Part shown: piece by piece, positions 1-64,000 of the stretch
How the letters are laid out: every line of letters starts with the position of its first letter
Numbering within the stretch: position 1 is the stretch's first letter
Assembly (NCBI RefSeq): GCF_010093815.1
Contig: NW_022985557.1
Location: 744,001-808,000 of the forward strand
From: Pseudovirgaria hyperparasitica
Taxonomy: Eukaryota > Ascomycota > Dothideomycetes > Acrospermales > Acrospermaceae
Direction of reading: 5' to 3'
Length of the DNA stretch: 64,000 nucleotides
Notes under the pieces: model-generated
Seen by the model: the letters and a program-made list of their open reading frames with translations, nothing else
What the model was told of the DNA's origin: nothing
The model's database searches: none
Position numbers and translations under genes: made by a program

Positions 1-866
1 AGTGACATCTTGTACATGCCCATAAGCTATAATGGGAACGTCGATATCTGACTAATGCTGTGAAATCGCCTTCTACGAGTCATGATGGATATGCGAGTTA
101 GTTAGATATCACGATCCTTGGTGTGACATTTGAATGCTACGATGGCTGACGAGATTCTCGAAGCCTGATTCAAAGTAAGCTCTCCATCGGTCATGATGTA
201 TATGCGAATCACACGATATGAGACTACAGGGCAGATGTTAGGGGCTATAATGGCAATGGAGGATCGTAGTCGCTACATGTCTCGATATCTGTATTCCCAC
301 GACTGAGCAGTGAGATTTCAAACCCCTATTAAACGTTCATTTTGTGCATCTACAGGATTCTATGTGATGCCTTAACGCTCCTGTCCAAACTACAACGTCT
401 ATTTTCACATGCATATCTGCTGACCCGTTGGTTGTGGCGTGTCCGTCCTCTTCATCCTGCACATGTGTGAGCAGGACCGGAAGTCTACCGCAGGCCTGTT
501 GCGATGGTATTCTTCTTGGGTGCAAGAATGCCGACGTTGCGGAGCTGCTGAACCGTTTTTTCGCTAGTGTCCTTGTCTTTAGCTTTATTGCGTGCGGCTT
601 TGGAAGCTGTGCTGTCAGGGTTGATGATCAGGGGTGTGTCGGTGACGGCTTCAAGAGTTAGTAGAGCTACAGAGAGGTTAAGGGGTGTGTGGTACCTGAA
701 TAGTCAGACGCGATGTTCAGAGCTGATTTTGAAGAGAGCAGGCCCTGCTTGAAGAGGTTCTGGTTGATGTTGTCGAGGGCGGCTTGTTTGCCTGCAGCAT
801 ACCTACGAGCGGTGCTTGCGGAGGTACCGTGTCCGACTGAATTTCTCGTGGGAGAGGCTTTCGTGG
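1..866. other. Intergenic, no supported gene
   Basis: No convincing gene. Two short stretches recur in diverged form about 110 and 240 bp apart: TCATGATGGATATGCGA near 80 resembles TCATGATGTATATGCGA near 191, and GCTATAATGG plus CGATATCTG occur near 26-50 and again near 244-292. This could be an old, decayed duplication. The longest reading frames, at 337-661 on both strands, start at non-ATG codons and resemble nothing known to me. Confidence 0.5.
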
Positions 867-1502
867 TCAGTTATTTATCTTTGGAATAGGAAGAAGAGGT
901 GTCTCATCACCTTTATTGCCATACCCATCGTCTGCAACGTTGGGGGTGTCGAGTCTGGTCTTCGCTCCATAGACACCAATTGGAGGAAGTAGCCCGGCTG
1001 CACGAAGACGGCCAACATGCTCTTGAGCCTTTGATTTCACAGTCTTGTTGCGTTTGGTGTCCTTCTGATCTTGCTCGCTCAACATACGAGGTTCGTGTCC
1101 CGATTTAGAAAGCAGTCCCTCCTCACGAAATTGCTGCTTACGTGCGTAGTCATGGTCAAATTGATTCCTGTCGATGAGGCGGGTGTTGACAGGCCCAACA
1201 TCACCATTGCAGTTGGCTAGATTACTTGTGTCAGGGTTGGCAAAAGGGCCACGATTGGAGAGACCGTTCGTCTTGACTTGAGTTTCAGTTGAATCTCTGC
1301 CTACTGGGAAGACGAAAGGAGGAAGTGGAGGTACATTCACCGGCTGGACATTTTGTGGAGCGGCCAGAGTTGGTCTCGGGCAAAGTATGGCGTTGTTTTG
1401 CTGTGAAAAGACAGAGTCTTTGCGAGAATCCGAATTAACGATTGTGGCGCCAGGGGGGTCAGTGTCGTGAAAGCAGGCGAAGAGGAGACTGAGAAAAGGC
1501 AT
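867..1502 (-). CDS. Hypothetical protein, 211 aa
   Basis: An ATG-started, intronless frame of 211 codons that I do not recognise. The first 12 residues (MPFLSLLFACFH) are hydrophobic, but too short and without a clear cleavage site to call a signal peptide. The rest is polar: a proline-rich segment near residues 45-70, then an N/D/K/R-rich part that looks soluble and partly disordered. The next gene, at 2887, lies on the same strand. The frame is longer than chance would favour and uses ordinary codons, but there is no family support. It could be the last exon of a longer gene, since further open stretches lie upstream on the same strand between 1713 and 2527. Confidence is therefore modest. 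Confidence 0.35.
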   Translation of the reverse strand: MPFLSLLFACFHDTDPPGATIVNSDSRKDSVFSQQNNAILCPRPTLAAPQNVQPVNVPPLPPFVFPVGRDSTETQVKTNGLSNRGPFANPDTSNLANCNGDVGPVNTRLIDRNQFDHDYARKQQFREEGLLSKSGHEPRMLSEQDQKDTKRNKTVKSKAQEHVGRLRAAGLLPPIGVYGAKTRLDTPNVADDGYGNKGDETPLLPIPKINN

Positions 1503-2886
1503 CTTCTAGAAGCCAATAGCCGTGTATCGGTCTCGTGGTTAATCAAGTAGAAGTGTGAAGATGCAGCGTTGGATCGCTCGGTGAGCCTGAAAGACAAATT
1601 AGCTTGTTGGGAGATATCTTTTGTTTTGTTTGGAGGCACGTGCACACAAATTGCGTTGTGAGAACCTGGTAGGGAAACAGGACTAGCTTGAGTGAAGGAT
1701 TGTCCTATGGAATCAATTGCGGATTGGCAGAATCTCAAGAGAGTCTCTACCAGGCCGCGAGTACTGTAGTATCGTTTCTACTTTACTGACAGCTTGTGAC
1801 TGTTGGTGAGATGGCTTCGAAACTACGCGAGCAACAGCGGAACTTTCCTCCGTCCGGGTGTAAATAGTGTGTCGGCAAGGTTTTAGTGCTGGGGGCTTGA
1901 TATGCCTAGGTGGATCATGAAGTGTTTGATTATGGGGCTTGGACGTGCAGCTTCTAAAACATGAGAACATCGTGTGGTTACAAAAGTATCTGGTGTTAAA
2001 GAAGTAGTTCTGTGAGGGATCTGTGACACCAGAACAAAATAGAAATGGTCCACACAAGTATTTATGCACGGACATGGATGAGACCCCAGGACAGAGAAAT
2101 CGAACAGTGAGATTCAAGCGAGAATGTTAGTGACATTGTCGTTGATGTCGCCCAGAGATTTGGCAAAGGACCCTTGACTAGTAGAAGATATATTGTCTAG
2201 AGACTTGTGATTACCCAACCCAAGAATTCCTTGAACTGTCCATCCCAATAACGTTGACTTCGGCGCAGCCGGAGCCTCTCTCTCAACACATGTCAAGGAG
2301 AATATTCGAGAATATTTGAGGCATTACGCAACAAGATGCGTTATGTCGTTGGCTGTGGGCCGGGCGTCCATTGGAAAAGGTTCCGGTTCAGGCTCGGGTT
2401 CAGGTGGATCTGGAGAAAGGGAGTTTTGAGCCTGGGGCTCAGCTGCCATGTAACAATCGGGCATGATGTAGGCTCTCGATGTGCTGGAAGAGAACTGAAT
2501 ATTCGGGTTGAAGTGGTGGACGAGCAAGTTCGAATTTCAGTGATGGGTCCAGTCTTTATAGGACAAAGGGTGTGGGTGACTGCCTAGCCCTGGTGACTTT
2601 GTCTCAAACTTCACTGAAACGCTTCAACATGGCGCCGCCTCGCTTGATATGGTCACCCTCGCTGTTCATGGGAATCCAAGATACGAAAGTGCGTCATGAG
2701 GAGAGTAAAACCAGGTATTGGGATATATGATAATGTGAGAAGCATGCTTGGTGGTTAGTTTGCCTTGTTTGGCGTGCGGCGTCATCGGTTGTTGGGCCCC
2801 ACCGTGGATCAAATTCCAACTTCCACGAGTTCTGGTCTCAGACCTGGTTTGCTAAACATATTCCAGCCAATGCGCAGCTGAGTCAA
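1503..2886. other. Intergenic, short open stretches on minus strand
   Basis: No gene can be supported. Minus-strand open stretches at about 1713-2117, 2114-2296 and 2324-2467 include a proline-glutamate run (PEPEPEPEP), encoded by GGTTCNGG-type repeats near 2375-2405. They could be exons of an unrecognised gene, but no splice set joins them convincingly. Confidence 0.35.
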
Positions 2887-3333
2887 TCAATCGGCATGGC
2901 GACCTTGCCAGCCCATGGCATATGCGTTTCCATGGAATGTTGTCGGTCCCCCATACGCGGTACCGCTCGATGATCGATCTCCAGGGCTCAAAAATTGTGG
3001 CCGCATAGGCGACACCACAGCAGAGCTGCGTGGGGAATTCCGCACGGAGCCCCGTGGTGAGTGGTACGACACACAGTTCGAAGTCGTACTCGTAACTGAT
3101 GCGTTCTTCACGTGACTGAGCTGATTTGTTGACGACCTGATCGAGTGTGTACTGGTTGCTGGCGATTTTGACATCGGGGTCGGTGGAGAACTCGTAATTC
3201 CTGGTGTGTTCGGTCGGGACGTTTTTATAGGTGATGAAGCTTCATGCGATCGTGAGATAGGCTTTGTAGCTTCTTTCTGCTGGGTGTCTATTGTTCGGAG
3301 TGAAGCCTTTGACTTTGACAAGGTGCAGCCCAT
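2887..3333 (-). CDS. Small Ser/Pro-rich protein with MGC lipidation signal
   Basis: 148 residues, ATG start, no intron. The N-terminus MGCTLSKSK fits the pattern for co-translational N-myristoylation on Gly2 (small or polar residues at position 6, then basic residues) with Cys3 available for palmitoylation, the dual signal used by Src-like kinases and many fungal membrane-tethered proteins. The remainder is low complexity and rich in Ser, Thr, Pro and basic residues (SP and TP pairs at residues 34-60 and 93-112), so probably disordered and phosphorylated. The inferred location is the inner face of the plasma membrane. I know no named family. The lipidation motif exactly at the ATG argues that the frame is real. 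Confidence 0.5.
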   Translation of the reverse strand: MGCTLSKSKASLRTIDTQQKEATKPISRSHEASSPIKTSRPNTPGITSSPPTPMSKSPATSTHSIRSSTNQLSHVKNASVTSTTSNCVSYHSPRGSVRNSPRSSAVVSPMRPQFLSPGDRSSSGTAYGGPTTFHGNAYAMGWQGRHAD

Positions 3334-4183
3334 CGTGAACCTTAAATGGGAGAGTAGTAGAAACTAGGCAGAAATCGATATCCAAGAAGAAAAAAACTTG
3401 ACTTTTAACGAAGTATATGTTAGCTCACGCCAGGACCGGGGGGGCGGCCACGCAAGCAAAGGCAGCCAGAAGACACAGAACGCCAAGAATGAGGCAAGTT
3501 GATAGTTGGAATATTGTGTAGTCGCAAAAGATAGTGAAGTGCTGCTTAGAGAGAGCTATGGAGAGGAGCAGATAGATACATCTGTTCCCACGGAAGTACG
3601 CAACCGCGAGTCGCCATTCCTCAGCCAGCACAGTCTCGGTCTCAGTCTCACTTCTTGGGAGCTCCTACTCCCTGCGCTGGCGCGAGTCTCGAGGCTTCCA
3701 AGTCCGCTTATATCGACTACCTTTGACGACGGTGGCACGCATTTATGGGCTGATCACAATTAACAAGCTGGCTGCTCCACTGCGGAATGCGGATTGTTTT
3801 GTCTTGCCCGAGCCGACACGGATGTATCGAATCCTTTGGCCGTGTTCAAGTAGAGGTAAGCAAGAAGACACATGAATAGTTTTTGTTGTATGTGATACTG
3901 AAGTCGTTGCGCGGATACTGTCCTCAAAGAATGGCGAACGTAGTAGGATCAAGGCACATGGATTAGTGCCTTGCATATCGGGCATCAGATCCGTGAATTT
4001 TAGCGTCGGAGTTAATGGGCGAACTAATATCAGCTAGGACTCAACCTCGCGCTTTACTTCAACTGCACCTCATTACACTGCTCCAGGCGTGACATCAGAG
4101 CATGCCCACGTACTGGCATCGCGCCATCACTCCTTATATTTCTGGACTTTCAGCCCCAAGTAGGCTGTACGGTATGAGCTGAA
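3334..4183. other. Divergent upstream region between 148-aa gene and ATG29
   Basis: 850 bp separate the minus-strand lipidation-signal gene from ATG29 on the plus strand, so it must hold both promoters. No TATA box or named operator stands out. Short open stretches on both strands lack ATG starts or family resemblance. Confidence 0.4.
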
Positions 4184-5685
4184 ATGGCTCCTCCACAGAG
4201 TGTCCCGACTGCCGGCACAGCAGTACATGCCCAAACGTCTTCAACCAATGTTCCAGGAAAGTCAGAGCCGAGGCAGAGACGCGTAGCGGAACCAGAGGAG
4301 AAGGTACATTTCACCGCCCTCATTCGCCTGCCTTTCCTCAGAGGAGACTTTGTTGATCCGCCCCAAGTGGACTGGGACAACACCAGAGACCAAGCGCTTT
4401 GGAAGATCATCTCGCGCAGTTCGAAGGCCAGCGCTATAGATTGTATGTCCTTTCTTTAAAACCCTGCATTTTACTAACTACCATAGGGACAGAACTGTAA
4501 GCCAACCTTGACGTCCCGTCATTTCACCCTCTGACCCCAAATAGAGCCAATAAATTTCAAGTCCCACATACCTTTCTGCTACAACAGGCAGCATGGCTGT
4601 ACGAACGACACATATCCCATGTCCGCGCTCAGATGCGGAAAGTTCAAACACCTACAGCTTCCACTGGAATAGGATCTGCGAGCTCCACAACACCTGTCTG
4701 TAGTGTTCCCATGAAAAGGCTTGGTAGTGGAGGCTCTAGAGCACCCTCATCATTGTCCATCAGATCGAAGGTTGAAATTGTCAAAGTAGATGGTAGCTTA
4801 CCAGGATCCCCCAAAGCGCCAGCACCTACAATATCACGAACACCATCAACAACGACCGTCACGCACAGCGGTCTGGGTGTTACTGCTCCTGTCAGTCCTA
4901 GACCACCTCATAGATCGTTCCGTTCGTCCTTCCCACCGTCTCGCAAGGCTCCGCCTGCCGTGCCTGTGCACGGTGCTAGTACTGCAACCAATCATCCTAC
5001 CAGTCCTGATTCGCTCTCTGGTGCCGACTCAAGTTCGTCGGCAAGCTCCTCTGACGAGGAGCCCGATAATCCCATCCGGCGCAGCCAAATATTCAAGCGC
5101 CCTCCTCGTTTCACGCAACGCAAATCTCCCCTTGCTCCTCTTGATGATGCTTCAGAAAATGATCCAGATGAGGATGACTCCTCGAATTCCGACCTTCCAT
5201 TCGCAATGGTCAATCAGAATTATACTCAGAACAAGACGCCTGCCCGGCAAGATCCACATCACGCTCAAGGTGGCCTAGTAAAAGGGGCTGACAAGTCGAA
5301 AGGAAAATCAATTACTGACCCTCGAGCACAGCGTCAAGTTATAGGATCTACATCTGGTATTGAATCCTCTGCATCTTCCGCATCATCTGCTGTACCTGGC
5401 CGTTCCAATCAAGTACCTTCATCACCTCCACCAATGTCACCACGACACAGAGCGGAGCTGGCACGCTTAAACCCTCACAAACGAAATAGTGTAGGCTCCC
5501 CGAGTAGCAGGGGCAAAGGTAAGGAAACAGGCAGCGACGGCACACCTAGCATGGGCAGCAGCTTCAGTGATCTTGACGGTAAGTTTTCGCCGTCTCATTC
5601 AACCGTCGACTTGCCTCCGAATCGTCTTCCAAATGCCGTCGACCGTATCGCGAATGATATTCTCCGCCGTTGCGAGTCAATGTAG
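4184..5685 (+). CDS. ATG29: Autophagy-related protein 29
   Basis: Atg29 acts with Atg17 and Atg31 as the scaffold of the phagophore assembly site in starvation-induced autophagy. Exons by splice signals: 4184-4442, 4487-4496 and 4545-5685, giving 469 residues. Residues about 41-125 match the conserved Atg29 N-terminal domain: LIRLPFLRGDFVDPP, then VDWD, LWKIISRSS, and FLLQQAAWLYERH before RAQMRKV. The conserved Trp of IDW is split across intron 1, and the second exon is only 10 nt; without both introns the domain is interrupted. The remaining ~345 residues are Ser/Pro-rich and disordered with acidic and SP-rich runs, as in filamentous-fungal Atg29, where the tail is phosphorylated. The start has an A at -3 and precedes the domain by the usual short leader. 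The identification is firm; the micro-exon rests on sequence alone. Confidence 0.9.
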
Positions 5686-7647
5686 TCGCACCACAGCTAA
5701 AGTGTCTGCCTAGATGCCAGTGTCACTCAGTCCGCACTAGAGGAAGCGCTCTTGAGCAATATGCAGCATGGTAGAATGAGTACATTGAGTAATCTGCGAT
5801 CGAGGTATTTGTAAAGTGAGCAGTCATACAGCTTCAAATCTAGGATATCTCATCATTTCTTTGTTCTCCTTGAATGTCCTACAATTCCTATGTTTCCTTC
5901 TTCATGAATACCTGGCTATATAAAATCTCTTGATTCATTCGCTTGTATAAGCTAGGTTGCTCGCAACAACGGTTCGACATGTGCTCAGCATCTCCACTTG
6001 CACATTTATTCTGCATACTGAATCTCTTGCTTGAGTCTCGTCCATATATCACTGTATACCCTCTCTTGCTCTGCTCTTCTGCAGTCGTACTTTATATTCT
6101 TATGTTTTATGGACAATCCATTACGAGTGTACGAGCTTCTATGTCTTTCGGGCTCGCTTTATTCTTGATGTGATGCTTCCATGTTCCCTTTGACACCTGT
6201 CGTACTGTGGACAATTGCCAGTGGCTGTGTCGATGCTCAAGAAGAGGAATCGCTCAGGGAAAATGACTGGCATCGTTCACGCAAACGTAGACTGATGAGG
6301 CGGTCAGCAGGCTGTTCTGATATCTCACGCAGACCACTCATCTTAGTATGTTCTTATGCGTTACATACCGTGAGAAAGGACGCCAGAGTGTAGTCAGCTC
6401 TGGCAGTAGACAGGCTTGAGGCAAATTAATTGTCAATGGACCGAAGAGCTATACACTAAAGCCCTGGAATGAGTGATGTTTACGCAGCGGAACCGCATTC
6501 TTGTCAGGAGCGCAGTCTTGTGGACCATATCGCTCGTGGTAATGGTCGTAGGTGCTGCCGTTGATGTTCGGGTGTAGGCTTGTCGATGCGGTCGCGTCGT
6601 AGGTGAAGATCTGGAGGGGAATTTTGGGTCGAAATTGGACGTTTTCAAAAAGTGTGCTAGGAACTCGTACCAGAGTCTCAAATGCTTTTGTATTGACCCT
6701 GAACCACTGATCAGATGTTTTTTGGTCCGTATAGTATCGCGTTGTGGCAATGTCGCTGGTATTATCGCGTCAGGCCGGTTTTGAGTCGAAATCTGACTCG
6801 ACAACAAAGTTCCCTAGGAACGCGTAGTAAGTCTCAAGAAGCTCCTTTTGTCTTATCTCTATACACACTAACAAATTTCAGAGTTCTAGGACATCTTAAA
6901 ACCTCACCGTCGTCGTCGATGGCTCCAAAACTGCTTTTTCGTCACAAAATCACGCAATTTTGACAACTACGCGACCACACGATCACCGGACACATTTAAA
7001 ACTTGTAGGAACTCAGATATACTACTCGTAAAGATATATACAGCTTCCTACACACATAACTGACGTTTCTGAGGTTTGCGGTCACACTTTCCTCCCGACG
7101 TCCTCCTGGAAATCTTGCTGCCTGAGGGCCTTGTCATGCCCCAGGCCACGATTTTTGCCAAGCCGTACCACACTATACACGCAAAGTACCTCGCTTTGCA
7201 GGTGTAATCAGAACGCCGAGCTGCCGATAGACTGCGCTAGACCAGAAGTAGCCAGCCTGGACCGTGCTCAAGAGCTGTCGCTTCTGCGCGACTATATAAA
7301 CAACGGTCCTCTCTCCCTCGAAACACTTTCCTTCTTTCCTCATGCTCGCCCATTGGGCATCGCCAGCATCAGCCGGGGAGCTAGAGTCTGAGCGGGCCTC
7401 GACTCTAGCAATTGGAGGCTTCGGGTTCGTTACACAGAAACACATTCTTGTCCGACCTCTTTCACTCGGCGGGGTGGGAGGAAAACTAAGATCTGGGACT
7501 ACCTTCTACCAGATTATGGTCGCGGACGCGTGAACATAGTCTGGAGAAGGACTAACTAGGGCGCAAAGAAGAGTAGTGGCCTTTGCGAGATGTTCGGAGG
7601 GGCTGGACCGACATCATTAGTTTGTAGCACTGGTTTGTATCTGGCTT
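5686..7647. other. Intergenic, no supported gene
   Basis: Begins with the 3' region of ATG29. Short frames at 5943-6173, 6433-6807 and 7131-7391 are mostly of non-ATG origin, lack family resemblance and have no splice partners. I see no promoter or RNA gene that can be named. Confidence 0.4.
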
Positions 7648-7730
7648 GGTATTTCCTTCTCTCTCTTTTCCTTTTTTTTCTTTTCTCTTCTCTCTTTATC
7701 TTTGTCTCCCTCTCCTCTTTCTTTTTTCAG
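7648..7730 (+). repeat. Pyrimidine (CT) tract
   Basis: About 80 nt almost purely C and T on the plus strand, ending in TTTTTTCAG just before an ATG at 7740. Such tracts are common in fungal promoters and 5' leaders, and the ending looks like a splice acceptor, but the frame that follows is only a dozen codons. No downstream gene is supported. Confidence 0.6.
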
Positions 7731-10700
7731 ACTGTCATCATGCAGAGTTTAATTAGGGCGCAGAGCAATAGGGCTCTGTAGTCACGGGAGGGGAGGGCCC
7801 GTTGACAATCAATCGAATTAATCAATTTCTTCTACTTCTTCTTCCTCTTCTTCCCATCATCCGTTGGTGATCTATCTTGAGTGTGACTGACTTCGCTTTC
7901 TGGTGACTTGCCTACCTTCAACAACATGTTGGTGACATGCCTTGCTCGCCTTGCTCGCCTTGTCGTCTGATCTCGTCCACTCCTTGCCCATAAGGTTACT
8001 TGAAGTCAACGATCGTCGGCCATGCTTAGCTCGCCTTTTCACCGCAGCTTGAATCTTGCCCGTTGTCGTCCTTATCTCACCCTTATCCCTGAGTAACACG
8101 CGCAATACGCGTACCGTGCACGCTGACTCCAAGGCTACGCAAGCTAGCCGATTTGTCACTGATCCTCCCAGTTAGCATGCTCACCCTCTTCTATGAATGG
8201 GTTTTCGTTTTTGATCTCCCCATGACTCACACATCGGGCCGTATATGCTACATCTTTGTTTTTCTCGTTCTCTGCCGCTGACAGCGGCAACATCTCCTTG
8301 CTAACCAGTCTTCGCCGTCGTTCCTTATTGAAATTTCTACTGTGCTGCTCTTCTTGAAAGAGCAGTACTAAGAATTGATAGTGAAGCACGCAGTGACCCG
8401 TATCCTTCGATCATTGGTAATGGCATCCATCATGGGCTTGCTGGGTGAATGCTTGTTTGATTTTGCGTTATTCTACTATATAGAGTGCACCCGCCGCTTA
8501 CTTTCTTGCTCCTCCTTTAGTCACGTCGTAATGACATACAAGATCCATCCCATACTGGACAAAGGCGATATATGCTTCTAGCCCCGCCACTCCAAGCAAT
8601 TATCTTCATGTCTCTTGGCGCTTTCCTGTCGCTCGACTGATAATGCTTTTCTCACTACGATACATGGCGATAGTTTTCATCCTGGCTCACCTTCATTGTA
8701 TTGCTTCCTTGAAACATAGCGAAGTCCATGGGCATAGAATTCTCCCTCGAAGTTACACTACGCAATAATATGCTTGAATTTCGTTTTCGTTGCTCTTGTT
8801 ATGCTCAGATGTGGCGGAGTGCCTCTTCATATCTTAAAGATTATCCTTAGCATGTGCTCCTAAAGAGAGGCTCTACGGTGCAAATACACCATATTGCGAT
8901 CTTCTTCAGCTGTGCTATTCATGTAACTCGTTGGCATAGCGCAATAGCACGTACAACTAGGTCGCATCATTCACACACGGACTTCCTCACGTACCCGGCA
9001 CCGACCCCTTGGTTGTAAGATACATATATTTCCTATGTTCTCCTCGGGACTCCTCCTTGCCGCTTACTTCATAGCTTGTGTTCGAAGCACACGTCGAACA
9101 AAGCTAAGGCATTCTATGCTTCCGGGGTGCTTGCTCTGGCGTTCTGAATCCTCGCTTCGAAGTGTGTGACTCGGCGCTCTGGCGCTCGAACATTATGTGG
9201 GTCTTCTGCGCTGATTTCGTTTCTTTGATAGTGTTGATATCGTGGAAGTTTCGATGACGTGGACCGTCATGATCAGCTCATGATGATGGCCATCGATATC
9301 ACCCTTTGTGGGCTGCCAGAGCATTTACCAGCTTACCAGTATTTGTGTTTGAGCTTTTGCGCTGCGCACAGCCTGTGTAAAGTAGAGCTTATGTATTTAC
9401 TCGTGATTTAGCTACCTTCTTATGCTTCTCAGTCTTACTTGCCTTGAGTGTGCCACTGATGAGGAAACCGTGGGTTCATGATGTGGCGTCCGTGTCAATT
9501 GCCTGATAACTTTTTACGGTCTACCCGGCATTCAAGATTCCTTCCCCCAAATCTGGGAGTCATGTACCCGGTAAGTGGTCTCTCGGCAAGGAGTAGATAA
9601 TCATCCCTCTCGTCGGCTGTGACTATTCTGTTGGCATTAGTGATACTAACCTAAAACGGATTCTCTTCTACTCCTGCTCGGCGCAGTATACCTATGGAGT
9701 CTTTTGATGCTTGGACGTGACTGGGCACTTAATGTGGTGGTGGGTGTAATCTTGAGCGGTGATAACGCGCGCTAGAAACGTTCCTTGATGCATAGCTTCA
9801 TCATAACAGGGTGAAGATACTTCCACATAGATAATGTACAAAGGTTACCGATGCTACAAGTCAAAAACAACATCTTCAGAGCGGACTTCTGCAAGTTCTC
9901 ACAGGAAAGTCGATATGTCGTTCTTTACCATAAGCAGCCATGTGAGCTCTTAAATGCTCGCCCTCGTTCGTTCTATGCAAAAATTGGTGCGTCTCATCAC
10001 ATCATTCTTTGAGTGATGTTTGGGTAAGCTACAACGGAGTTCTGGTGGGTAGTATAAGTGCCACAGTAGGTCACTGTGAATGAAATTTGATGTTTAGTGC
10101 AAGCAGTAGTCGGTTCAAAATAACTTTCTCAACTCTGCTTGCGAAAGTGGCCGTGTTTGCTCAAAGATCACTGAATGGTTGAGCAGAATTCCTCTGGTTG
10201 GCATCTGGAAACTCTCCATGCTCTCTCCTCGACAGTAATTCTCTGCCTTGATGTGTGTGACATAGAATGCATTCACTTGGCGTTCATTCGACATCATTCT
10301 AGCTGCTAATCATGTAGTGTAAATTATGACACCATACGAGCCTTAAACAAAACTTTCCACGCATGAAGTGCTTGGTCCAGTGAAGGACTCTTTTTACCTC
10401 GCGGTCGAGTGGTGCAGTTGTATGTTTAAGGGTGAGTGTTAATGCGCAATCGACGCTTCACTGGATTCGATCATTTGGACGTACCCGGCGGTCTTTCGTT
10501 CGTAAGATGTGTATATATCTAGAGCCTATCTAGAGAATCTATCTCTCCTATATCTCCATGCTCATTGCACAAGCTGCGATGATGAGTCGTGGAGGGATAT
10601 CTATGTGTCTGCCTCCAAATCATGGTCTATCTGAGCCCATGTGTTCCTTTGCGTCTTATTAGGATGAAAGGTTAATGTTCTGTTTGCGCTCTTATATGAT

Positions 10701-10766
10701 GATGATGTACGTCATTGTTGATAGTGGTTGCTGAGGACAATACTTCATTGCTATCTGGGATCCTGA

Positions 10767-10781
10767 TGTGTGTGTGTGTGT
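10767..10781. repeat. (TG)n microsatellite
   Basis: Seven consecutive TG units plus one T in the gene-poor stretch; a simple dinucleotide repeat. Confidence 0.8.
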
Positions 10782-10851
10782 CACCTGTTTTGCTCGTGCT
10801 TCGTGCACTTCTTCGTGTCTTGTAGACTGGCCAGTGACATCGAACCTGCTC

Positions 10852-10883
10852 AGTGTGGTGATGATGATGGTCATCACCATACT
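10852..10883. repeat. Inverted repeat / possible RNA hairpin
   Basis: Two 13-nt arms (AGTGTGGTGATGA and TCATCACCATACT) surround a 6-nt loop. All positions pair, except one that would be a G-U wobble in plus-strand RNA. No U-run follows, so it is not a terminator-like element. The function is unknown. Confidence 0.5.
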
Positions 10884-12714
10884 GAAGTGTGATCGATGAA
10901 CTCTATCATTGTAAGGTAGAATTCCTTCGTAGATTAGGTCTGGAATTGCCCACAACCGTGCGCAAAATGTTCAATATTCTTACGCCTGCGTACACAGAAG
11001 CTGTGCAAATATCGAGCCGACGTCGATCAGAACATCTCTCTCCTTACTCAAACCAAAAAGAGAGAATGCTAATACATACACATCGAATCTCACTCTCATG
11101 TTCATACTGACCATCGCCCCTGAAGTCTGCATTCATTCCAAGTGAGCAGCGTTGATGCATTGCATCACTGATGCTACCTGATGCACTACTTCACGTCCAG
11201 ATACAATGGCACGGAGCCATAAAGTCCAAACGACTCGACGAGAACGTAGATGATGCATCGGAGCTCGGTCATCAAATAGCATGATTGCGTAGGAAGCTAC
11301 TGCCGGATTCCAACCTTGTAAGATACATACTCATTGTAAGAAGAATACTGTCAAGGAAGCTGCTCCCTTTATACATCCAAGAGCAGGCCACACACGTCGG
11401 GTAGGTGACTTCAAACTAACCACCTAGCACGCATCAGTCTATGTTCCTTGGAAAGGAGAGAAGACACCTACCCGTCACTAGCTGCTTCTGCGAAGCCAAG
11501 TAAAAGTATATAAAACACGATCTGCTCTGTCTTTCACGTTTCAGCCCTGTACCATTACTCCCTGAGGCTTAGGGATCGTGCTCTATCGTAATATATTTCC
11601 ATCACACGCATGGTGTACCCGGGTGTTTGATATCGAAATTAATGGATTGGGGTGCTGCGCTACTTTGCATGGTCTATAGTAGGCTGGATGGGAACTTGGG
11701 GATCGTGAGGGTTCGAATGCTTACGTCGGCGTTGTATGGTTATGCCAATGATATCCGATCAATCACGTGCCATGTTACGAACGAGTAGCACGCAGCGCGA
11801 ATATCGCTTCATGGGCGGGAGATGAGAGGACTAGGGAGTGAGACATAGGAAGTTCAAAGTGAATAGTGCGATAGTTCCATAATGGAGGATGAAGTGTGTA
11901 TATAAGATCACAGCACGCAATATCAGGAGAATTGATGGTTATAAAGTATGGAGTATGGAGTAAAGTCAAGCCATGGACTTCGAACGTAAAGGATGTGTAC
12001 ACCTTTAATATAATGTCGATGGTCTTTATCTGTAAACTCATCTGATACAAGGCCTTGGGGCAGAGTACAATCGATTAGCATATTGTGAATCGGCTGTAAG
12101 AAAGTCATCTACCTTAGCGATTGCTTTGATTTCAATTCGCTGCGTCCAAGACTCCAAGAATACATGTTCTCTGTGTTTGTTAAACTTACGTGCTGTTTGG
12201 AGCTACGACTGATGCTTATCATTGGTTGTAACATTGTAGACACAATAATATCGCGTACGTCGTAGATATCAAATAGTGATGATTCTATTCCCATAAAGCA
12301 TGTTTGAATCTAGTTCTTTCCGAAATAGTATACAATCTAACACAACTATGACTAACCTTAAAGGGCTGGGTCTGGGAACCTGCGCTAGCTTGTTCAGGAA
12401 AATTCTATGCAGAGATGGATGGATTTCGACAGGCGTTGGGAAGCTCAACTCGTCCATCAAATCAATTATGTATCACTGTAATGACACTTGCAGAATATTT
12501 ATCCGGCTTGTCCTACTTCATGACGTCTGCGTCGTGCACGTCCATATGGGCGTGCTGCAAGGTTGGGGACGCGTCCGTTTGCGCTTACCGTAGCTTATGA
12601 CGCCATGGTGACCACTGAAACCAAAGCTGTAAAACAAAACCTCAATTGCCCGCTGTGCCAACTCAGCCTCTCCATTCCTTGTCTCCCCCATATTTCATCT
12701 TGATAATTACAATT

Positions 12715-14007
12715 ATGTCTTCTTCATCTCGTATCAGTGGCATCACTGTCCGCTCATCTGCGCGGAACTTTCAACGAGCTCAACCCCATTTGCGCCCAAG
12801 ATTACAATACCGCAGTTATGCTGATGTATCTTCTCAAGCAAAAACTGCTGGAGGTGGCGGTATTGTCGGCGGTCTCATCGGTGGCGCGACCGTCCTAGTT
12901 GCTGGCTATGGATACTACCACTTCTCCGGCGCCAAGACTGCTGTGCAGACAATGTCAAGCGCCAAGGGCTACTTCCAACAGGCCAAGAACAAAGTACAAG
13001 AGCAGACGCCAGAGCCGAATCAGGCAATTGAGTGGCTGCACAGTACGGCGTTGGCATATGCTGGTTTCATTCCCGGCGCGAAGGGGTACGTGGATCAAGC
13101 TTTCAAGGACGTGGAGAGCATTCGCAGCAAGCACGGCGATAAGGTTGATGGGATCATTCGTGATGGATATGAGGAGCTTAAGAAGGTGACCCAGGAGGGA
13201 GACATGTCAATCGAGACTACTGGCAAGGTGTGGAATGTCATTCAGGACAAGCTGCAACAGATTGGCGAGTTAGCTGGTGATGCCATTGAAGGTATGTGGA
13301 GTTACTCGATCTGTTTAAGTAAGAGATTGACCCGTGACCATGCAGACATCCTCAACAACCATCCTGACGTAAAAGAGAAGGTCGGTGGCAACATTGATCA
13401 GCTCAAACAACTCCAGGAACAGTACGGACCCAAAGTAAAAAGCGAGGTCGACAAAACCTGGGAACAGATTTCAAGCATCGTGTCCAAGGGTGTCTCAGCC
13501 AGCACGGCTTCAGAAATCCAGAAGGTGGTTCAAGAGAAGGTTGAATTGATCAAAAGTATGGGAGACAAGGCCTATCAAGAGGGCAAAGAGCAGGTTAAGC
13601 CCTACCTCGAAAAATCTCCAAAGGTGAAGCAGCTCATTGAGGAAAATGAAGAAGCACTCAAGCAAGGCAATATCAAAGAGCTTTGGGACAAGATCCGCAA
13701 TGCTGTTGAGTCAGGCGACACAGAAGAGATCGAGAAGTACGTCAAGGACACTGCTGAGAAGGCCAAAGATCAGGGCCAGAAATACGGGATCGACATCGAG
13801 AAGTACCTCCAAAGTTTCGAAAAATACGTCCCAGGGTCATCGGATATTATGACAAAGGTACAGCAGCTCCAGAAGGTCGGTAAGGAGCATGGTGCCGAGG
13901 CTGAGAAAATATTCAAGAGCGCGATTGATGAGATCAAGCAGGTTTTGAAGAGGAAAACTGAAGAGGCTGAAAAGGTTGCCAAGTCTGCGAAGAAGGAGAG
14001 TAAATGA
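12715..14007 (+). CDS. Mitochondrial membrane-anchored coiled-coil protein
   Basis: Exons 12715-13291 and 13346-14007 give 412 residues. The 54-nt intron (GTATGT...GCAG) is in frame without a stop, but removing it restores a smooth helical register (AIE-DIL). I start at the ATG at 12715 because the frame upstream has no ATG. Residues 1-45 are rich in Ser, Arg and Gln without acidic residues and read as a mitochondrial presequence (RSSARNFQRAQPHLRPRLQYRS). A glycine-rich membrane segment follows at about 50-72 (GGIVGGLIGGATVLVAGYGYY). The rest is charged, Lys/Glu-rich helix, repeatedly patterned like apolipoprotein or late-embryogenesis-abundant helices. From memory, similar proteins occur across Pezizomycotina without an assigned function. 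A role at the inner membrane is an inference from topology. The gene itself is very likely real. Confidence 0.8.
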   Translation: MSSSSRISGITVRSSARNFQRAQPHLRPRLQYRSYADVSSQAKTAGGGGIVGGLIGGATVLVAGYGYYHFSGAKTAVQTMSSAKGYFQQAKNKVQEQTPEPNQAIEWLHSTALAYAGFIPGAKGYVDQAFKDVESIRSKHGDKVDGIIRDGYEELKKVTQEGDMSIETTGKVWNVIQDKLQQIGELAGDAIEGMWSYSICLSKRLTRDHADILNNHPDVKEKVGGNIDQLKQLQEQYGPKVKSEVDKTWEQISSIVSKGVSASTASEIQKVVQEKVELIKSMGDKAYQEGKEQVKPYLEKSPKVKQLIEENEEALKQGNIKELWDKIRNAVESGDTEEIEKYVKDTAEKAKDQGQKYGIDIEKYLQSFEKYVPGSSDIMTKVQQLQKVGKEHGAEAEKIFKSAIDEIKQVLKRKTEEAEKVAKSAKKESK

Positions 14008-15748
14008 ATTGTCGATTAGGATATGTACTATAAAAAAATGCATAGCGATGGGCGTAGAAGTAAATCAATCAAGCATTTGTAGTCGGATATCGGATATACG
14101 GTCGTCGTGATTTGCATTGCTTGATGTATTAACATGTTCAGTATCAGTGCACTAGAACATGGTGTCTCGTTTTCCAGGCCTTCTTCTCCAGGGTAACAAC
14201 GCCAATGCTCTACGACGAGACCGCATCAAAGATTCCTCTCCAGGACGAATGCACATCGGCCAAGTGTACGACTCTAAGAAGCCTCGAAAGCCCGACACTC
14301 ACCGGAGAGTCCGGAGATCTGGTCATGCACTTGATGTAACAAACACAGCGTGTCTCGTCATACAGTCTTGGCTTCTCACGATACAACTGTGACGATGGCC
14401 GTGACGGTGTTACAAGCTGAGGTTCAGAAGCCTCTTCGTCACTCGGCCGAGCCATACTAATCTCGCCGCTCGCTTGTTCGCGCCGATCGAAGGCAGCTAA
14501 AGACTAATAAAGGAAGACGAATACGAGCCTAGAAGGAAACATGTGCCTGTGCTCGCGCCAGATTCCGTAGTTCGGCCTTGATTATTGCGAGGTGAGGCGC
14601 GCTTGCGTAGTCATTAACAAATGAGTCCAGGTATGCAGAAGACGTCGTATGATGGAAATGCCCAGAGTAACATTACTACACCGATACGCGACCAGCGCGC
14701 GTAACGTTGCATACCTATTCAATAGTCACTGGCCCAAGCAATGGGTTATGCTGCCAGCGTGGCTGTGCTGTGTGCTGTGGTATTGGATCTATCGAGTTCC
14801 ATACTACCGTAGAAACTCATCAGTTGAACACGGTATAGATACATTTTTCCTACCAAATTTAATCGTTAGGTTATACTACTGTAGGTCTAAGGCGTAGTCT
14901 CTATAACCATGTGTAGCTAGTAAAACACCTGGCTGTCTCAAAGTAGATTAGCATAAGTCTATCGGATTCTACGGTACCTATACTCAGGTAATTCTGATGC
15001 GGAGCACCAGATATGATACTTCGTGACCATAATTATACTGGGCCTATGGTTAGAGCAACAACATTATGACACGGAGTCACGGGCATCGTGTCCTGGTAAA
15101 CCTGTAATGTAAAAATGCGGAGAGCTAACCTGGATGGAAATATTGGCTGGGCAAAATGACGTCGGACCGAGGGTTTTCGCCAGGATTCCGGTGGGGCACG
15201 GATATAGTGGCGCCGATGGTCTTACTGTTTTTGGTGTGGCGGAATAGCAATTTAGAGTTTGATATGGGGACTTCCGGCGACCGCTCCTTTCTCAGCTGCT
15301 TCTTGGTACACAAAGCTTTGAAGCGTTCATGTGGGTATGGCGACGGACACTGCGGCAGTGGGCAGTGTGGCGAGGACCCTGTGGAGTGTTACCACTAGCT
15401 AGTCACCATCTGATGATGGCATTTGGCGGCTCCAGTCTCGTTCATGATCGTTTCTGGTGGGCCAGGGTTGTATTGCAGGGGATGGCTCTGTTGAACATGG
15501 TATGATATTGAAGTAAAAAGCTTAGCTACACTAATCATCTCGCGTAGTGCCGGTATCACGCTCCCTTGCAAGGGTGCTACAATGGCAATTAATATAAAAG
15601 TATCGACTGCTCACCATTAACGATCGATCATCACCAACCATCACATCTACTTTGCTATATATCATCACAAAAGCTGCAACCTTCCAACTTCTCAAAAACA
15701 ACAACACCACCGATACATCACATCGATACCAACACCAGTCCACTCACA
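14008..15748. other. Intergenic, includes PhiA-like gene promoter
   Basis: No supported gene. The stretch from about 14700 to 15100 is visibly AT-rich. The last 150 nt form the promoter and leader of the secreted-protein gene at 15749, with a pyrimidine- and CA-rich leader typical of highly expressed fungal genes. Confidence 0.45.
15593..15599 (+). promoter_or_regulatory. Probable TATA box of PhiA-like gene
   Basis: TATAAAA lies 150 nt before the ATG at 15749 and is followed by a C/A/T-rich, G-poor leader (ACAACAACACC-like runs). Spacing and context fit a strong inducible fungal promoter. This is inference from position only. Confidence 0.4.
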
Positions 15749-16312
15749 ATGCAATACTCTACACTCGCCCTCGCTGCCTTCACCAGTGTCGCAGCCGCGC
15801 TCCCGGCTCCTCAAATCGAAACCCCATGCACCAATGAGCCATTTGGTGCTGTCGCTATCCATTCAGGCTCCGACGCGCATCTACAGAGCGCCACCGCCTG
15901 GAAAGGCAACCTGCTCGTCGGCGGCCAACAAGACGCCACCTGCGAATCACCTTCAGCCTACGCCACATTTGTCATCCAAGACGACACCACAGCCTACCTA
16001 TACGCCGACACACTCACCCAGCAGCTGTACGTCGACCGCAGCGGTATGGGCCAGGGCAAGAGCGGCTACACGAACGAAGGCCAATCGCTGCCACGCAACG
16101 GCGAGGTTAAGGGCTGGAGTATTAGCGAGGATGGATACTTGGTATTTGATGGAATGAGTCCCAAGGCATGTCCGACTGAGGTTATTGGTGGGAGCTTCAG
16201 TCTTTGGTTCAGCAACGCTGACGAGCCTGGGTTCAACAAGAACTGCACTGGCGTTGCGCTGCGGGCTGTCAAGGCTGATTCGCCGGTGAGCTGCATCTAC
16301 TCTTCTTCCTAG
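15749..16312 (+). CDS. Secreted cell-wall protein, PhiA family
   Basis: 187 residues, no intron. Residues 1-18 (MQYSTLALAAFTSVAAAL) are a signal peptide, followed by PAPQIETPC. The mature part follows the layout of Aspergillus PhiA: FGAVAIHSGS near residue 32, a Cys near 64, AYLYADTLTQQLYVDRSGMGQGKSGYT at about 90-117, GWSISEDGYLVFDG, then KACPTEV, SLWFSNADEPG, NCTGVALRA and a terminal SCIY. The YVDRSGMGQG segment is the most diagnostic. PhiA was described in A. nidulans as a cell-wall protein needed for normal phialide and conidium development. Family members are abundant secreted proteins of about this length with paired cysteines. It is transcribed away from the mitochondrial gene and toward the dynamin gene. 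Confidence 0.85.
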   Translation: MQYSTLALAAFTSVAAALPAPQIETPCTNEPFGAVAIHSGSDAHLQSATAWKGNLLVGGQQDATCESPSAYATFVIQDDTTAYLYADTLTQQLYVDRSGMGQGKSGYTNEGQSLPRNGEVKGWSISEDGYLVFDGMSPKACPTEVIGGSFSLWFSNADEPGFNKNCTGVALRAVKADSPVSCIYSSS

Positions 16313-17056
16313 ATCGAGTGAGCAACCAACTAGCGTGTAAGATTATGCAGAGGTGTATGATACGAATAGCATAGCGAATCATTAGCAATGTGGCTTCTAA
16401 TTACTAGAGGACTATCATTCCAATAGTGACTGAGTAGCAAGTTTGTTATGTGAGAAAACGTCTGCCTAGGCCGGCTACAGGGCGCTAATGTAGGTTCAGC
16501 CATGAAGGTATCTGAGAGGTTCTTGTTGCGCCAGCCTTGCGAGTTTTCTTTTCAAATCCCATTCCACTTCTTTCAGCTCACTTTACATTCTCCTCTCACT
16601 ACATCAATGTTGACCTTGCTATCATAATTGAAGGTTTCCTCTTTCACTTGGAGCATTCTATCGTGGTCTGACAGTGACGCTGGTCAAATAAGGCAAGTAT
16701 CACATACAACGAAGTTAGTTCAGACGTTCATTAGCGACCGCTTCGTTTGCTCAAGTGCCAACTATAATCTACAAACGTTACTGTTATAGTTGTTTGCCTG
16801 GAAGGGATCTTGCTCTTACAAAAACCATTTAGGACATTACTGAATTCACCACAAGCGCTGATCATAATTGGACGGTGAACTTAATTCGTGGACTCAAGTG
16901 AGACATACTTGTATGAGAAGCAGTTTAAGCGCCCATAGTTTACTTCTGGCACAGATTGTAGCCTAGTATCAAAGGTATTTAACATTCGATTATCACTCCT
17001 CCTCTGGTCACTGACTCTGTCTAAACCTTACATAACAACTTTTTTCAGAAGACAAG
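16313..17056. other. Intergenic, upstream of dynamin gene
   Basis: 744 bp of moderately AT-rich sequence with no reading frame of note. It must carry the 3' end of the PhiA-like gene and the promoter of the dynamin gene. A pyrimidine-rich stretch ending TTTTTTCAG at 17040-17048, just before the ATG at 17057, could be the acceptor of a 5'-leader intron. Confidence 0.4.
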
Positions 17057-19446
17057 ATGAGTTCGCTCTACGCGTCAAAGGATATGTTCACGGACGATAA
17101 AAGACTGGAGAAGATCGACAAGCTTGTTGCGATTGGTGTTGGGAAGCATATCGCGCTACCTCAAGTAGGTATTTAGATATCTCGTTAGGCCGCAGGCACT
17201 GACCTTCGTAGTTCGTTGTCGTCGGTGACCAGTCTAGTGGGAAGTCTTCAACTCTGGAGGCGCTGACAGGATTACCCTTTCCCCGAGACTCAACACTGTG
17301 TACTCGTTTTGCAACACATATTGTCTTTAACCGAACCGAAACAGAAAATTGCCATGCTTCCATCGTACCGCACTTGAATTGCGACTCTGCCCTTGAAGCA
17401 AAACTCAAAGATTTTGAGCACACTTTCTTGGAAGCTCTGACTACTGAAGAGTTTCAGGAGGTTCTGCTCAAGGTGCGATGAATTCTTCGTTTTCTGATAG
17501 CCACTGATGATACATAGGCATCTGATGCCATGGGTTTGGCAAGACTAGGGCAGCAGGATAAGCAGGCTAGCAAACCAACGTTTTCCGAGCACACACTGAG
17601 GATCGAGTTGAATGGACCTAATCACAGTCACTTCAGTGTTGTTGACGTTCCTGGTATCTTTCGAAACCCCCAAGAAGGTGTGACTACCAATGATGACATC
17701 GCACTGGTCAAGAGAATCGTTCACAGCTACATTGAGGATGAAAGGTCCATCATATTGGCTGTAGTTTCGGCAAACATCGATATTGCCAATCAAGACATTC
17801 TGAAGATGGCAAAAGAAGTAGACCCGAAAGGTCAGCGCACACTGGGAATTTTGACAAAACCAGACCTCATCGACAGAGGCGCAGAGGATGATGTCATTAA
17901 CATTCTAATGGGCACAAGTAACAAGCTTAGACTTGGCTATCACGCGATCCGAAATCGTAAGAAAGCCGAGAACAATTTCACAATCGAACAAAGAAATCAG
18001 GCAGAGTCCGAGTTTTTCAACAAGGGCCATTTCTCCAGAGTACCACCCGATCGTGTTGGTGTCATAACTCTTCGACCGCGCCTCGAGAGGCTCCTTAATG
18101 ACATAACACAGCACGAGTTTCCAAAAGTGAGACAGGAGATCAATAATATGATCGACAGATGTGAACAAGAGATGATGGAGCTCGGCCCAAGTCGTACGAC
18201 GGATGGTGAGATTCGCAGCTATCTATTGCGCATGGCCGAACAATTCCAAAAGTACGTTGCAGTGGCAATTGAAGCCAACTATGGATCAGACCCATTCTTC
18301 CGCATGGACGAAATGCGTCTTGCGACATGGATTATCTCGCAGAATGAGGCATTTTCTGAGGCTGTCAGAACCACGGGCTTTACAGTACCCTTCCTTACAG
18401 ATTCTCAGCAGCCAACAGAGCAACATAAGGATATGTGGACTGAGCTTGCGACAGAGCGCTCAAGGTTACTTGCATTAGTGGAAAAGGATCACCCTGAACT
18501 GTATACCACCGTGGAGCGTACCCTCAAGAATAAGTACGACGATATACAAGCTCATGATCACGATGAGGATACCGAACGCGTTGGTGACAAGGATGGTCAT
18601 GTCGCCAACGATGGATCCAGGCCACATTCGGTTGAAATTCTCGCTTGGATCAAAGAGAAATACACCAGATCAAGAGGTTTCGAGATGGGAACTTACAATC
18701 CCTCTCTCCTACATCTACTGTTCAGCGAGCAAACCTTGGCATGGGAGCCCCTAGCTAAGGTTTACGTGTGTCGATCTATCATCAATAACCACATGTTCTG
18801 CAGCCGACTCTTGGACAGGCTGTGCAAAGATGAACTCGTGAACAAAGCTCTGCGATCTGTCATTATGAACGAACAGCTGAGAATCTACAAAAAGGCTACA
18901 GGCCAAGTAGAATTCATCCTCAGGACCGAACGACGCGGCAAGTTAATGACCATGAATCACTACTACAGCGACACTCTCGAAAGGGTGCGAGACGAGCGAC
19001 AGAGAACTAGAGCTGGAGCCATAGTCAGCAAGGCAGCCAAAGGTGAAAGGTTTCCATGTGAGGAAGATGGATCAAGATCATCCTGGGATTCAATTGAGCA
19101 GTCTGTGCGGAATTATGTGGCACCGGCTACGCTTCGATCTTCCAACAAAGCTACAGCCAGTAATATTGACCATACGGTCCAAGACATTCATGATGTCCTC
19201 AAGGCATACTGCAAGGTTGCTATGAAACGATTCATTGACTGTGTCTGCATGCAAGTCACAGACTACTATCTCATCTCGGGACCTGAAACTCCACTCGGTG
19301 TATTATCCTCGACGTTCATTGGTGGTCTCAACACTGATGAGCTTACACGTATTGCGGGCGAAGCTCAACATTCCATCCAGCGTCGGAGTGAGCTCAAGAA
19401 GCAGATTGAGAGCCTTAAGGAAGGGAAGAAGATTCTATTACAATGA
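17057..19446 (+). CDS. Dynamin-family large GTPase (Mx/Vps1-like)
   Basis: Exons 17057-17164, 17212-17472 and 17518-19446 give 765 residues; the two introns are 47 and 45 nt. Residues 41-49 hold the P-loop GDQSSGKSS, with switch-1 Thr in LCTRFAT near 70, DVPG at 166-169 and TKPD at 236-239, so all four GTPase motifs are intact. The dynamin middle region follows, and residues ~665-765 form the GTPase effector domain (DVLKAYCKVAMKRFIDCV...). No PH domain or proline-rich tail is visible, as in fungal Vps1/Dnm1 and animal Mx proteins. An Asp/His/Glu-rich insert lies near 345-370. It differs from the conserved housekeeping Vps1 and Dnm1 sequences and fits the large, variable set of extra dynamin-like GTPases in filamentous fungi. 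Membrane remodelling is the family role; the specific target is unknown. Confidence 0.9.
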
Positions 19447-22400
19447 TAGAGACTTGATACGAACCCATGTCTATGAGTAGGAGGAGCACATGCGCAGAGT
19501 GGTTATGGCACAGCTGTTAGACATGCAATATGGGTCATATGAGATTAAATGAAAGTGAGATTTCGTTAACGCAACGTATTAACAGGATCAAGTTATCTTG
19601 TAGTATCAAACCCGGTGACAGCCTACGATCGTATTTTCTGCACGGCAAATCACTCTCACTGGAAATCTGCGAATTCATACGCCTTCCCATCCTCTTCCCA
19701 CTACGTCCTTGAGAATGCTCCTCCACCAGGCAGATGCTAGGCCACACTTTCCTTTCACACAACTTCTGCCTAACTGACCACTTACTCCACATATAACTGT
19801 GGCGATTCACTGCATAGGTGTATGAAACAGGCCGCTTTGCCTATGCAAACACGCGTTCCTTGCCTCCTGTCATACCATAAAGCCGTCCCTGCTAGACTAC
19901 CCACAGTAGTATCATCCAATTGAGACATACTTCCTATGTACACACGGTATGGCATGAACTGCACCGATGGCAAAGTTTGTTCGGTACTAATGCCACCAGT
20001 GGGCTATGTCTGACTACAAGTTTGCTGCGTATATAGCTAAATATTCGATGAAGTGTAATGATGTTACGATGATGACGAATAAGCTTTATGGGCTTATTTT
20101 GGCACTGCTCAGGCCTCCAAAGCATGGTTATAGATCTTCCTTAAGTCCTACTTAACAGTAGGCAGCTTGCCTTGTGACTTGCATGAGTATGTGAGAAATG
20201 CTATGCTTTAGCTCAGAGACATTTCCAAGATATTGATCAAAGAAAAACACTCTCTATCACTGTCGGTGGATATTTCTGCAATCCAATTCAAACTGTAGCC
20301 TCTGTAATATCAATTCAGAAATCTTGAATCATGAAACACATATCCCTGCTCAATTACAACATTTCTTACATGAATCACCAATAATTCTACACCCTAAAGT
20401 CGAATCAAGAGTAATATCACAGCTAAATATCACTAACGTTAAACAGTGATGAAGCACAGCATTACATGCCAATAACTACCATTCATATTTTAGGTCTCGA
20501 TCTTTTATGTTATCAAAAATCTGCGGAGGAGGAACATTGTGAGCCGGATTATTCTTAAGAACATCCGCTTGTGATGTAGCAATGACTGACATCTAGACTT
20601 TTAGAAGGGATATAGAGCTTATATTCTACTACCCTAACAGCCGGGTAAGTGAGTTCGTAGCATATTAGTTAGTAGCAGATTTAAGATCTCGCCTACCCGT
20701 CAGTCAGTTGGACATGTTTGAAGGAGTATATACAACATATGGCTGCGTCCTCGCTACTTATCTCTTACTTCGATAAAAAATTCAAAGCTTGCCAGGGGCT
20801 ATCGGAGGAAATGGCTGCGAACAAATCAATATCTATGTGTAAAATCATGGAATATGATGGATGAAAGCTGTCGTCAAGGGTTCATGACGACTTATACGAA
20901 GCTCACGACTTTACTAACGTTAATATGATCTGCACTATCAATTTATACTGGTGCATTTCATCATCTAGTACAGTATATGAAGACAATCGTGAAGATATAT
21001 GCATGATGACCAGGAGTAAGCAACCAAAGCATGCGGATTGAGTGATTGTTCCTCACCAATCCTGCCCAAAATCCACATATGCTAGCACTAAAAAGGAGCA
21101 AACACGCATACCCGGCTGTCACTTTACTCTACTCCTCACAGAAACACCACGTGTCATACCGACTGGCCTACTTCCGTGGACAATATGTCCGTGAATTACA
21201 TCTACCCGACAGATGTAGGTTCAAGAAGACCATATAAGATCGCAACGTATCTATATACATCACACCAAAACAATCGGAGCAGCATCTCAGTGTGCTGTTT
21301 ATCAATAGCAGCGGTTCATAATATGAGCTTGTGGTCCCAGACGGCTGGAGTATGTGCGCTTACGTGCCCTGCCACCTACTTATTCCGCTTCATTCCTTTG
21401 ATGCCTCTCATAGGCTGCTGAGAGTCATCACTATCGATACAAAGTGCTAGTCACTGCGCTAAGATGACGCGAAATATCACCATACAATGATGACAGCCGT
21501 TATCAGCTTAGTTTGGACGCTGGCCCGACACATTTTCGGCTTTTCTGAGGCTTAGACGGTGGCACATATCCATTTCTTTTCTTCTGCTCGGCACATTGCT
21601 TGTTGCTAGTACTCTGAAGCTCTGAAGCGGTGAGGAGTTTGGATAAGATGGATTGTGGCTAGTAATATAAATCAGTCGAGGGCTTGGATATTGAATATGC
21701 CGGGTCGGCTTGCATTTCATTATCTCGTCATGCACATTTGCAAGTTGGAACCATAGCATTCACCGTTCTGCCACGTCACACTTACACACGCTACTGCATC
21801 ACATTGCACGATAATCACATGAGCAGGAGTGTTACCGACCCGGCAAATGCCATCTAGGCGCTTATACTTTGTCATATAAATCACCATCATTCCTCCCTCA
21901 TCCAGTTCTCCTCTCTCGACCAAGTAGAGACCAGTCCATACCTGGAAATCACGCGAAAACGTCACCCATGTGCCTCCCGCCTTGTTGATTTGGGCTGACC
22001 TGACATGTGTGTCTTGTACAAGGCTTCAAGACGACCATATGGTTGGGGACGCTATCGCGCTGACTATTGTACGGTCGTTGTGCGGCTACACTGCTGCTGC
22101 TGAGTATCATTACTTAATGATGAAGGTGATCACTATGATTGCTCAACAAGGTCAGCACGATGGATAGTAGACATAGGTGGTGTGAACAAGCAGCAGCGGT
22201 CGTGTGTCTGCATAGGTAAAGCTGATCTTTTGGTAATAGTATATACGCTTTCAGGGGCTGTGCCAGGTAGGTCCCTGATAGTGCTCGTTCAGTGATGATA
22301 TACAAGAGCTTGTTTCTCTTCCTCTTTAGCACTCTCTACGCGGGACATGAATGCCTGACATCTCCAGTAATGAAAAAAGTGCATGCTTCTCTAGCACAGC

Positions 22401-22973
22401 CGTACCTCAGACTTAGGAAATTAGAACTGTGTTGTGATGATGGCTTGCAGTCTTGTCCCTAGACGATGATGAGAATTATCGCAAGAAAACGTACGATGAA
22501 GGGAGAGATAGCTACAAAGGTTGGAAGCTAAATGGGAAGGACGTCTTGTTATTTAGGACGCCCGGTGCCGTAACGAGGTAGGCATCCGTCATAGTATTTT
22601 CCTTCCTTTGAGAAGACGGCGGGCCACATTCGACCGGCTTCCTTCTTCAACATGATTTTCTTTTCCATTGCAAGTATAACGAGCATCTTTATATAGCTTG
22701 GTGGCTGGGAATTAGCCGCTGGCCAGGTTAGGCTTGGATATAAATCATATATAGAGCTGAATCTGTCACACAAGGATCACAAAAAATGACGGGTAGCACG
22801 CATTTAGGTTTGGTGCATCTTTCACATCCAGGTAGTAGACACTGGGCCACATATGAAAGTGAAAGGATCTTAAATTATCATCGCGGATCCTTTCGTATTC
22901 TAGGAAGAGGTCATATGTGAACGAACGGCGGTGCGCACCATCCAAGCGCGCTTATAGTTGTCTGTTTAAGTAC
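19447..22973. other. Gene-poor stretch
   Basis: 3.5 kb between the dynamin gene and the GPI-protein gene with no supportable gene. The segment from about 20126 to 21045 has no frame of 60 codons on either strand and is AT-rich. Frames at 21046-21421, 21508-21965 and 22549-22773 are short, isolated and without family resemblance. Two copies of TACCCGGC (one inverted) lie here, as in the 8.9-10.5 kb stretch. Confidence 0.4.
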
Positions 22974-23678
22974 CTACATGAGAAACACAGCAAACGCTAG
23001 CACTGAAATCAAGGCCCCGATCCCCATCTGAAGAGTTTGGGCAGCGTTCTCTGGAATTTGACCCGCATAGGGATCACTATACTTGTCCACGTCATTGAAA
23101 TCGATATGTTCGAGACTGTAAGTGCCGCTGACCCTGATGGCACCCGGAGCGCCGCCCCAAACAGGCGCGCAGACCTCCACTGGAGTGTCGTCTTGGACCG
23201 AGCCCACGGTGTCACATCCTCCGGTCGTACCAGTATAGCAGTATAGGAGGGCTGTGAAGTTCATGTACACGGTCTGACCTGGCTCGACGGACATGGTGTT
23301 GTCAATGGGCGCAGAAATCGTCCTGTTGAATGTAGCTGGCAGACTAGGCGAATAGTTACCGGTTGCAGAATTGATGGATTGCATGAATGGATGTTGCATG
23401 CCATAACCATCGTCGTCGTCGGGGAGGAATGTTGTAAGAGATAGGTTTGTCCGCCCGGTGAAGAGGTCTTGTCCAGCAGTCTTGATGGCACATGTGCGGT
23501 TGCTGTTCGAAACTGGACAATTGGCTGCGGCGCTGATCCGAATGGGATCGTTGTTTGTAAGGAAGTAGCCTTGGTCGTCTAGCATGAATGAGCTGCAGTT
23601 CCCTTGGGCTGATGCTCCACCGCATAGTATATAGGCTGAAAGAGAAATAATCGTGATCGAGAGCGGCATCTTCAACAT
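22974..23678 (-). CDS. Probable GPI-anchored cell-surface protein
   Basis: 234 residues, single exon. Residues 1-25 form a signal peptide (MLKMPLSITIISLSAYILCGGASA, with cleavage likely at ASA-QG); the second Met, at residue 4, is an alternative start. The C-terminus ends in a hydrophobic tail (MGIGALISVLAFAVFLM) preceded by small residues (PENAAQ), the usual signal for a GPI anchor. The mature part has about seven Cys and several NxS/T sites (NCS, NRT, NLS, NRT, NFT), consistent with a glycosylated, disulfide-bonded wall or membrane protein. No known domain is visible, so the function is open. The neighbour on the same strand is the zinc-cluster regulator at 24156. Confidence 0.7.
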   Translation of the reverse strand: MLKMPLSITIISLSAYILCGGASAQGNCSSFMLDDQGYFLTNNDPIRISAAANCPVSNSNRTCAIKTAGQDLFTGRTNLSLTTFLPDDDDGYGMQHPFMQSINSATGNYSPSLPATFNRTISAPIDNTMSVEPGQTVYMNFTALLYCYTGTTGGCDTVGSVQDDTPVEVCAPVWGGAPGAIRVSGTYSLEHIDFNDVDKYSDPYAGQIPENAAQTLQMGIGALISVLAFAVFLM

Positions 23679-24155
23679 TAGGTATAGAGTCTGTAGGCGT
23701 GTGGATTATGGGAACTTGACCGACGAGATCTTGTGCGTCATCGGAGCTGAAACTGCTGTTGTTTCTAAACCAAAGCTTTCGGTTGTGCTTTCCAATGTCT
23801 TCGTCCGATGTCAAAGCTCTAGAAAGCAGTTACAACACATCTGCGGACATAGACAGATTCGGAGTTCTGTCCGAGTATGAAAGAGATTCCGCGTGTCACA
23901 ATTCGATGGCATAGAAAGCCAAGACCAAGAGGCCTAATACACAGCACTGTCTTTTGTGGGAATGTGCGGCGAAATGTTTCGACCTGACGTGAGGCTGGGG
24001 AAAAGGGTGATCAAGGTTGCTTGTTACTTTGCTCATCGCAGCATCGTAGACTGGAAGTGACTGTCGGCTCGGTCGTGATAATGGAGACTCCATCTATAGT
24101 AGCTCCGAGGCCAACTAGTCCCGACAACAGTTTGACGTGGAGATGACTCCTCCCG
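23679..24155. other. Intergenic
   Basis: 477 bp between the 3' end of the zinc-cluster regulator and the start of the GPI-protein gene. It carries the latter's promoter on the minus strand. Nothing further is recognisable. Confidence 0.4.
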
Positions 24156-26275
24156 TTACAGCTGCGAACAACCTTCTCGAGTGCTTTGCAAAGCTTCTGC
24201 GACTCTCTCTAGAAGCGTGAAAGACCGTGCTGTACACACACTTCTCGATTGCATCGGTCGCCAGATCTCGACACAGGTTGTAAGTGTATCAATTATGGTA
24301 TTGCGAGCAGGGCAGGTGCTGATTAAGTTGTCTCCTAGATTGGCAGGCACGCTGAGGGTGGCACCATCTTTACGCAGGAGATGAATGGCAGCTGTTAGTC
24401 CTGCACTCAGGAAGTCTTGCCAGAAGAGGCCAGAAAACCAAGTGAGTTGCCCCGGAGGAAGAGCCGCGGCGGAATACTCTCCACATAAAGCTTGATTATG
24501 AGCAAGGAGTGCCAAACTGTTCTCAAGAGACGACCAGTAGCTCTGCGGATATATATCCTCGGCAGCGGGCTGCGATGCAAAGCGTCTATGCAACATCAGA
24601 AGGACACGTCGGAAGAAGATGTCAATCTGAATTGCGTGGACGTCCAGGTCGGTAGGCAGATATTCATGCTGCAAGCTAGCTGCACATGGTAGATATCCAG
24701 TCTTCAAGACTGAGAGTGCCAATAGCGATTTGCGAAGCTCTGCATCATAGTGCAGGACTTCCTCGTACATCAAGCCGTTAAATTCGTGGTTCAAGCGCTC
24801 CATGATCTTCAACAAGACGGGAAACGCTTGGTAGATGATGATTTGGTATGATGCATTGGTAGGCTCCGAGTTCACTCTGATCTGCATGGAAACGCTTGCA
24901 GGGGAAACATCTTCGTCGTCTATATTCGCAGGACAGAGAACGTCGAAGTCTTCGATGCGTAAAAGCATAGGCATACCCGTGGTACATGCTAGCTGTATCT
25001 CGAGGTAGACAATAGTAGTCCATATACGCCGGCGCATGTCCTGTTCCAGTACAGAAATGACTGATTCCGGTAGTAGTCGATGGAAACCGGCAGACATGGC
25101 AAGACGTGTGGTCATACCAACCAAGGGCCAGCACGTGTCTCCTTGGAAACAAGTCGCGGCGAAGGTTTCTTTAGCAATAATCATGAGGCACATAGTCTGT
25201 AAACTGCACAAACTTGGTTTTGCTAGAAAAGAGGTCTTGAAAAGCATTTCTTGCGCACCACCGAACATTCGTCTACAAAAGAATCTCCACTCGCCCGTAG
25301 GCATAGTGCCTCTGTTGAGCGCGGCGTAGCCCATCCCAAGGACCATCATATATAGAGCGACCCATTCGGGGTCAACCTTTGCTGGATCTATCCAGAAAGA
25401 CTTGACCTCGTCGAAGAACGTTGGTTTATGGAGCAGTCGATAGGTTTGTTCATAGCTGGCAATATAACTCTGGACATATTCATCTGCTGTGCTGCGTTCA
25501 GGTATCCACGAAAGTATTGTATTGTGCGTTGGTTGTGTAGTAAAGTAAGAGCCTCCAAGAGGATAGTTACCAGGTAAGAGAGGTTCTTCATAAGTCATCG
25601 AGCGCTCTCTGCGCTTGAACTCCTCGACAAGCTCGTCCGACCGGTATCCGAGACTGAGATTGATCTGTTTCATATTAGCAGACCACAGATTGATAGAATA
25701 AAGCACCCAACCTGCTGCAATAGAACCCGCCAATGGCTATCACCCCTGCTCTTCTCTCTCCACAGCGTATCCAAATCAGCTTCGTTTATGGCCACAGCAG
25801 GGTCAACAGTGGGAATGTTCTCGTCAGCAAATTTGCTATTGTAGGAGCACCGCAAGTCTAGGCCAACTTTCGAACACCGCGAACAAGGGAGCTTTTGGTC
25901 GCATCGGACCTTGTGATGATGGCAGCGATCACAAGACGCTCTGAAACGTCTTCGTTTCTTCGGATGCTCCGTCACTGATCGAGACCCGTTTGGCACATCA
26001 GCTGGGTCTGGACCTGTCTCGCTAACTACGTGGCTGTTCGGACTCTCCCCGTTGGTCGACCCAGGCGATGCCTTAGGGGTGATTTGATGATTACTTCGTT
26101 GCACAAGGGGCTCCCGAGCAGGCGTATCAATACTCGGATCCAATGAGCATTTCGCGCCTACTGTGGTGCAGTTGTTGCATGTTGGCTTCGCTTGGTCACA
26201 TTTAATCTTACGCGTTCGGCAGCGAATGCACGCTTTCACAGGCCTTGTACGAGTGATCTGTCCTTGCCGGGCCAT
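24156..26275 (-). CDS. Transcription factor with two Zn2Cys6 clusters
   Basis: Exons 25712-26275 and 24156-25664 (47-nt intron, phase 0) give 690 residues. Residues 16-43 form a canonical zinc cluster, CX2CX6CX6CX2CX6C, with the basic RTRKIKC loop. Residues 115-143 form a second, CX2CX6CX5CX2CX8C, preceded by a KKRRRFR basic stretch. The second exon contains the fungal-specific transcription factor domain: the RLLHKPTFFDEVKSFW start, then GMTTRLAMSAGFHRL and DMRRRIWTTIVYLEIQLACTTG-type helices near residues 390-440. Such proteins bind CGG-type half sites through the cluster and dimerise through a following coiled coil; two complete clusters in one chain is uncommon. The target genes are unknown. 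The neighbouring GPI-protein gene and the methyltransferase are candidates only by proximity. Confidence 0.88.
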
Positions 26276-26677
26276 TTCGTGATCGAACGGCGCTCAATCG
26301 TGCGAGAAACCTCTTTTTGTTTCCGCCCGCTAATGAACAGCGTTGGATGGTATCAGTGTTACGCGTGAGGAGCCCTGAGACTCTTCCCCTATGGGCTTTG
26401 CTGAAACTGCTTTCAATGAGGATATCACTCTGATCATTGACATGTAATTGGCAGTAAATCAAAAGTTGCAACAGCGACAACCCTTCTCGAATCGACAAGA
26501 AGAGGCGCCTTGGGTGAAAAGAGGTGAGTGATGACGGTCAGCTTAGTCCCGTTTAGATTTAGCATGGATAATCCCTCGGCCGTCTTAACGCCGATGATCC
26601 TCAGGGATCCGTTTATATTCACCGGGAACCTCGTCAGCTCTAAAGCTTACCAAGATATTCTTCATACTGTGTCGGAT
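26276..26677. other. Intergenic, promoter of zinc-cluster regulator
   Basis: 402 bp between the methyltransferase stop and the regulator start, both genes being on the minus strand. No TATA box or obvious operator was seen. Open stretches here are antisense or non-ATG. Confidence 0.4.
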
Positions 26678-28103
26678 TCAAGACCGTCCGAGCAAAGCTT
26701 CGATCTGCTGCCAACGATCTACAAGAGTCGCAGCTATCCTGCCATTGCCCCCACTTAACTCTTTTAAAGATGCCTTGGCCTCAGAACATTCCTTCGCGAA
26801 GTCGTCGAATAGCCTTTCTACTGCCTCGTCAACGGTTTCTTGGTCACGGCTATCATCCCCAATTCCAGACACGAAGTTGCGATAACGTTGCTGAGGAGTC
26901 GTGGCCAGACGCAAAGCTGCTAGAGTACGGTAGCACACCGCAGGTTTTGAGTCAACTATAGACAGAGTATATTCCCTGCGGCGGATTAGGGACCCCTTCT
27001 TTCAAATTTTGGTTCGCGTACCCTAGTAACCTATCATCCTTTAATACATCCTTCTGCTCGGCCGTGAGTTTGGGGACGATGAGATGGTCGAGAGAGACTG
27101 AGTCCCAGTGATTATTTGGCAGCATGAAGCCATCTTTGTAAAGTCAGCCATCTTATTCATTCATTCTACGGATGATGAAGTACACTCTGCCAGCAGATAG
27201 TCATTACTGTGCCCACCGTAGGAGAAGAACACTTCCTCGCCAGCCTCTATCAACCCGTCAGTAAAACTGTATGCCATTACCAGAGTTCACTTACTGTAAG
27301 TTTTGGTGCTTACAACGCTATATCCGCTCCTATCTGTGGTCACATCACACTTTGAGACTTAGCAATACGCACTTCACATGTAGTTCCGGCATCAGGAAGG
27401 AGATTTGTACACACCCCGCCAACGTCGGTATGATTGAAGTAGTCACCGAAAGGACACAGCGCAAGACAATCTTCGGACTTGAGGTCGCTTCGCCTCTTGG
27501 GCATTCGTGACAGAGGTGTAGCAGGATAGTTCCAGTAGAATACACGGGTATTGATGATCAGCCAAAAATACTTGAAGAGATGTTCTGATGAGGCTGGTAG
27601 ATACATTTTCAGGTCGTGGAAATCTTTTTGATACTTCTTCTGTTGAGAATCAAGGAGTGCTTCTGGTGTCAATGTAGTTCAATAGAAGAGCTTGGGATGC
27701 TCTCACGTTTAGCCGTAGGGGGAAGATGCTCCTGGAGCTCCAATGGCCAGCAAAACGGCATGACACTCTCAAATTCCTGCATACTTGGCCAGGTCGCCTG
27801 CCATAATCTGTGGTTTCGCTTATCGTCCGCGTTGATGATTGTCAAGTAAGCAGCAAGTCGGCCCTGTACAGAGCTGCGACGAGGGAGATTCAGTTCCCAG
27901 ACTGCATCGCTATCGATAGTGATGAGGACCTTGGCTGGGACCTTGACAAGACATTCACCTGCATTTATGTCTCTGGCTGCGACCAAACCAAGGCCTTTGC
28001 CTTCGAATCGTGCTGGTGCTACGGCTGTGATCTGAACCCCTTGCTCTTTGGCCCATTTAACAAAGGCATCGTGTTCATCGCCAGGTGAGTACACAATGGC
28101 CAT
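26678..28103 (-). CDS. SET-domain protein lysine methyltransferase (SETD6/RKM type)
   Basis: Six exons: 27707-28103, 27415-27662, 27295-27349, 27184-27246, 27022-27133 and 26678-26975, with introns of 44-65 nt, giving 390 residues. The family is the Rubisco-LSMT-like SET group, which in fungi methylates lysines of ribosomal and related proteins using S-adenosylmethionine. The AdoMet-binding GKGLGLVAARDI lies at residues 35-46, the NH motif FNH at 208-210, and the C-terminal SET piece GEEVFFSYGGHSND at 236-249, with Tyr243 as the catalytic tyrosine. After that come the CYRTLAALRL segment and a helical substrate-binding domain. The start at 28103 has a good context (GGCATGGCC) and gives the usual short lead (DEHDAFVKWAKEQG). 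Every junction keeps phase and restores a conserved motif, so the model is strong. The exact substrate is unknown. Confidence 0.85.
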
Positions 28104-28460
28104 GCCGAAGTATGCGGACAGCTTAGTTCCAACAAGTGGCAAATATCATGTTTCAAAATCCAAGAAAAACTCGAACTGACGACTCAATATCAAATTCGGT
28201 GTCCATCTAAGCAAGCACGCAATTAAGAGATGTGAGTCAGATGCATCGTTGTCGAATATCTGTGGGTGACCCTGGGCGTAAATTTGGTACCTTTGCCCGC
28301 TTAACCTGGTACGGGTTAGGTCCCAGGTCAGTCTTAAGCCCTGCATCCATGACATCCATAGCGCCGTTTTCATTATGCAACTTCGAAGGCACCAAGCCTG
28401 AGTATTGCCCAAAGTTATTAGATCTCATTGATCTGGCAAACTTGCGGTCTCACCATTACA
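28104..28460. promoter_or_regulatory. Bidirectional promoter region
   Basis: 357 bp between the divergent methyltransferase (minus) and COQ4 (plus) start codons. No TATA box stands out, which is usual for housekeeping genes. The shared region suggests, but does not prove, coordinated expression. Confidence 0.45.
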
Positions 28461-29315
28461 ATGGCTACTCCAGTATATCTGGCCTTGAGCAGACCACAAC
28501 ACCTGTCCGCCATAACCAAACTCCCCGCCTGCCTCCGCACATTCTCTGTCCTCAACCGCCCATCCCCAAACTACCCGGGCCACGTTCCGCTCACACATAT
28601 CGAGCGCGGCGCACTTGCAATCGGCTCCGCACTATGGTCTTATGTCGACCCAACCCGAGGCGACCTCATCGCTGCCCTCGGCGAAGCCACTGCACAACCT
28701 TACTTTATCACAAAGCTCCGCGACACTATGCTCTCACATCCCACAGGGCGACGGCTGCTCAAAGATCGACCACGCATAACAAGTAAGAGCTTGAACGTAG
28801 AGTATCTGAGGAGCTTGCCAGAGAATACTGTGGGAAGGGTGTATGTTGGGTGGTTGGATAGAGAGGGTGTCACGCCGGACACGCGGAGCGCGGTGCGATA
28901 TATCGATGACCCTGAGTGCGCATATGTCATGCAGCGATATCGCGAGTGTCATGACTTCTATCATGCGCTAGTAGGGCTGCCTGTGATTCGCGAGGGTGAG
29001 GTCGCGCTCAAAGCGTTCGAGTTCGCGAACCTGGGAATTCCGATGACGGGCCTGAGTGTGTTCGCAGTTACAACACTGAAGAGAAAGGCGTTTCAAAGGT
29101 TCTGGGAGGTGTATGGACCGTGGGCGGTAAGGAACGGGGTAAATTCTGAGAGCGTTTTGAACGTCTATTGGGAAGAGGAATTGGAAACGGATGTGCAAGC
29201 TCTAAGAGAGCGATTGGGCATTGAGATGCCACCAGACTTGAGGGAAATTCGAAGGGCGGAACGAGAGAAGAGCAAGAAAGAAAAGGAGCGAAGCGCAAGT
29301 GCAGGTGCATCGTAA
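28461..29315 (+). CDS. COQ4: Ubiquinone biosynthesis protein COQ4
   Basis: 284 residues, no intron. Coq4 is a peripheral protein on the matrix side of the mitochondrial inner membrane that organises the coenzyme Q synthome; recent work assigns it a role in C1 decarboxylation of the ring. The diagnostic metal site HDxxHx11E is present as His164, Asp165, His168 and Glu180. Other conserved stretches are [20 protein letters not shown] at about 41-60, [30 protein letters not shown] and FEFANLGIP. The N-terminal ~35 residues lack acidic residues and look like a targeting peptide. I use the ATG at 28461, since the open frame upstream has none. The C-terminus is a Lys/Glu/Arg-rich tail. It converges on the PDCD5 gene, 133 bp away. 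Confidence 0.95.
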
Positions 29316-29448
29316 ACTTGTAATGTATTGCAATTAGAGTATGCATTCCCTTGTACATATCTGAGCCATACAGGCTATGAACGATTTTTTGACTCCCAAC
29401 GCCAACCCGCCAAGAACACAGATCTCGAGTATGTTTTTCGAAGTCCGC

Positions 29449-29955
29449 TTATAGGCCTTCGAGTAGATCGTCATCGTCATCCCACCTCGAGCCCTTCCTT
29501 TGCACTGTGATCTTCTCTTCCTCCTTTTGCTCGGCTACTGCCCCAAGTAGCTGCTTCAACTGTTCTTCGTTGACTCTCCCAGGCAATTGCCTCTGCTGCG
29601 CCAAGAATATCAGCCTATCCTCAACATCTTTCGCGCGCGTCGCGTTGACCAAGCGGATGCGATTCAACCTGTCTTGTGCGTCTGGGAGGAGGATCTGGGC
29701 GATCATAGATGCGCGTGCATTGGCTTCGCGCTCTCTATACGGAATGTCAGATTAATGCTCTAGGACCATTCATGACCATGAGACGCTATACCGTTGCACA
29801 TCTTCCTTGTTCTGGCCTTCTCCGCCGCTGGCGCCGCCTTGTTGACGGAACTGCTCGAGGCGCGCTTTGCGAATCTGCACCGGGTCAAGTTATGAGGAGT
29901 CTAGCCATGCGCTGCAAAAGATATTGCATACCTGTTCGAGTTCTTCGTCGGCCAT
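29449..29955 (-). CDS. PDCD5-family DNA-binding protein
   Basis: Exons 29932-29955, 29792-29874 and 29449-29734 (both introns 57 nt) give 130 residues, the normal size for the family (archaeal and eukaryotic PDCD5/TFAR19, yeast Ymr074c). The order is typical: MADEELEQIRKARLEQF, a Gly-rich loop (QQGGASGGEG), then REANARASMIAQILLPDAQDRL, a three-helix core with RIRLVNATRAKDVEDRL, and the tail KITVQRKGSRWDDDDDL. The first exon has only eight codons. Animal PDCD5 binds DNA and chaperonin or histone acetyltransferase partners and promotes apoptosis; the fungal role is poorly defined. All exon junctions keep phase and restore conserved residues. Confidence 0.92.
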
Positions 29956-30964
29956 GGTCGCTGCTACGCGTCGCGTGAGTTATTGTCGTTGTGGTTCGAG
30001 ATTTTGGTTGGGTGGGCTTTTGCTCGCGGGGTCAAGGACGAGGCCGAACTAGGCACATCTGATTGATGCCTTATTAACAAATGATTGCACATATGCAATT
30101 GGAGCACCATCACTCTGAAATTCATGATCCTGTAGCTAGAGTCTCATATAATGATGACCCAGTGACACATTTGCGATACAGGTCATATGTATCATTAGTT
30201 CACGACTGAGGCTGTAGGTATGGTAAGGTGAGTGCGGTTGAATATTGTATACACTGATAATCATAGGGATTAGTCAAGCACGGCATACATCACAGTGACC
30301 GAGCATAGACGTCGGATCGTTCATATGAATAATCAGACAAATGGATGATGGGTGTGTTGAGACTCAACAGCCTCACAAGCCAATATATCGAATCCATGGA
30401 AGGATCACAGAACGCTGATAACAGTGCTTGATAGTGAAAGACAGCCCCTTTTCTCCGATGTGCAGAATCGTGTCCCGTAGTTGCGTCTGTAGTGTGACGG
30501 CACATGTGGTAAGGAGAAATAGTGTTTCACGGGGAAGTGCACATGCATGCTAATTACTTGTTTCTTGACAAGCAGACACGGATCCGCGAGGATTGTTGGA
30601 GTTGATCTGGACAAGGTCTAGACGATGAGGAGATCCATCTAGAGGTCGATACTTGTTATAGAAGCTGGAGGCCGACGAACTATTAATATTAATCAACGAC
30701 ACGGCTAGACCCTGCTGCCAGTAGTCCAATAACTAGGTCCAACCTTGGAGTAAGTTACTTCAATGCAACCCCTGGCCTGGCGGAGAGTTAGACCGTGATT
30801 CGCTGATAGGGTTGGCGGCTCTTGCTTTAGTGCTGGGCAGCTTGGGACTTGCATCCGCGTGCGAGGTTCCTTCTCCGATCAAGGCGATGCCGACGCCCAG
30901 GGAATCTGTCCAGGAGGAGCTTGCTTGCTCACCTGTTTCCCGACTGCACGCACCTCGCCTCCGC

Positions 30965-30995
30965 CATCATCATCACCATCATCATCATCATCATC
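30965..30995. repeat. (CAT)n microsatellite
   Basis: Ten trinucleotide units, with one CAC interruption, lie in the leader region of the SEC2 gene. In one frame the run would encode a His tract, but no gene supports that reading. Confidence 0.8.
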
Positions 30996-31226
30996 CTCTC
31001 TCGTACCTCACCCTTACGAACCTCTTCACCTTCGTCTCGCCGCGTGCGTTCCACTGCTGCGCTTGCTCTTAATCGCAATCTTCGGCCATGTCGCCATCCC
31101 TTACCTAGACGTTGTTGTTCTCCTCTTTCTTTCATACAGTCGTTCCCTTCGTTCCGATCGACCCGACTAGTCTGTTCTCGTGCACGTGAAGCAACCGGAG
31201 CTCTCAACAACCGTCAAACTGGCTGA

Positions 31227-31291
31227 GTACGTCTTCCCACCGCACGCAAACCTGTTCTCATCGAATGGGATGTTCATACTGACTTGAGCAG
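31227..31291 (+). other. Probable 5'-leader intron of SEC2
   Basis: GTACGT donor, CTGAC branch site 8 nt before GAGCAG acceptor, 65 nt long, 43 nt before the SEC2 ATG. There is no ATG-started frame reading through it. Long genes of this type often have a leader intron in fungi; it is inferred from signals only. Confidence 0.4.
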
Positions 31292-31334
31292 TATATTCTA
31301 CGTCGGGGCCTGGGGAGGCCATGGTCCAGGACTC

Positions 31335-33356
31335 ATGACTACGCCGTCGCAAACCTCGTCGATAGCACGCCGCTCTCTCACACCCACACCGAAAACACCC
31401 TCGCGAACAAAGCACCTCTCACACTCTGTCTCGACGCCTCATCTCCACAAAGACATGGCCGCTGTTGCTACTGCTCCCCGCCTGCAGGACATATTCCATT
31501 CGGATTCGGACATGCTCAATACCATCCCTGATCCAAGGTCTTCAACTCCTGCTACCCCGATTTCGCGACAAGGCTCTACAGACTCCGGTCGTCATCCAGA
31601 TCTATCTTCGGAGGTCGCAACGCTGAGCACAAAGCTCGTAAACGCGATAAATCATCAGACTGACTTGGACGATTCGTTGCAAGTAACGCGACATGAGCTA
31701 GATACTGCAAAGGAAACCATAGCAAAGCTGCAGGCGCAAGTGAAGGAGCACACAGACGCTGTGAACCATGGATTGTGGATCAAGAGAGAAAGGTTTGATG
31801 CAGCACAAAAAGAAATGGAAGAGGAACGCAAGAACAGAAAGATAATGGAGAAAGAGAAGAAACGCATGGAATCTGAACTCGAAAATTTAACCACAGCGCT
31901 TTTCGAAGAGGCCAATGCCGTAAGTGGTACACAATGTCGCATACCTGCCCAACTAACATGCAACCAGATGGTCGCAGCCGCTCGTAAGGAGACGGAAGCA
32001 TCCGAGAAACGCAACGACCAGCTCAAGAATCAACTCCAAGACTCAGAGATTCTGCTTCGCTCACATCAGGATCAGCTCCATGATCTCAAGTCTGTTATGG
32101 AGAAAATGAGCGAACGCGATGAGAGTGAGAGTAACGCGCAATCTTTTACAGCTCCTTCGACCCCTGGAGTGAACGCGCAAGACAAGGTTACTCGTATGCT
32201 GGATCCTAGTAATGGCTCGCCTGTGACACCAACGCACGAGGAAACAGCTCCCGATCACCCGCTGCATTGGTCGCATCTCATCAACCCTGTTTTACGCACT
32301 GACTTGCACACTTACACCGAGTTTCAGGAGCTACTTCGACAGGGACGCATCTTCTCCAATCCGCCCAGTCGTGTTGGCAGCGGCAACTATAGTACCTTGA
32401 ATCTCAGCGTCTTGGGAAGTCTGACACAGCATTCCAACGGTTCCTTGACGTCTCTTGCGACTCTGAAGTCTCCCCAAAGTACTCCCAGCTCTGTTCCAGG
32501 AGGATCTCCACGAATCCCCGGCAATCTCCCTCCATTGAAAGAGACGCCGTTCTTCAAAAGAGCAATCACAGAGGACATTGAGCCCACACTGCGGCTTGAT
32601 CAAGCGCCAGGTGTATCATGGATGGGAAGACGCACAGTTCTTACCAGTATCATTGCTGGCAGCTTGGTCGTTGAACCTCACCCGCCGGTGAAAAAGCACC
32701 GAGGCCCTGTATACGCATGTTCGATGTGCGGTGAAGCTAGAGCTGCTGAACAGTACTCTCGTAAGTATCGATTCAAAACTTCTGAGGCCGAAGATGCTCA
32801 GAGGTATCCACTCTGTGACTGGTGTATGGGACGCCTCCGGGCAACATGCGACTACGTCGGGTTTTTGCGCATGGTGCAAGCTGGCCACTGGCGCGCCGAT
32901 TCTGAAGAGGAGCAGAAGACGGCCTGGGAGGAAGCAGTTCGATTTCGAGAACGAATGTTCTGGTCGAGAATTGGAGGCGGGGTCATTCCTGCGATATCCT
33001 ACAGGGACTGCCTAAGAAGTCCTGCTCATGCCCGCGCCGATGTGAGACATAGCGAAGACAGCAACCTTACATCGAGTACAACGAATATTGTCGAGATGGA
33101 CGAAACTAAGGATGATCCTTTTGCCGGTGATAGCAAGGCAAAGCGGGTGTCTATTGGCAGGACGAGTGTAGCCGAGATTAACGGAATCAGCAGTCCAGAG
33201 AGTGACTCCAACTCAGAACCCGGGTCGGTGGACAGTCATGATGCTCAAGAACTGGCATCAAATCAACTCCAAAGTGAAGATGCCATTGCTTCTGCGAAAC
33301 TAGATTCTACGACCTCCGCGGAGCCGGAGACAAGAATCCCTGGCTCATTCGACTGA
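31335..33356 (+). CDS. SEC2: Rab guanine nucleotide exchange factor Sec2
   Basis: Exons 31335-31919 and 31968-33356 give 657 residues. Sec2 is the exchange factor for the Rab GTPase Sec4 on secretory vesicles and drives polarised exocytosis. Residues ~90-240 form a long parallel coiled coil containing the Sec2 signature LTTALFEEANAMVAAARKE at about 185-203, which spans the intron. The 48-nt intron is in frame without a stop; removing it is needed to keep the signature intact. N-terminal residues 1-85 are Ser/Thr/Pro-rich. A conserved C-terminal block near 445-520 has paired cysteines (CSMC...CDWC) followed by VGFLRMVQAGHWR, as seen in filamentous-fungal and animal Rabin-like homologues. The tail is acidic and disordered. 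The start at 31335 is the first ATG of the frame. Confidence 0.9.
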   Translation: MTTPSQTSSIARRSLTPTPKTPSRTKHLSHSVSTPHLHKDMAAVATAPRLQDIFHSDSDMLNTIPDPRSSTPATPISRQGSTDSGRHPDLSSEVATLSTKLVNAINHQTDLDDSLQVTRHELDTAKETIAKLQAQVKEHTDAVNHGLWIKRERFDAAQKEMEEERKNRKIMEKEKKRMESELENLTTALFEEANAVSGTQCRIPAQLTCNQMVAAARKETEASEKRNDQLKNQLQDSEILLRSHQDQLHDLKSVMEKMSERDESESNAQSFTAPSTPGVNAQDKVTRMLDPSNGSPVTPTHEETAPDHPLHWSHLINPVLRTDLHTYTEFQELLRQGRIFSNPPSRVGSGNYSTLNLSVLGSLTQHSNGSLTSLATLKSPQSTPSSVPGGSPRIPGNLPPLKETPFFKRAITEDIEPTLRLDQAPGVSWMGRRTVLTSIIAGSLVVEPHPPVKKHRGPVYACSMCGEARAAEQYSRKYRFKTSEAEDAQRYPLCDWCMGRLRATCDYVGFLRMVQAGHWRADSEEEQKTAWEEAVRFRERMFWSRIGGGVIPAISYRDCLRSPAHARADVRHSEDSNLTSSTTNIVEMDETKDDPFAGDSKAKRVSIGRTSVAEINGISSPESDSNSEPGSVDSHDAQELASNQLQSEDAIASAKLDSTTSAEPETRIPGSFD

Positions 33357-34190
33357 GCTCCTTCAAACAAAACTACAATCACATATACACACGCATCTAC
33401 GATGGCCTCTCGGGAATGAGAGTACTCAAACTCTACAATCGATATTCGATTTACTTGACGTTCGCTCGAATTTCGCTCGCTTGGACACCCACATCTTATC
33501 ACTACACGTATTTCCGCGATAATCATTTTAACGAGCCATCATCCGCAACTTTTCCACACAACAGATGAGGCGGGCACCTTAAAGCCCTATTCCCTGCATT
33601 CTTGGCGCAACGCATAATATAGCGAAAAAGGATAACATATTGTATTAGTATTACCAACTGTATGGCACGCAATCTCGAGTAACGTAATATCTCGTTACTT
33701 TGCACAGTCATGGTCATGACTGTGAATGCGCTAGGTTGGATTGGTCATTCATTTCTTTTGGGAAAGGAAACATACAGGAGCATATGAATGGAGTGGTCGA
33801 GTTGAGCATGTGACGGCAGTGTTGCTGTGCGCAGGGGGCTTGATATATCTGGATGGCTGGTGTAATGCGAACTTATTTATTTAAACAATTAGAAAGACGC
33901 TTCGCTGTTGCTTACATACCGGTGTTACCTGTGAATCTGGTGTGTGTCCATGCATGTGCGAGTGCGTTCCTCATTGGATTGGCGACATCCTCTGATGCTA
34001 AGGCGTAGAACGATCACGTTCTATAGATTTGCATACCAGCCTACCGCGACAAAGCCACAGTCTCAGTAGGGTGTAGAGATACCACAAGACGACGGATACA
34101 AGTGCCGAGGGCAAAAGATATAGGCTGCATAGATCATGCTCTTGTAAGGCAGTATTCCTCGATTTCACCCTCCTCTCTGCGCGGAATCGT

Positions 34191-34241
34191 AGATGACGAA
34201 TGCCGCGCAGATGACGAATGCCACGCAGATGACGAATGCCG
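34191..34241. repeat. 18-bp tandem repeat, 2.8 copies
   Basis: The unit AGATGACGAATGCCGCGC occurs twice in full, with one substitution, and once partially. It is a local minisatellite in non-coding DNA. Confidence 0.8.
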
Positions 34242-34907
34242 AAAAGAAATTTCAGGCAGCCACATATTTTTTTTTCTGGCCATGAAGTAAGACTCAAAGG
34301 GACAACTCAAAGGGGAGTGGAGGTGTTGTCCACATCGGAGGTACGTCCGACACATCTCTCCAGCCATACATACTAGCTGTTGCATTCCAAGCAAACCCTC
34401 GCAAGGACACGACGCTCTCAGCCTCAAATGCATGTATGCTGGTATGTATAATGTATGTATATATGTGACGCATTCTCGCCAAAGCCTTTCCGACCAACCA
34501 ACCAACATAAACAAAGACAAAGGCAGCCTTGCCGGCTTTTTTTCCCCAGGTCGCTTTGTTTGAGTGGACACGTACACGTATACTGAGGCTGAATTGTATG
34601 TTACACAGAAATGTATCCTTGTTCGGGCCAATCACCGCCCTGCCTGAGCCGCTGAGTGCTCGCCGAAAGACGTCCCCCTGGTGCGGTGAGATGTGGCGCC
34701 TGAGCGCGGTGTGAATCTCCCGGGTGGGTGTCAGACCGCCGGAGGTGTGTTATTGGGCGGCTTAGCATCGGGAGGATTCGTCGGAGAGTGGGAGAGAGGC
34801 TTTGTAGAGAACACGAGATGAGTTGTAGTTGCTGTTTTGGAGAGTACTGTCGTGGTCGTGGAATATGTTAGTTGTAGATAGAAAGGGAGGGCGGTGTCAT
34901 TGGTTCA

Positions 34908-34942
34908 TGTATGTATATATGTATATATATATATATATATGC
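34908..34942. repeat. (TA)n / (TATG)n microsatellite
   Basis: An alternating pyrimidine-purine run of ATGTATG and TATATA units, about 35 nt. Simple sequence with no gene context. Confidence 0.8.
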
Positions 34943-35469
34943 TTGTACGGCGTGACTTGGTCTGGAGTTTTTTTGGAGTGGTTGTAAAGGAGAGACTTTA
35001 CTTGCGCTGTACTTGTGACAAAGAGTTTTTATTCCTGGCTGTTACATACATCCTACTTGAAAGTCTGTTGAGAGTTATTCGAGATGAATGCTTCAATGGA
35101 GAATGACCTTGCTGGTGTTGGAGCTTGGTGTGATGAGTTCACACTCGGAAAAATGAAAAGGAATGACTTTGGTGGTGGGAATAAGACCGTTGATCTCAAC
35201 TTGGATATCATGGCGAAGAGCTACCAGTGTAGGTTCATCAGAGAGGAGATGGTATAGAGACTCCGCTTACATCGCTAGGTGTCGACAAGAGCTATTACCA
35301 TGAAGGTGACCCTCAGAGACGCATCGAGTATTGGCTCCACGGCGTACCTGCTTTCTATACTCAAGCACCCATCACGCCCTCGGATAGTGGCGAAAAGAGT
35401 GGGAAATAGCCAGCAATCGAGTGCAAACTGGTAATGAGTATTTTGATACAGCCAAACGATTACAAACTT

Positions 35470-37636
35470 TTATCGAGAGGCAAGGAGACCGTCCACATGC
35501 CTTGCTATTCCGAGAAGGCGTTCTTCATCGAATCGTCGACCCATTATTTGCACACCAACAGGGGCTCCGTCGTATTTTTTGGCATCGTCTGGTGAGATCA
35601 GCACTCATGTCAAATTATGCACGCACGACTGTCAACATACAAGCTTCCCAGTTCTCCAGGTCGTCGTCATTCATGGGCTTAAAGTCAGGGTCTGGTTGGT
35701 CGATCGCCTCCTCAGCTTTGGTGACTGGGAAAGACACCGCGGAGTAGTTCAGAAGATCCACAATTGTTGTGTAGCCTAGGCACACTGTATTAGAGAAATT
35801 ATATGTAGTCATCTTTCCATCAGACGTACCGTAATGGAAATATTTGTCAGGGAGTACTGCAGCGTGAGGCGCAACGGGCATGATCACGGCATCTACTGGG
35901 GTGTTTGTGCTTGTTGTGGCAGCTGTTGAGTTCCAGTACTGGTCATACTGTGCACGATATGCTTTGACGCGCAGTCCTTTATCTTGATACTCAAGAAGTG
36001 GCATCGGCTCGAAGGGACCACCTCCATAATCTCCGGTCATACCGTCAATAAGTGGCTCACGAAGTATGTTCAGCTGCTTCCAGATATGCTGTCCACCATC
36101 TGCTGCCATGAATTGATGCTGTTTGAGATAGTGTGAGCACGTAACGTATGTGCAATGACGAAGCTCACACTTACGTGCAGATATGTGCCGTCCGCATGTG
36201 ACGGTGGGTTCCACTCAACAACCTGATGAACAGTCTCAGCGAATTTCTCTTACGGTTGATCACACTCATCATACCTCGTGCCCCGCCTTTTTGACTGCCT
36301 CTACGACAATATCGATACCACGTGCGATAGGAGGATGCGGAGTGACCATTCCATCATTCCGTAGTACTGCAAAGCAGAGTTTCGGCCTACAGGGAGAAAG
36401 ACCGTCACGCCAAGGAATCTCCACAACATCTGGATCGCGAAGCCAAGGCTGTGTTGACAAGACTGACTTCATTATGAGTTCCAGAGCAGGTAGGGTCGTT
36501 GACAGAAACCCAATCGCAGAAGGCACCAATGTCTGTCCTGGAGTCTAGATACTATTTAGTAAGGTACAGCCGAGCAATAAATCATAATATTACCGTATTT
36601 GCGACCGTTCGGTAAGAGAAGCGCCCGAATGATGGTTTGATAGCATAAACGCCACAGAACGCTGCAGGTATCCGGACAGAGCCACCTATAGTAAGCACTA
36701 ATTAAGCAGGGTTCCAACTCTCATACGAGTGGCAAAAAGTTGGAAAATTACCTATGTCTGTACCTAGCCCAACCGAGCTACCACCAAGAGCCATGAGTGC
36801 CGCTTCTCCACCACTGGAACCACCGCAAGAAAGCATTTGATGAACAGGATTCATTGTGCTACCAATGAGGTTATTCACAGTTTCCCCAAGTAGCAAAGTT
36901 TGAGGGCAGCTGGTCTGACACGTGTGTCAACTCATCATCGACTGAAAGTATATGAAACACGGGTGATGACACATGTGGTCAACGTGTATTGGCGTTTGAG
37001 GACCGAGGTGACTTTGAGACGGAAATACTATACCTTGCAGTAGAAGATGGCTCCCAGACTCCGAAGCTCCTCGACTATTTGGCTCTCGTCGTGAAATTCT
37101 CTCCCGGTGCCCTTCTTACCTTCAAAAGTCCCCACCCAGCCAACGTAGCCCATAGTTGTCTCGGCATGCCTGACATGGAATTGATCTTTGAGGCTGACAG
37201 GAAGCCCATGTAAAGGACCAATTGTCTTGCCATTAGTCATGTAGTAATCATCATATACACGCGCAAGCTCGATCGCATCGTCAAAGAATATCTCATGAAG
37301 ACAGTTGTTCTAATCTAGTTTAGGGAATATACTCTTTCAACATGTGTCGATACGTACCAACTGATGAGCAAATGCCGCCCTCTTGCAGTAAGCAAGGCAG
37401 ACTTCTGTTGCAGTGTACTCTCCCTGCTGTAGACTATGCGCCAGGTCAACAGTACTGGCCTCGGTAATAAGGCGCTCTCGCCCAGACATTAGGCCACGAA
37501 TGAAGGATCCAGTAATGTCGAGACGAGACGCAGCCTCCTTCTTGACTTCCAATGACAGCAGCCATTCAGGTCGGATTTTCGCAGAAGTAGCCTGGGTCTT
37601 TTGCGATGCTACCCATCGCCAATCATGGGTGCGCAT
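35470..37636 (-). CDS. Amidase-signature family hydrolase
   Basis: Eight exons: 37358-37636, 37034-37309, 36752-36914, 36594-36685, 36275-36544, 36175-36234, 35641-36118 and 35470-35588; introns are 40-119 nt. The product has 578 residues. The catalytic triad is visible: Lys134 in [10 protein letters not shown], cis-Ser218 in CGGSSGGE and nucleophile Ser242 in [10 protein letters not shown], with the same 24-residue Ser-Ser spacing as in fatty-acid amide hydrolase. Later family segments are present ([58 protein letters not shown]). There is no signal peptide, so it is probably cytosolic. The layout is that of fungal acetamidase-like amidases releasing ammonia from carboxamides; the real substrate is unknown. 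It is divergent from the zinc-cluster regulator at 38145. Confidence 0.9.
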
Positions 37637-38144
37637 TACGCTAAAGTCAGTCTGACCAAAGCGCCCTGGAGATTCTGTGAGGCGGATCGGGTGGATCTAA
37701 AGCTTGAGACTCGGGAAGGAGGAGCCTTTATGGTTTGGAAGACTCGATGGTTAAGGTAAGATTCATGCCTTTGTTGGGTGAGGTTTGCGAACTAGGTATG
37801 CCCAAAGGGCTAACGTTTGCATTTCCCGTGCCTCATGAAACAATCAGCTTACCCCGCGCGCGCTATGCCCAAACCATTGGCCGTGCGCTAGCGTCGGTGA
37901 ACGCTCACCGGGAGGCTGATGCTCACCGATGCAGCCTGATGGATGCCTAACGGTTCACGTGTTCTGTTATTTGATAAGGAGAAGGGTCAGCAGTCCTAGA
38001 TTCATGATTCATTCTCCTTTTCGGCATTGCGTTGACGAATACCACTCCACTGGATACAAAAGACGGGTACTTACCTCCACTTTCCCGGAGGCCTTGGCCG
38101 GACATACTAAAGGTGGTTAGGGACAAATTAGCGGCCCGCCGTCA
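37637..38144. promoter_or_regulatory. Shared upstream region of amidase and regulator
   Basis: 508 bp between two divergent genes. It contains inverted and direct GCTCACCG/CGGTGAGC-like short words near 37880-37930 (GGTGAACGCTCACCGGGAGGCTGATGCTCACCG), a possible site for a dimeric zinc-cluster protein. This is speculative. Confidence 0.35.
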
Positions 38145-40668
38145 ATGGAGTCCGGCTCCGGCCCAAGACCCATCGCTCCGGCTGGAGGCGACCATGCCGG
38201 CGCCTATCTTAGGCCACTCACTACCAATGCGAAGCCTGCCCTGCCTATCGACAGCAACATCTTACCACTCACCGATGACACCTTCGAGGATTTCTTCACC
38301 GAGCTTGTTGAACTCCCGAACGTCCCTGCTCAACAGTCATGGCTCTCGCCGGACCAGTTCGAGTATTACAGCGCGCAATCCTCGTTCCCGTCCTACATCA
38401 ACCCTATGCTCCCGCAACAGCAGCACCATGTCGTCCCCGTTGTATCTCCATCGTCACATACGGCTTCGTTGGCCGTAGCAAGTAATGCATTAACAACATA
38501 TACGGGCCATAACACAGCGAGAAATACCGCGACAGCACCAAGTCCACTCAGTACCCTCACAGCAGAAAGTACCACTATTGCATCAAGTCCCCTCAGTAGC
38601 TTTAATAGAGAAGTAGCGAGCATGCCAGCTCTTCATTCACGATCAGGCTCTGGTACAAATGTTCTACGCAATAAGAAGACTGCACCCACTCACAATATCA
38701 CTAATAATGGTCTACTCTCCCTCAGGAGTCATTCAACTCCATCGTTGGACACGGTGGGCCGGCTACAGTCGATTGTTCAAAGTCTACAACAGTCAGGTAA
38801 CCTGGATGAAGTAAACAGTCTCAAGCTGCAATTGCTTGAGAAGGATCTCATAATAGAGGATTTGCGCAGCAGAATAAATAAAGCCGAGGCAAGTTCCGAC
38901 ATAAAAGCCTTTCGTTCAAATTTTGACCGTGCAACACAGCAACGTACCCTGGGAGCTGAGATACCGTCAGATCATAGCTCATCGATGCATGAAACAGCGT
39001 TACCGACTGATCGGCATCTTTCAACTTCACAACTCAAGCAGCGATCCAATCCTAGTAAAGTCATCAAAGTGAGAGCTGCTTTCGATAACGCTAGCCGTCA
39101 AGAGACTGCCTTGGTGAGGAAGTTAGGTTCATGTTTACGTTGCCGAGGGAGGAAAGAGCGTGTAAGTAGCATCTGGACATGGTGCCTTATGCAGCTAATC
39201 AGGCAGTGCAAACCCGATATCTTGAATCCCAACGGTGAGTGTATCAATTGTGCACTTACTAGTCTCTCAGTTCATCAAATACCATGCATTCGTACACGAA
39301 TTCCGCAAGTCTCACTGTACCATACGGGTAAGAGAATTCCGTGCGTTGCCATTCTAAATCCTGACCGGCATCGTTTCTAGTGACGACTGAGAACGACACT
39401 TGGACTATCCGACCAGAGATCTTCGGAACTGAGCCCACGGAGTTATCCTCAGCATTACACACTGGTGTCAAAATACTAGAATTAACCCAAGACTATGGAA
39501 AACCCCTCGTAGTCCGTGTGACGGAGTTCATACCTGTAGATGGCGATCAGACTTCGTACATTTGGTCTATAGATGGGGCAGAGCTCGAGCTACCAATGCC
39601 ATGTTATGCTATTACCAACATACCGGAAACGAAGGCCGCAATGGAAACTTACATGGTACAAAACTTGGAAAGATACATCGACTCCTTCATAGATAGAAAT
39701 GACAGTGTGGTATGGGCGACGTTCCAGATTGCTATTCACCGGGCGCGATATCGCAATGTGGGTCTGCTGCTCTTCCGTTCACAGTGCCACAGCTAATTTT
39801 CTGTAGAGTATACTGCTGCAAAAGATGCTGAGGCTCTGGATTGCATCTAGGATGGTTGAGAAAGCATGGCACATCTGCGGCCGCGAAACTTTAGGCCTTA
39901 GCCATGCCGATACTGCTGGCACTCCTTACGAAGGCAAAATACCCATCCCGCCGGTCATGGACTCTCAGTTCGACCAGATCATGGTCCGTTTCATTCTGAA
40001 CCCTCTTCGCGCCCAAGTGCTCAAGATCTTGGATTCGCGTATCACTCCTGGCAAGAGATCAGAGTGGTTTGAAACTTACCTTGTTGTATCCCTTCTGTTG
40101 AACAGCATCACGCTCTCGACTGCTCACGATCACAAGTTCGCTAAACTTCATCGACATGTGGTAAGTTGTCAGATTTCATACCCTCTTCATATCATGATCC
40201 GCATCTGATAGCTAGTACCATTGCTGCATATTACTAACAAGTAAGCAGGCAGCTGGAAGGGGCAGCAGATTTGAAGACTATAACCTTATCGAATCTTATT
40301 TTCATGGTGCACAGGTGTTGATCGCGCACTTTCGAGTAATCATTAATGGACACCGCCCATTACAATCCGGCTCTCCTGATCAGATCATGATCAGCCACGA
40401 AGATCTAGATGATAAGGAGGTTCGCTACATCACGATGATACATTCACAATTAGATACTGCCAGTAAGTCGTACACGTAATGACCTGACCACATGCTTGAC
40501 ACTAAATTGAGAACCTTAGTATCAACGGCAAACTTTCTTCGCAAGCATAATAGGTACGAAAACATTATGTATTGGACACCCAATCTATTCTCTACTTCCT
40601 GGGATCCGTCACCAATCTATATTAAAGAGCTCGAGGAAGGCGAAGCGGACTTGATTGGTTCTTATTAA
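38145..40668 (+). CDS. Atypical zinc-cluster transcription regulator
   Basis: Six exons: 38145-39161, 39207-39327, 39381-39757, 39807-40160, 40249-40462 and 40520-40668, giving 743 residues; introns are 45-88 nt and every junction keeps phase. The N-terminal ~190 residues are Ser/Thr/Pro-rich. A coiled coil follows at about 205-250 (leucine-rich, VGRLQSIVQSLQQ to LRSRINKA). A cysteine array begins at residue 330 (CLRCRGRKERC, CX2CX6C), continues through CINC and ends at PC: CX2CX6CX10CX2CX11C. It resembles a Zn2Cys6 domain but with long loops and a mid-protein position. The C-terminal part (WTIRPEIFG to the end) is a helical region like that in fungal proteins of this type. The third cysteine is the first codon of exon 2. 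Likely a DNA-binding regulator; its targets may include the flanking enzymes. Confidence 0.75.
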
Positions 40669-40832
40669 GAAAACCTTTGCTCACATCCGGCATTCAACGC
40701 AAGCACACGGCATCTTGTAGAAAAGTCAAGTAGGATTAAATCCATCAAGTTATCATAGCTAAGGGAGTTAGACCTCAAAAGACCGTTATCATATAGAAGG
40801 AAACTACAATAAACCTCGACCGTTTGTAGGAA

Positions 40833-42369
40833 TCAAGCACAAGAGGTTTCACTATCGGTTGCACTCGCATACGAAGGTTCCGAGTGCCACTCCTCTTCCT
40901 TGGGCTCCACCTTGTCATATACCCTGGCCCATTCAGTCTCCAAGGCTTCCGGTACCCGCCATGCATACTGCTCATCCCGAACCCATAGCCGAAGCATATG
41001 GCGCCCTGAAGACTTGCGATCTGTCTTGTCCACAAAGCCATTACGTCCATGGATTGTGGCAAAGTTGTTCTGGAGCTGAACATCTCCCTTTTGGAGCTTC
41101 ATAGAGGTCTTGAAGCGATGCGCAGTGAACTCGATGACATCGAGTGCTTCGGCCTGCGCCTCACTAATTGGCGGCAGCTCTGCGCTGCGTTTATCCCTAC
41201 CATAGCCGGTGAATAGTCGGCGTGCAAAGTTGATGATCACTCTCCCATCTTTGTGGTGCAGAATGGGCCGAATGAAATGGTTGGGTACACTTCCTGGGCT
41301 TTACGCACACTGTGTCAGTAGTACGCTCCATATTGCGGCACATCAAGTATTATACATACGTGTCAAAAGTCCAGGGCTCTGCCAACGTATGGATGATATC
41401 TGGACGAGTAGCGGCGATCTCATTATAGATGCGACCAGTACTGGCGACATGGCTCTCGCCCCCTTCAGCCGCTGTCTGGAGCACGTAGAGACACAAGATG
41501 TCTCCTAGATCCGAATGGAAGGGCTATAGACACTTGAGCATGACATAATATCACGCATGTAAAGCCTAGCTACTTACTTGGGCCTCGTTGGTATGCGATG
41601 CAAGTGGAAATTCAGCAACTTCGGTCCCAGTATCTTTGATATGAACTGTAATGGTCAGTGTTGACTACACGTGTACCGGGAGCTTGTGATCACTGACCAA
41701 GAGCTTCCTTCGAGCTCTGGATCTGGATACCGCGGCGGTCTCCGATATGCGAAGTCAGTCCGGCGTACATGATCATGTTGTCAGCCTCGGAGTATTTATC
41801 TGGATCGAGGCCGCGAAGCACAATCAGGCCAGTGTCAGTGTGTAGTCGCTTGGAGCAGCCACGCAAGACTTGTCTGGTCCGCGCAGCCAACGGAAACGTG
41901 TCGACACAAACGTATTTGGGTATCGGCTCGGGTGCAACATGGGCATCAGCACAGTGTACTCTATACAAGAGACCTGAGGCTTACCGGTACGTTTGAACCT
42001 TTGTGTCGCAGCTTCGAGGTCAGCTATGTTCTCTGCCTGTAGCTTCGTCACCCAGTGTGACTCTCCAGGCCCGCCATTCTCCATGGCTATGTCGTTGCCA
42101 TCCCAGACCCATGGGCCTTCGACACGAGCAGGCCAGCCTCGTGGCAGTTCCTGCTCTAGGTTTTCCGTAGCTTGACGCCTTTTGCTACGTTCCGCGTATA
42201 CCTGTGGGTCTGGATGCCACTCAATTGGCGGTTGAGATTCAGGGAAACGACCTCTCATATTCGGATAGTAGGCATAAAAGTCAGAGAGTGACTTCAACTT
42301 TCTATCCGAAGGGATCCTGGAATATGTGTACGCGCCATTGATGGCTGGAAGGCTGATTCTCATGGCCAT
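40833..42369 (-). CDS. TauD/TfdA-family Fe(II)/2-oxoglutarate dioxygenase
   Basis: Five exons: 41974-42369, 41698-41926, 41578-41645, 41360-41523 and 40833-41298, giving 440 residues. Conserved blocks: FPLAARTRQVLRG, TGLIVLRGLDPDKYSEADN, YAGLTSHIGDRRG, LVHIKD, then the iron site His234-x-Asp236 in FHSDLGDILCLYVL, RPIL and INFARR, distal His369 in NNFATIHGRNGF, and Arg389 in RHMLRLWVRD for 2-oxoglutarate. All ligands are intact. These fungal enzymes oxidise taurine-like or other small substrates; the true substrate is unknown. The first intron is the weak point: I use donor GTCTCT at 41973, because the better-looking GTAAG just upstream gives either a 26-nt intron or a wrong phase. The gene converges on the regulator, 164 bp away. 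Confidence 0.85.
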
Positions 42370-45300
42370 GGTCTTTGTCGTGATTTGAGTCGTTGTATCA
42401 AGACGGCCTTGCTTTGTGTTGGTGTTACTCCCGCTTTCTTATAACTATGGTTGCCGGTAGCAGAGCCTCATCACTCATGTCGTTATCAGCTTTCATGCAT
42501 ACCCCGCACATCACAAACCACTCTCCATGCTTTATATTCCACGGATATCCTATCGGCCTAGTAATGACCGCGGTCTGACCGCGCAAGAGTACAGTTTATA
42601 GGTGGGCTCGCTGTCGAGATGTATGTTGCCACCTGATCCTGGCATGCTCACCGATCAGTTCGTCCATTCAAGTGTTTGCTCTCGATACAGCGACTGTGGT
42701 AGACATATCATGATATCGCTGAGCCTATGACCTGGAAAGCTCTCTGTTTCTCGGCCACAAAGCCATATCCGTTGCGTATTCGGCGTTTATCTTCCCACTC
42801 CTCGATGTCTCTTCACCAGCAAGTCAGAGCGATCAGTCGCATGTGATAACCGCAACAACGAAGTCTCACGAATTCGATGCTGCGCCTACCCTGTCTGCCG
42901 CAATCACTCTGGTCATCTGCCACGACTGAGATAGGTGTGGGCGCACCTCTTGCTTCTCTCCCTTGAGCCGAACAGGGAGACAAGACCGCTCGTTCGCGTG
43001 AACCTCGAGGGTAACCTATGGATGTGTTATCCCGAGCTGCTCTACGGGTCGTCACGAACGGACATGTGTTGGTATCAAGCTACTTCATAGGTCGTTCGTA
43101 ATCGGGTATGTGTCGGAGATGCATCCGGTAGACTCTCTCTCAAATTCCAGCTCATGTTTCCCACAGGCCACTAGCCTGGAGCAGAGCAAGATGCCAAGGA
43201 AGCAGGATGAGTGCAGGGGTAAGTACTACTGGAGTAAACAAGTCTGCTGTACAAGATTTTCCTCGCTATTGATGAGAGTGATAGCTGTGGGTAAGAGAGT
43301 GGGAGAGATTCAAATGGAATACATAGTAAGTCTACCTAAAATCTATACTTACGATTTGATTTCATCTTAAGATCTCGAACATCTAAATCATATATCAACT
43401 TGGGTATGTACTATAATCCATATCATATGTAGACGAAAAGGATTGAAAAGAATAAGTAATTACTTGCGATGATTAACTCTTTAGACTTCTATTTGGAATC
43501 AGAACGAAATTATTCAGCGGTAGGGAATAATTTCATAGGACCAGAAGAGACTCTTAGTCATAGCAGACGCTCTACCATACAAGGCAAAAGCCATCTATCG
43601 CGCATCAAGCGCTAAAACCAATAAGTAATCTGCAACCGAGTGATATCAGAAATCACTCTTATGGCCATAGACCCTCGACTATCAGCTAGTCACAGACATC
43701 AAAGCCATGAGAGGTATCATTCCGGGACATATATGCATGACAACACCCAAGAAACTGGGTTATCAAAGCTGCTGGGGCGAGCTAATTGAACGACATGGGT
43801 TGTTGGTTGGTGGTAGTCATGTGGCATAAATACTAACTTCTTACTGCTCAAGCTAAACGGAGTAGTGCTCCGAGGTACTAAGCTTACTTTGTGGGATTTT
43901 TGGACGGATCATTGGGTGTCTTTTCTATGTCGCATCCTGGAGGGGCTTCAGGTTAGAAGAATATTTATGACTGGCTGAAATCGGACTAGGCTGGTTCTTG
44001 CGGGAAGTTGGCTATTGAATGAGATTTACTAGGTGTTCTTCATGGCCGTAAATCTCAATATGTGGATTATCAGACAAAGTTTACGAGGAAACATACCGTG
44101 GCTATATCTTGGATGTACCAGCGTAGTTGGAGAGTTATATTACAACACCTTTACTGGAACTAAAGATCGACTGGGAGTGCGAAGCCTGGAGCAGCCACTA
44201 CTCTTTCAACCGATGAATGGCAACTGGGCAGTGGTTAATTATGAGAAGCAGGGTGTTCGAAAACTCATACAGCCACTTTCGAGTTCTGTTGATCTAATCT
44301 GGCTCCAATAGGCTTGACTCAAAGATATGATGTGGCTATGAACATTGTAAGTGGTGTAGATACTAAAACACCAGCCATCAACAAGTTCATGTGGTAGACC
44401 TAGCCAAGCTACGCAAGACTATATTCTGGCTAGCATTCAATCCGCAGGGTCGCATGTAAGAATTAACTGTTGCACAGCTAACCAACGCAGCTCCTCGTAT
44501 AGATGACCATAAACGATAGCCCTAACACACAGTGCATGTAATGCCGATCTTGTAGAGAGATGAGTTCATGCTTACGAACCACATAACTGGAGTCATAGAA
44601 CGATCTGCCGGACTAGTAATCCCATGGAAGCGCATAGAGATAGCATGGTATCGCGAAGTGCGGCTCTGTATAAGTAGTGTTCAAGGAGAACTAGCCAAAG
44701 TTCGCTGAACGAAGCCAGGGTAGAAGCAGGTGCAGATCCCTGAGACACAATACTGATAGTCTAGCAGATTCAACAGTTGTGCTATCTCGGCGAGACTTCC
44801 AAGGTGCGGCGCATCGTTATTGACGCTGATTTTGTCCTTTGTCTTCTGCCTTGCTGGGCAGCTCTTGTCCCGTGATCGAAATTCTCATATCTTGTCTACC
44901 TTCGCATCCACTCATCTCCTTTCAATGGTTGGGCCGAAATATTTGAGTTGTATTACGAGTCCATCGTGACGTCTACATTAGTATTGCCAGCGCAAGACCA
45001 TGTCATACCACTCCTGTCTCTTTACCAGGCCAATCTTGTCCTGACCTCCGTCGAGATGAGAAGCTTGTAAGTGGCTGAAGTCCCCAGCGCTGTGTCATAT
45101 GCTCCTACTCGTCCTGGTGGCTTTTTCTAGGCCAGCTCTCGAGGTCGTTCTTGCGTGCTTGAGCTCGATGGGTATATGTTCCGCGGGGGTAGTCTCCTGT
45201 GCATGCTCTCCTCAAAGGGTGTGCTCTCCAAGGCATACGCACTAGGTAGGTTTATTCTTTGTGATCTTGGGCTGAGGAGGAGTCGTGGCCGAACTAGAAG

Positions 45301-47236
45301 ATAGGACAATGTTAGCATATGTGGAATTGAGGGTGCGTTCTACTCAGTGACAGTAAACGATCTCCACCATCTTATCCTCAGCTTAGATGTGACCGTTGAA
45401 ACCGTATTTTTGTGCGCTACAGTGTTGACTCTGTCTCCGGTCACCATTCGGGTAAACATGGGAACGCCGGATTTAGATGATCTTTTTCTGTCCGCAAAAT
45501 TTCGTCATGCTCAGGGTGTATGTCCTGTACTGGTCCTGTACTAGGACAGCTTATAGGGGTCCTGACTTCTGTGAACTGATCATCCGCCTCTTGAAGTGTA
45601 TGTAATATGATAGCGTCCAGGAGTTCTGATTTCTACGACGTGAATAATCCGCACTTTGAAGTTTGTCAAAGTATAAGACCAAGTGCGAGTGGTTTCGCTT
45701 GTCAAGGTCAGTTTGATATACGCGCGAAGCCTACAAACAGGCACAGTAGGCAGAAGCTCTTCATATCTTTGTGTCATGGCCTAGTCTTCTTGTTTTATTC
45801 CTAGTTCATACTCTTGTGTGTACGAGCAGTGACGACGCATCGTGTCCACTGGTTCGAAAGTCCCTAATCTATCTTTAGAGCTCACACGTTCTCGAAAGTT
45901 TCTGTCTCTTGCAGGCATCCAATTCGCCGTTAGAACTATCACAATGCTTGACTACTAGCCTCGATGTTTTCGTGCAGGTCAGTCATGTTCTGCTTCACTT
46001 ACATCGGTTTCCAGTGAAACCAAGAATCGCCGACACGATTTAGAATCGATCTCAGAGGTGCAGGTATCCAGAAAAGAAAAAGAGAATCATCAAAAGAGAT
46101 CGAAGCAGCTGGCCTGCGTGATCTCTAGCTTGCATTACGCGTTATGTTGCATGTAGCTGATTTTCAACCTCCAAAACATGACACCATCCCTGCACCAACG
46201 CGAAACAAAATAACACAAACGCCACACTAGATTTCGGCAGCCACATACATACACTTTCACCCAACTTGTCTTGCACACAAGTCTAGCCTTCTAAAATATC
46301 TCGCCATCTCGAACAATTTACGATCATATTCCAATGCAGCCTCTAACATTTCGCAAATCCTCCTCCCCTTAACACCGCTGCTATGTATCCGAGCTACGTA
46401 CTCTCCCATATCCAAAGTATGATATACTAATTAGGCGTTCGCCACACCGTAACGCAGATAGTAGATTCCTCTGTATTTAGGTCATGCCTCTTCCGCACAC
46501 ACGTACCTGTACCCTTACGCTTCTGTTCGAATACCTCTTATCGCCGATCCCTATTCCTTCCTCTCGATTCCACGATATAACACTCTAGCGCTATAATTAT
46601 ACATCCCTGGCTCCTACCGTTCAAGGTTCTCTACTAGCCCCGAACCTCGGAGACCTACCCTTAGACCGTGTGCTATCGCACTCTCTCCGTCACGACATCG
46701 CCGGTCCGTCACCGAGAAGGTACCATAGGACTGTTCCACTGCGGCCGGGACTATACGCCCAGTTGCGGAGCGATTAGATGAATGGACGGGTCATGAAGTG
46801 CTTCCAGAGGAGAGTATACATAGACAAGATGAAGGCTGCCTGTGCTGCCTGGAGGCTTAAGTTTGGAAGTGCGAGTAAGAGCGGGCAGATCTTTTAAGGA
46901 ATTGTCCACGTATCGATCTCTCGTAGCAAGCAAGTTTAGATCTCACGTCCTATCCATGAAAAAGCTACACGATAGTTTTACAAGGAAAATATTATTTTAT
47001 GTGTTCACTTAGCAAAGAGTGGGAATCATTGAATCATATAACATATCTCAGCTTAATAGCTATAGGATTAGACCTCCTTGGTCTATGTGAATTTAAAGCC
47101 TATCCTCCCACGATTTCCATAATAGTCCATACCTTCTTTGCATTCCTTATTGCCCTTAATTCTCTCCAAGATGCCTAGATCGTCAGTCGCTTGACAAGAT
47201 CTACGACCAATTGTAGAGATACGCTTCCAATGCGTC
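42370..47236. other. Gene-poor stretch
   Basis: 4.9 kb without a supportable gene. 43370-44030, 44312-45126 and 45805-46750 hold no frame of 60 codons on either strand. The first half is AT-rich. Around 45563-45668 a motif is repeated in diverged form (GTCCTGACTTCTG...ATCCGCCTCTTGAAG, then GTTCTGATTTCTA...ATCCGCACTTTGAAG). A 92-codon open stretch at 44033-44311 starts at GTG and is unlike any protein I know. It may include decayed repeats, but no family can be named. Confidence 0.4.
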
Positions 47237-48655
47237 CTAATATTTGGCGTGCTTGTGTCGTTCGTGTGAAGACCGTGAGTCCTCGTTCGAACTGACTGAG
47301 CGATTGCGCTTTTCTCTGCGCTCATGTGCGTGTGCGTTTGGGTTGTCTCCAGTAGTTACCGTTGTCTGCAACTCAGTGCCGTCCTCTGCCGCCCTCAGCG
47401 ACTCGCTGCTGTCCACGGCCGTGGGACGTGTACCATGCTCAGCATCTCTCTTTTTGCGTGCCTCTCTAGCATCGTCCGCCTGCTTCAGCAGCGCAAGCAT
47501 CAGGTGCGGTGCCATCTTCGGCGCCAATTTGGTCTCCGTTGCAGGTGTACCTCCCGTTGTAGCCGGTCTGGCAGGCACACTCCTGCTCGCCCCTATCAGC
47601 CTGTCTAATTTACACTCCAGTTGAGACCAAAGGCACCACGTACATGGGTACCCTCCTTGGCACTCTTTTCCACGGTTCCGTGCATTGCACTCGTCGCACG
47701 CCACGCTATTCCTACTTTCGATGGCATTGGTAGGGACTACCGCGTACTTCCACAAGTCCCTTTCACCCGGCAGCTTGATTGTCCACTTCCCGACTAGGCT
47801 GTCGCGGATCACGGGAAGCTCGCAGGCGAAACTGATGAAGCAGCGCTGGTGTCTTCTGGCGCTCGTGCTGGCCGAGTTTCCACACGCATCACAAGGACCG
47901 TCTATGGGATGACCACTGGAGAAAGAACAATTCTTGCCTGTGACCTTGCAATTCTCGCATTTCCAGGGGGTGTCTTCTTTGCGAGTTTGGGGCTGGGCCA
48001 CGCGATGTAGACTGGCCGGAGTGAGATTTGACGGCGTGTCAATGGCTTGGATACTGGCAGGATCGACTTGGAGGTGTACCCGGGCATCGAACATCCAAAC
48101 TTTGTCCAGGGGGTGCATGTACCATGGGAGTTTTCTCCTGTCTACCGGAATGTCACCCCTTTCTGGCCTGAACCAATTCAGCCTTAATGTACACTGCTCA
48201 CCGCGAAGTGCGCAACAGTCGCAAGGCTTCAGTGTTTCCATATTGCATGTTCGGGCCTCTTCCGAGTCGGCTCCAAGGGAGTAACAACCAACGCATGCCT
48301 TGCACAGGAACGTGAGGTACTGCAGTTGAATACATTTCAACTCGTCGGAGCAGAAGCGGCAGACGTTCGATTCTAGTCTTGCACCATTGCCGATGGCGCT
48401 CGACTCTGATGAGCAGTCGATCCGTCTGCCCAAGCATGGTAGACAAATGCGGGGACTGACTTCTTGAGGATTGATGAACTGCTCGTTGCGGGAGTCGGAC
48501 AGTGCAGCAGTTTGATTCAGCTGGTTGTCTGGACCTGTGGGTGTAGGGTAAAGGTTCGACGTCTGGCTATTGGAGCTTATGACTTGATCGTCTCCGAGTG
48601 CTCTATGTTCTTCATTTAGAGGCATGATTGGCTTAGAATCGGAACTCATTGGCAT
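47237..48655 (-). CDS. Cysteine-rich protein with four zinc-cluster-like arrays
   Basis: 472 residues, single exon, ATG start. Cysteines fall in four successive groups: 71/74/81/99/102/108, then 118/121/124 with 137/145/148/155, then 233/236/243/255/258/272, then 320/323/332/338/341/348. Each group contains two CX2C pairs, and the last (CX2CX8CX5CX2CX6C) is close to a Zn2Cys6 domain, though it lacks the usual strongly basic first loop. Residues 1-65 are polar and disordered. The tail (380-472) has a short helix (MAPHLMLALLKQADDAREARKKRD) and a Arg/His/Ser-rich end that could act as a nuclear localisation signal. No fungal-specific transcription factor domain is present. A zinc-binding nuclear protein is a reasonable inference; the function is unknown. 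Confidence 0.7.
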   Translation of the reverse strand: MPMSSDSKPIMPLNEEHRALGDDQVISSNSQTSNLYPTPTGPDNQLNQTAALSDSRNEQFINPQEVSPRICLPCLGRRIDCSSESSAIGNGARLESNVCRFCSDELKCIQLQYLTFLCKACVGCYSLGADSEEARTCNMETLKPCDCCALRGEQCTLRLNWFRPERGDIPVDRRKLPWYMHPLDKVWMFDARVHLQVDPASIQAIDTPSNLTPASLHRVAQPQTRKEDTPWKCENCKVTGKNCSFSSGHPIDGPCDACGNSASTSARRHQRCFISFACELPVIRDSLVGKWTIKLPGERDLWKYAVVPTNAIESRNSVACDECNARNRGKECQGGYPCTWCLWSQLECKLDRLIGASRSVPARPATTGGTPATETKLAPKMAPHLMLALLKQADDAREARKKRDAEHGTRPTAVDSSESLRAAEDGTELQTTVTTGDNPNAHAHERREKRNRSVSSNEDSRSSHERHKHAKY

Positions 48656-49323
48656 TTGTATTCGTGATGAACTTGTACTTCTTGGTTATGGTGGTAGGAG
48701 GATGGGAGAAGCACAGGGAGAAAGATCTCGGACATAGAAGGAGATGCAATGGTATTTCTGTGGTGGACAATACGACAGATGACTAAGTATCCCTACCTAA
48801 CGAGAAACAATATACATGGCATGGTTACGAATAGTGAATCACCTATGCCTAGATCTGAAGATAAACAGTAACAATGCAGTGACAGACCAGGATATTCAAG
48901 CCCCATACTCGGGAAACACAAGTCAGGTACAATTCAAAGCTCTTGCTAGGGTACTGAAGTCATCGACTGCCATAGTTTTTGGGAGGTTGACTTATGTAGT
49001 GAAAATGACGGTTCTACCTGTAGCTGTGCAGCTGAAGCACGCCAACGTGAAAACAAAGGGGCTGTGGTACACTTATCTACCATACATAGATAGTACATCG
49101 ATACCAGCCGGAGGGGAGGAGTTTCAAAGCACAGACAGTAAATAGTGACTTGCGATTCTTGATACCATTGTGTCAGAATACAGCTATATTGAGGCTAGCC
49201 TATATGGACCTAATTTCTAATCCAAATTCCGCCACAGCCATGGTGAAATGTCGTCGGGCCGGTACAAACAGCTCGTCCGCCCAGATAGATTGTTCAACAC
49301 GACCACCACTTTCCGTCATGGTT
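48656..49323. other. Intergenic, promoter of four-array protein
   Basis: 668 bp between the lactonase stop and the start of the cysteine-rich gene, both on the minus strand. A 109-codon plus-strand stretch at 48816-49145 has an ATG but looks random. Nothing else is recognisable. Confidence 0.4.
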
Positions 49324-50568
49324 CTATTCGTCGAAAATGACCGTGGTGGGTGCCATGACGTCAGTCCAAGCCGCCGGATCGCCGAGAATACCGGTGTTGA
49401 CATCCCTTTTCAGCAGCACCACGGTGTTGTTGTTGCTCAGTCCAACTGCAGCCAGATCACCGGCCTTGTTTATGCTGAAATGCCTGGGATTTACGCCACC
49501 AGCTGATGTGAGGGTCAAAAATTTCAGATGACCCTCGTCTGTGATCTCGAACACGGCAATGCTATCACTTAGCATTGTCGCCTCACCCTTAGGGTCTGAA
49601 CCAAGCGGGGGGATCCTGAGACTCATGTCAAGACGATTGGCGGCGTACAGAAACTTGCCATAGATCTGCACCTCAGAGGCTAAAGCGCCTGCTGGAGGAG
49701 CATTGCCGCCAAACGTGTTGGTGTCGAAGACTTGCTCAAACCAGATCGGTTGGCCCTCGGTGGGATATGTGACCTTGTATACGACGAGGGTGTTGTCGAG
49801 TTCATGAGTAAGGATGTAGTAAAGAGGGTTCGCCTTGTCGTAATTGTCGGTGCCTTTTGGAGAGTAAAAGATGCCATGGCGCGGCCCCGAGCCAGGGGTC
49901 GCGGCGATTTGACCGACCTGGGTGATGTTGTTGTTGCTTTTATCAATAGACAAGAAGCGAATCATATCAGAGCCAAGATCTGGGGTCAGTATGAAGCCCC
50001 CGGTAGGATCAAGGAGGACTTGATGTGGATGAGGAGTTGCTTGGCGCGCAGGGTTTGCGTTGGAGCCCTTCTCCTTGGAGAGGTCGATGTAGTGGAGGAT
50101 CTCGAGCTTGTCGCCAGTGAGAGGGGCACTCAAGGTTGTCAGACCAGGTCCGCCAGTTGAGTCGTTTGCATAGTTTGCGAGCGCAATGCCACGATTACCG
50201 TCGTTGTTGAAGAGAGTGCTGGAGACGGGAGCATAGACGACGTCGGCGCTTGCGAGCTTGGTGAGAGAGCCGTCCTCCTCTTGTTTGAAGGAATAAAGCC
50301 CACCATTGGTCTCCTCGCTGCAGAATAGAACCTTGTTGGCTTTATCAAGCTCGAGCCACACAGCAGCAGGATTACACTCGGTGCCGTTCTTGGTTAGACT
50401 GAGCTTGCCATCATTGCTGGTGTACTCCAAAGTCTTGATCCCGCCGGAGTACGAGGCCACATATAGGCGTGCGTTATTATCCTCACACGCTGCTCGGGGC
50501 TGGTCATCGGCGGAGATGGGGGAAGCGGCAGCTGCCAGAGCTAGGCCGAAGAATGAAAGGCGCATCAT
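49324..50568 (-). CDS. Secreted seven-bladed beta-propeller lactonase
   Basis: 414 residues, single exon. Residues 1-20 (MMRLSFFGLALAAAASPISA) are a signal peptide. The rest matches the lactonase family (6-phosphogluconolactonase / carboxy-muconate cyclase type): LYVASYSGGIKTLEY near 35, CNPAAVWLELD, LASADVVYAPVSSTLFNNDGNRGIALANY, the conserved PHPHQVLLDPTGGFILTPDLGSDMIR near 180-205, GPRHGIFYSPKG, and the final GGVNPRHFSINKAGDLAAVGLSNNNTVVLLKRD. Length and blade pattern are normal. Family members hydrolyse or form lactones. The signal peptide makes this a secreted form, so the substrate is probably extracellular and is not known. Confidence 0.88.
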   Translation of the reverse strand: MMRLSFFGLALAAAASPISADDQPRAACEDNNARLYVASYSGGIKTLEYTSNDGKLSLTKNGTECNPAAVWLELDKANKVLFCSEETNGGLYSFKQEEDGSLTKLASADVVYAPVSSTLFNNDGNRGIALANYANDSTGGPGLTTLSAPLTGDKLEILHYIDLSKEKGSNANPARQATPHPHQVLLDPTGGFILTPDLGSDMIRFLSIDKSNNNITQVGQIAATPGSGPRHGIFYSPKGTDNYDKANPLYYILTHELDNTLVVYKVTYPTEGQPIWFEQVFDTNTFGGNAPPAGALASEVQIYGKFLYAANRLDMSLRIPPLGSDPKGEATMLSDSIAVFEITDEGHLKFLTLTSAGGVNPRHFSINKAGDLAAVGLSNNNTVVLLKRDVNTGILGDPAAWTDVMAPTTVIFDE

Positions 50569-51881
50569 CAGTGCTTTTGAAGGAGACTATGTCTGTATCA
50601 GGAAATGTAGGTTGGGGGTTGAAAGTTCGCACAGCGAAATAAAGGGAGGAGAGGAGGTTGTCTACGTATGCGAGGGAATCGTTGACAGAGCGAGGTCTTT
50701 TTAATGGATATGCCAAGACATATTCACGGCATTGAATAGTGTCGAGAGTGAAGTTCATGGTGTTGACAAAGAAAGTCACGTGCACTTACCGACATTGTGA
50801 AATGTGCACTTTTCGCACGAGGTCAAATATGAACAGCGCTTTGATGAGCACAGACTATTGAACAATGCCAAATGCGCGGAGGACAATGCGAGACAGAGCG
50901 GGATCAAAAGGGTCTGGCCTTGCGAGAAGGAAAATGACGTATCACGAGATGAGATCACCTCTGTACAAAACGAAAGATGATCTGGGACTGCTAGAATGCG
51001 AAGAGAGATGCAATGACAGACAAGAAAATGCAGACGGCTAAAGCATTAAGTAGTGAAGGGGCTTGATCCTGCGCACTTGACGTTTGTCGATCCGGGACCG
51101 CAGTCGAATCACAAAGAGGCACAGTGTGTTTCTGAAACGTGAAGACCCCACCATGTGTGTCCTGTCGGGGGCGCAAGCGACCGTCGTTGGCTATCCCGCA
51201 AAGGCAGAGAGGGTCGTGCCGTTTCGTACCTTGCGGCCGCCCACCACACCATTTGTTGTTGGCGTCTTGATACGCGCCGTTGGATCGTTGGTTTCTGCAG
51301 CCACGAGTTTCATTTGCGGATGAAGAGACGCATACGCGCATGTTAAAAAGTTTCAAGTAGCCTTTTGTTGCCTTGCTTAGCCGAGAGATGCCCTAATAAC
51401 CTCCATGCTCACCAATTACCGCTACCGCCGACAAGAACCGGCTCCCGGCCCATGCTACGGGCCTTGGCGCGATATAGCCAAGTGATAGATCTCAAACGTC
51501 GACATAGTTACAGTCAAATCCCGTCAGAGCGATTCGAAGACGGCCACGTCAATCATATCTTCATGGCAAGATTATCGAATGGTTAATTCTTACATAAGCT
51601 AGTCCCCAAAGCGTTGATCAGCTAACTCTATTTGTAGACCACTTCAGTCTATGTTACTAATCTTTGAGGGCCTCTAAGCCCTAAGTAATACCTATTCTAC
51701 ACCTTTTTTTAAAACTCGATGTAACAATAATGAGCGCAAAAGAAACTATTCATCAAATACCGGGGTTTTGCATAATTATACCTGCCATTTCTGATAGGCC
51801 AGAGAAACCCCATCGTCATAGCCAGGTTATCGCTATAACAGATATTGTTATAATGGGATTTGGCCCTACTACGAACTTTTA
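50569..51881. other. Intergenic, possible small GPI-type gene fragment
   Basis: 1.3 kb between VPS54 (3' end) and the lactonase start. A minus-strand frame at 50991-51341 has 116 codons, several cysteines (RGC, NKWC, LCLCG, LCDST) and ends in a hydrophobic tail (LLNALAVCIFLSVIASLFAF) like a GPI-anchor signal. It has no signal peptide in frame, so it may be the last exon of a secreted-protein gene or chance. 51600-51860 is AT-rich. Confidence 0.3.
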
Positions 51882-54775
51882 TCAGACCTTCTCATGAGAT
51901 CCTTGTGTTTCATGACTCGTGCCGTCAGTTTCTTTAGTCTCAACTATCAAGAGTAGTGTGGTACCCAGATCACTGTAGCCCTCCATTTCACCGCACTTAT
52001 CTACGAGGTGCTTGACATCACGAAGCATACTATAAGACTTGATTAGCACCCCAATTCCACACAACTTCATCATGACATGGACTTGGAAATGTACAAGACA
52101 TACCATTCACGACCAGTATTTGTTACTGGGTCAGCTTTCTTGAATACGTCCACAAAGTGCTCTCGATAGCATGCAAACACCGGCGTCATCACACGCAGCA
52201 CTATCGATGATGGACATCGTTTACTTAAAGCTCTGTATATCTTGCCTGTATCCTTTGTGAGGCTTGTCATATACTGCCGCACATCAGTGGGACTCCCCAG
52301 GTTCCACTCAATCTCGCAGGCCTGTCTGGATAGCACACGAGCGCGCTGCTTCAGAATCTCCACTAGCTTCTCGTAGATAGCCTCCTGGTGCTCTCGAAAG
52401 GTGCGCTGCACCTTGTCAAATTCGTCGGACAGCTTCTTGTCCGAACGAGCCGTTCTTTGTGCAAAGTCGCGGATATGCGGGATGATCGAAGCCATAAAAC
52501 GGATCGCTTGCAAGGCAGATATCAGATTCGTATGCGTTATGACCGCGAGACCAGCAGAGTATATAGCACCTGCACCCAGGACTAGCTGGCGGCATCGTGA
52601 GTCAAACAGACGGAGGTATGATATCAATGACATAGTGGTCTCGGTCGCCATGGTGGGAATGCCGCATGACAAGCGTAGAAAGTGCGACGTTCCACGCAGG
52701 CAGAGAATCGCAGCCTTGGGAATAAGGAAGGACTCGTTGTCTATAATGGCACCACGGACTTTACCTGTTTGCTGGGCATTTTCAGTCATGTAAGCTTCGT
52801 TTTCTAACGTCTTTGGCGACGAATATTGCGGGCCGATATCGTGCAGAGAATCAAGTGTGCGGTGGTGAAGAACCTGGTCTAATATCTTGTTGTCCTCGGT
52901 TGTAAAATCTTCATCCTGCCAAATATCACTATTCATCTGTTGGGCAAGTGTCTCGTTCTGCATGTTTCCATGCTTTCTAACATAATCCTTAGCATGTCTA
53001 TCTATGACGGTTCTCAAGGAGGTTGATTGTTGTCCCAATATAGCTTCGCACTGCTTGACGAAGAGACTGTTTGAAGCATAGTAGCGGACAAAGGAGGTCA
53101 GCGGAGACTGAATGGTCTGCTCAGAACGAATCTGAAGGATCTCGATGATCTGCTCACAACCTGATGTCACAACACGTTTGAAAATGCTGGGAGTGTCGAG
53201 TAGTCTCCGTATCTCGTCTTGTAGTGCAGTCGTACCAATGAATGCGGCCATATCTAGAAGCAAGTCTGTTTGCCCTTGAATTCGCCTGAGCGTCTCAGTG
53301 ATGCCGATAAAGATGGAAAGTAGGAGCTCTTCAGCATGATGGTCTTTGAGACTGCGAACGATTCTTGTCAGAATTGCGGTTCGTTCTTGAAGCATACGAT
53401 GACTCCTACAGTCAGTTTTCAATCTTAATGGTACAGACCCTGGGTCGTCGTCTGAGGAAGAGAGTAGCTTATGAACAAAATTGAGGATCTCCTGGTTCAT
53501 AGCGTCTCGATATGTTCGAATAACCTTCGGTATAGATCTAGACTTATGAAGCCCGTGAAATGCAGGCACAAGTGATGTGCGGAGTTCTCCGAAGTGACTA
53601 ACATGCGTTGAAAATGCCAGCGATTCTTTAATGTCATCTTCCATGGATCGTAACGGGGAAGCTCGCCACCTCGACACTACTGCCTCCGTCTGAACAGACC
53701 GGACGTAGTTCCGCAAGTCGTCGATGAGGAAATTGAGAACTTGCGCCTCGAGAATATCACCAATATTAACCCGAAGATGGTCTAGGTCGTCACGGTATCC
53801 TTGTAAAGACGTAACTCCACGTAAATCTCGGAGTCGCGAACGTGGCATAGGGATCCCGACTGTTTCATCACGCTCACCGACTATCAACATGTCAATAGCA
53901 TCAATCTCAGTAAGAGCCTCTGCAGTCTGCCCTTGCTCAACTAACAGCTTCGCATGAGTACGCGCATGCGCGATGCGCTCTAGCTGCTGCATAGCATCTT
54001 GTAGTTGCTGAAGGTTATGGCGCATGCGCTTCTTCTGTAGCAGTCTCAAACCACCCGCTACAAGATTCTCATCCAGCGAAGCAAGGTCCTTGCGCAGGAT
54101 TGCTATATTCTCGACGAGTTCTGCAGCCTCAATATGTAGCTCTTCCAATGAAGCGAAGGTGGACGAGATTGGTGTAGCTGCCGTTGAAAGGGAGTTAATC
54201 AGATGAACTTCTGCTATGTCAATGTACCACGAGAGCTTTTCCTGCAGGATTGCATTGGTGGCTAAGGCTTTTCTGGGCTCTACTGCACCGATCTCGTCTC
54301 TCGATGTCATAAGTTCTGACCGCTCACTGACAATATCGAAAGTCCTTGGGTTTCTCAAATCGAATTGCTCATCGAAATATGCAACGGGTATCGTGGCCAA
54401 GGATGGCGCGTCATGCTTGCTTCGACGATCAAGCCCGCCAATGTCGCGCATGGTACCATCCAGCGGATTAGCATCTTCATCTACTACCAAACACTTGATC
54501 CGTCCACTCTTATCTGTTTCCCGACAATCATCCCTGCGGTCTCCTATTGACCTCAAAAGGTTATATATGGGTCCAATCCGCTCCACGTATGAATCGAACT
54601 CGCGTGTCTCAACGGGCGGTATCGACGTAAGAACAACGGGAGGAATGTCGCGTGCGGTCGGTATTCTATACAGGGCTGAGGGTGACACAGGCTTCTGTTG
54701 TACCAGTCCGCTTCGAGCTATCGGCGGTTGTAAAAGCGTCGAAATAGCTGTACAAACATAAGCTTGATCACACAT
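51882..54775 (-). CDS. VPS54: GARP tethering complex subunit Vps54
   Basis: Exons 52104-54775 and 51882-52029 (74-nt intron) give 939 residues. Vps54 belongs to the GARP complex, which tethers endosome-derived vesicles at the trans-Golgi. Features: DIPPVVLTSIPPV near residue 43, a coiled-coil region (LEELHIEAAELVENIAILRKDL to ILRHNLQQLQD, about 210-265), and the Vps54 C-terminal domain from about 540 on (SPLTSFVRYYASNSLFVKQCEAIL, then FLIPKAAILCLRGTSHFLRLSCGIPTMATETTMSLISYLRLFDSRCRQLVLGAGA near 680-735). The spliced end reads GREC-MLRDVKHLVDKCGEMEGYSDLG, the usual family C-terminus, which supports the intron. The N-terminus is uncertain: homologues begin with a longer disordered region, and an acceptor-like TTTGTACAG lies 28 nt inside my start, so an upstream exon is possible. 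Confidence 0.88.
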
Positions 54776-56635
54776 AGCAACGATTGGACTCGCGCTTCAC
54801 CATTTGGGCTGGTCTGAAGGTTTCGCGCTGTCGCGCTGATTGATGAGCATGATCGCACGTCCATGTGGCTCGTTGGGTGATATTCTGCTCCTCTCTCTCC
54901 TTTTGTTCTGGTGTCTGTCTGCTACGAGCATAGTATGGGTGTGAGGAGGCAATCGAACAATTACTGCTGTGAAAGCTTGCAACTCATAGAAACGCAAGCT
55001 GCGAACATGTGGCGCGCGCGATATACCACCAATTCCTTGCAAGTAGATGGTTCGCAGCTTGAACAAATGTGTCTAATGTGGATGTGGACTGATGCAGTTC
55101 CGCGCCCGCATTCTAGGCAGACACATTCCGCTCAACAGGTAATGCGATGAGGAGCAGGCACCGCATCAGATTATAACAAATAATGCATGTTAACTATGCT
55201 ACTCAACCAATTATACTAAGGTCTTCCCATCACCAAGTAAGAACTAGAATGCTGAACTATATTGTTCAAGCCCTCGCTATGTACGTATATATATATATGT
55301 TTATGCCGTATAAACAGGAGCCTGCTCCTTAAACTCCTCTAGTATTCAACGGTCGGACAACAGGGGTCAGCGCAGGGGGCAACATCCTAGCTAGTTTTAG
55401 TACTGTCCGTGCAGTAATTAATAGCTGCCTGCGTAAAGCCTCTGGCTCACTTTCCGTTCCATCTCAAAGACAGTCCTTCCAGCTACCAGGTATCAATAGC
55501 CAGATGTAGGAGCTCGACAGGCGAATAGTCTTCAAAGGAGCGCTCATATACTACTTGAACCCCACTCACTCATTCAGTACATTTACCTCTTAGCAATGGA
55601 CAGTGGCCTCTAACCGTAAAGGGTAGTGCATTAAACTAGTGCATTACCGCCTTAGTTCTAGTCATCTAATTACTTACTAATTTACTGTTAACATCGTCTC
55701 TTGAACTACCTCCAAACTTACATTGTAAAAGCAGCATTTGGGGAGCTATATACTGGCGGCGACTGAGAAGCCGTGGATTTACATTAATGCACTCCGTATC
55801 ATCATATGAAGTGGGCACCATGGTAGCACTATGTAGACTACTAGCACATACCGTACATCTGCACTGCCTGGTCGAAGACCAAATCAATACGACAACTCTA
55901 AGTGAATTAGAATTCAATTATTATATCAGCAGCTCATTGTGACCAGAAGGCAAAGCAATATATCAAAGCCATTTTTTTGTGATGAGCATCTGCTACCGGT
56001 ACGCACGACAATTCGGTATGTGTGGTTCATGTCGATTGCTAATATTTTGCCATTATAGCGGAGATCAAATTGTACCACATTTCAGATGCTATCATAGATC
56101 ATATGTGATATAGGCAATCAGAAGACTTCAAATGAGCCTGCTCACTGGTTTCTGGGAAGAGAATATTGCTTTCCACTGGTCTCCCTTGTTCCTGGTACAT
56201 GACATCTTGCATGTATACACCTGATAAGCAGCTGTGTCTCTAGTGCTAATATCAGTATTCTTTATTCGGCATGAGACCAGACATGAAGTGGTGAAGCCGC
56301 CAGGAACTATTCCTGACCAAGTGAAGTCGACATCGGGGTCATCGTCTCACACTAGTTATTCTAGCTGAACTATCTTATCAAATCTTTAAGTGACCTAGCA
56401 CGTTGCTTTACATCCATATAGCACAGTTTGGCGCTGGCTCCCAAGTCTACAGTGACACTGAAGTCAGATCAAGCGTCTCCGACCGATCATTCACTGTCTT
56501 CGATAGATCAGGTTCAATATAGTGACTTTCTTGTATGATGCGCTTCTTGTAAGTCTGGATTTGTTGCTGACATGCTATAGAGCTTCGCCCAAGTTCACCA
56601 AAGCACCAATCGCTTGGTATAGTAAGACATCAACA
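54776..56635. other. Divergent upstream region, VPS54 and nuclease-like gene
   Basis: 1.9 kb with the promoters of VPS54 (minus) and the His-Cys-box gene (plus). A TA microsatellite lies at about 55284-55300. 55918-56521 has no frame of 60 codons. A GTAAGT...CTATAG pair at 56550-56580 looks like a leader intron but is only about 32 nt, too short to trust. An upstream VPS54 exon may lie near 54797-54940. Confidence 0.4.
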
Positions 56636-57805
56636 ATGGACAGGCTCAAACCTCATCGAGATTCCCTATCGCCATTCAACTACGACAGTCAACCAACACC
56701 AACTTTGTCTCATGCGATCTCCAGCCATGAGCAGACGTCAGGAAACCGATCTCATGATAACGTTACGCCTACGTCTAGCTTCGAAAGATCTAATCTGCCT
56801 TGTGAAAATGATAGCTATAGGCAGAAGAGCTATGTTCGTATGAAGAAATACGTACTAAGCCAGCTCACTTACAATCAACGCCTTCAAATCCGGAAAATAG
56901 TCGGCAGAATTCAAGAGGAAGCTAGAGGTGACCTAGACAAAGATGCGTGCTGGCTTCACAAGAGTTGGAGAGAAGATCCTAGCCCCGCGAGATGGTGCAA
57001 CAGGGTTCATCTTGGGATTAGCTTAGGTATTGGATATCTCAGTCTGAGCGTTACCCTGTGGCGTCACATCCTCGACGAGACTCTTTCTCTTGACCAGAAA
57101 CAAGGTTTCATATATGGAACACCATGGCCTAGCAGATTCACGAAGTCTGGAGCACTATACAAGTCTTCTCATGAAACATGGAGTCTGAGCCATCGTTGTG
57201 GCAACTTCCCATGTGTGAATGAACGCCACACTGTCTTGGAACGTCAGACAATCAACATCAACCGCAATAGGTGCCACAGGGGGACAAAGATATGCGATCA
57301 TCACCCGCTGTGTATCTTGGGATTGAAGATGTCCAAAGAACAACTTCGCCCTAAGCACGGCAAACGGCAACTTGAAACAGAGCCTTTAAGCAAGAAGAGC
57401 TCGTCTGCGATCTATATTGTGGAGACGACATCTGTTGCTCCACCACACGGTTCATGTAGCACTACAGCTCTTAGTAGCTCTTCGATGACTACTTCAGTCA
57501 CGCAACGTTCAGTCTCCCCTGAAATTGTCTTTCTGGGCCGTCGGCGTCGGTTTACAACTGCAAGAGGGTCGAATGATTCAATGGCCTCAGATCATGGGAG
57601 TGCCAGAGATACTGAGCAGGCACAATGTTGTCTGTTACGCGACACTCCTTTCGGCATTGGAAGGAATGCTCGGTCGCCATCTCCTGGATTTACCATCATT
57701 GGCGACGGTCCTGTCACAGACAAACCACGGTTCAGCCGCATGAGCACGACCTATCTGCACTCACCCTCGAGAATAATAATTGACCTCCGATCACCTTCGC
57801 CCTAA
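56636..57805 (+). CDS. I-PpoI-type His-Cys-box nuclease-like protein, SIM-rich tail
   Basis: 389 residues, single exon, starting at the first ATG of the frame. The core is the zinc-binding loop of His-Cys-box homing endonucleases: Cys105 (CWLHKSW), His186 and Cys188 in LSHRCGN, Cys193, His198, Asn207 (six before Cys213), Cys213, Cys220, His222 and Cys226. These correspond to I-PpoI C41, H98, C100, C105, H110, N119, C125, C132, H134 and C138, so both zinc sites and the catalytic His/Asn pair are kept. The N-terminal 60 residues are disordered. The tail (230-389) is Ser-rich and carries four short hydrophobic runs next to Ser or acidic residues: IYIVE at 259, EIVFLG at 296, FTIIGD at 352 and RIIIDL at 379. 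Nuclease activity and the SUMO-binding role are inferences. Its paralogue is at 59636. Confidence 0.8.
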   Translation: MDRLKPHRDSLSPFNYDSQPTPTLSHAISSHEQTSGNRSHDNVTPTSSFERSNLPCENDSYRQKSYVRMKKYVLSQLTYNQRLQIRKIVGRIQEEARGDLDKDACWLHKSWREDPSPARWCNRVHLGISLGIGYLSLSVTLWRHILDETLSLDQKQGFIYGTPWPSRFTKSGALYKSSHETWSLSHRCGNFPCVNERHTVLERQTININRNRCHRGTKICDHHPLCILGLKMSKEQLRPKHGKRQLETEPLSKKSSSAIYIVETTSVAPPHGSCSTTALSSSSMTTSVTQRSVSPEIVFLGRRRRFTTARGSNDSMASDHGSARDTEQAQCCLLRDTPFGIGRNARSPSPGFTIIGDGPVTDKPRFSRMSTTYLHSPSRIIIDLRSPSP

Positions 57806-58158
57806 CGTTCCGGGCAGCTTCGTTGCTCGTCTCTAAGTGGTTCACTAATGATATAGGCAATTCTGGGATAGGTCTAGCTCAACTAAACAGATAACAATAC
57901 GGGTAACCACGGGACAGTGTAGCTTCTGGAAATGAAATATAAAGTCTTCCACTTCGCACTTGAATCTTTTTCCTATCTACGAATATTAGACTGCTTCCGC
58001 TTTGTTCCGGTGACCCGTGACTTCCGTTTCTCTTAAATAAACTTTATTTCATACCTCTTTGTTGTACAACCCGAAGTCCATCGCTTCAACTCGGCCTCAA
58101 ATCTTCTTTAACCGCCTCAATTGGTCAATTATTGGTTTGCGGTTGCGCACGGCTTATC
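57806..58158. other. Intergenic
   Basis: 353 bp between the His-Cys-box gene and the orphan gene on the same strand, AT-rich. No promoter element was recognised. Confidence 0.4.
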
Positions 58159-58764
58159 ATGTCGGAGAGTCCACTCACCCAAGAGGAAGAGCAGGTCCTT
58201 GTTGAAGACCAAATCCTTATTCCCCTGCCATATCCCCACCAGTCCAGAACAAAGAAGGGAAAGGTTTTCGCGGCATTTTTTTCGAGCTTGTCTTCGCCGG
58301 ACTCATCAAGCATTCCACCAAGCGCTTCTGGCACCATATCGGTGTTCTACCAATCCACGAGCCCCAATATAGGCATCGAAATCCCCTTGGTTTTGCACAG
58401 CCCGGAAACCATTGAGTACCTTGGCTTTGAGATACGAATCGCACACGAGCTTTTCAGTCGATGGAATCATAGGCATCCTCGAATAGGGCTTCTGGACTTT
58501 GTGTACGGTCACACAGCGAGTGCCCGAGGGTTAAAGCTAGACAGTGCAAACATCTCGGACCGCGATGTCCTAGCTCAGCTTGGCGTACAGACTTGGCTTC
58601 AGGATACGACTCTCGACAAAGTCGCTTCACAGGTTGTCGATATCCACATTGTTCAATTCTGGCTTGACGACACTCTCAAGACCCGCTACAACTCACTGAG
58701 GTCGATGCTACATCTATTAAAATCACACGCCGTGTTAAGATTACACGAATCTGCACAAATCTGA
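58159..58764 (+). CDS. Orphan protein between two nuclease-like genes
   Basis: 201 residues, single exon, ATG in good context (ATCATGTCG). I do not recognise it. Residues 1-55 are acidic then Lys-containing and Ser-rich. From about 58 the sequence alternates hydrophobic strands and helices (GTISVFYQS, IGIEIPLVLHSPETIEYLGFEIRIAHELF, IGLLDFVYGHT, VLAQLGVQTWLQDTTL, VDIHIVQFWLDDTL), ending in a helix (SLRSMLHLLKSHAVLRLHES), so a compact alpha/beta fold is likely. There are no cysteines and no signal peptide or membrane segment. It sits between the two His-Cys-box genes on the same strand, which raises the possibility of a joint function, but no evidence beyond position exists. Confidence 0.65.
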   Translation: MSESPLTQEEEQVLVEDQILIPLPYPHQSRTKKGKVFAAFFSSLSSPDSSSIPPSASGTISVFYQSTSPNIGIEIPLVLHSPETIEYLGFEIRIAHELFSRWNHRHPRIGLLDFVYGHTASARGLKLDSANISDRDVLAQLGVQTWLQDTTLDKVASQVVDIHIVQFWLDDTLKTRYNSLRSMLHLLKSHAVLRLHESAQI

Positions 58765-59635
58765 TGACAGGCAATAGGATAGCAAATAGAGCTCGGAGGA
58801 GGAACTATATGTATCGAGGGTTGACAGAAGTGTGTGGTTACTTGAATTTTGAGGAATAGGTCGTCAGATAGGTGTCCAACTACATGCAGCCCGCCCAGAT
58901 TTTGTAACATAGTAATAAGTTAGCTCGATAATTCTATTATATGATCTTTGGCTTTCTATGATTCTGTCTGATGGCTATATTACCACATGAAATACCATCG
59001 AGTTACTTAGGTAGAAAGAGACTAGTCAGTCCCTAAGTAAAGCCTCGTGGAAAGTCTCAGATCCGCTCAGCTATAACTTTCCACGATGGGAAAGAGCTTA
59101 TCTGGTATTTTCAGAGACGCATCAGACCACTAGAAGAGTTCAACGACCTGATAGGCAAGAATAGCGCGAGAGGACACATCTGTCGAGGGTCTTCAGAATT
59201 CGTCCAAGGTGTATCGAAAGATAAATTTCAGGAGAAAATGACAGACCGCGCAATGATCGTTGATGGATGCAAAGCTTCACAGGTTATGATCATGAACGAG
59301 GAAGCTGCAAGAAGAATATTCCAAGAAGCGAAAGGAAGAGTTCATATCGAGATTGAACGCGATTGCACAAAGGTGGTTGCTTGGCATATACGGTAGAGGC
59401 AAAAGTGATATTGTATCTCTATGATTCCGGTCCTCAGTATCATATTCACTCACTTCCAGCATCTAGATAACAATCATTATGCATTCGAGTATGACCAGGG
59501 TTGCCATCTGTGTCATAAGTGAACTGCCAATTCTTCTATCTCGAATCATGAACCTCGCCTTGGAGATATCTCCATCGTTCCTAGATCCTACCTCCAGCAT
59601 CATTCTAGCAGTATCCTTGACGGCATCCAACCACT
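58765..59635. other. Intergenic
   Basis: 871 bp between the orphan gene and the second His-Cys-box gene. Short frames only; no element identified. Confidence 0.4.
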
Positions 59636-60388
59636 ATGGCGCTCTCTGAATACTCCAATAGCAGCAATCACCCTCCAAATACCACCCTCAAGCCCCCTGA
59701 ATCCAAACACCGCGTCCTCAGTAGACTCCACAGATCCCACCTCCGGCCCAAACTCCCACTTCCTCTCCCAGAGCACCAGCGCCTGAACCCACTCCTCGTC
59801 CCTCTTCCCGAGCGCAAGAGAATGGCCCTCAGCATCCTCTCCACCTCGCCCCTCAACGCGCCAAACCGCGCCAAAGTCGAAGCCTACGTAGCCACCGTCC
59901 AGACCGCCGCACGAGGCAACAAATCCGCGCTCGAATGCTGGTTCCACGCACCATGGGTCGCAAAACCCGGCGACAAGCGCTGGCGCACACACACCATCTC
60001 CAAGGCATTTACATTCCGCTTTGCGTTTGCACGAATCCATGTGGGGTTCCACTACGGCGTGTGGGCGTTACTCTGCGCAGGGCCACTCAGTGATGAGGCC
60101 CAAAAGGGGCTTGTTGAAGTTAGTCAGGACAAGAAGGTGACGTGGAAGACGGAGGGGTATGATCTGAGTCACTTGTGTGGGAGCTGGGTGTGTTGTAACC
60201 CTGCGCACTTGGTTGCGGAGCGTAGGAGGGTGAATATGGAGCGGAAGAGGTGTCACAGGATGGCGAGGTGTGTGGGTGGGAAGGGTGGAGAGCATGAGCC
60301 GAGATGTGTTGTTGGTGTGCAGTTGGCGAGTAGGGTGTTGGGGAATAGGAGGGATGAGGTTGTGGAGGAGTGGGATAGTGATTGCTGA
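59636..60388 (+). CDS. I-PpoI-type His-Cys-box nuclease-like protein
   Basis: 250 residues, single exon. The zinc-loop core is a closer match to I-PpoI than its upstream paralogue: Cys101 (CWFHAPW), His179 and Cys181 in LSHLCGS, Cys186, His191 in CNPAHL, Asn200 (six before Cys206), Cys206, Cys212, His220 and Cys224. Spacings C181-C186-H191 equal those of C100-C105-H110 in I-PpoI, so the catalytic His and Asn and both zinc sites are intact. The N-terminal 70 residues are Pro/Leu/Arg-rich and disordered. Unlike true homing endonucleases, it is not in an intron or rDNA but is a free-standing gene, so the fold may serve another purpose. Its codons are noticeably GC-richer than those of the paralogue at 56636. 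Confidence 0.82.
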   Translation: MALSEYSNSSNHPPNTTLKPPESKHRVLSRLHRSHLRPKLPLPLPEHQRLNPLLVPLPERKRMALSILSTSPLNAPNRAKVEAYVATVQTAARGNKSALECWFHAPWVAKPGDKRWRTHTISKAFTFRFAFARIHVGFHYGVWALLCAGPLSDEAQKGLVEVSQDKKVTWKTEGYDLSHLCGSWVCCNPAHLVAERRRVNMERKRCHRMARCVGGKGGEHEPRCVVGVQLASRVLGNRRDEVVEEWDSDC

Positions 60389-61483
60389 GTTGGTGATCGT
60401 ATATGGCGAGGTCATCTTCTCACGACATTTGGGGACTGTGAGGTGGTGGTTAATTAGAGCGTTGATGTATGAGCTCAACGATGTGATATCAATGTGGTCG
60501 GGCATATCTTCGACGACATAAACGAATGCAGCGAGCTGGAAGAACTGCGGTTATCAAACCATGAAATAAAGTCTCAATACTTATATAACCACTGCTAAAT
60601 ACGAAACTTGATATGGTTTCACCAAAGATCGTTCTGTGCAGTTCAATCTGGAATTACCCCTGAGTCGATGCTGCCTCAGGCACGAATCAGTCAGCATAAG
60701 CCGCACTACTTACACAATTGATCTTTATAGACTTTATTATATCATATTTACGATTGGCTAGTATATCTACTTATTATCATCTGCTAATGACTAACAGGAC
60801 AATATAATTAGTGTAGCATAGCTAGCTGTGAGTGTGCATACAGCAGCGTTTACCTCTTTCGCAAAGTACATGATTCATGTATCAAATCATGCGGCGATCT
60901 TGAGACCTGGAGTGAATGACGTCGTTGACTGACCTAGTGATAACAAGCAAATCGTCATATCCCAGAGCAAACGGCGAACTGACGTGTCTGATCGTAAGTG
61001 AAAAGGTGAAGAAAGTGAAGAAAGTGAACAGTGACAAGCACGTGGTAGCAAGGAAACGTATCTGGCAGGCAGCACTGATCGTCAGACCACCGCTATTTTG
61101 TTATTGTTGTTGCTGTTGCTGTTGCTGTTTCTGTTGCTGGTGTTGTTGATATCGCGACTCGCACCGGATCTTCTCACCGCCGTCTCACTTACATTATCCT
61201 CCCATCCCAATCCCTAATGTGCGTCTGATGCATTCTTCGTATTGGCTCCATTATTCCCTTCTGTATTGTTTGATCCTTCTGTGCGCACTGTACATTGGCA
61301 GTGACGACCGTGTACCTATCGCTCTATCCGTTTCTGAACGTTCACGCTGGCTACTAAAATTCCTAACGGTCGGCGCCGTCGTTAGTATCGCCCTCTCCCT
61401 TCTTGGTTCTCCCTACAAGAAGCTCTTCGCTTCCAACAACAGTAGTGTTATACAACATTCTCCCTTCACGCTCAAACTGACAG
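60389..61483. other. Intergenic, leader of large 3' gene
   Basis: 1.1 kb with a trinucleotide repeat (listed). The stretch from about 60600 to 60850 is AT-rich. A 133-codon frame at 61219-61620 overlaps the start of the large gene in another frame and probably lies in its leader. The ATG at 61484 directly follows CAG, so a leader intron ending there is possible. Confidence 0.4.
61098..61149. repeat. (GTT/GCT)n trinucleotide repeat
   Basis: About 17 units of TTG, CTG or TTT-type triplets on the plus strand, starting TTGTTATTG and ending TGTTGTTG. It lies about 335 bp before the start of the large 3' gene. Confidence 0.75.
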
Positions 61484-64000
61484 ATGTTTCCAGCTCGCCG
61501 CCGTCCGAACGGTGGCCCAGGAGGTCTTGGCTCTCAAGGGCGCTTCCCAATTGGAACTCCTACCAGCAGCTCTCCTTTCACCCACTTCAGACTCGTTACT
61601 CAAGACGACAATTACCCTGACAACGAAGACGATGCTGAGTCGGGTATACCAGTGTTTAGATCTCCTTCCTATCAAGTATTAGCAGGCATTGCCGACAGTG
61701 CAGACACACAACGCGACATGGCCAGCAATCATACCTCTCCTGCCGCAAACCAGACATTCGCAGATATGGCACGCTCCGCTGCAAGGGCAAAGAACAGAGA
61801 GATGAAGCAAACCGAGACACCTCTGCAGACTGAAGCAGGTCACTCCACCTCGGGCTTCATCAAGCTTAAATCCAAACGCGGTCGCAGCCAATCCAAGAAT
61901 TGGGTACCTCTTGCTCTTGATGACTACACCACGGGTGATGATAATGATCCCTTCTTTGCCGGCCTCAAGCGTGATGCAGCGTTTCCCGACAGCAGTGGAG
62001 GCTCGTCATCTGTTTCGTCTCATCAGGCGCCTGTCACCAACGACAGTGAGCCTACCTTCACTTCAACCTCCAACCTCAACCATCCTCCTGCACAAAACCC
62101 ACCCGTTGATAGCCCACAAATGTCACTCTCCGCCATGTCTGAGCCGTTCATCTCAGCTCGACCAACTCCACAGATGCAACCTGCTGCAGATGACGAGATC
62201 ACCAGAGTCTTCGGTGAGCGACTTCCTGACTTGATCTTCTTGTCTCAATGGGAGGGTACAGTTCACGGCGAGATCAAATTCATCCAGCATCCCAACCGTG
62301 ACGTATCCGCACACCAGTGGGACATTATCGCGTATCAGTGGGTTAGTATCGGTCAGTTTTCCGCCAACAGGAAAAAGATTGAAGGTCAGTTGAAGGATGA
62401 GAGATTGAGAGGTCAGACTGTCAGCTCAAGCATCCCGCCGAATACACTCGCCTATTTCAGAGCTGTCGCGAAGCAACGTGAGGCTGCTGCGTCCAATCCA
62501 TCACCTCGGAACAATGACAATGCCAATGCCTCAGCTATCTCCCAGACTCAGCGTGTCAACACTGCCATACCTCAACGCCCCAAGCTCCAAGCAGTGGCTG
62601 GTATGAATAGCATGGACCAATTCGGTTCCTTGTCAACAGTCTCTGGCTCTGCCGTGAATCTTCCAACACGCTCTAGCTTGGCCACTGGCAGGAGCCTTCC
62701 ATATCGAGATTTAGCAACCTCCGAGGCACCCTCTATCGCTTCGCTCATGTCAGCTTCTACCCTTACTGCTAGAGATAATGGAACTCACGGTATGTCTGAT
62801 GATCCTTTCATGTCCGACCGAGACAGAACTTCTAGCTGGGGCAGCACTTACCTTCACACTCAAGAATCTGAGCGTCCAGGAACAATGGATCGCGACTACC
62901 AATTCCCGATTCCTCAGAACCATCCACAAGACCGTTCTTACAATCCTCTCAACCACCGCACCCAGGAACAGCCGCTTACCTTCGGTACCCAGACCTATGG
63001 AGACAACCGTGATGGTTTCGGAAACGTTCCAGGTACTCAAGTGGCATTGTGGGATGAGATACGCAGAAATGGTCAGAGGAACAACGCGGGCCAGCATGAC
63101 ACAACGCAGATCAGATCCCTGGCATCTGGAACTGGACTGGACAAGGAGTCGGTCAGAAGACTTTTCCAGTCGTATGATATAGAAGATGAAGCTGTAGACA
63201 TGAGCGCAGCATATCGCGGTCGACCTGTCACCACGATGCAACAAGCACTAGCGGATGCTTCATCGGAATATCAACCGCAGACCAGAGCAGCAATCCCCCA
63301 GATTCCTCGCGCGCTTCAACCTCCCCCTGGCCTGAACGTTGGTCGCTCTCGACTTGCGCCGTATCCAACTCTGCAAGGCGACCCTGATCCCTTCCAGAAC
63401 AGGAAGGAGGAAATTATCAATGGTCAGCCAGATGAGCCACCAAATCCCCAGGTTCTCAATACAATGTCTATGGGAGGCTGCCGCGACTGTGCAGGGCCCT
63501 TTCCAACTCCTCACGCAGAGCACGCAAACAAGAATGAAGAGTGGTGGGGATCTGGACGAGTCGATCAGAACGATGACTTCGTGCTACCATCTCTTGCAAA
63601 TGCTCGTGCTCGCGATCCCGCCCAAGCTGAACAATACGACTATATTGGTACACAGGGAATGCTACGACTCTTCGAGAATCTCGCAGAATATGCCAAAGAA
63701 ACTGATACTGGTGAAAGGTCTTACTTCACACGTAATTGGAGGGTACCGGAGCCTCGTCATATGGACACGAGTGAGGAAGGTAGGAAGAGCTATTTTGCCA
63801 CGGACCTTGCACTGCGGGCGAAACGCATTCGGGAGCAGCAGAGAGTGGTAGAGCTGAGAATGCGCGACGAGCAGATTCGAGCCGGTGTAGGGCCTCCTTC
63901 CCAGAGTCGTTCCACGGAGACGGAAAATCAAGCTCGACCTAATGTAGCCTCTTCTTCCCAGGGTCGTTTCACGGATACGGAGAATGAGTACTTTAAGATG
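61484..64000 (+). CDS. Large disordered protein, 5' part (runs off window)
   Basis: An uninterrupted frame of 839 codons from the ATG at 61484 to the last base, with no stop; read by hand across the whole length. The true protein is longer. Composition is Ser/Pro/Asn/Gln-rich with repeated charged stretches, mostly disordered. Better-ordered segments are about 225-285 (EITRVFGERLPDLIFLSQWEGTVHGEIKF, then AHQWDIIAYQWVSIGQFSANRKKIEGQL) and the helix RKSYFATDLALRAKRIREQQRVVELRMRDEQIRAG near 770-803. A 19-residue repeat (SQSRSTETENQ / SQGRFTDTENE) begins at the edge. I know no named family. The long frame with normal codon use leaves little doubt that it is a gene; introns further on cannot be excluded. 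Confidence 0.8.
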   Translation, partial: MFPARRRPNGGPGGLGSQGRFPIGTPTSSSPFTHFRLVTQDDNYPDNEDDAESGIPVFRSPSYQVLAGIADSADTQRDMASNHTSPAANQTFADMARSAARAKNREMKQTETPLQTEAGHSTSGFIKLKSKRGRSQSKNWVPLALDDYTTGDDNDPFFAGLKRDAAFPDSSGGSSSVSSHQAPVTNDSEPTFTSTSNLNHPPAQNPPVDSPQMSLSAMSEPFISARPTPQMQPAADDEITRVFGERLPDLIFLSQWEGTVHGEIKFIQHPNRDVSAHQWDIIAYQWVSIGQFSANRKKIEGQLKDERLRGQTVSSSIPPNTLAYFRAVAKQREAAASNPSPRNNDNANASAISQTQRVNTAIPQRPKLQAVAGMNSMDQFGSLSTVSGSAVNLPTRSSLATGRSLPYRDLATSEAPSIASLMSASTLTARDNGTHGMSDDPFMSDRDRTSSWGSTYLHTQESERPGTMDRDYQFPIPQNHPQDRSYNPLNHRTQEQPLTFGTQTYGDNRDGFGNVPGTQVALWDEIRRNGQRNNAGQHDTTQIRSLASGTGLDKESVRRLFQSYDIEDEAVDMSAAYRGRPVTTMQQALADASSEYQPQTRAAIPQIPRALQPPPGLNVGRSRLAPYPTLQGDPDPFQNRKEEIINGQPDEPPNPQVLNTMSMGGCRDCAGPFPTPHAEHANKNEEWWGSGRVDQNDDFVLPSLANARARDPAQAEQYDYIGTQGMLRLFENLAEYAKETDTGERSYFTRNWRVPEPRHMDTSEEGRKSYFATDLALRAKRIREQQRVVELRMRDEQIRAGVGPPSQSRSTETENQARPNVASSSQGRFTDTENEYFKM
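63900..63993 (+). repeat. 57-bp in-frame tandem repeat at window edge
   Basis: CCCAGAGTCGTTCCACGGAG is repeated 57 bp later with a few substitutions, so 19 residues recur (TETEN / TDTEN). More copies may lie beyond the window. Confidence 0.6.

What the first reader, a model, noticed from the sequence alone, without database searches (positions are those of the whole stretch)
56636..60388. Two complete chromosomal His-Cys-box (I-PpoI-type) proteins flanking an orphan gene
Seen: both proteins keep every I-PpoI zinc ligand and the catalytic His and Asn at matching spacings (His186/Asn207 and His179/Asn200). Known: His-Cys-box enzymes are homing endonucleases normally encoded in mobile introns of rDNA. 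Here they are free-standing, single-exon, paralogous genes 1.8 kb apart with diverged termini and different base composition. Inference: a domesticated or self-standing nuclease family, possibly a genome-defence, conflict or DNA-processing pair with the 201-residue protein between them.
Basis: partly seen in the sequence, partly recalled or inferred. Interest (0 to 1): 0.75.

Follow-up and report, generated by a model that had tools for sequence, protein, structure and literature searches.

The report
Twin free-standing I-PpoI-like nuclease genes
A fungal chromosome carries, side by side, two old sister genes for a DNA-cutting enzyme type best known from parasitic ribosomal introns; both keep the core active-site residues, which suggests they are or were in use, but what they cut is unknown.

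Summary
In a 35.0 Mb genome, fungal by gene content, two intact single-frame genes 1.8 kb apart (P1 56636-57805, 389 aa; P2 59636-60388, 250 aa) match Pfam PF05551, the zinc-loop/active-site module of I-PpoI, above its cut-off. They are paralogues (27% over 191 aa). The equivalents of I-PpoI His98, Asn119 and four zinc ligands recur at identical spacings; the second zinc site is exact in P1, rearranged in P2. The spaced motif occurs in six frames of the window only at these two genes and in none of 100 random windows. A whole-genome search found no other PF05551 place. Twelve of twelve I-PpoI-equivalent residues agree although only 51 of 156 aligned residues do. The protein between them matched nothing, so a three-gene system is unsupported. 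Both structure models failed (mean pLDDT 33 and 42), so the fold rests on sequence. Best reading: old, probably host-maintained free-standing His-Cys-box nucleases, target unknown. Selfish free-standing homing genes remain a real rival, since no fungal relatives could be searched.

The parts
56636..57805 (+). P1, 389-aa His-Cys-box protein gene
   Evidence: open frame from an ATG with A at -3; PF05551 34.2 bits, cut-off 27
57164..57337 (+). P1 PF05551 match (residues 177-234), with H186, C188, C193, H198, N207, C213, C220, H222, C226
57347..57802 (+). P1 C-terminal tail (about residues 238-389), beyond the PF05551 match and the P1-P2 alignment; not matched to anything
59636..60388 (+). P2, 250-aa His-Cys-box protein gene
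   Evidence: open frame from an ATG with A at -3; PF05551 56 bits; paralogue of P1
60068..60325 (+). P2 PF05551 match (residues 145-230), with H179, C181, C186, H191, N200, C206, H220, C224; Cys132 equivalent displaced
56837..56956 (+). P1 N-terminal block (residues 68-107) shared with P2, ending in the Cys taken as the Cys41 equivalent (C105)
   Evidence: BLASTP alignment of P1 and P2 starts at residue 68; Cys column by MAFFT only
59819..59944 (+). P2 N-terminal block (residues 62-103) shared with P1, including C101
58159..58764 (+). 201-aa frame between P1 and P2; shown for context, not taken as part of the system
   Evidence: no Pfam, PDB or NCBIfam match; one place in the genome; unlike P1 and P2

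Best explanation
P1 and P2 are an old duplicated pair of free-standing, chromosomal His-Cys-box endonuclease genes, most likely kept because their activity is of use to the fungus. Shown by sequence: the catalytic His and Asn, the likely Arg61 equivalent, the zinc site 1 ligands in both, zinc site 2 in P1; identity at these residues against about 33% overall; intact frames; no further family member found in the genome; no RIP scars. Inferred: each folds into the zinc-stabilised beta-beta-alpha-metal unit and, as a dimer (homo- or P1/P2), binds one divalent metal through the Asn, activates water with the His and cuts a specific DNA site leaving short 3' overhangs, as I-PpoI does. The target is unknown; the N-terminal half does not align well with I-PpoI, so the site should differ.
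For: PF05551 above cut-off for both. Profile-profile match of the P1/P2 core to 15 I-PpoI-like proteins, probability 93.3%, E 2.7e-7 over 49 columns. Exact spacings. 12 of 12 I-PpoI-equivalent residues identical between P1 and P2 while 51 of 156 aligned residues are, hypergeometric p 5.6e-7 (nine strict residues 2.6e-5). Two PF05551 places in the genome; no second copy of the 55.0-61.2 kb DNA, 11 further matches all within one short low-complexity stretch. RIP indices of P1 and P2 like those of five neighbouring genes. A shared block outside the zinc module. Neighbours are ordinary genes, Vps54 upstream.
Confidence: 0.52

Rival explanations
1. Selfish free-standing homing genes: each copies itself into cleaved intergenic sites; the two are sister invaders or a tandem duplication, on the way to decay.
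For: Passages of PMC13405050 and PMC3943268 say that homing endonucleases can be free-standing frames and that such frames generally go to intergenic sites, as here. P2's altered zinc site 2 and its different composition would suit an invader. No orthologues found.
Against: Only two copies, in one place, strongly diverged from each other and both with the core active-site residues. Selfish spread does not require tandem diverged copies. Neither frame is broken.
Confidence: 0.25
2. Escaped rDNA-intron homing gene that acts in trans on rDNA: the enzyme still cuts the LSU site region near I-PpoI's site and so moves or keeps a group I intron that no longer carries its own endonuclease gene.
For: An LSU rDNA copy of this genome carries a group I intron between ATGACT and CTCTTAAGGTAGCC, within the (recalled) I-PpoI site, with no frame of 30 aa or more in it.
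Against: That rDNA copy is strongly RIP-mutated and may be dead; the working rDNA could not be examined. P1/P2 do not align with I-PpoI in its N-terminal half, so a shared site is not expected. No link between locus and intron was shown.
Confidence: 0.1
3. Zinc-binding DNA-binding proteins that no longer cut DNA (for example regulators built on a dead nuclease module).
For: The module is small and rich in zinc ligands; P1 has a long tail of unknown role; no activity is shown.
Against: His and Asn, not needed for zinc binding, are kept in both, with Ser97, Glu114 and Arg61 equivalents.
Confidence: 0.08
4. One reading: P1, P2 and the 201-aa protein form a defence or conflict unit.
For: Three genes in the same orientation within 3.8 kb.
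Against: The middle protein has no family, no relatives found and no similarity to P1 or P2. Intergenic gaps are ordinary for a fungus and no co-inheritance could be tested.
Confidence: 0.05

Closest known systems
I-PpoI and nuclear rDNA group I intron His-Cys-box homing endonucleases (PF05551)
   Same: His98/Asn119 pair, Ser97, Glu114, zinc site 1 with identical spacing from His98 on, zinc site 2 in P1, likely Cys41 and Arg61 equivalents
   Different: Not in an intron or rDNA; larger proteins (250 and 389 aa versus 163); the N-terminal half and I-PpoI's GSHTVPF stretch have no convincing counterpart; Cys41-Arg61 interval 14 instead of 20 residues; P2 zinc site 2 altered
KolobokP transposon His-Me finger nuclease (PMC9587614, passages)
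   Same: I-PpoI-like His-Cys-box nuclease encoded outside a group I intron
   Different: KolobokP has a DDD/E transposase and long terminal direct repeats, in animals; here no second copy of the locus and no repeat pair that looks like element ends in 55.0-61.3 kb
PF05551 ORFs on Naegleria rDNA plasmids (PMC12482156, passages)
   Same: PF05551 reading frames annotated as ORFs, in one plasmid two of them (orf203, orf223)
   Different: They lie on an extrachromosomal rDNA plasmid; here a 1.58 Mb contig, away from rDNA

Membership tests
His-Cys-box nuclease family (PF05551, His-Me finger superfamily) | Profile match above the curated cut-off | tested here: met
   56 and 34.2 bits against 27; the matches cover model positions 41-125 and 60-127 of 131, not the start of the model
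His-Cys-box nuclease family (PF05551, His-Me finger superfamily) | Catalytic His and metal-binding Asn at I-PpoI spacing | tested here: met
   H186/N207 and H179/N200
His-Cys-box nuclease family (PF05551, His-Me finger superfamily) | Two zinc sites, eight ligands | tested here: inconclusive
   P1: all eight, the first Cys by alignment only. P2: site 1 kept (first Cys by alignment only), Cys132 equivalent displaced
His-Cys-box nuclease family (PF05551, His-Me finger superfamily) | Beta-beta-alpha-metal fold | tested here: inconclusive
His-Cys-box nuclease family (PF05551, His-Me finger superfamily) | DNA cleavage activity | not testable with these tools
   needs purified protein
Intron-encoded nuclear homing endonuclease | Gene lies inside an rDNA group I intron | tested here: not met
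   no Rfam family at gathering score in the window; neighbours are protein genes
KolobokP-type transposon nuclease | Element with transposase, terminal repeats and several copies | tested here: not met
   no second copy in the genome; no terminal-repeat-like pair; no transposase match in the 13 window frames scanned against Pfam; other frames were not scanned
Free-standing selfish homing gene | Presence/absence at a cut site and biased inheritance | not testable with these tools
   no relatives or population data held

The most novel reading that the evidence does not exclude
P1 and P2 are the two different halves of a domesticated heterodimeric His-Cys-box nuclease: after duplication both kept the active site but diverged elsewhere, so that together they cut an asymmetric chromosomal site (for example in rDNA or at a developmental switch) as a programmed break for the fungus's own use.
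Probability: 0.08. Interest if true: 0.8.

Novelty: new variant of a known kind. Interest (0 to 1): 0.42.

Why it matters
PMC9548176 (passages) describes nuclear group I introns as reported exclusively in rDNA and the nuclear homing endonucleases as all of the His-Cys family. A tandem pair of chromosomal, non-rDNA members with the core active site raises a direct question, what a homing-enzyme active site does when freed from its intron, and offers two small proteins to test. If host-maintained, they would be a His-Cys-box nuclease taken over by its host; if selfish, free-standing nuclear homing genes in a fungus. I recall, from no call, that sequence databases name many fungal proteins after this Pfam domain, so the family is probably wider than this genome, though the paper searches made here listed no study of it.

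Tried and rejected
Homologues: two single-protein searches of 5.8 billion proteins returned only P2 itself (1 hit among 411 candidates at E 0.001; 1 among 7 at E 10). A three-row alignment with I-PpoI returned 17 among 604 candidates at E 10: P2 itself, I-PpoI and 15 others (14 of the 15 with PF05551 precomputed), none a closer relative of P1/P2. Scans of viral contigs and of bacterial/archaeal genome contigs gave 19, 113 and 50 pattern matches but no confirmed relative. PDB by sequence gave one chance match for P2, none for P1 and one chance match for their profile; I-PpoI was not among them.

A third weak whole-genome match to P2 (E 0.66, C9:451591-451845) was read and rejected: no His-Cys box in its translation.

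A 37-base, 70% similarity between the middle gene and P2 (D1) is at chance level as protein (E 0.26).

Whole-genome and region requests about 18S rDNA, other LSU copies, an intact I-PpoI site, wider contig stretches and an I-PpoI-relative query did not complete, so the state of the working rDNA is unknown.

Literature: nine searches listed no study, judged by title and start of abstract, of free-standing chromosomal fungal His-Cys-box genes. The lists were partial: 20 of 119, 1 of 1, 1 of 1, 30 of 41, 20 of 50, 2 of 2, 10 of 526, 15 of 67 and 10 of 43. Nine papers were opened, passages only. A classification paper on the His-Me superfamily, looked up by a recalled DOI, is not held. 'Not in print' is limited to these searches of an open-access library.
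Full report
What is there. The window is bases 744001-808000 of a 1.58 Mb contig (C9) in an unnamed assembly of 35.0 Mb in 59 contigs. The gene content is fungal: Fungal_trans, Zn2Cys6, Coq4, Sec2p, Vps54. P1 (56636-57805, 389 aa) and P2 (59636-60388, 250 aa) are open in one frame on the + strand, with A at -3 of each ATG. A 201-aa frame (58159-58764) lies between. Vps54 lies upstream on the other strand (52070-54796) and a long open frame starts at 61481 downstream.

Family. Both proteins match PF05551 above the curated cut-off (P2 56 bits, P1 34.2 bits, cut-off 27). They match each other at 27% over 191 aa, E 1e-20, including a block N-terminal to the zinc module. A profile of the two cores matches a profile of 15 I-PpoI-like proteins with probability 93.3% and E 2.7e-7 over 49 columns. 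Those 15 are 15 of the 16 non-self proteins; the I-PpoI record (P0002) was left out of this profile.

Active site. Relative to the catalytic His, the residues equivalent to C100, C105, H110, N119 and C125 lie at +2, +7, +12, +21 and +27 in both proteins (positions). In the 18-row alignment (both window cores and all 16 proteins) 12 columns are invariant, among them the equivalents of R61, S97, C100, C105, H110, E114, N119, C125, H134 and C138. The H98 column is His in 17 of 18 rows; the exception is the database record of I-PpoI, which has Gln there. PMC9587614 names H98, H110, N119, S97 and E114 as conserved in this group (passages). PMC11325842 places His98 by the nucleophilic water, a conserved asparagine on the metal, and Arg61 on the product phosphate (passages). 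His78 of I-PpoI has no clear counterpart; in that paper H78A alone had activity similar to wild type.

Differences from I-PpoI. P2's second zinc site has no Cys in the Cys132 column (17 of 18 rows have it) and a Cys six residues after C206 instead. The Cys41-Arg61 interval is 14 residues instead of 20, and the rest of the N-terminal half aligns poorly. The Cys41 and Arg61 equivalents rest on the MAFFT alignment alone.

Chance. The spaced motif occurs in six frames of the window only at these two genes and 0 times in 100 first-order Markov windows. Between P1 and P2, 51 of 156 aligned residues are identical, yet 12 of 12 I-PpoI-equivalent residues are (p 5.6e-7; nine strict residues 2.6e-5; inside the domain 38 of 107 identical, p 1.1e-6 for the 12 and 4.5e-5 for the nine). 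This supports selection on the active site since the split, with the caveat that such residues also anchor the alignment. The displaced Cys132 equivalent was not among the 12.

Genome context. PF05551 rings at two places only (2 first-look candidates, both scored; introns are ignored, so an interrupted member could be missed). A protein search with P2 adds one weak match (E 0.66) that carries no His-Cys box. As DNA, 55000-61200 matches elsewhere only within about 50 bases of low-complexity repeat at 61098-61150 (11 further matches). The repeat pairs of 16 bases or more in the region are short, imperfect and do not frame an element. No Rfam family reaches its gathering score in the window. RIP indices of P1 and P2 (TpA/ApT 0.63 and 0.59; second index 1.27 and 1.27) are like those of five neighbouring genes (0.55-0.68; 1.23-1.37), so they are not a recent duplication caught by RIP. 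Codon fit to nine window frames is weak for P1, P2 (0.010 each) and the middle gene (-0.006), against 0.007-0.090 for the nine frames themselves; this neither proves nor excludes long residence.

The rDNA link. The one group I intron match found in the genome (26 of 1,173 candidates scored, so a lower bound) lies in an LSU rDNA copy on contig C40. The intron sits between ATGACT and CTCTTAAGGTAGCC, probably position L1921, a fungal intron site named in PMC3112068 (passages; I did not compute E. coli numbering). No frame of 30 aa or more overlaps it. The 15-base I-PpoI site, recalled, is absent from this locus at up to one mismatch. This copy is strongly RIP-mutated (TpA/ApT 1.96, second index 0.35), so it may be dead. 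Whether the working rDNA has the intron could not be tested, because later genome requests did not complete. A group I intron without an endonuclease gene at the I-PpoI region and two unlinked His-Cys-box genes in one genome are suggestive, but nothing ties them together.

The gene between. No Pfam match (scanned without its first Met), no NCBIfam or PDB match, one place in the genome, no meaningful similarity to P2 or P1 (best E 0.26 and 3.2). I do not include it in the system.

Mechanism. Most likely: zinc-stabilised, metal-dependent, His-activated cleavage of a specific DNA site by a dimer, as in I-PpoI, with a target of its own. The active-site residues and their conservation are shown by sequence; the fold, dimer, cleavage and target are inferred. 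Host maintenance is preferred over selfish homing because two diverged copies with the core active site sit in tandem in one place and, as far as searched, nowhere else; without relatives this is a moderate preference (0.52 against 0.25).

Novelty. The catalytic module is known. What differs is the setting (chromosomal, free-standing, tandem, outside rDNA) and the N-terminal half. The nearest printed cases seen are KolobokP transposons (PMC9587614, passages) and PF05551 ORFs on Naegleria rDNA plasmids (PMC12482156, passages). I recall that databases list further fungal proteins under this Pfam domain; that is recall, not a test, and if right it would move the verdict towards 'new member of a known kind'.

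Noticed in passing
G000:C40, locus L009:1-2919: An LSU rDNA copy that looks heavily RIP-mutated (TpA/ApT 1.96, second index 0.35) and carries a group I intron inside the I-PpoI site region. RIP acting on rDNA, or an rDNA pseudo-copy, deserves a look.
   Followed up: partly
59580-60520: Gene P2 has the sharpest GC-skew flip of the window: first 400 bases 41% C and 18% G, last 350 bases 43% G and 13% C, switching near 60040 (skew step 0.93; next largest in the window 0.67). Long antisense open frames lie on both halves. Cause unknown.
   Followed up: partly
61098-61150: A TTGCTG-type low-complexity stretch with matches on contigs C4, C10, C12, C13, C14 and C19.
   Followed up: no
47237-48685, - strand: A 482-aa frame with several Cys-rich stretches resembling, by eye, zinc clusters, but no Pfam match at E 0.001.
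   Followed up: no
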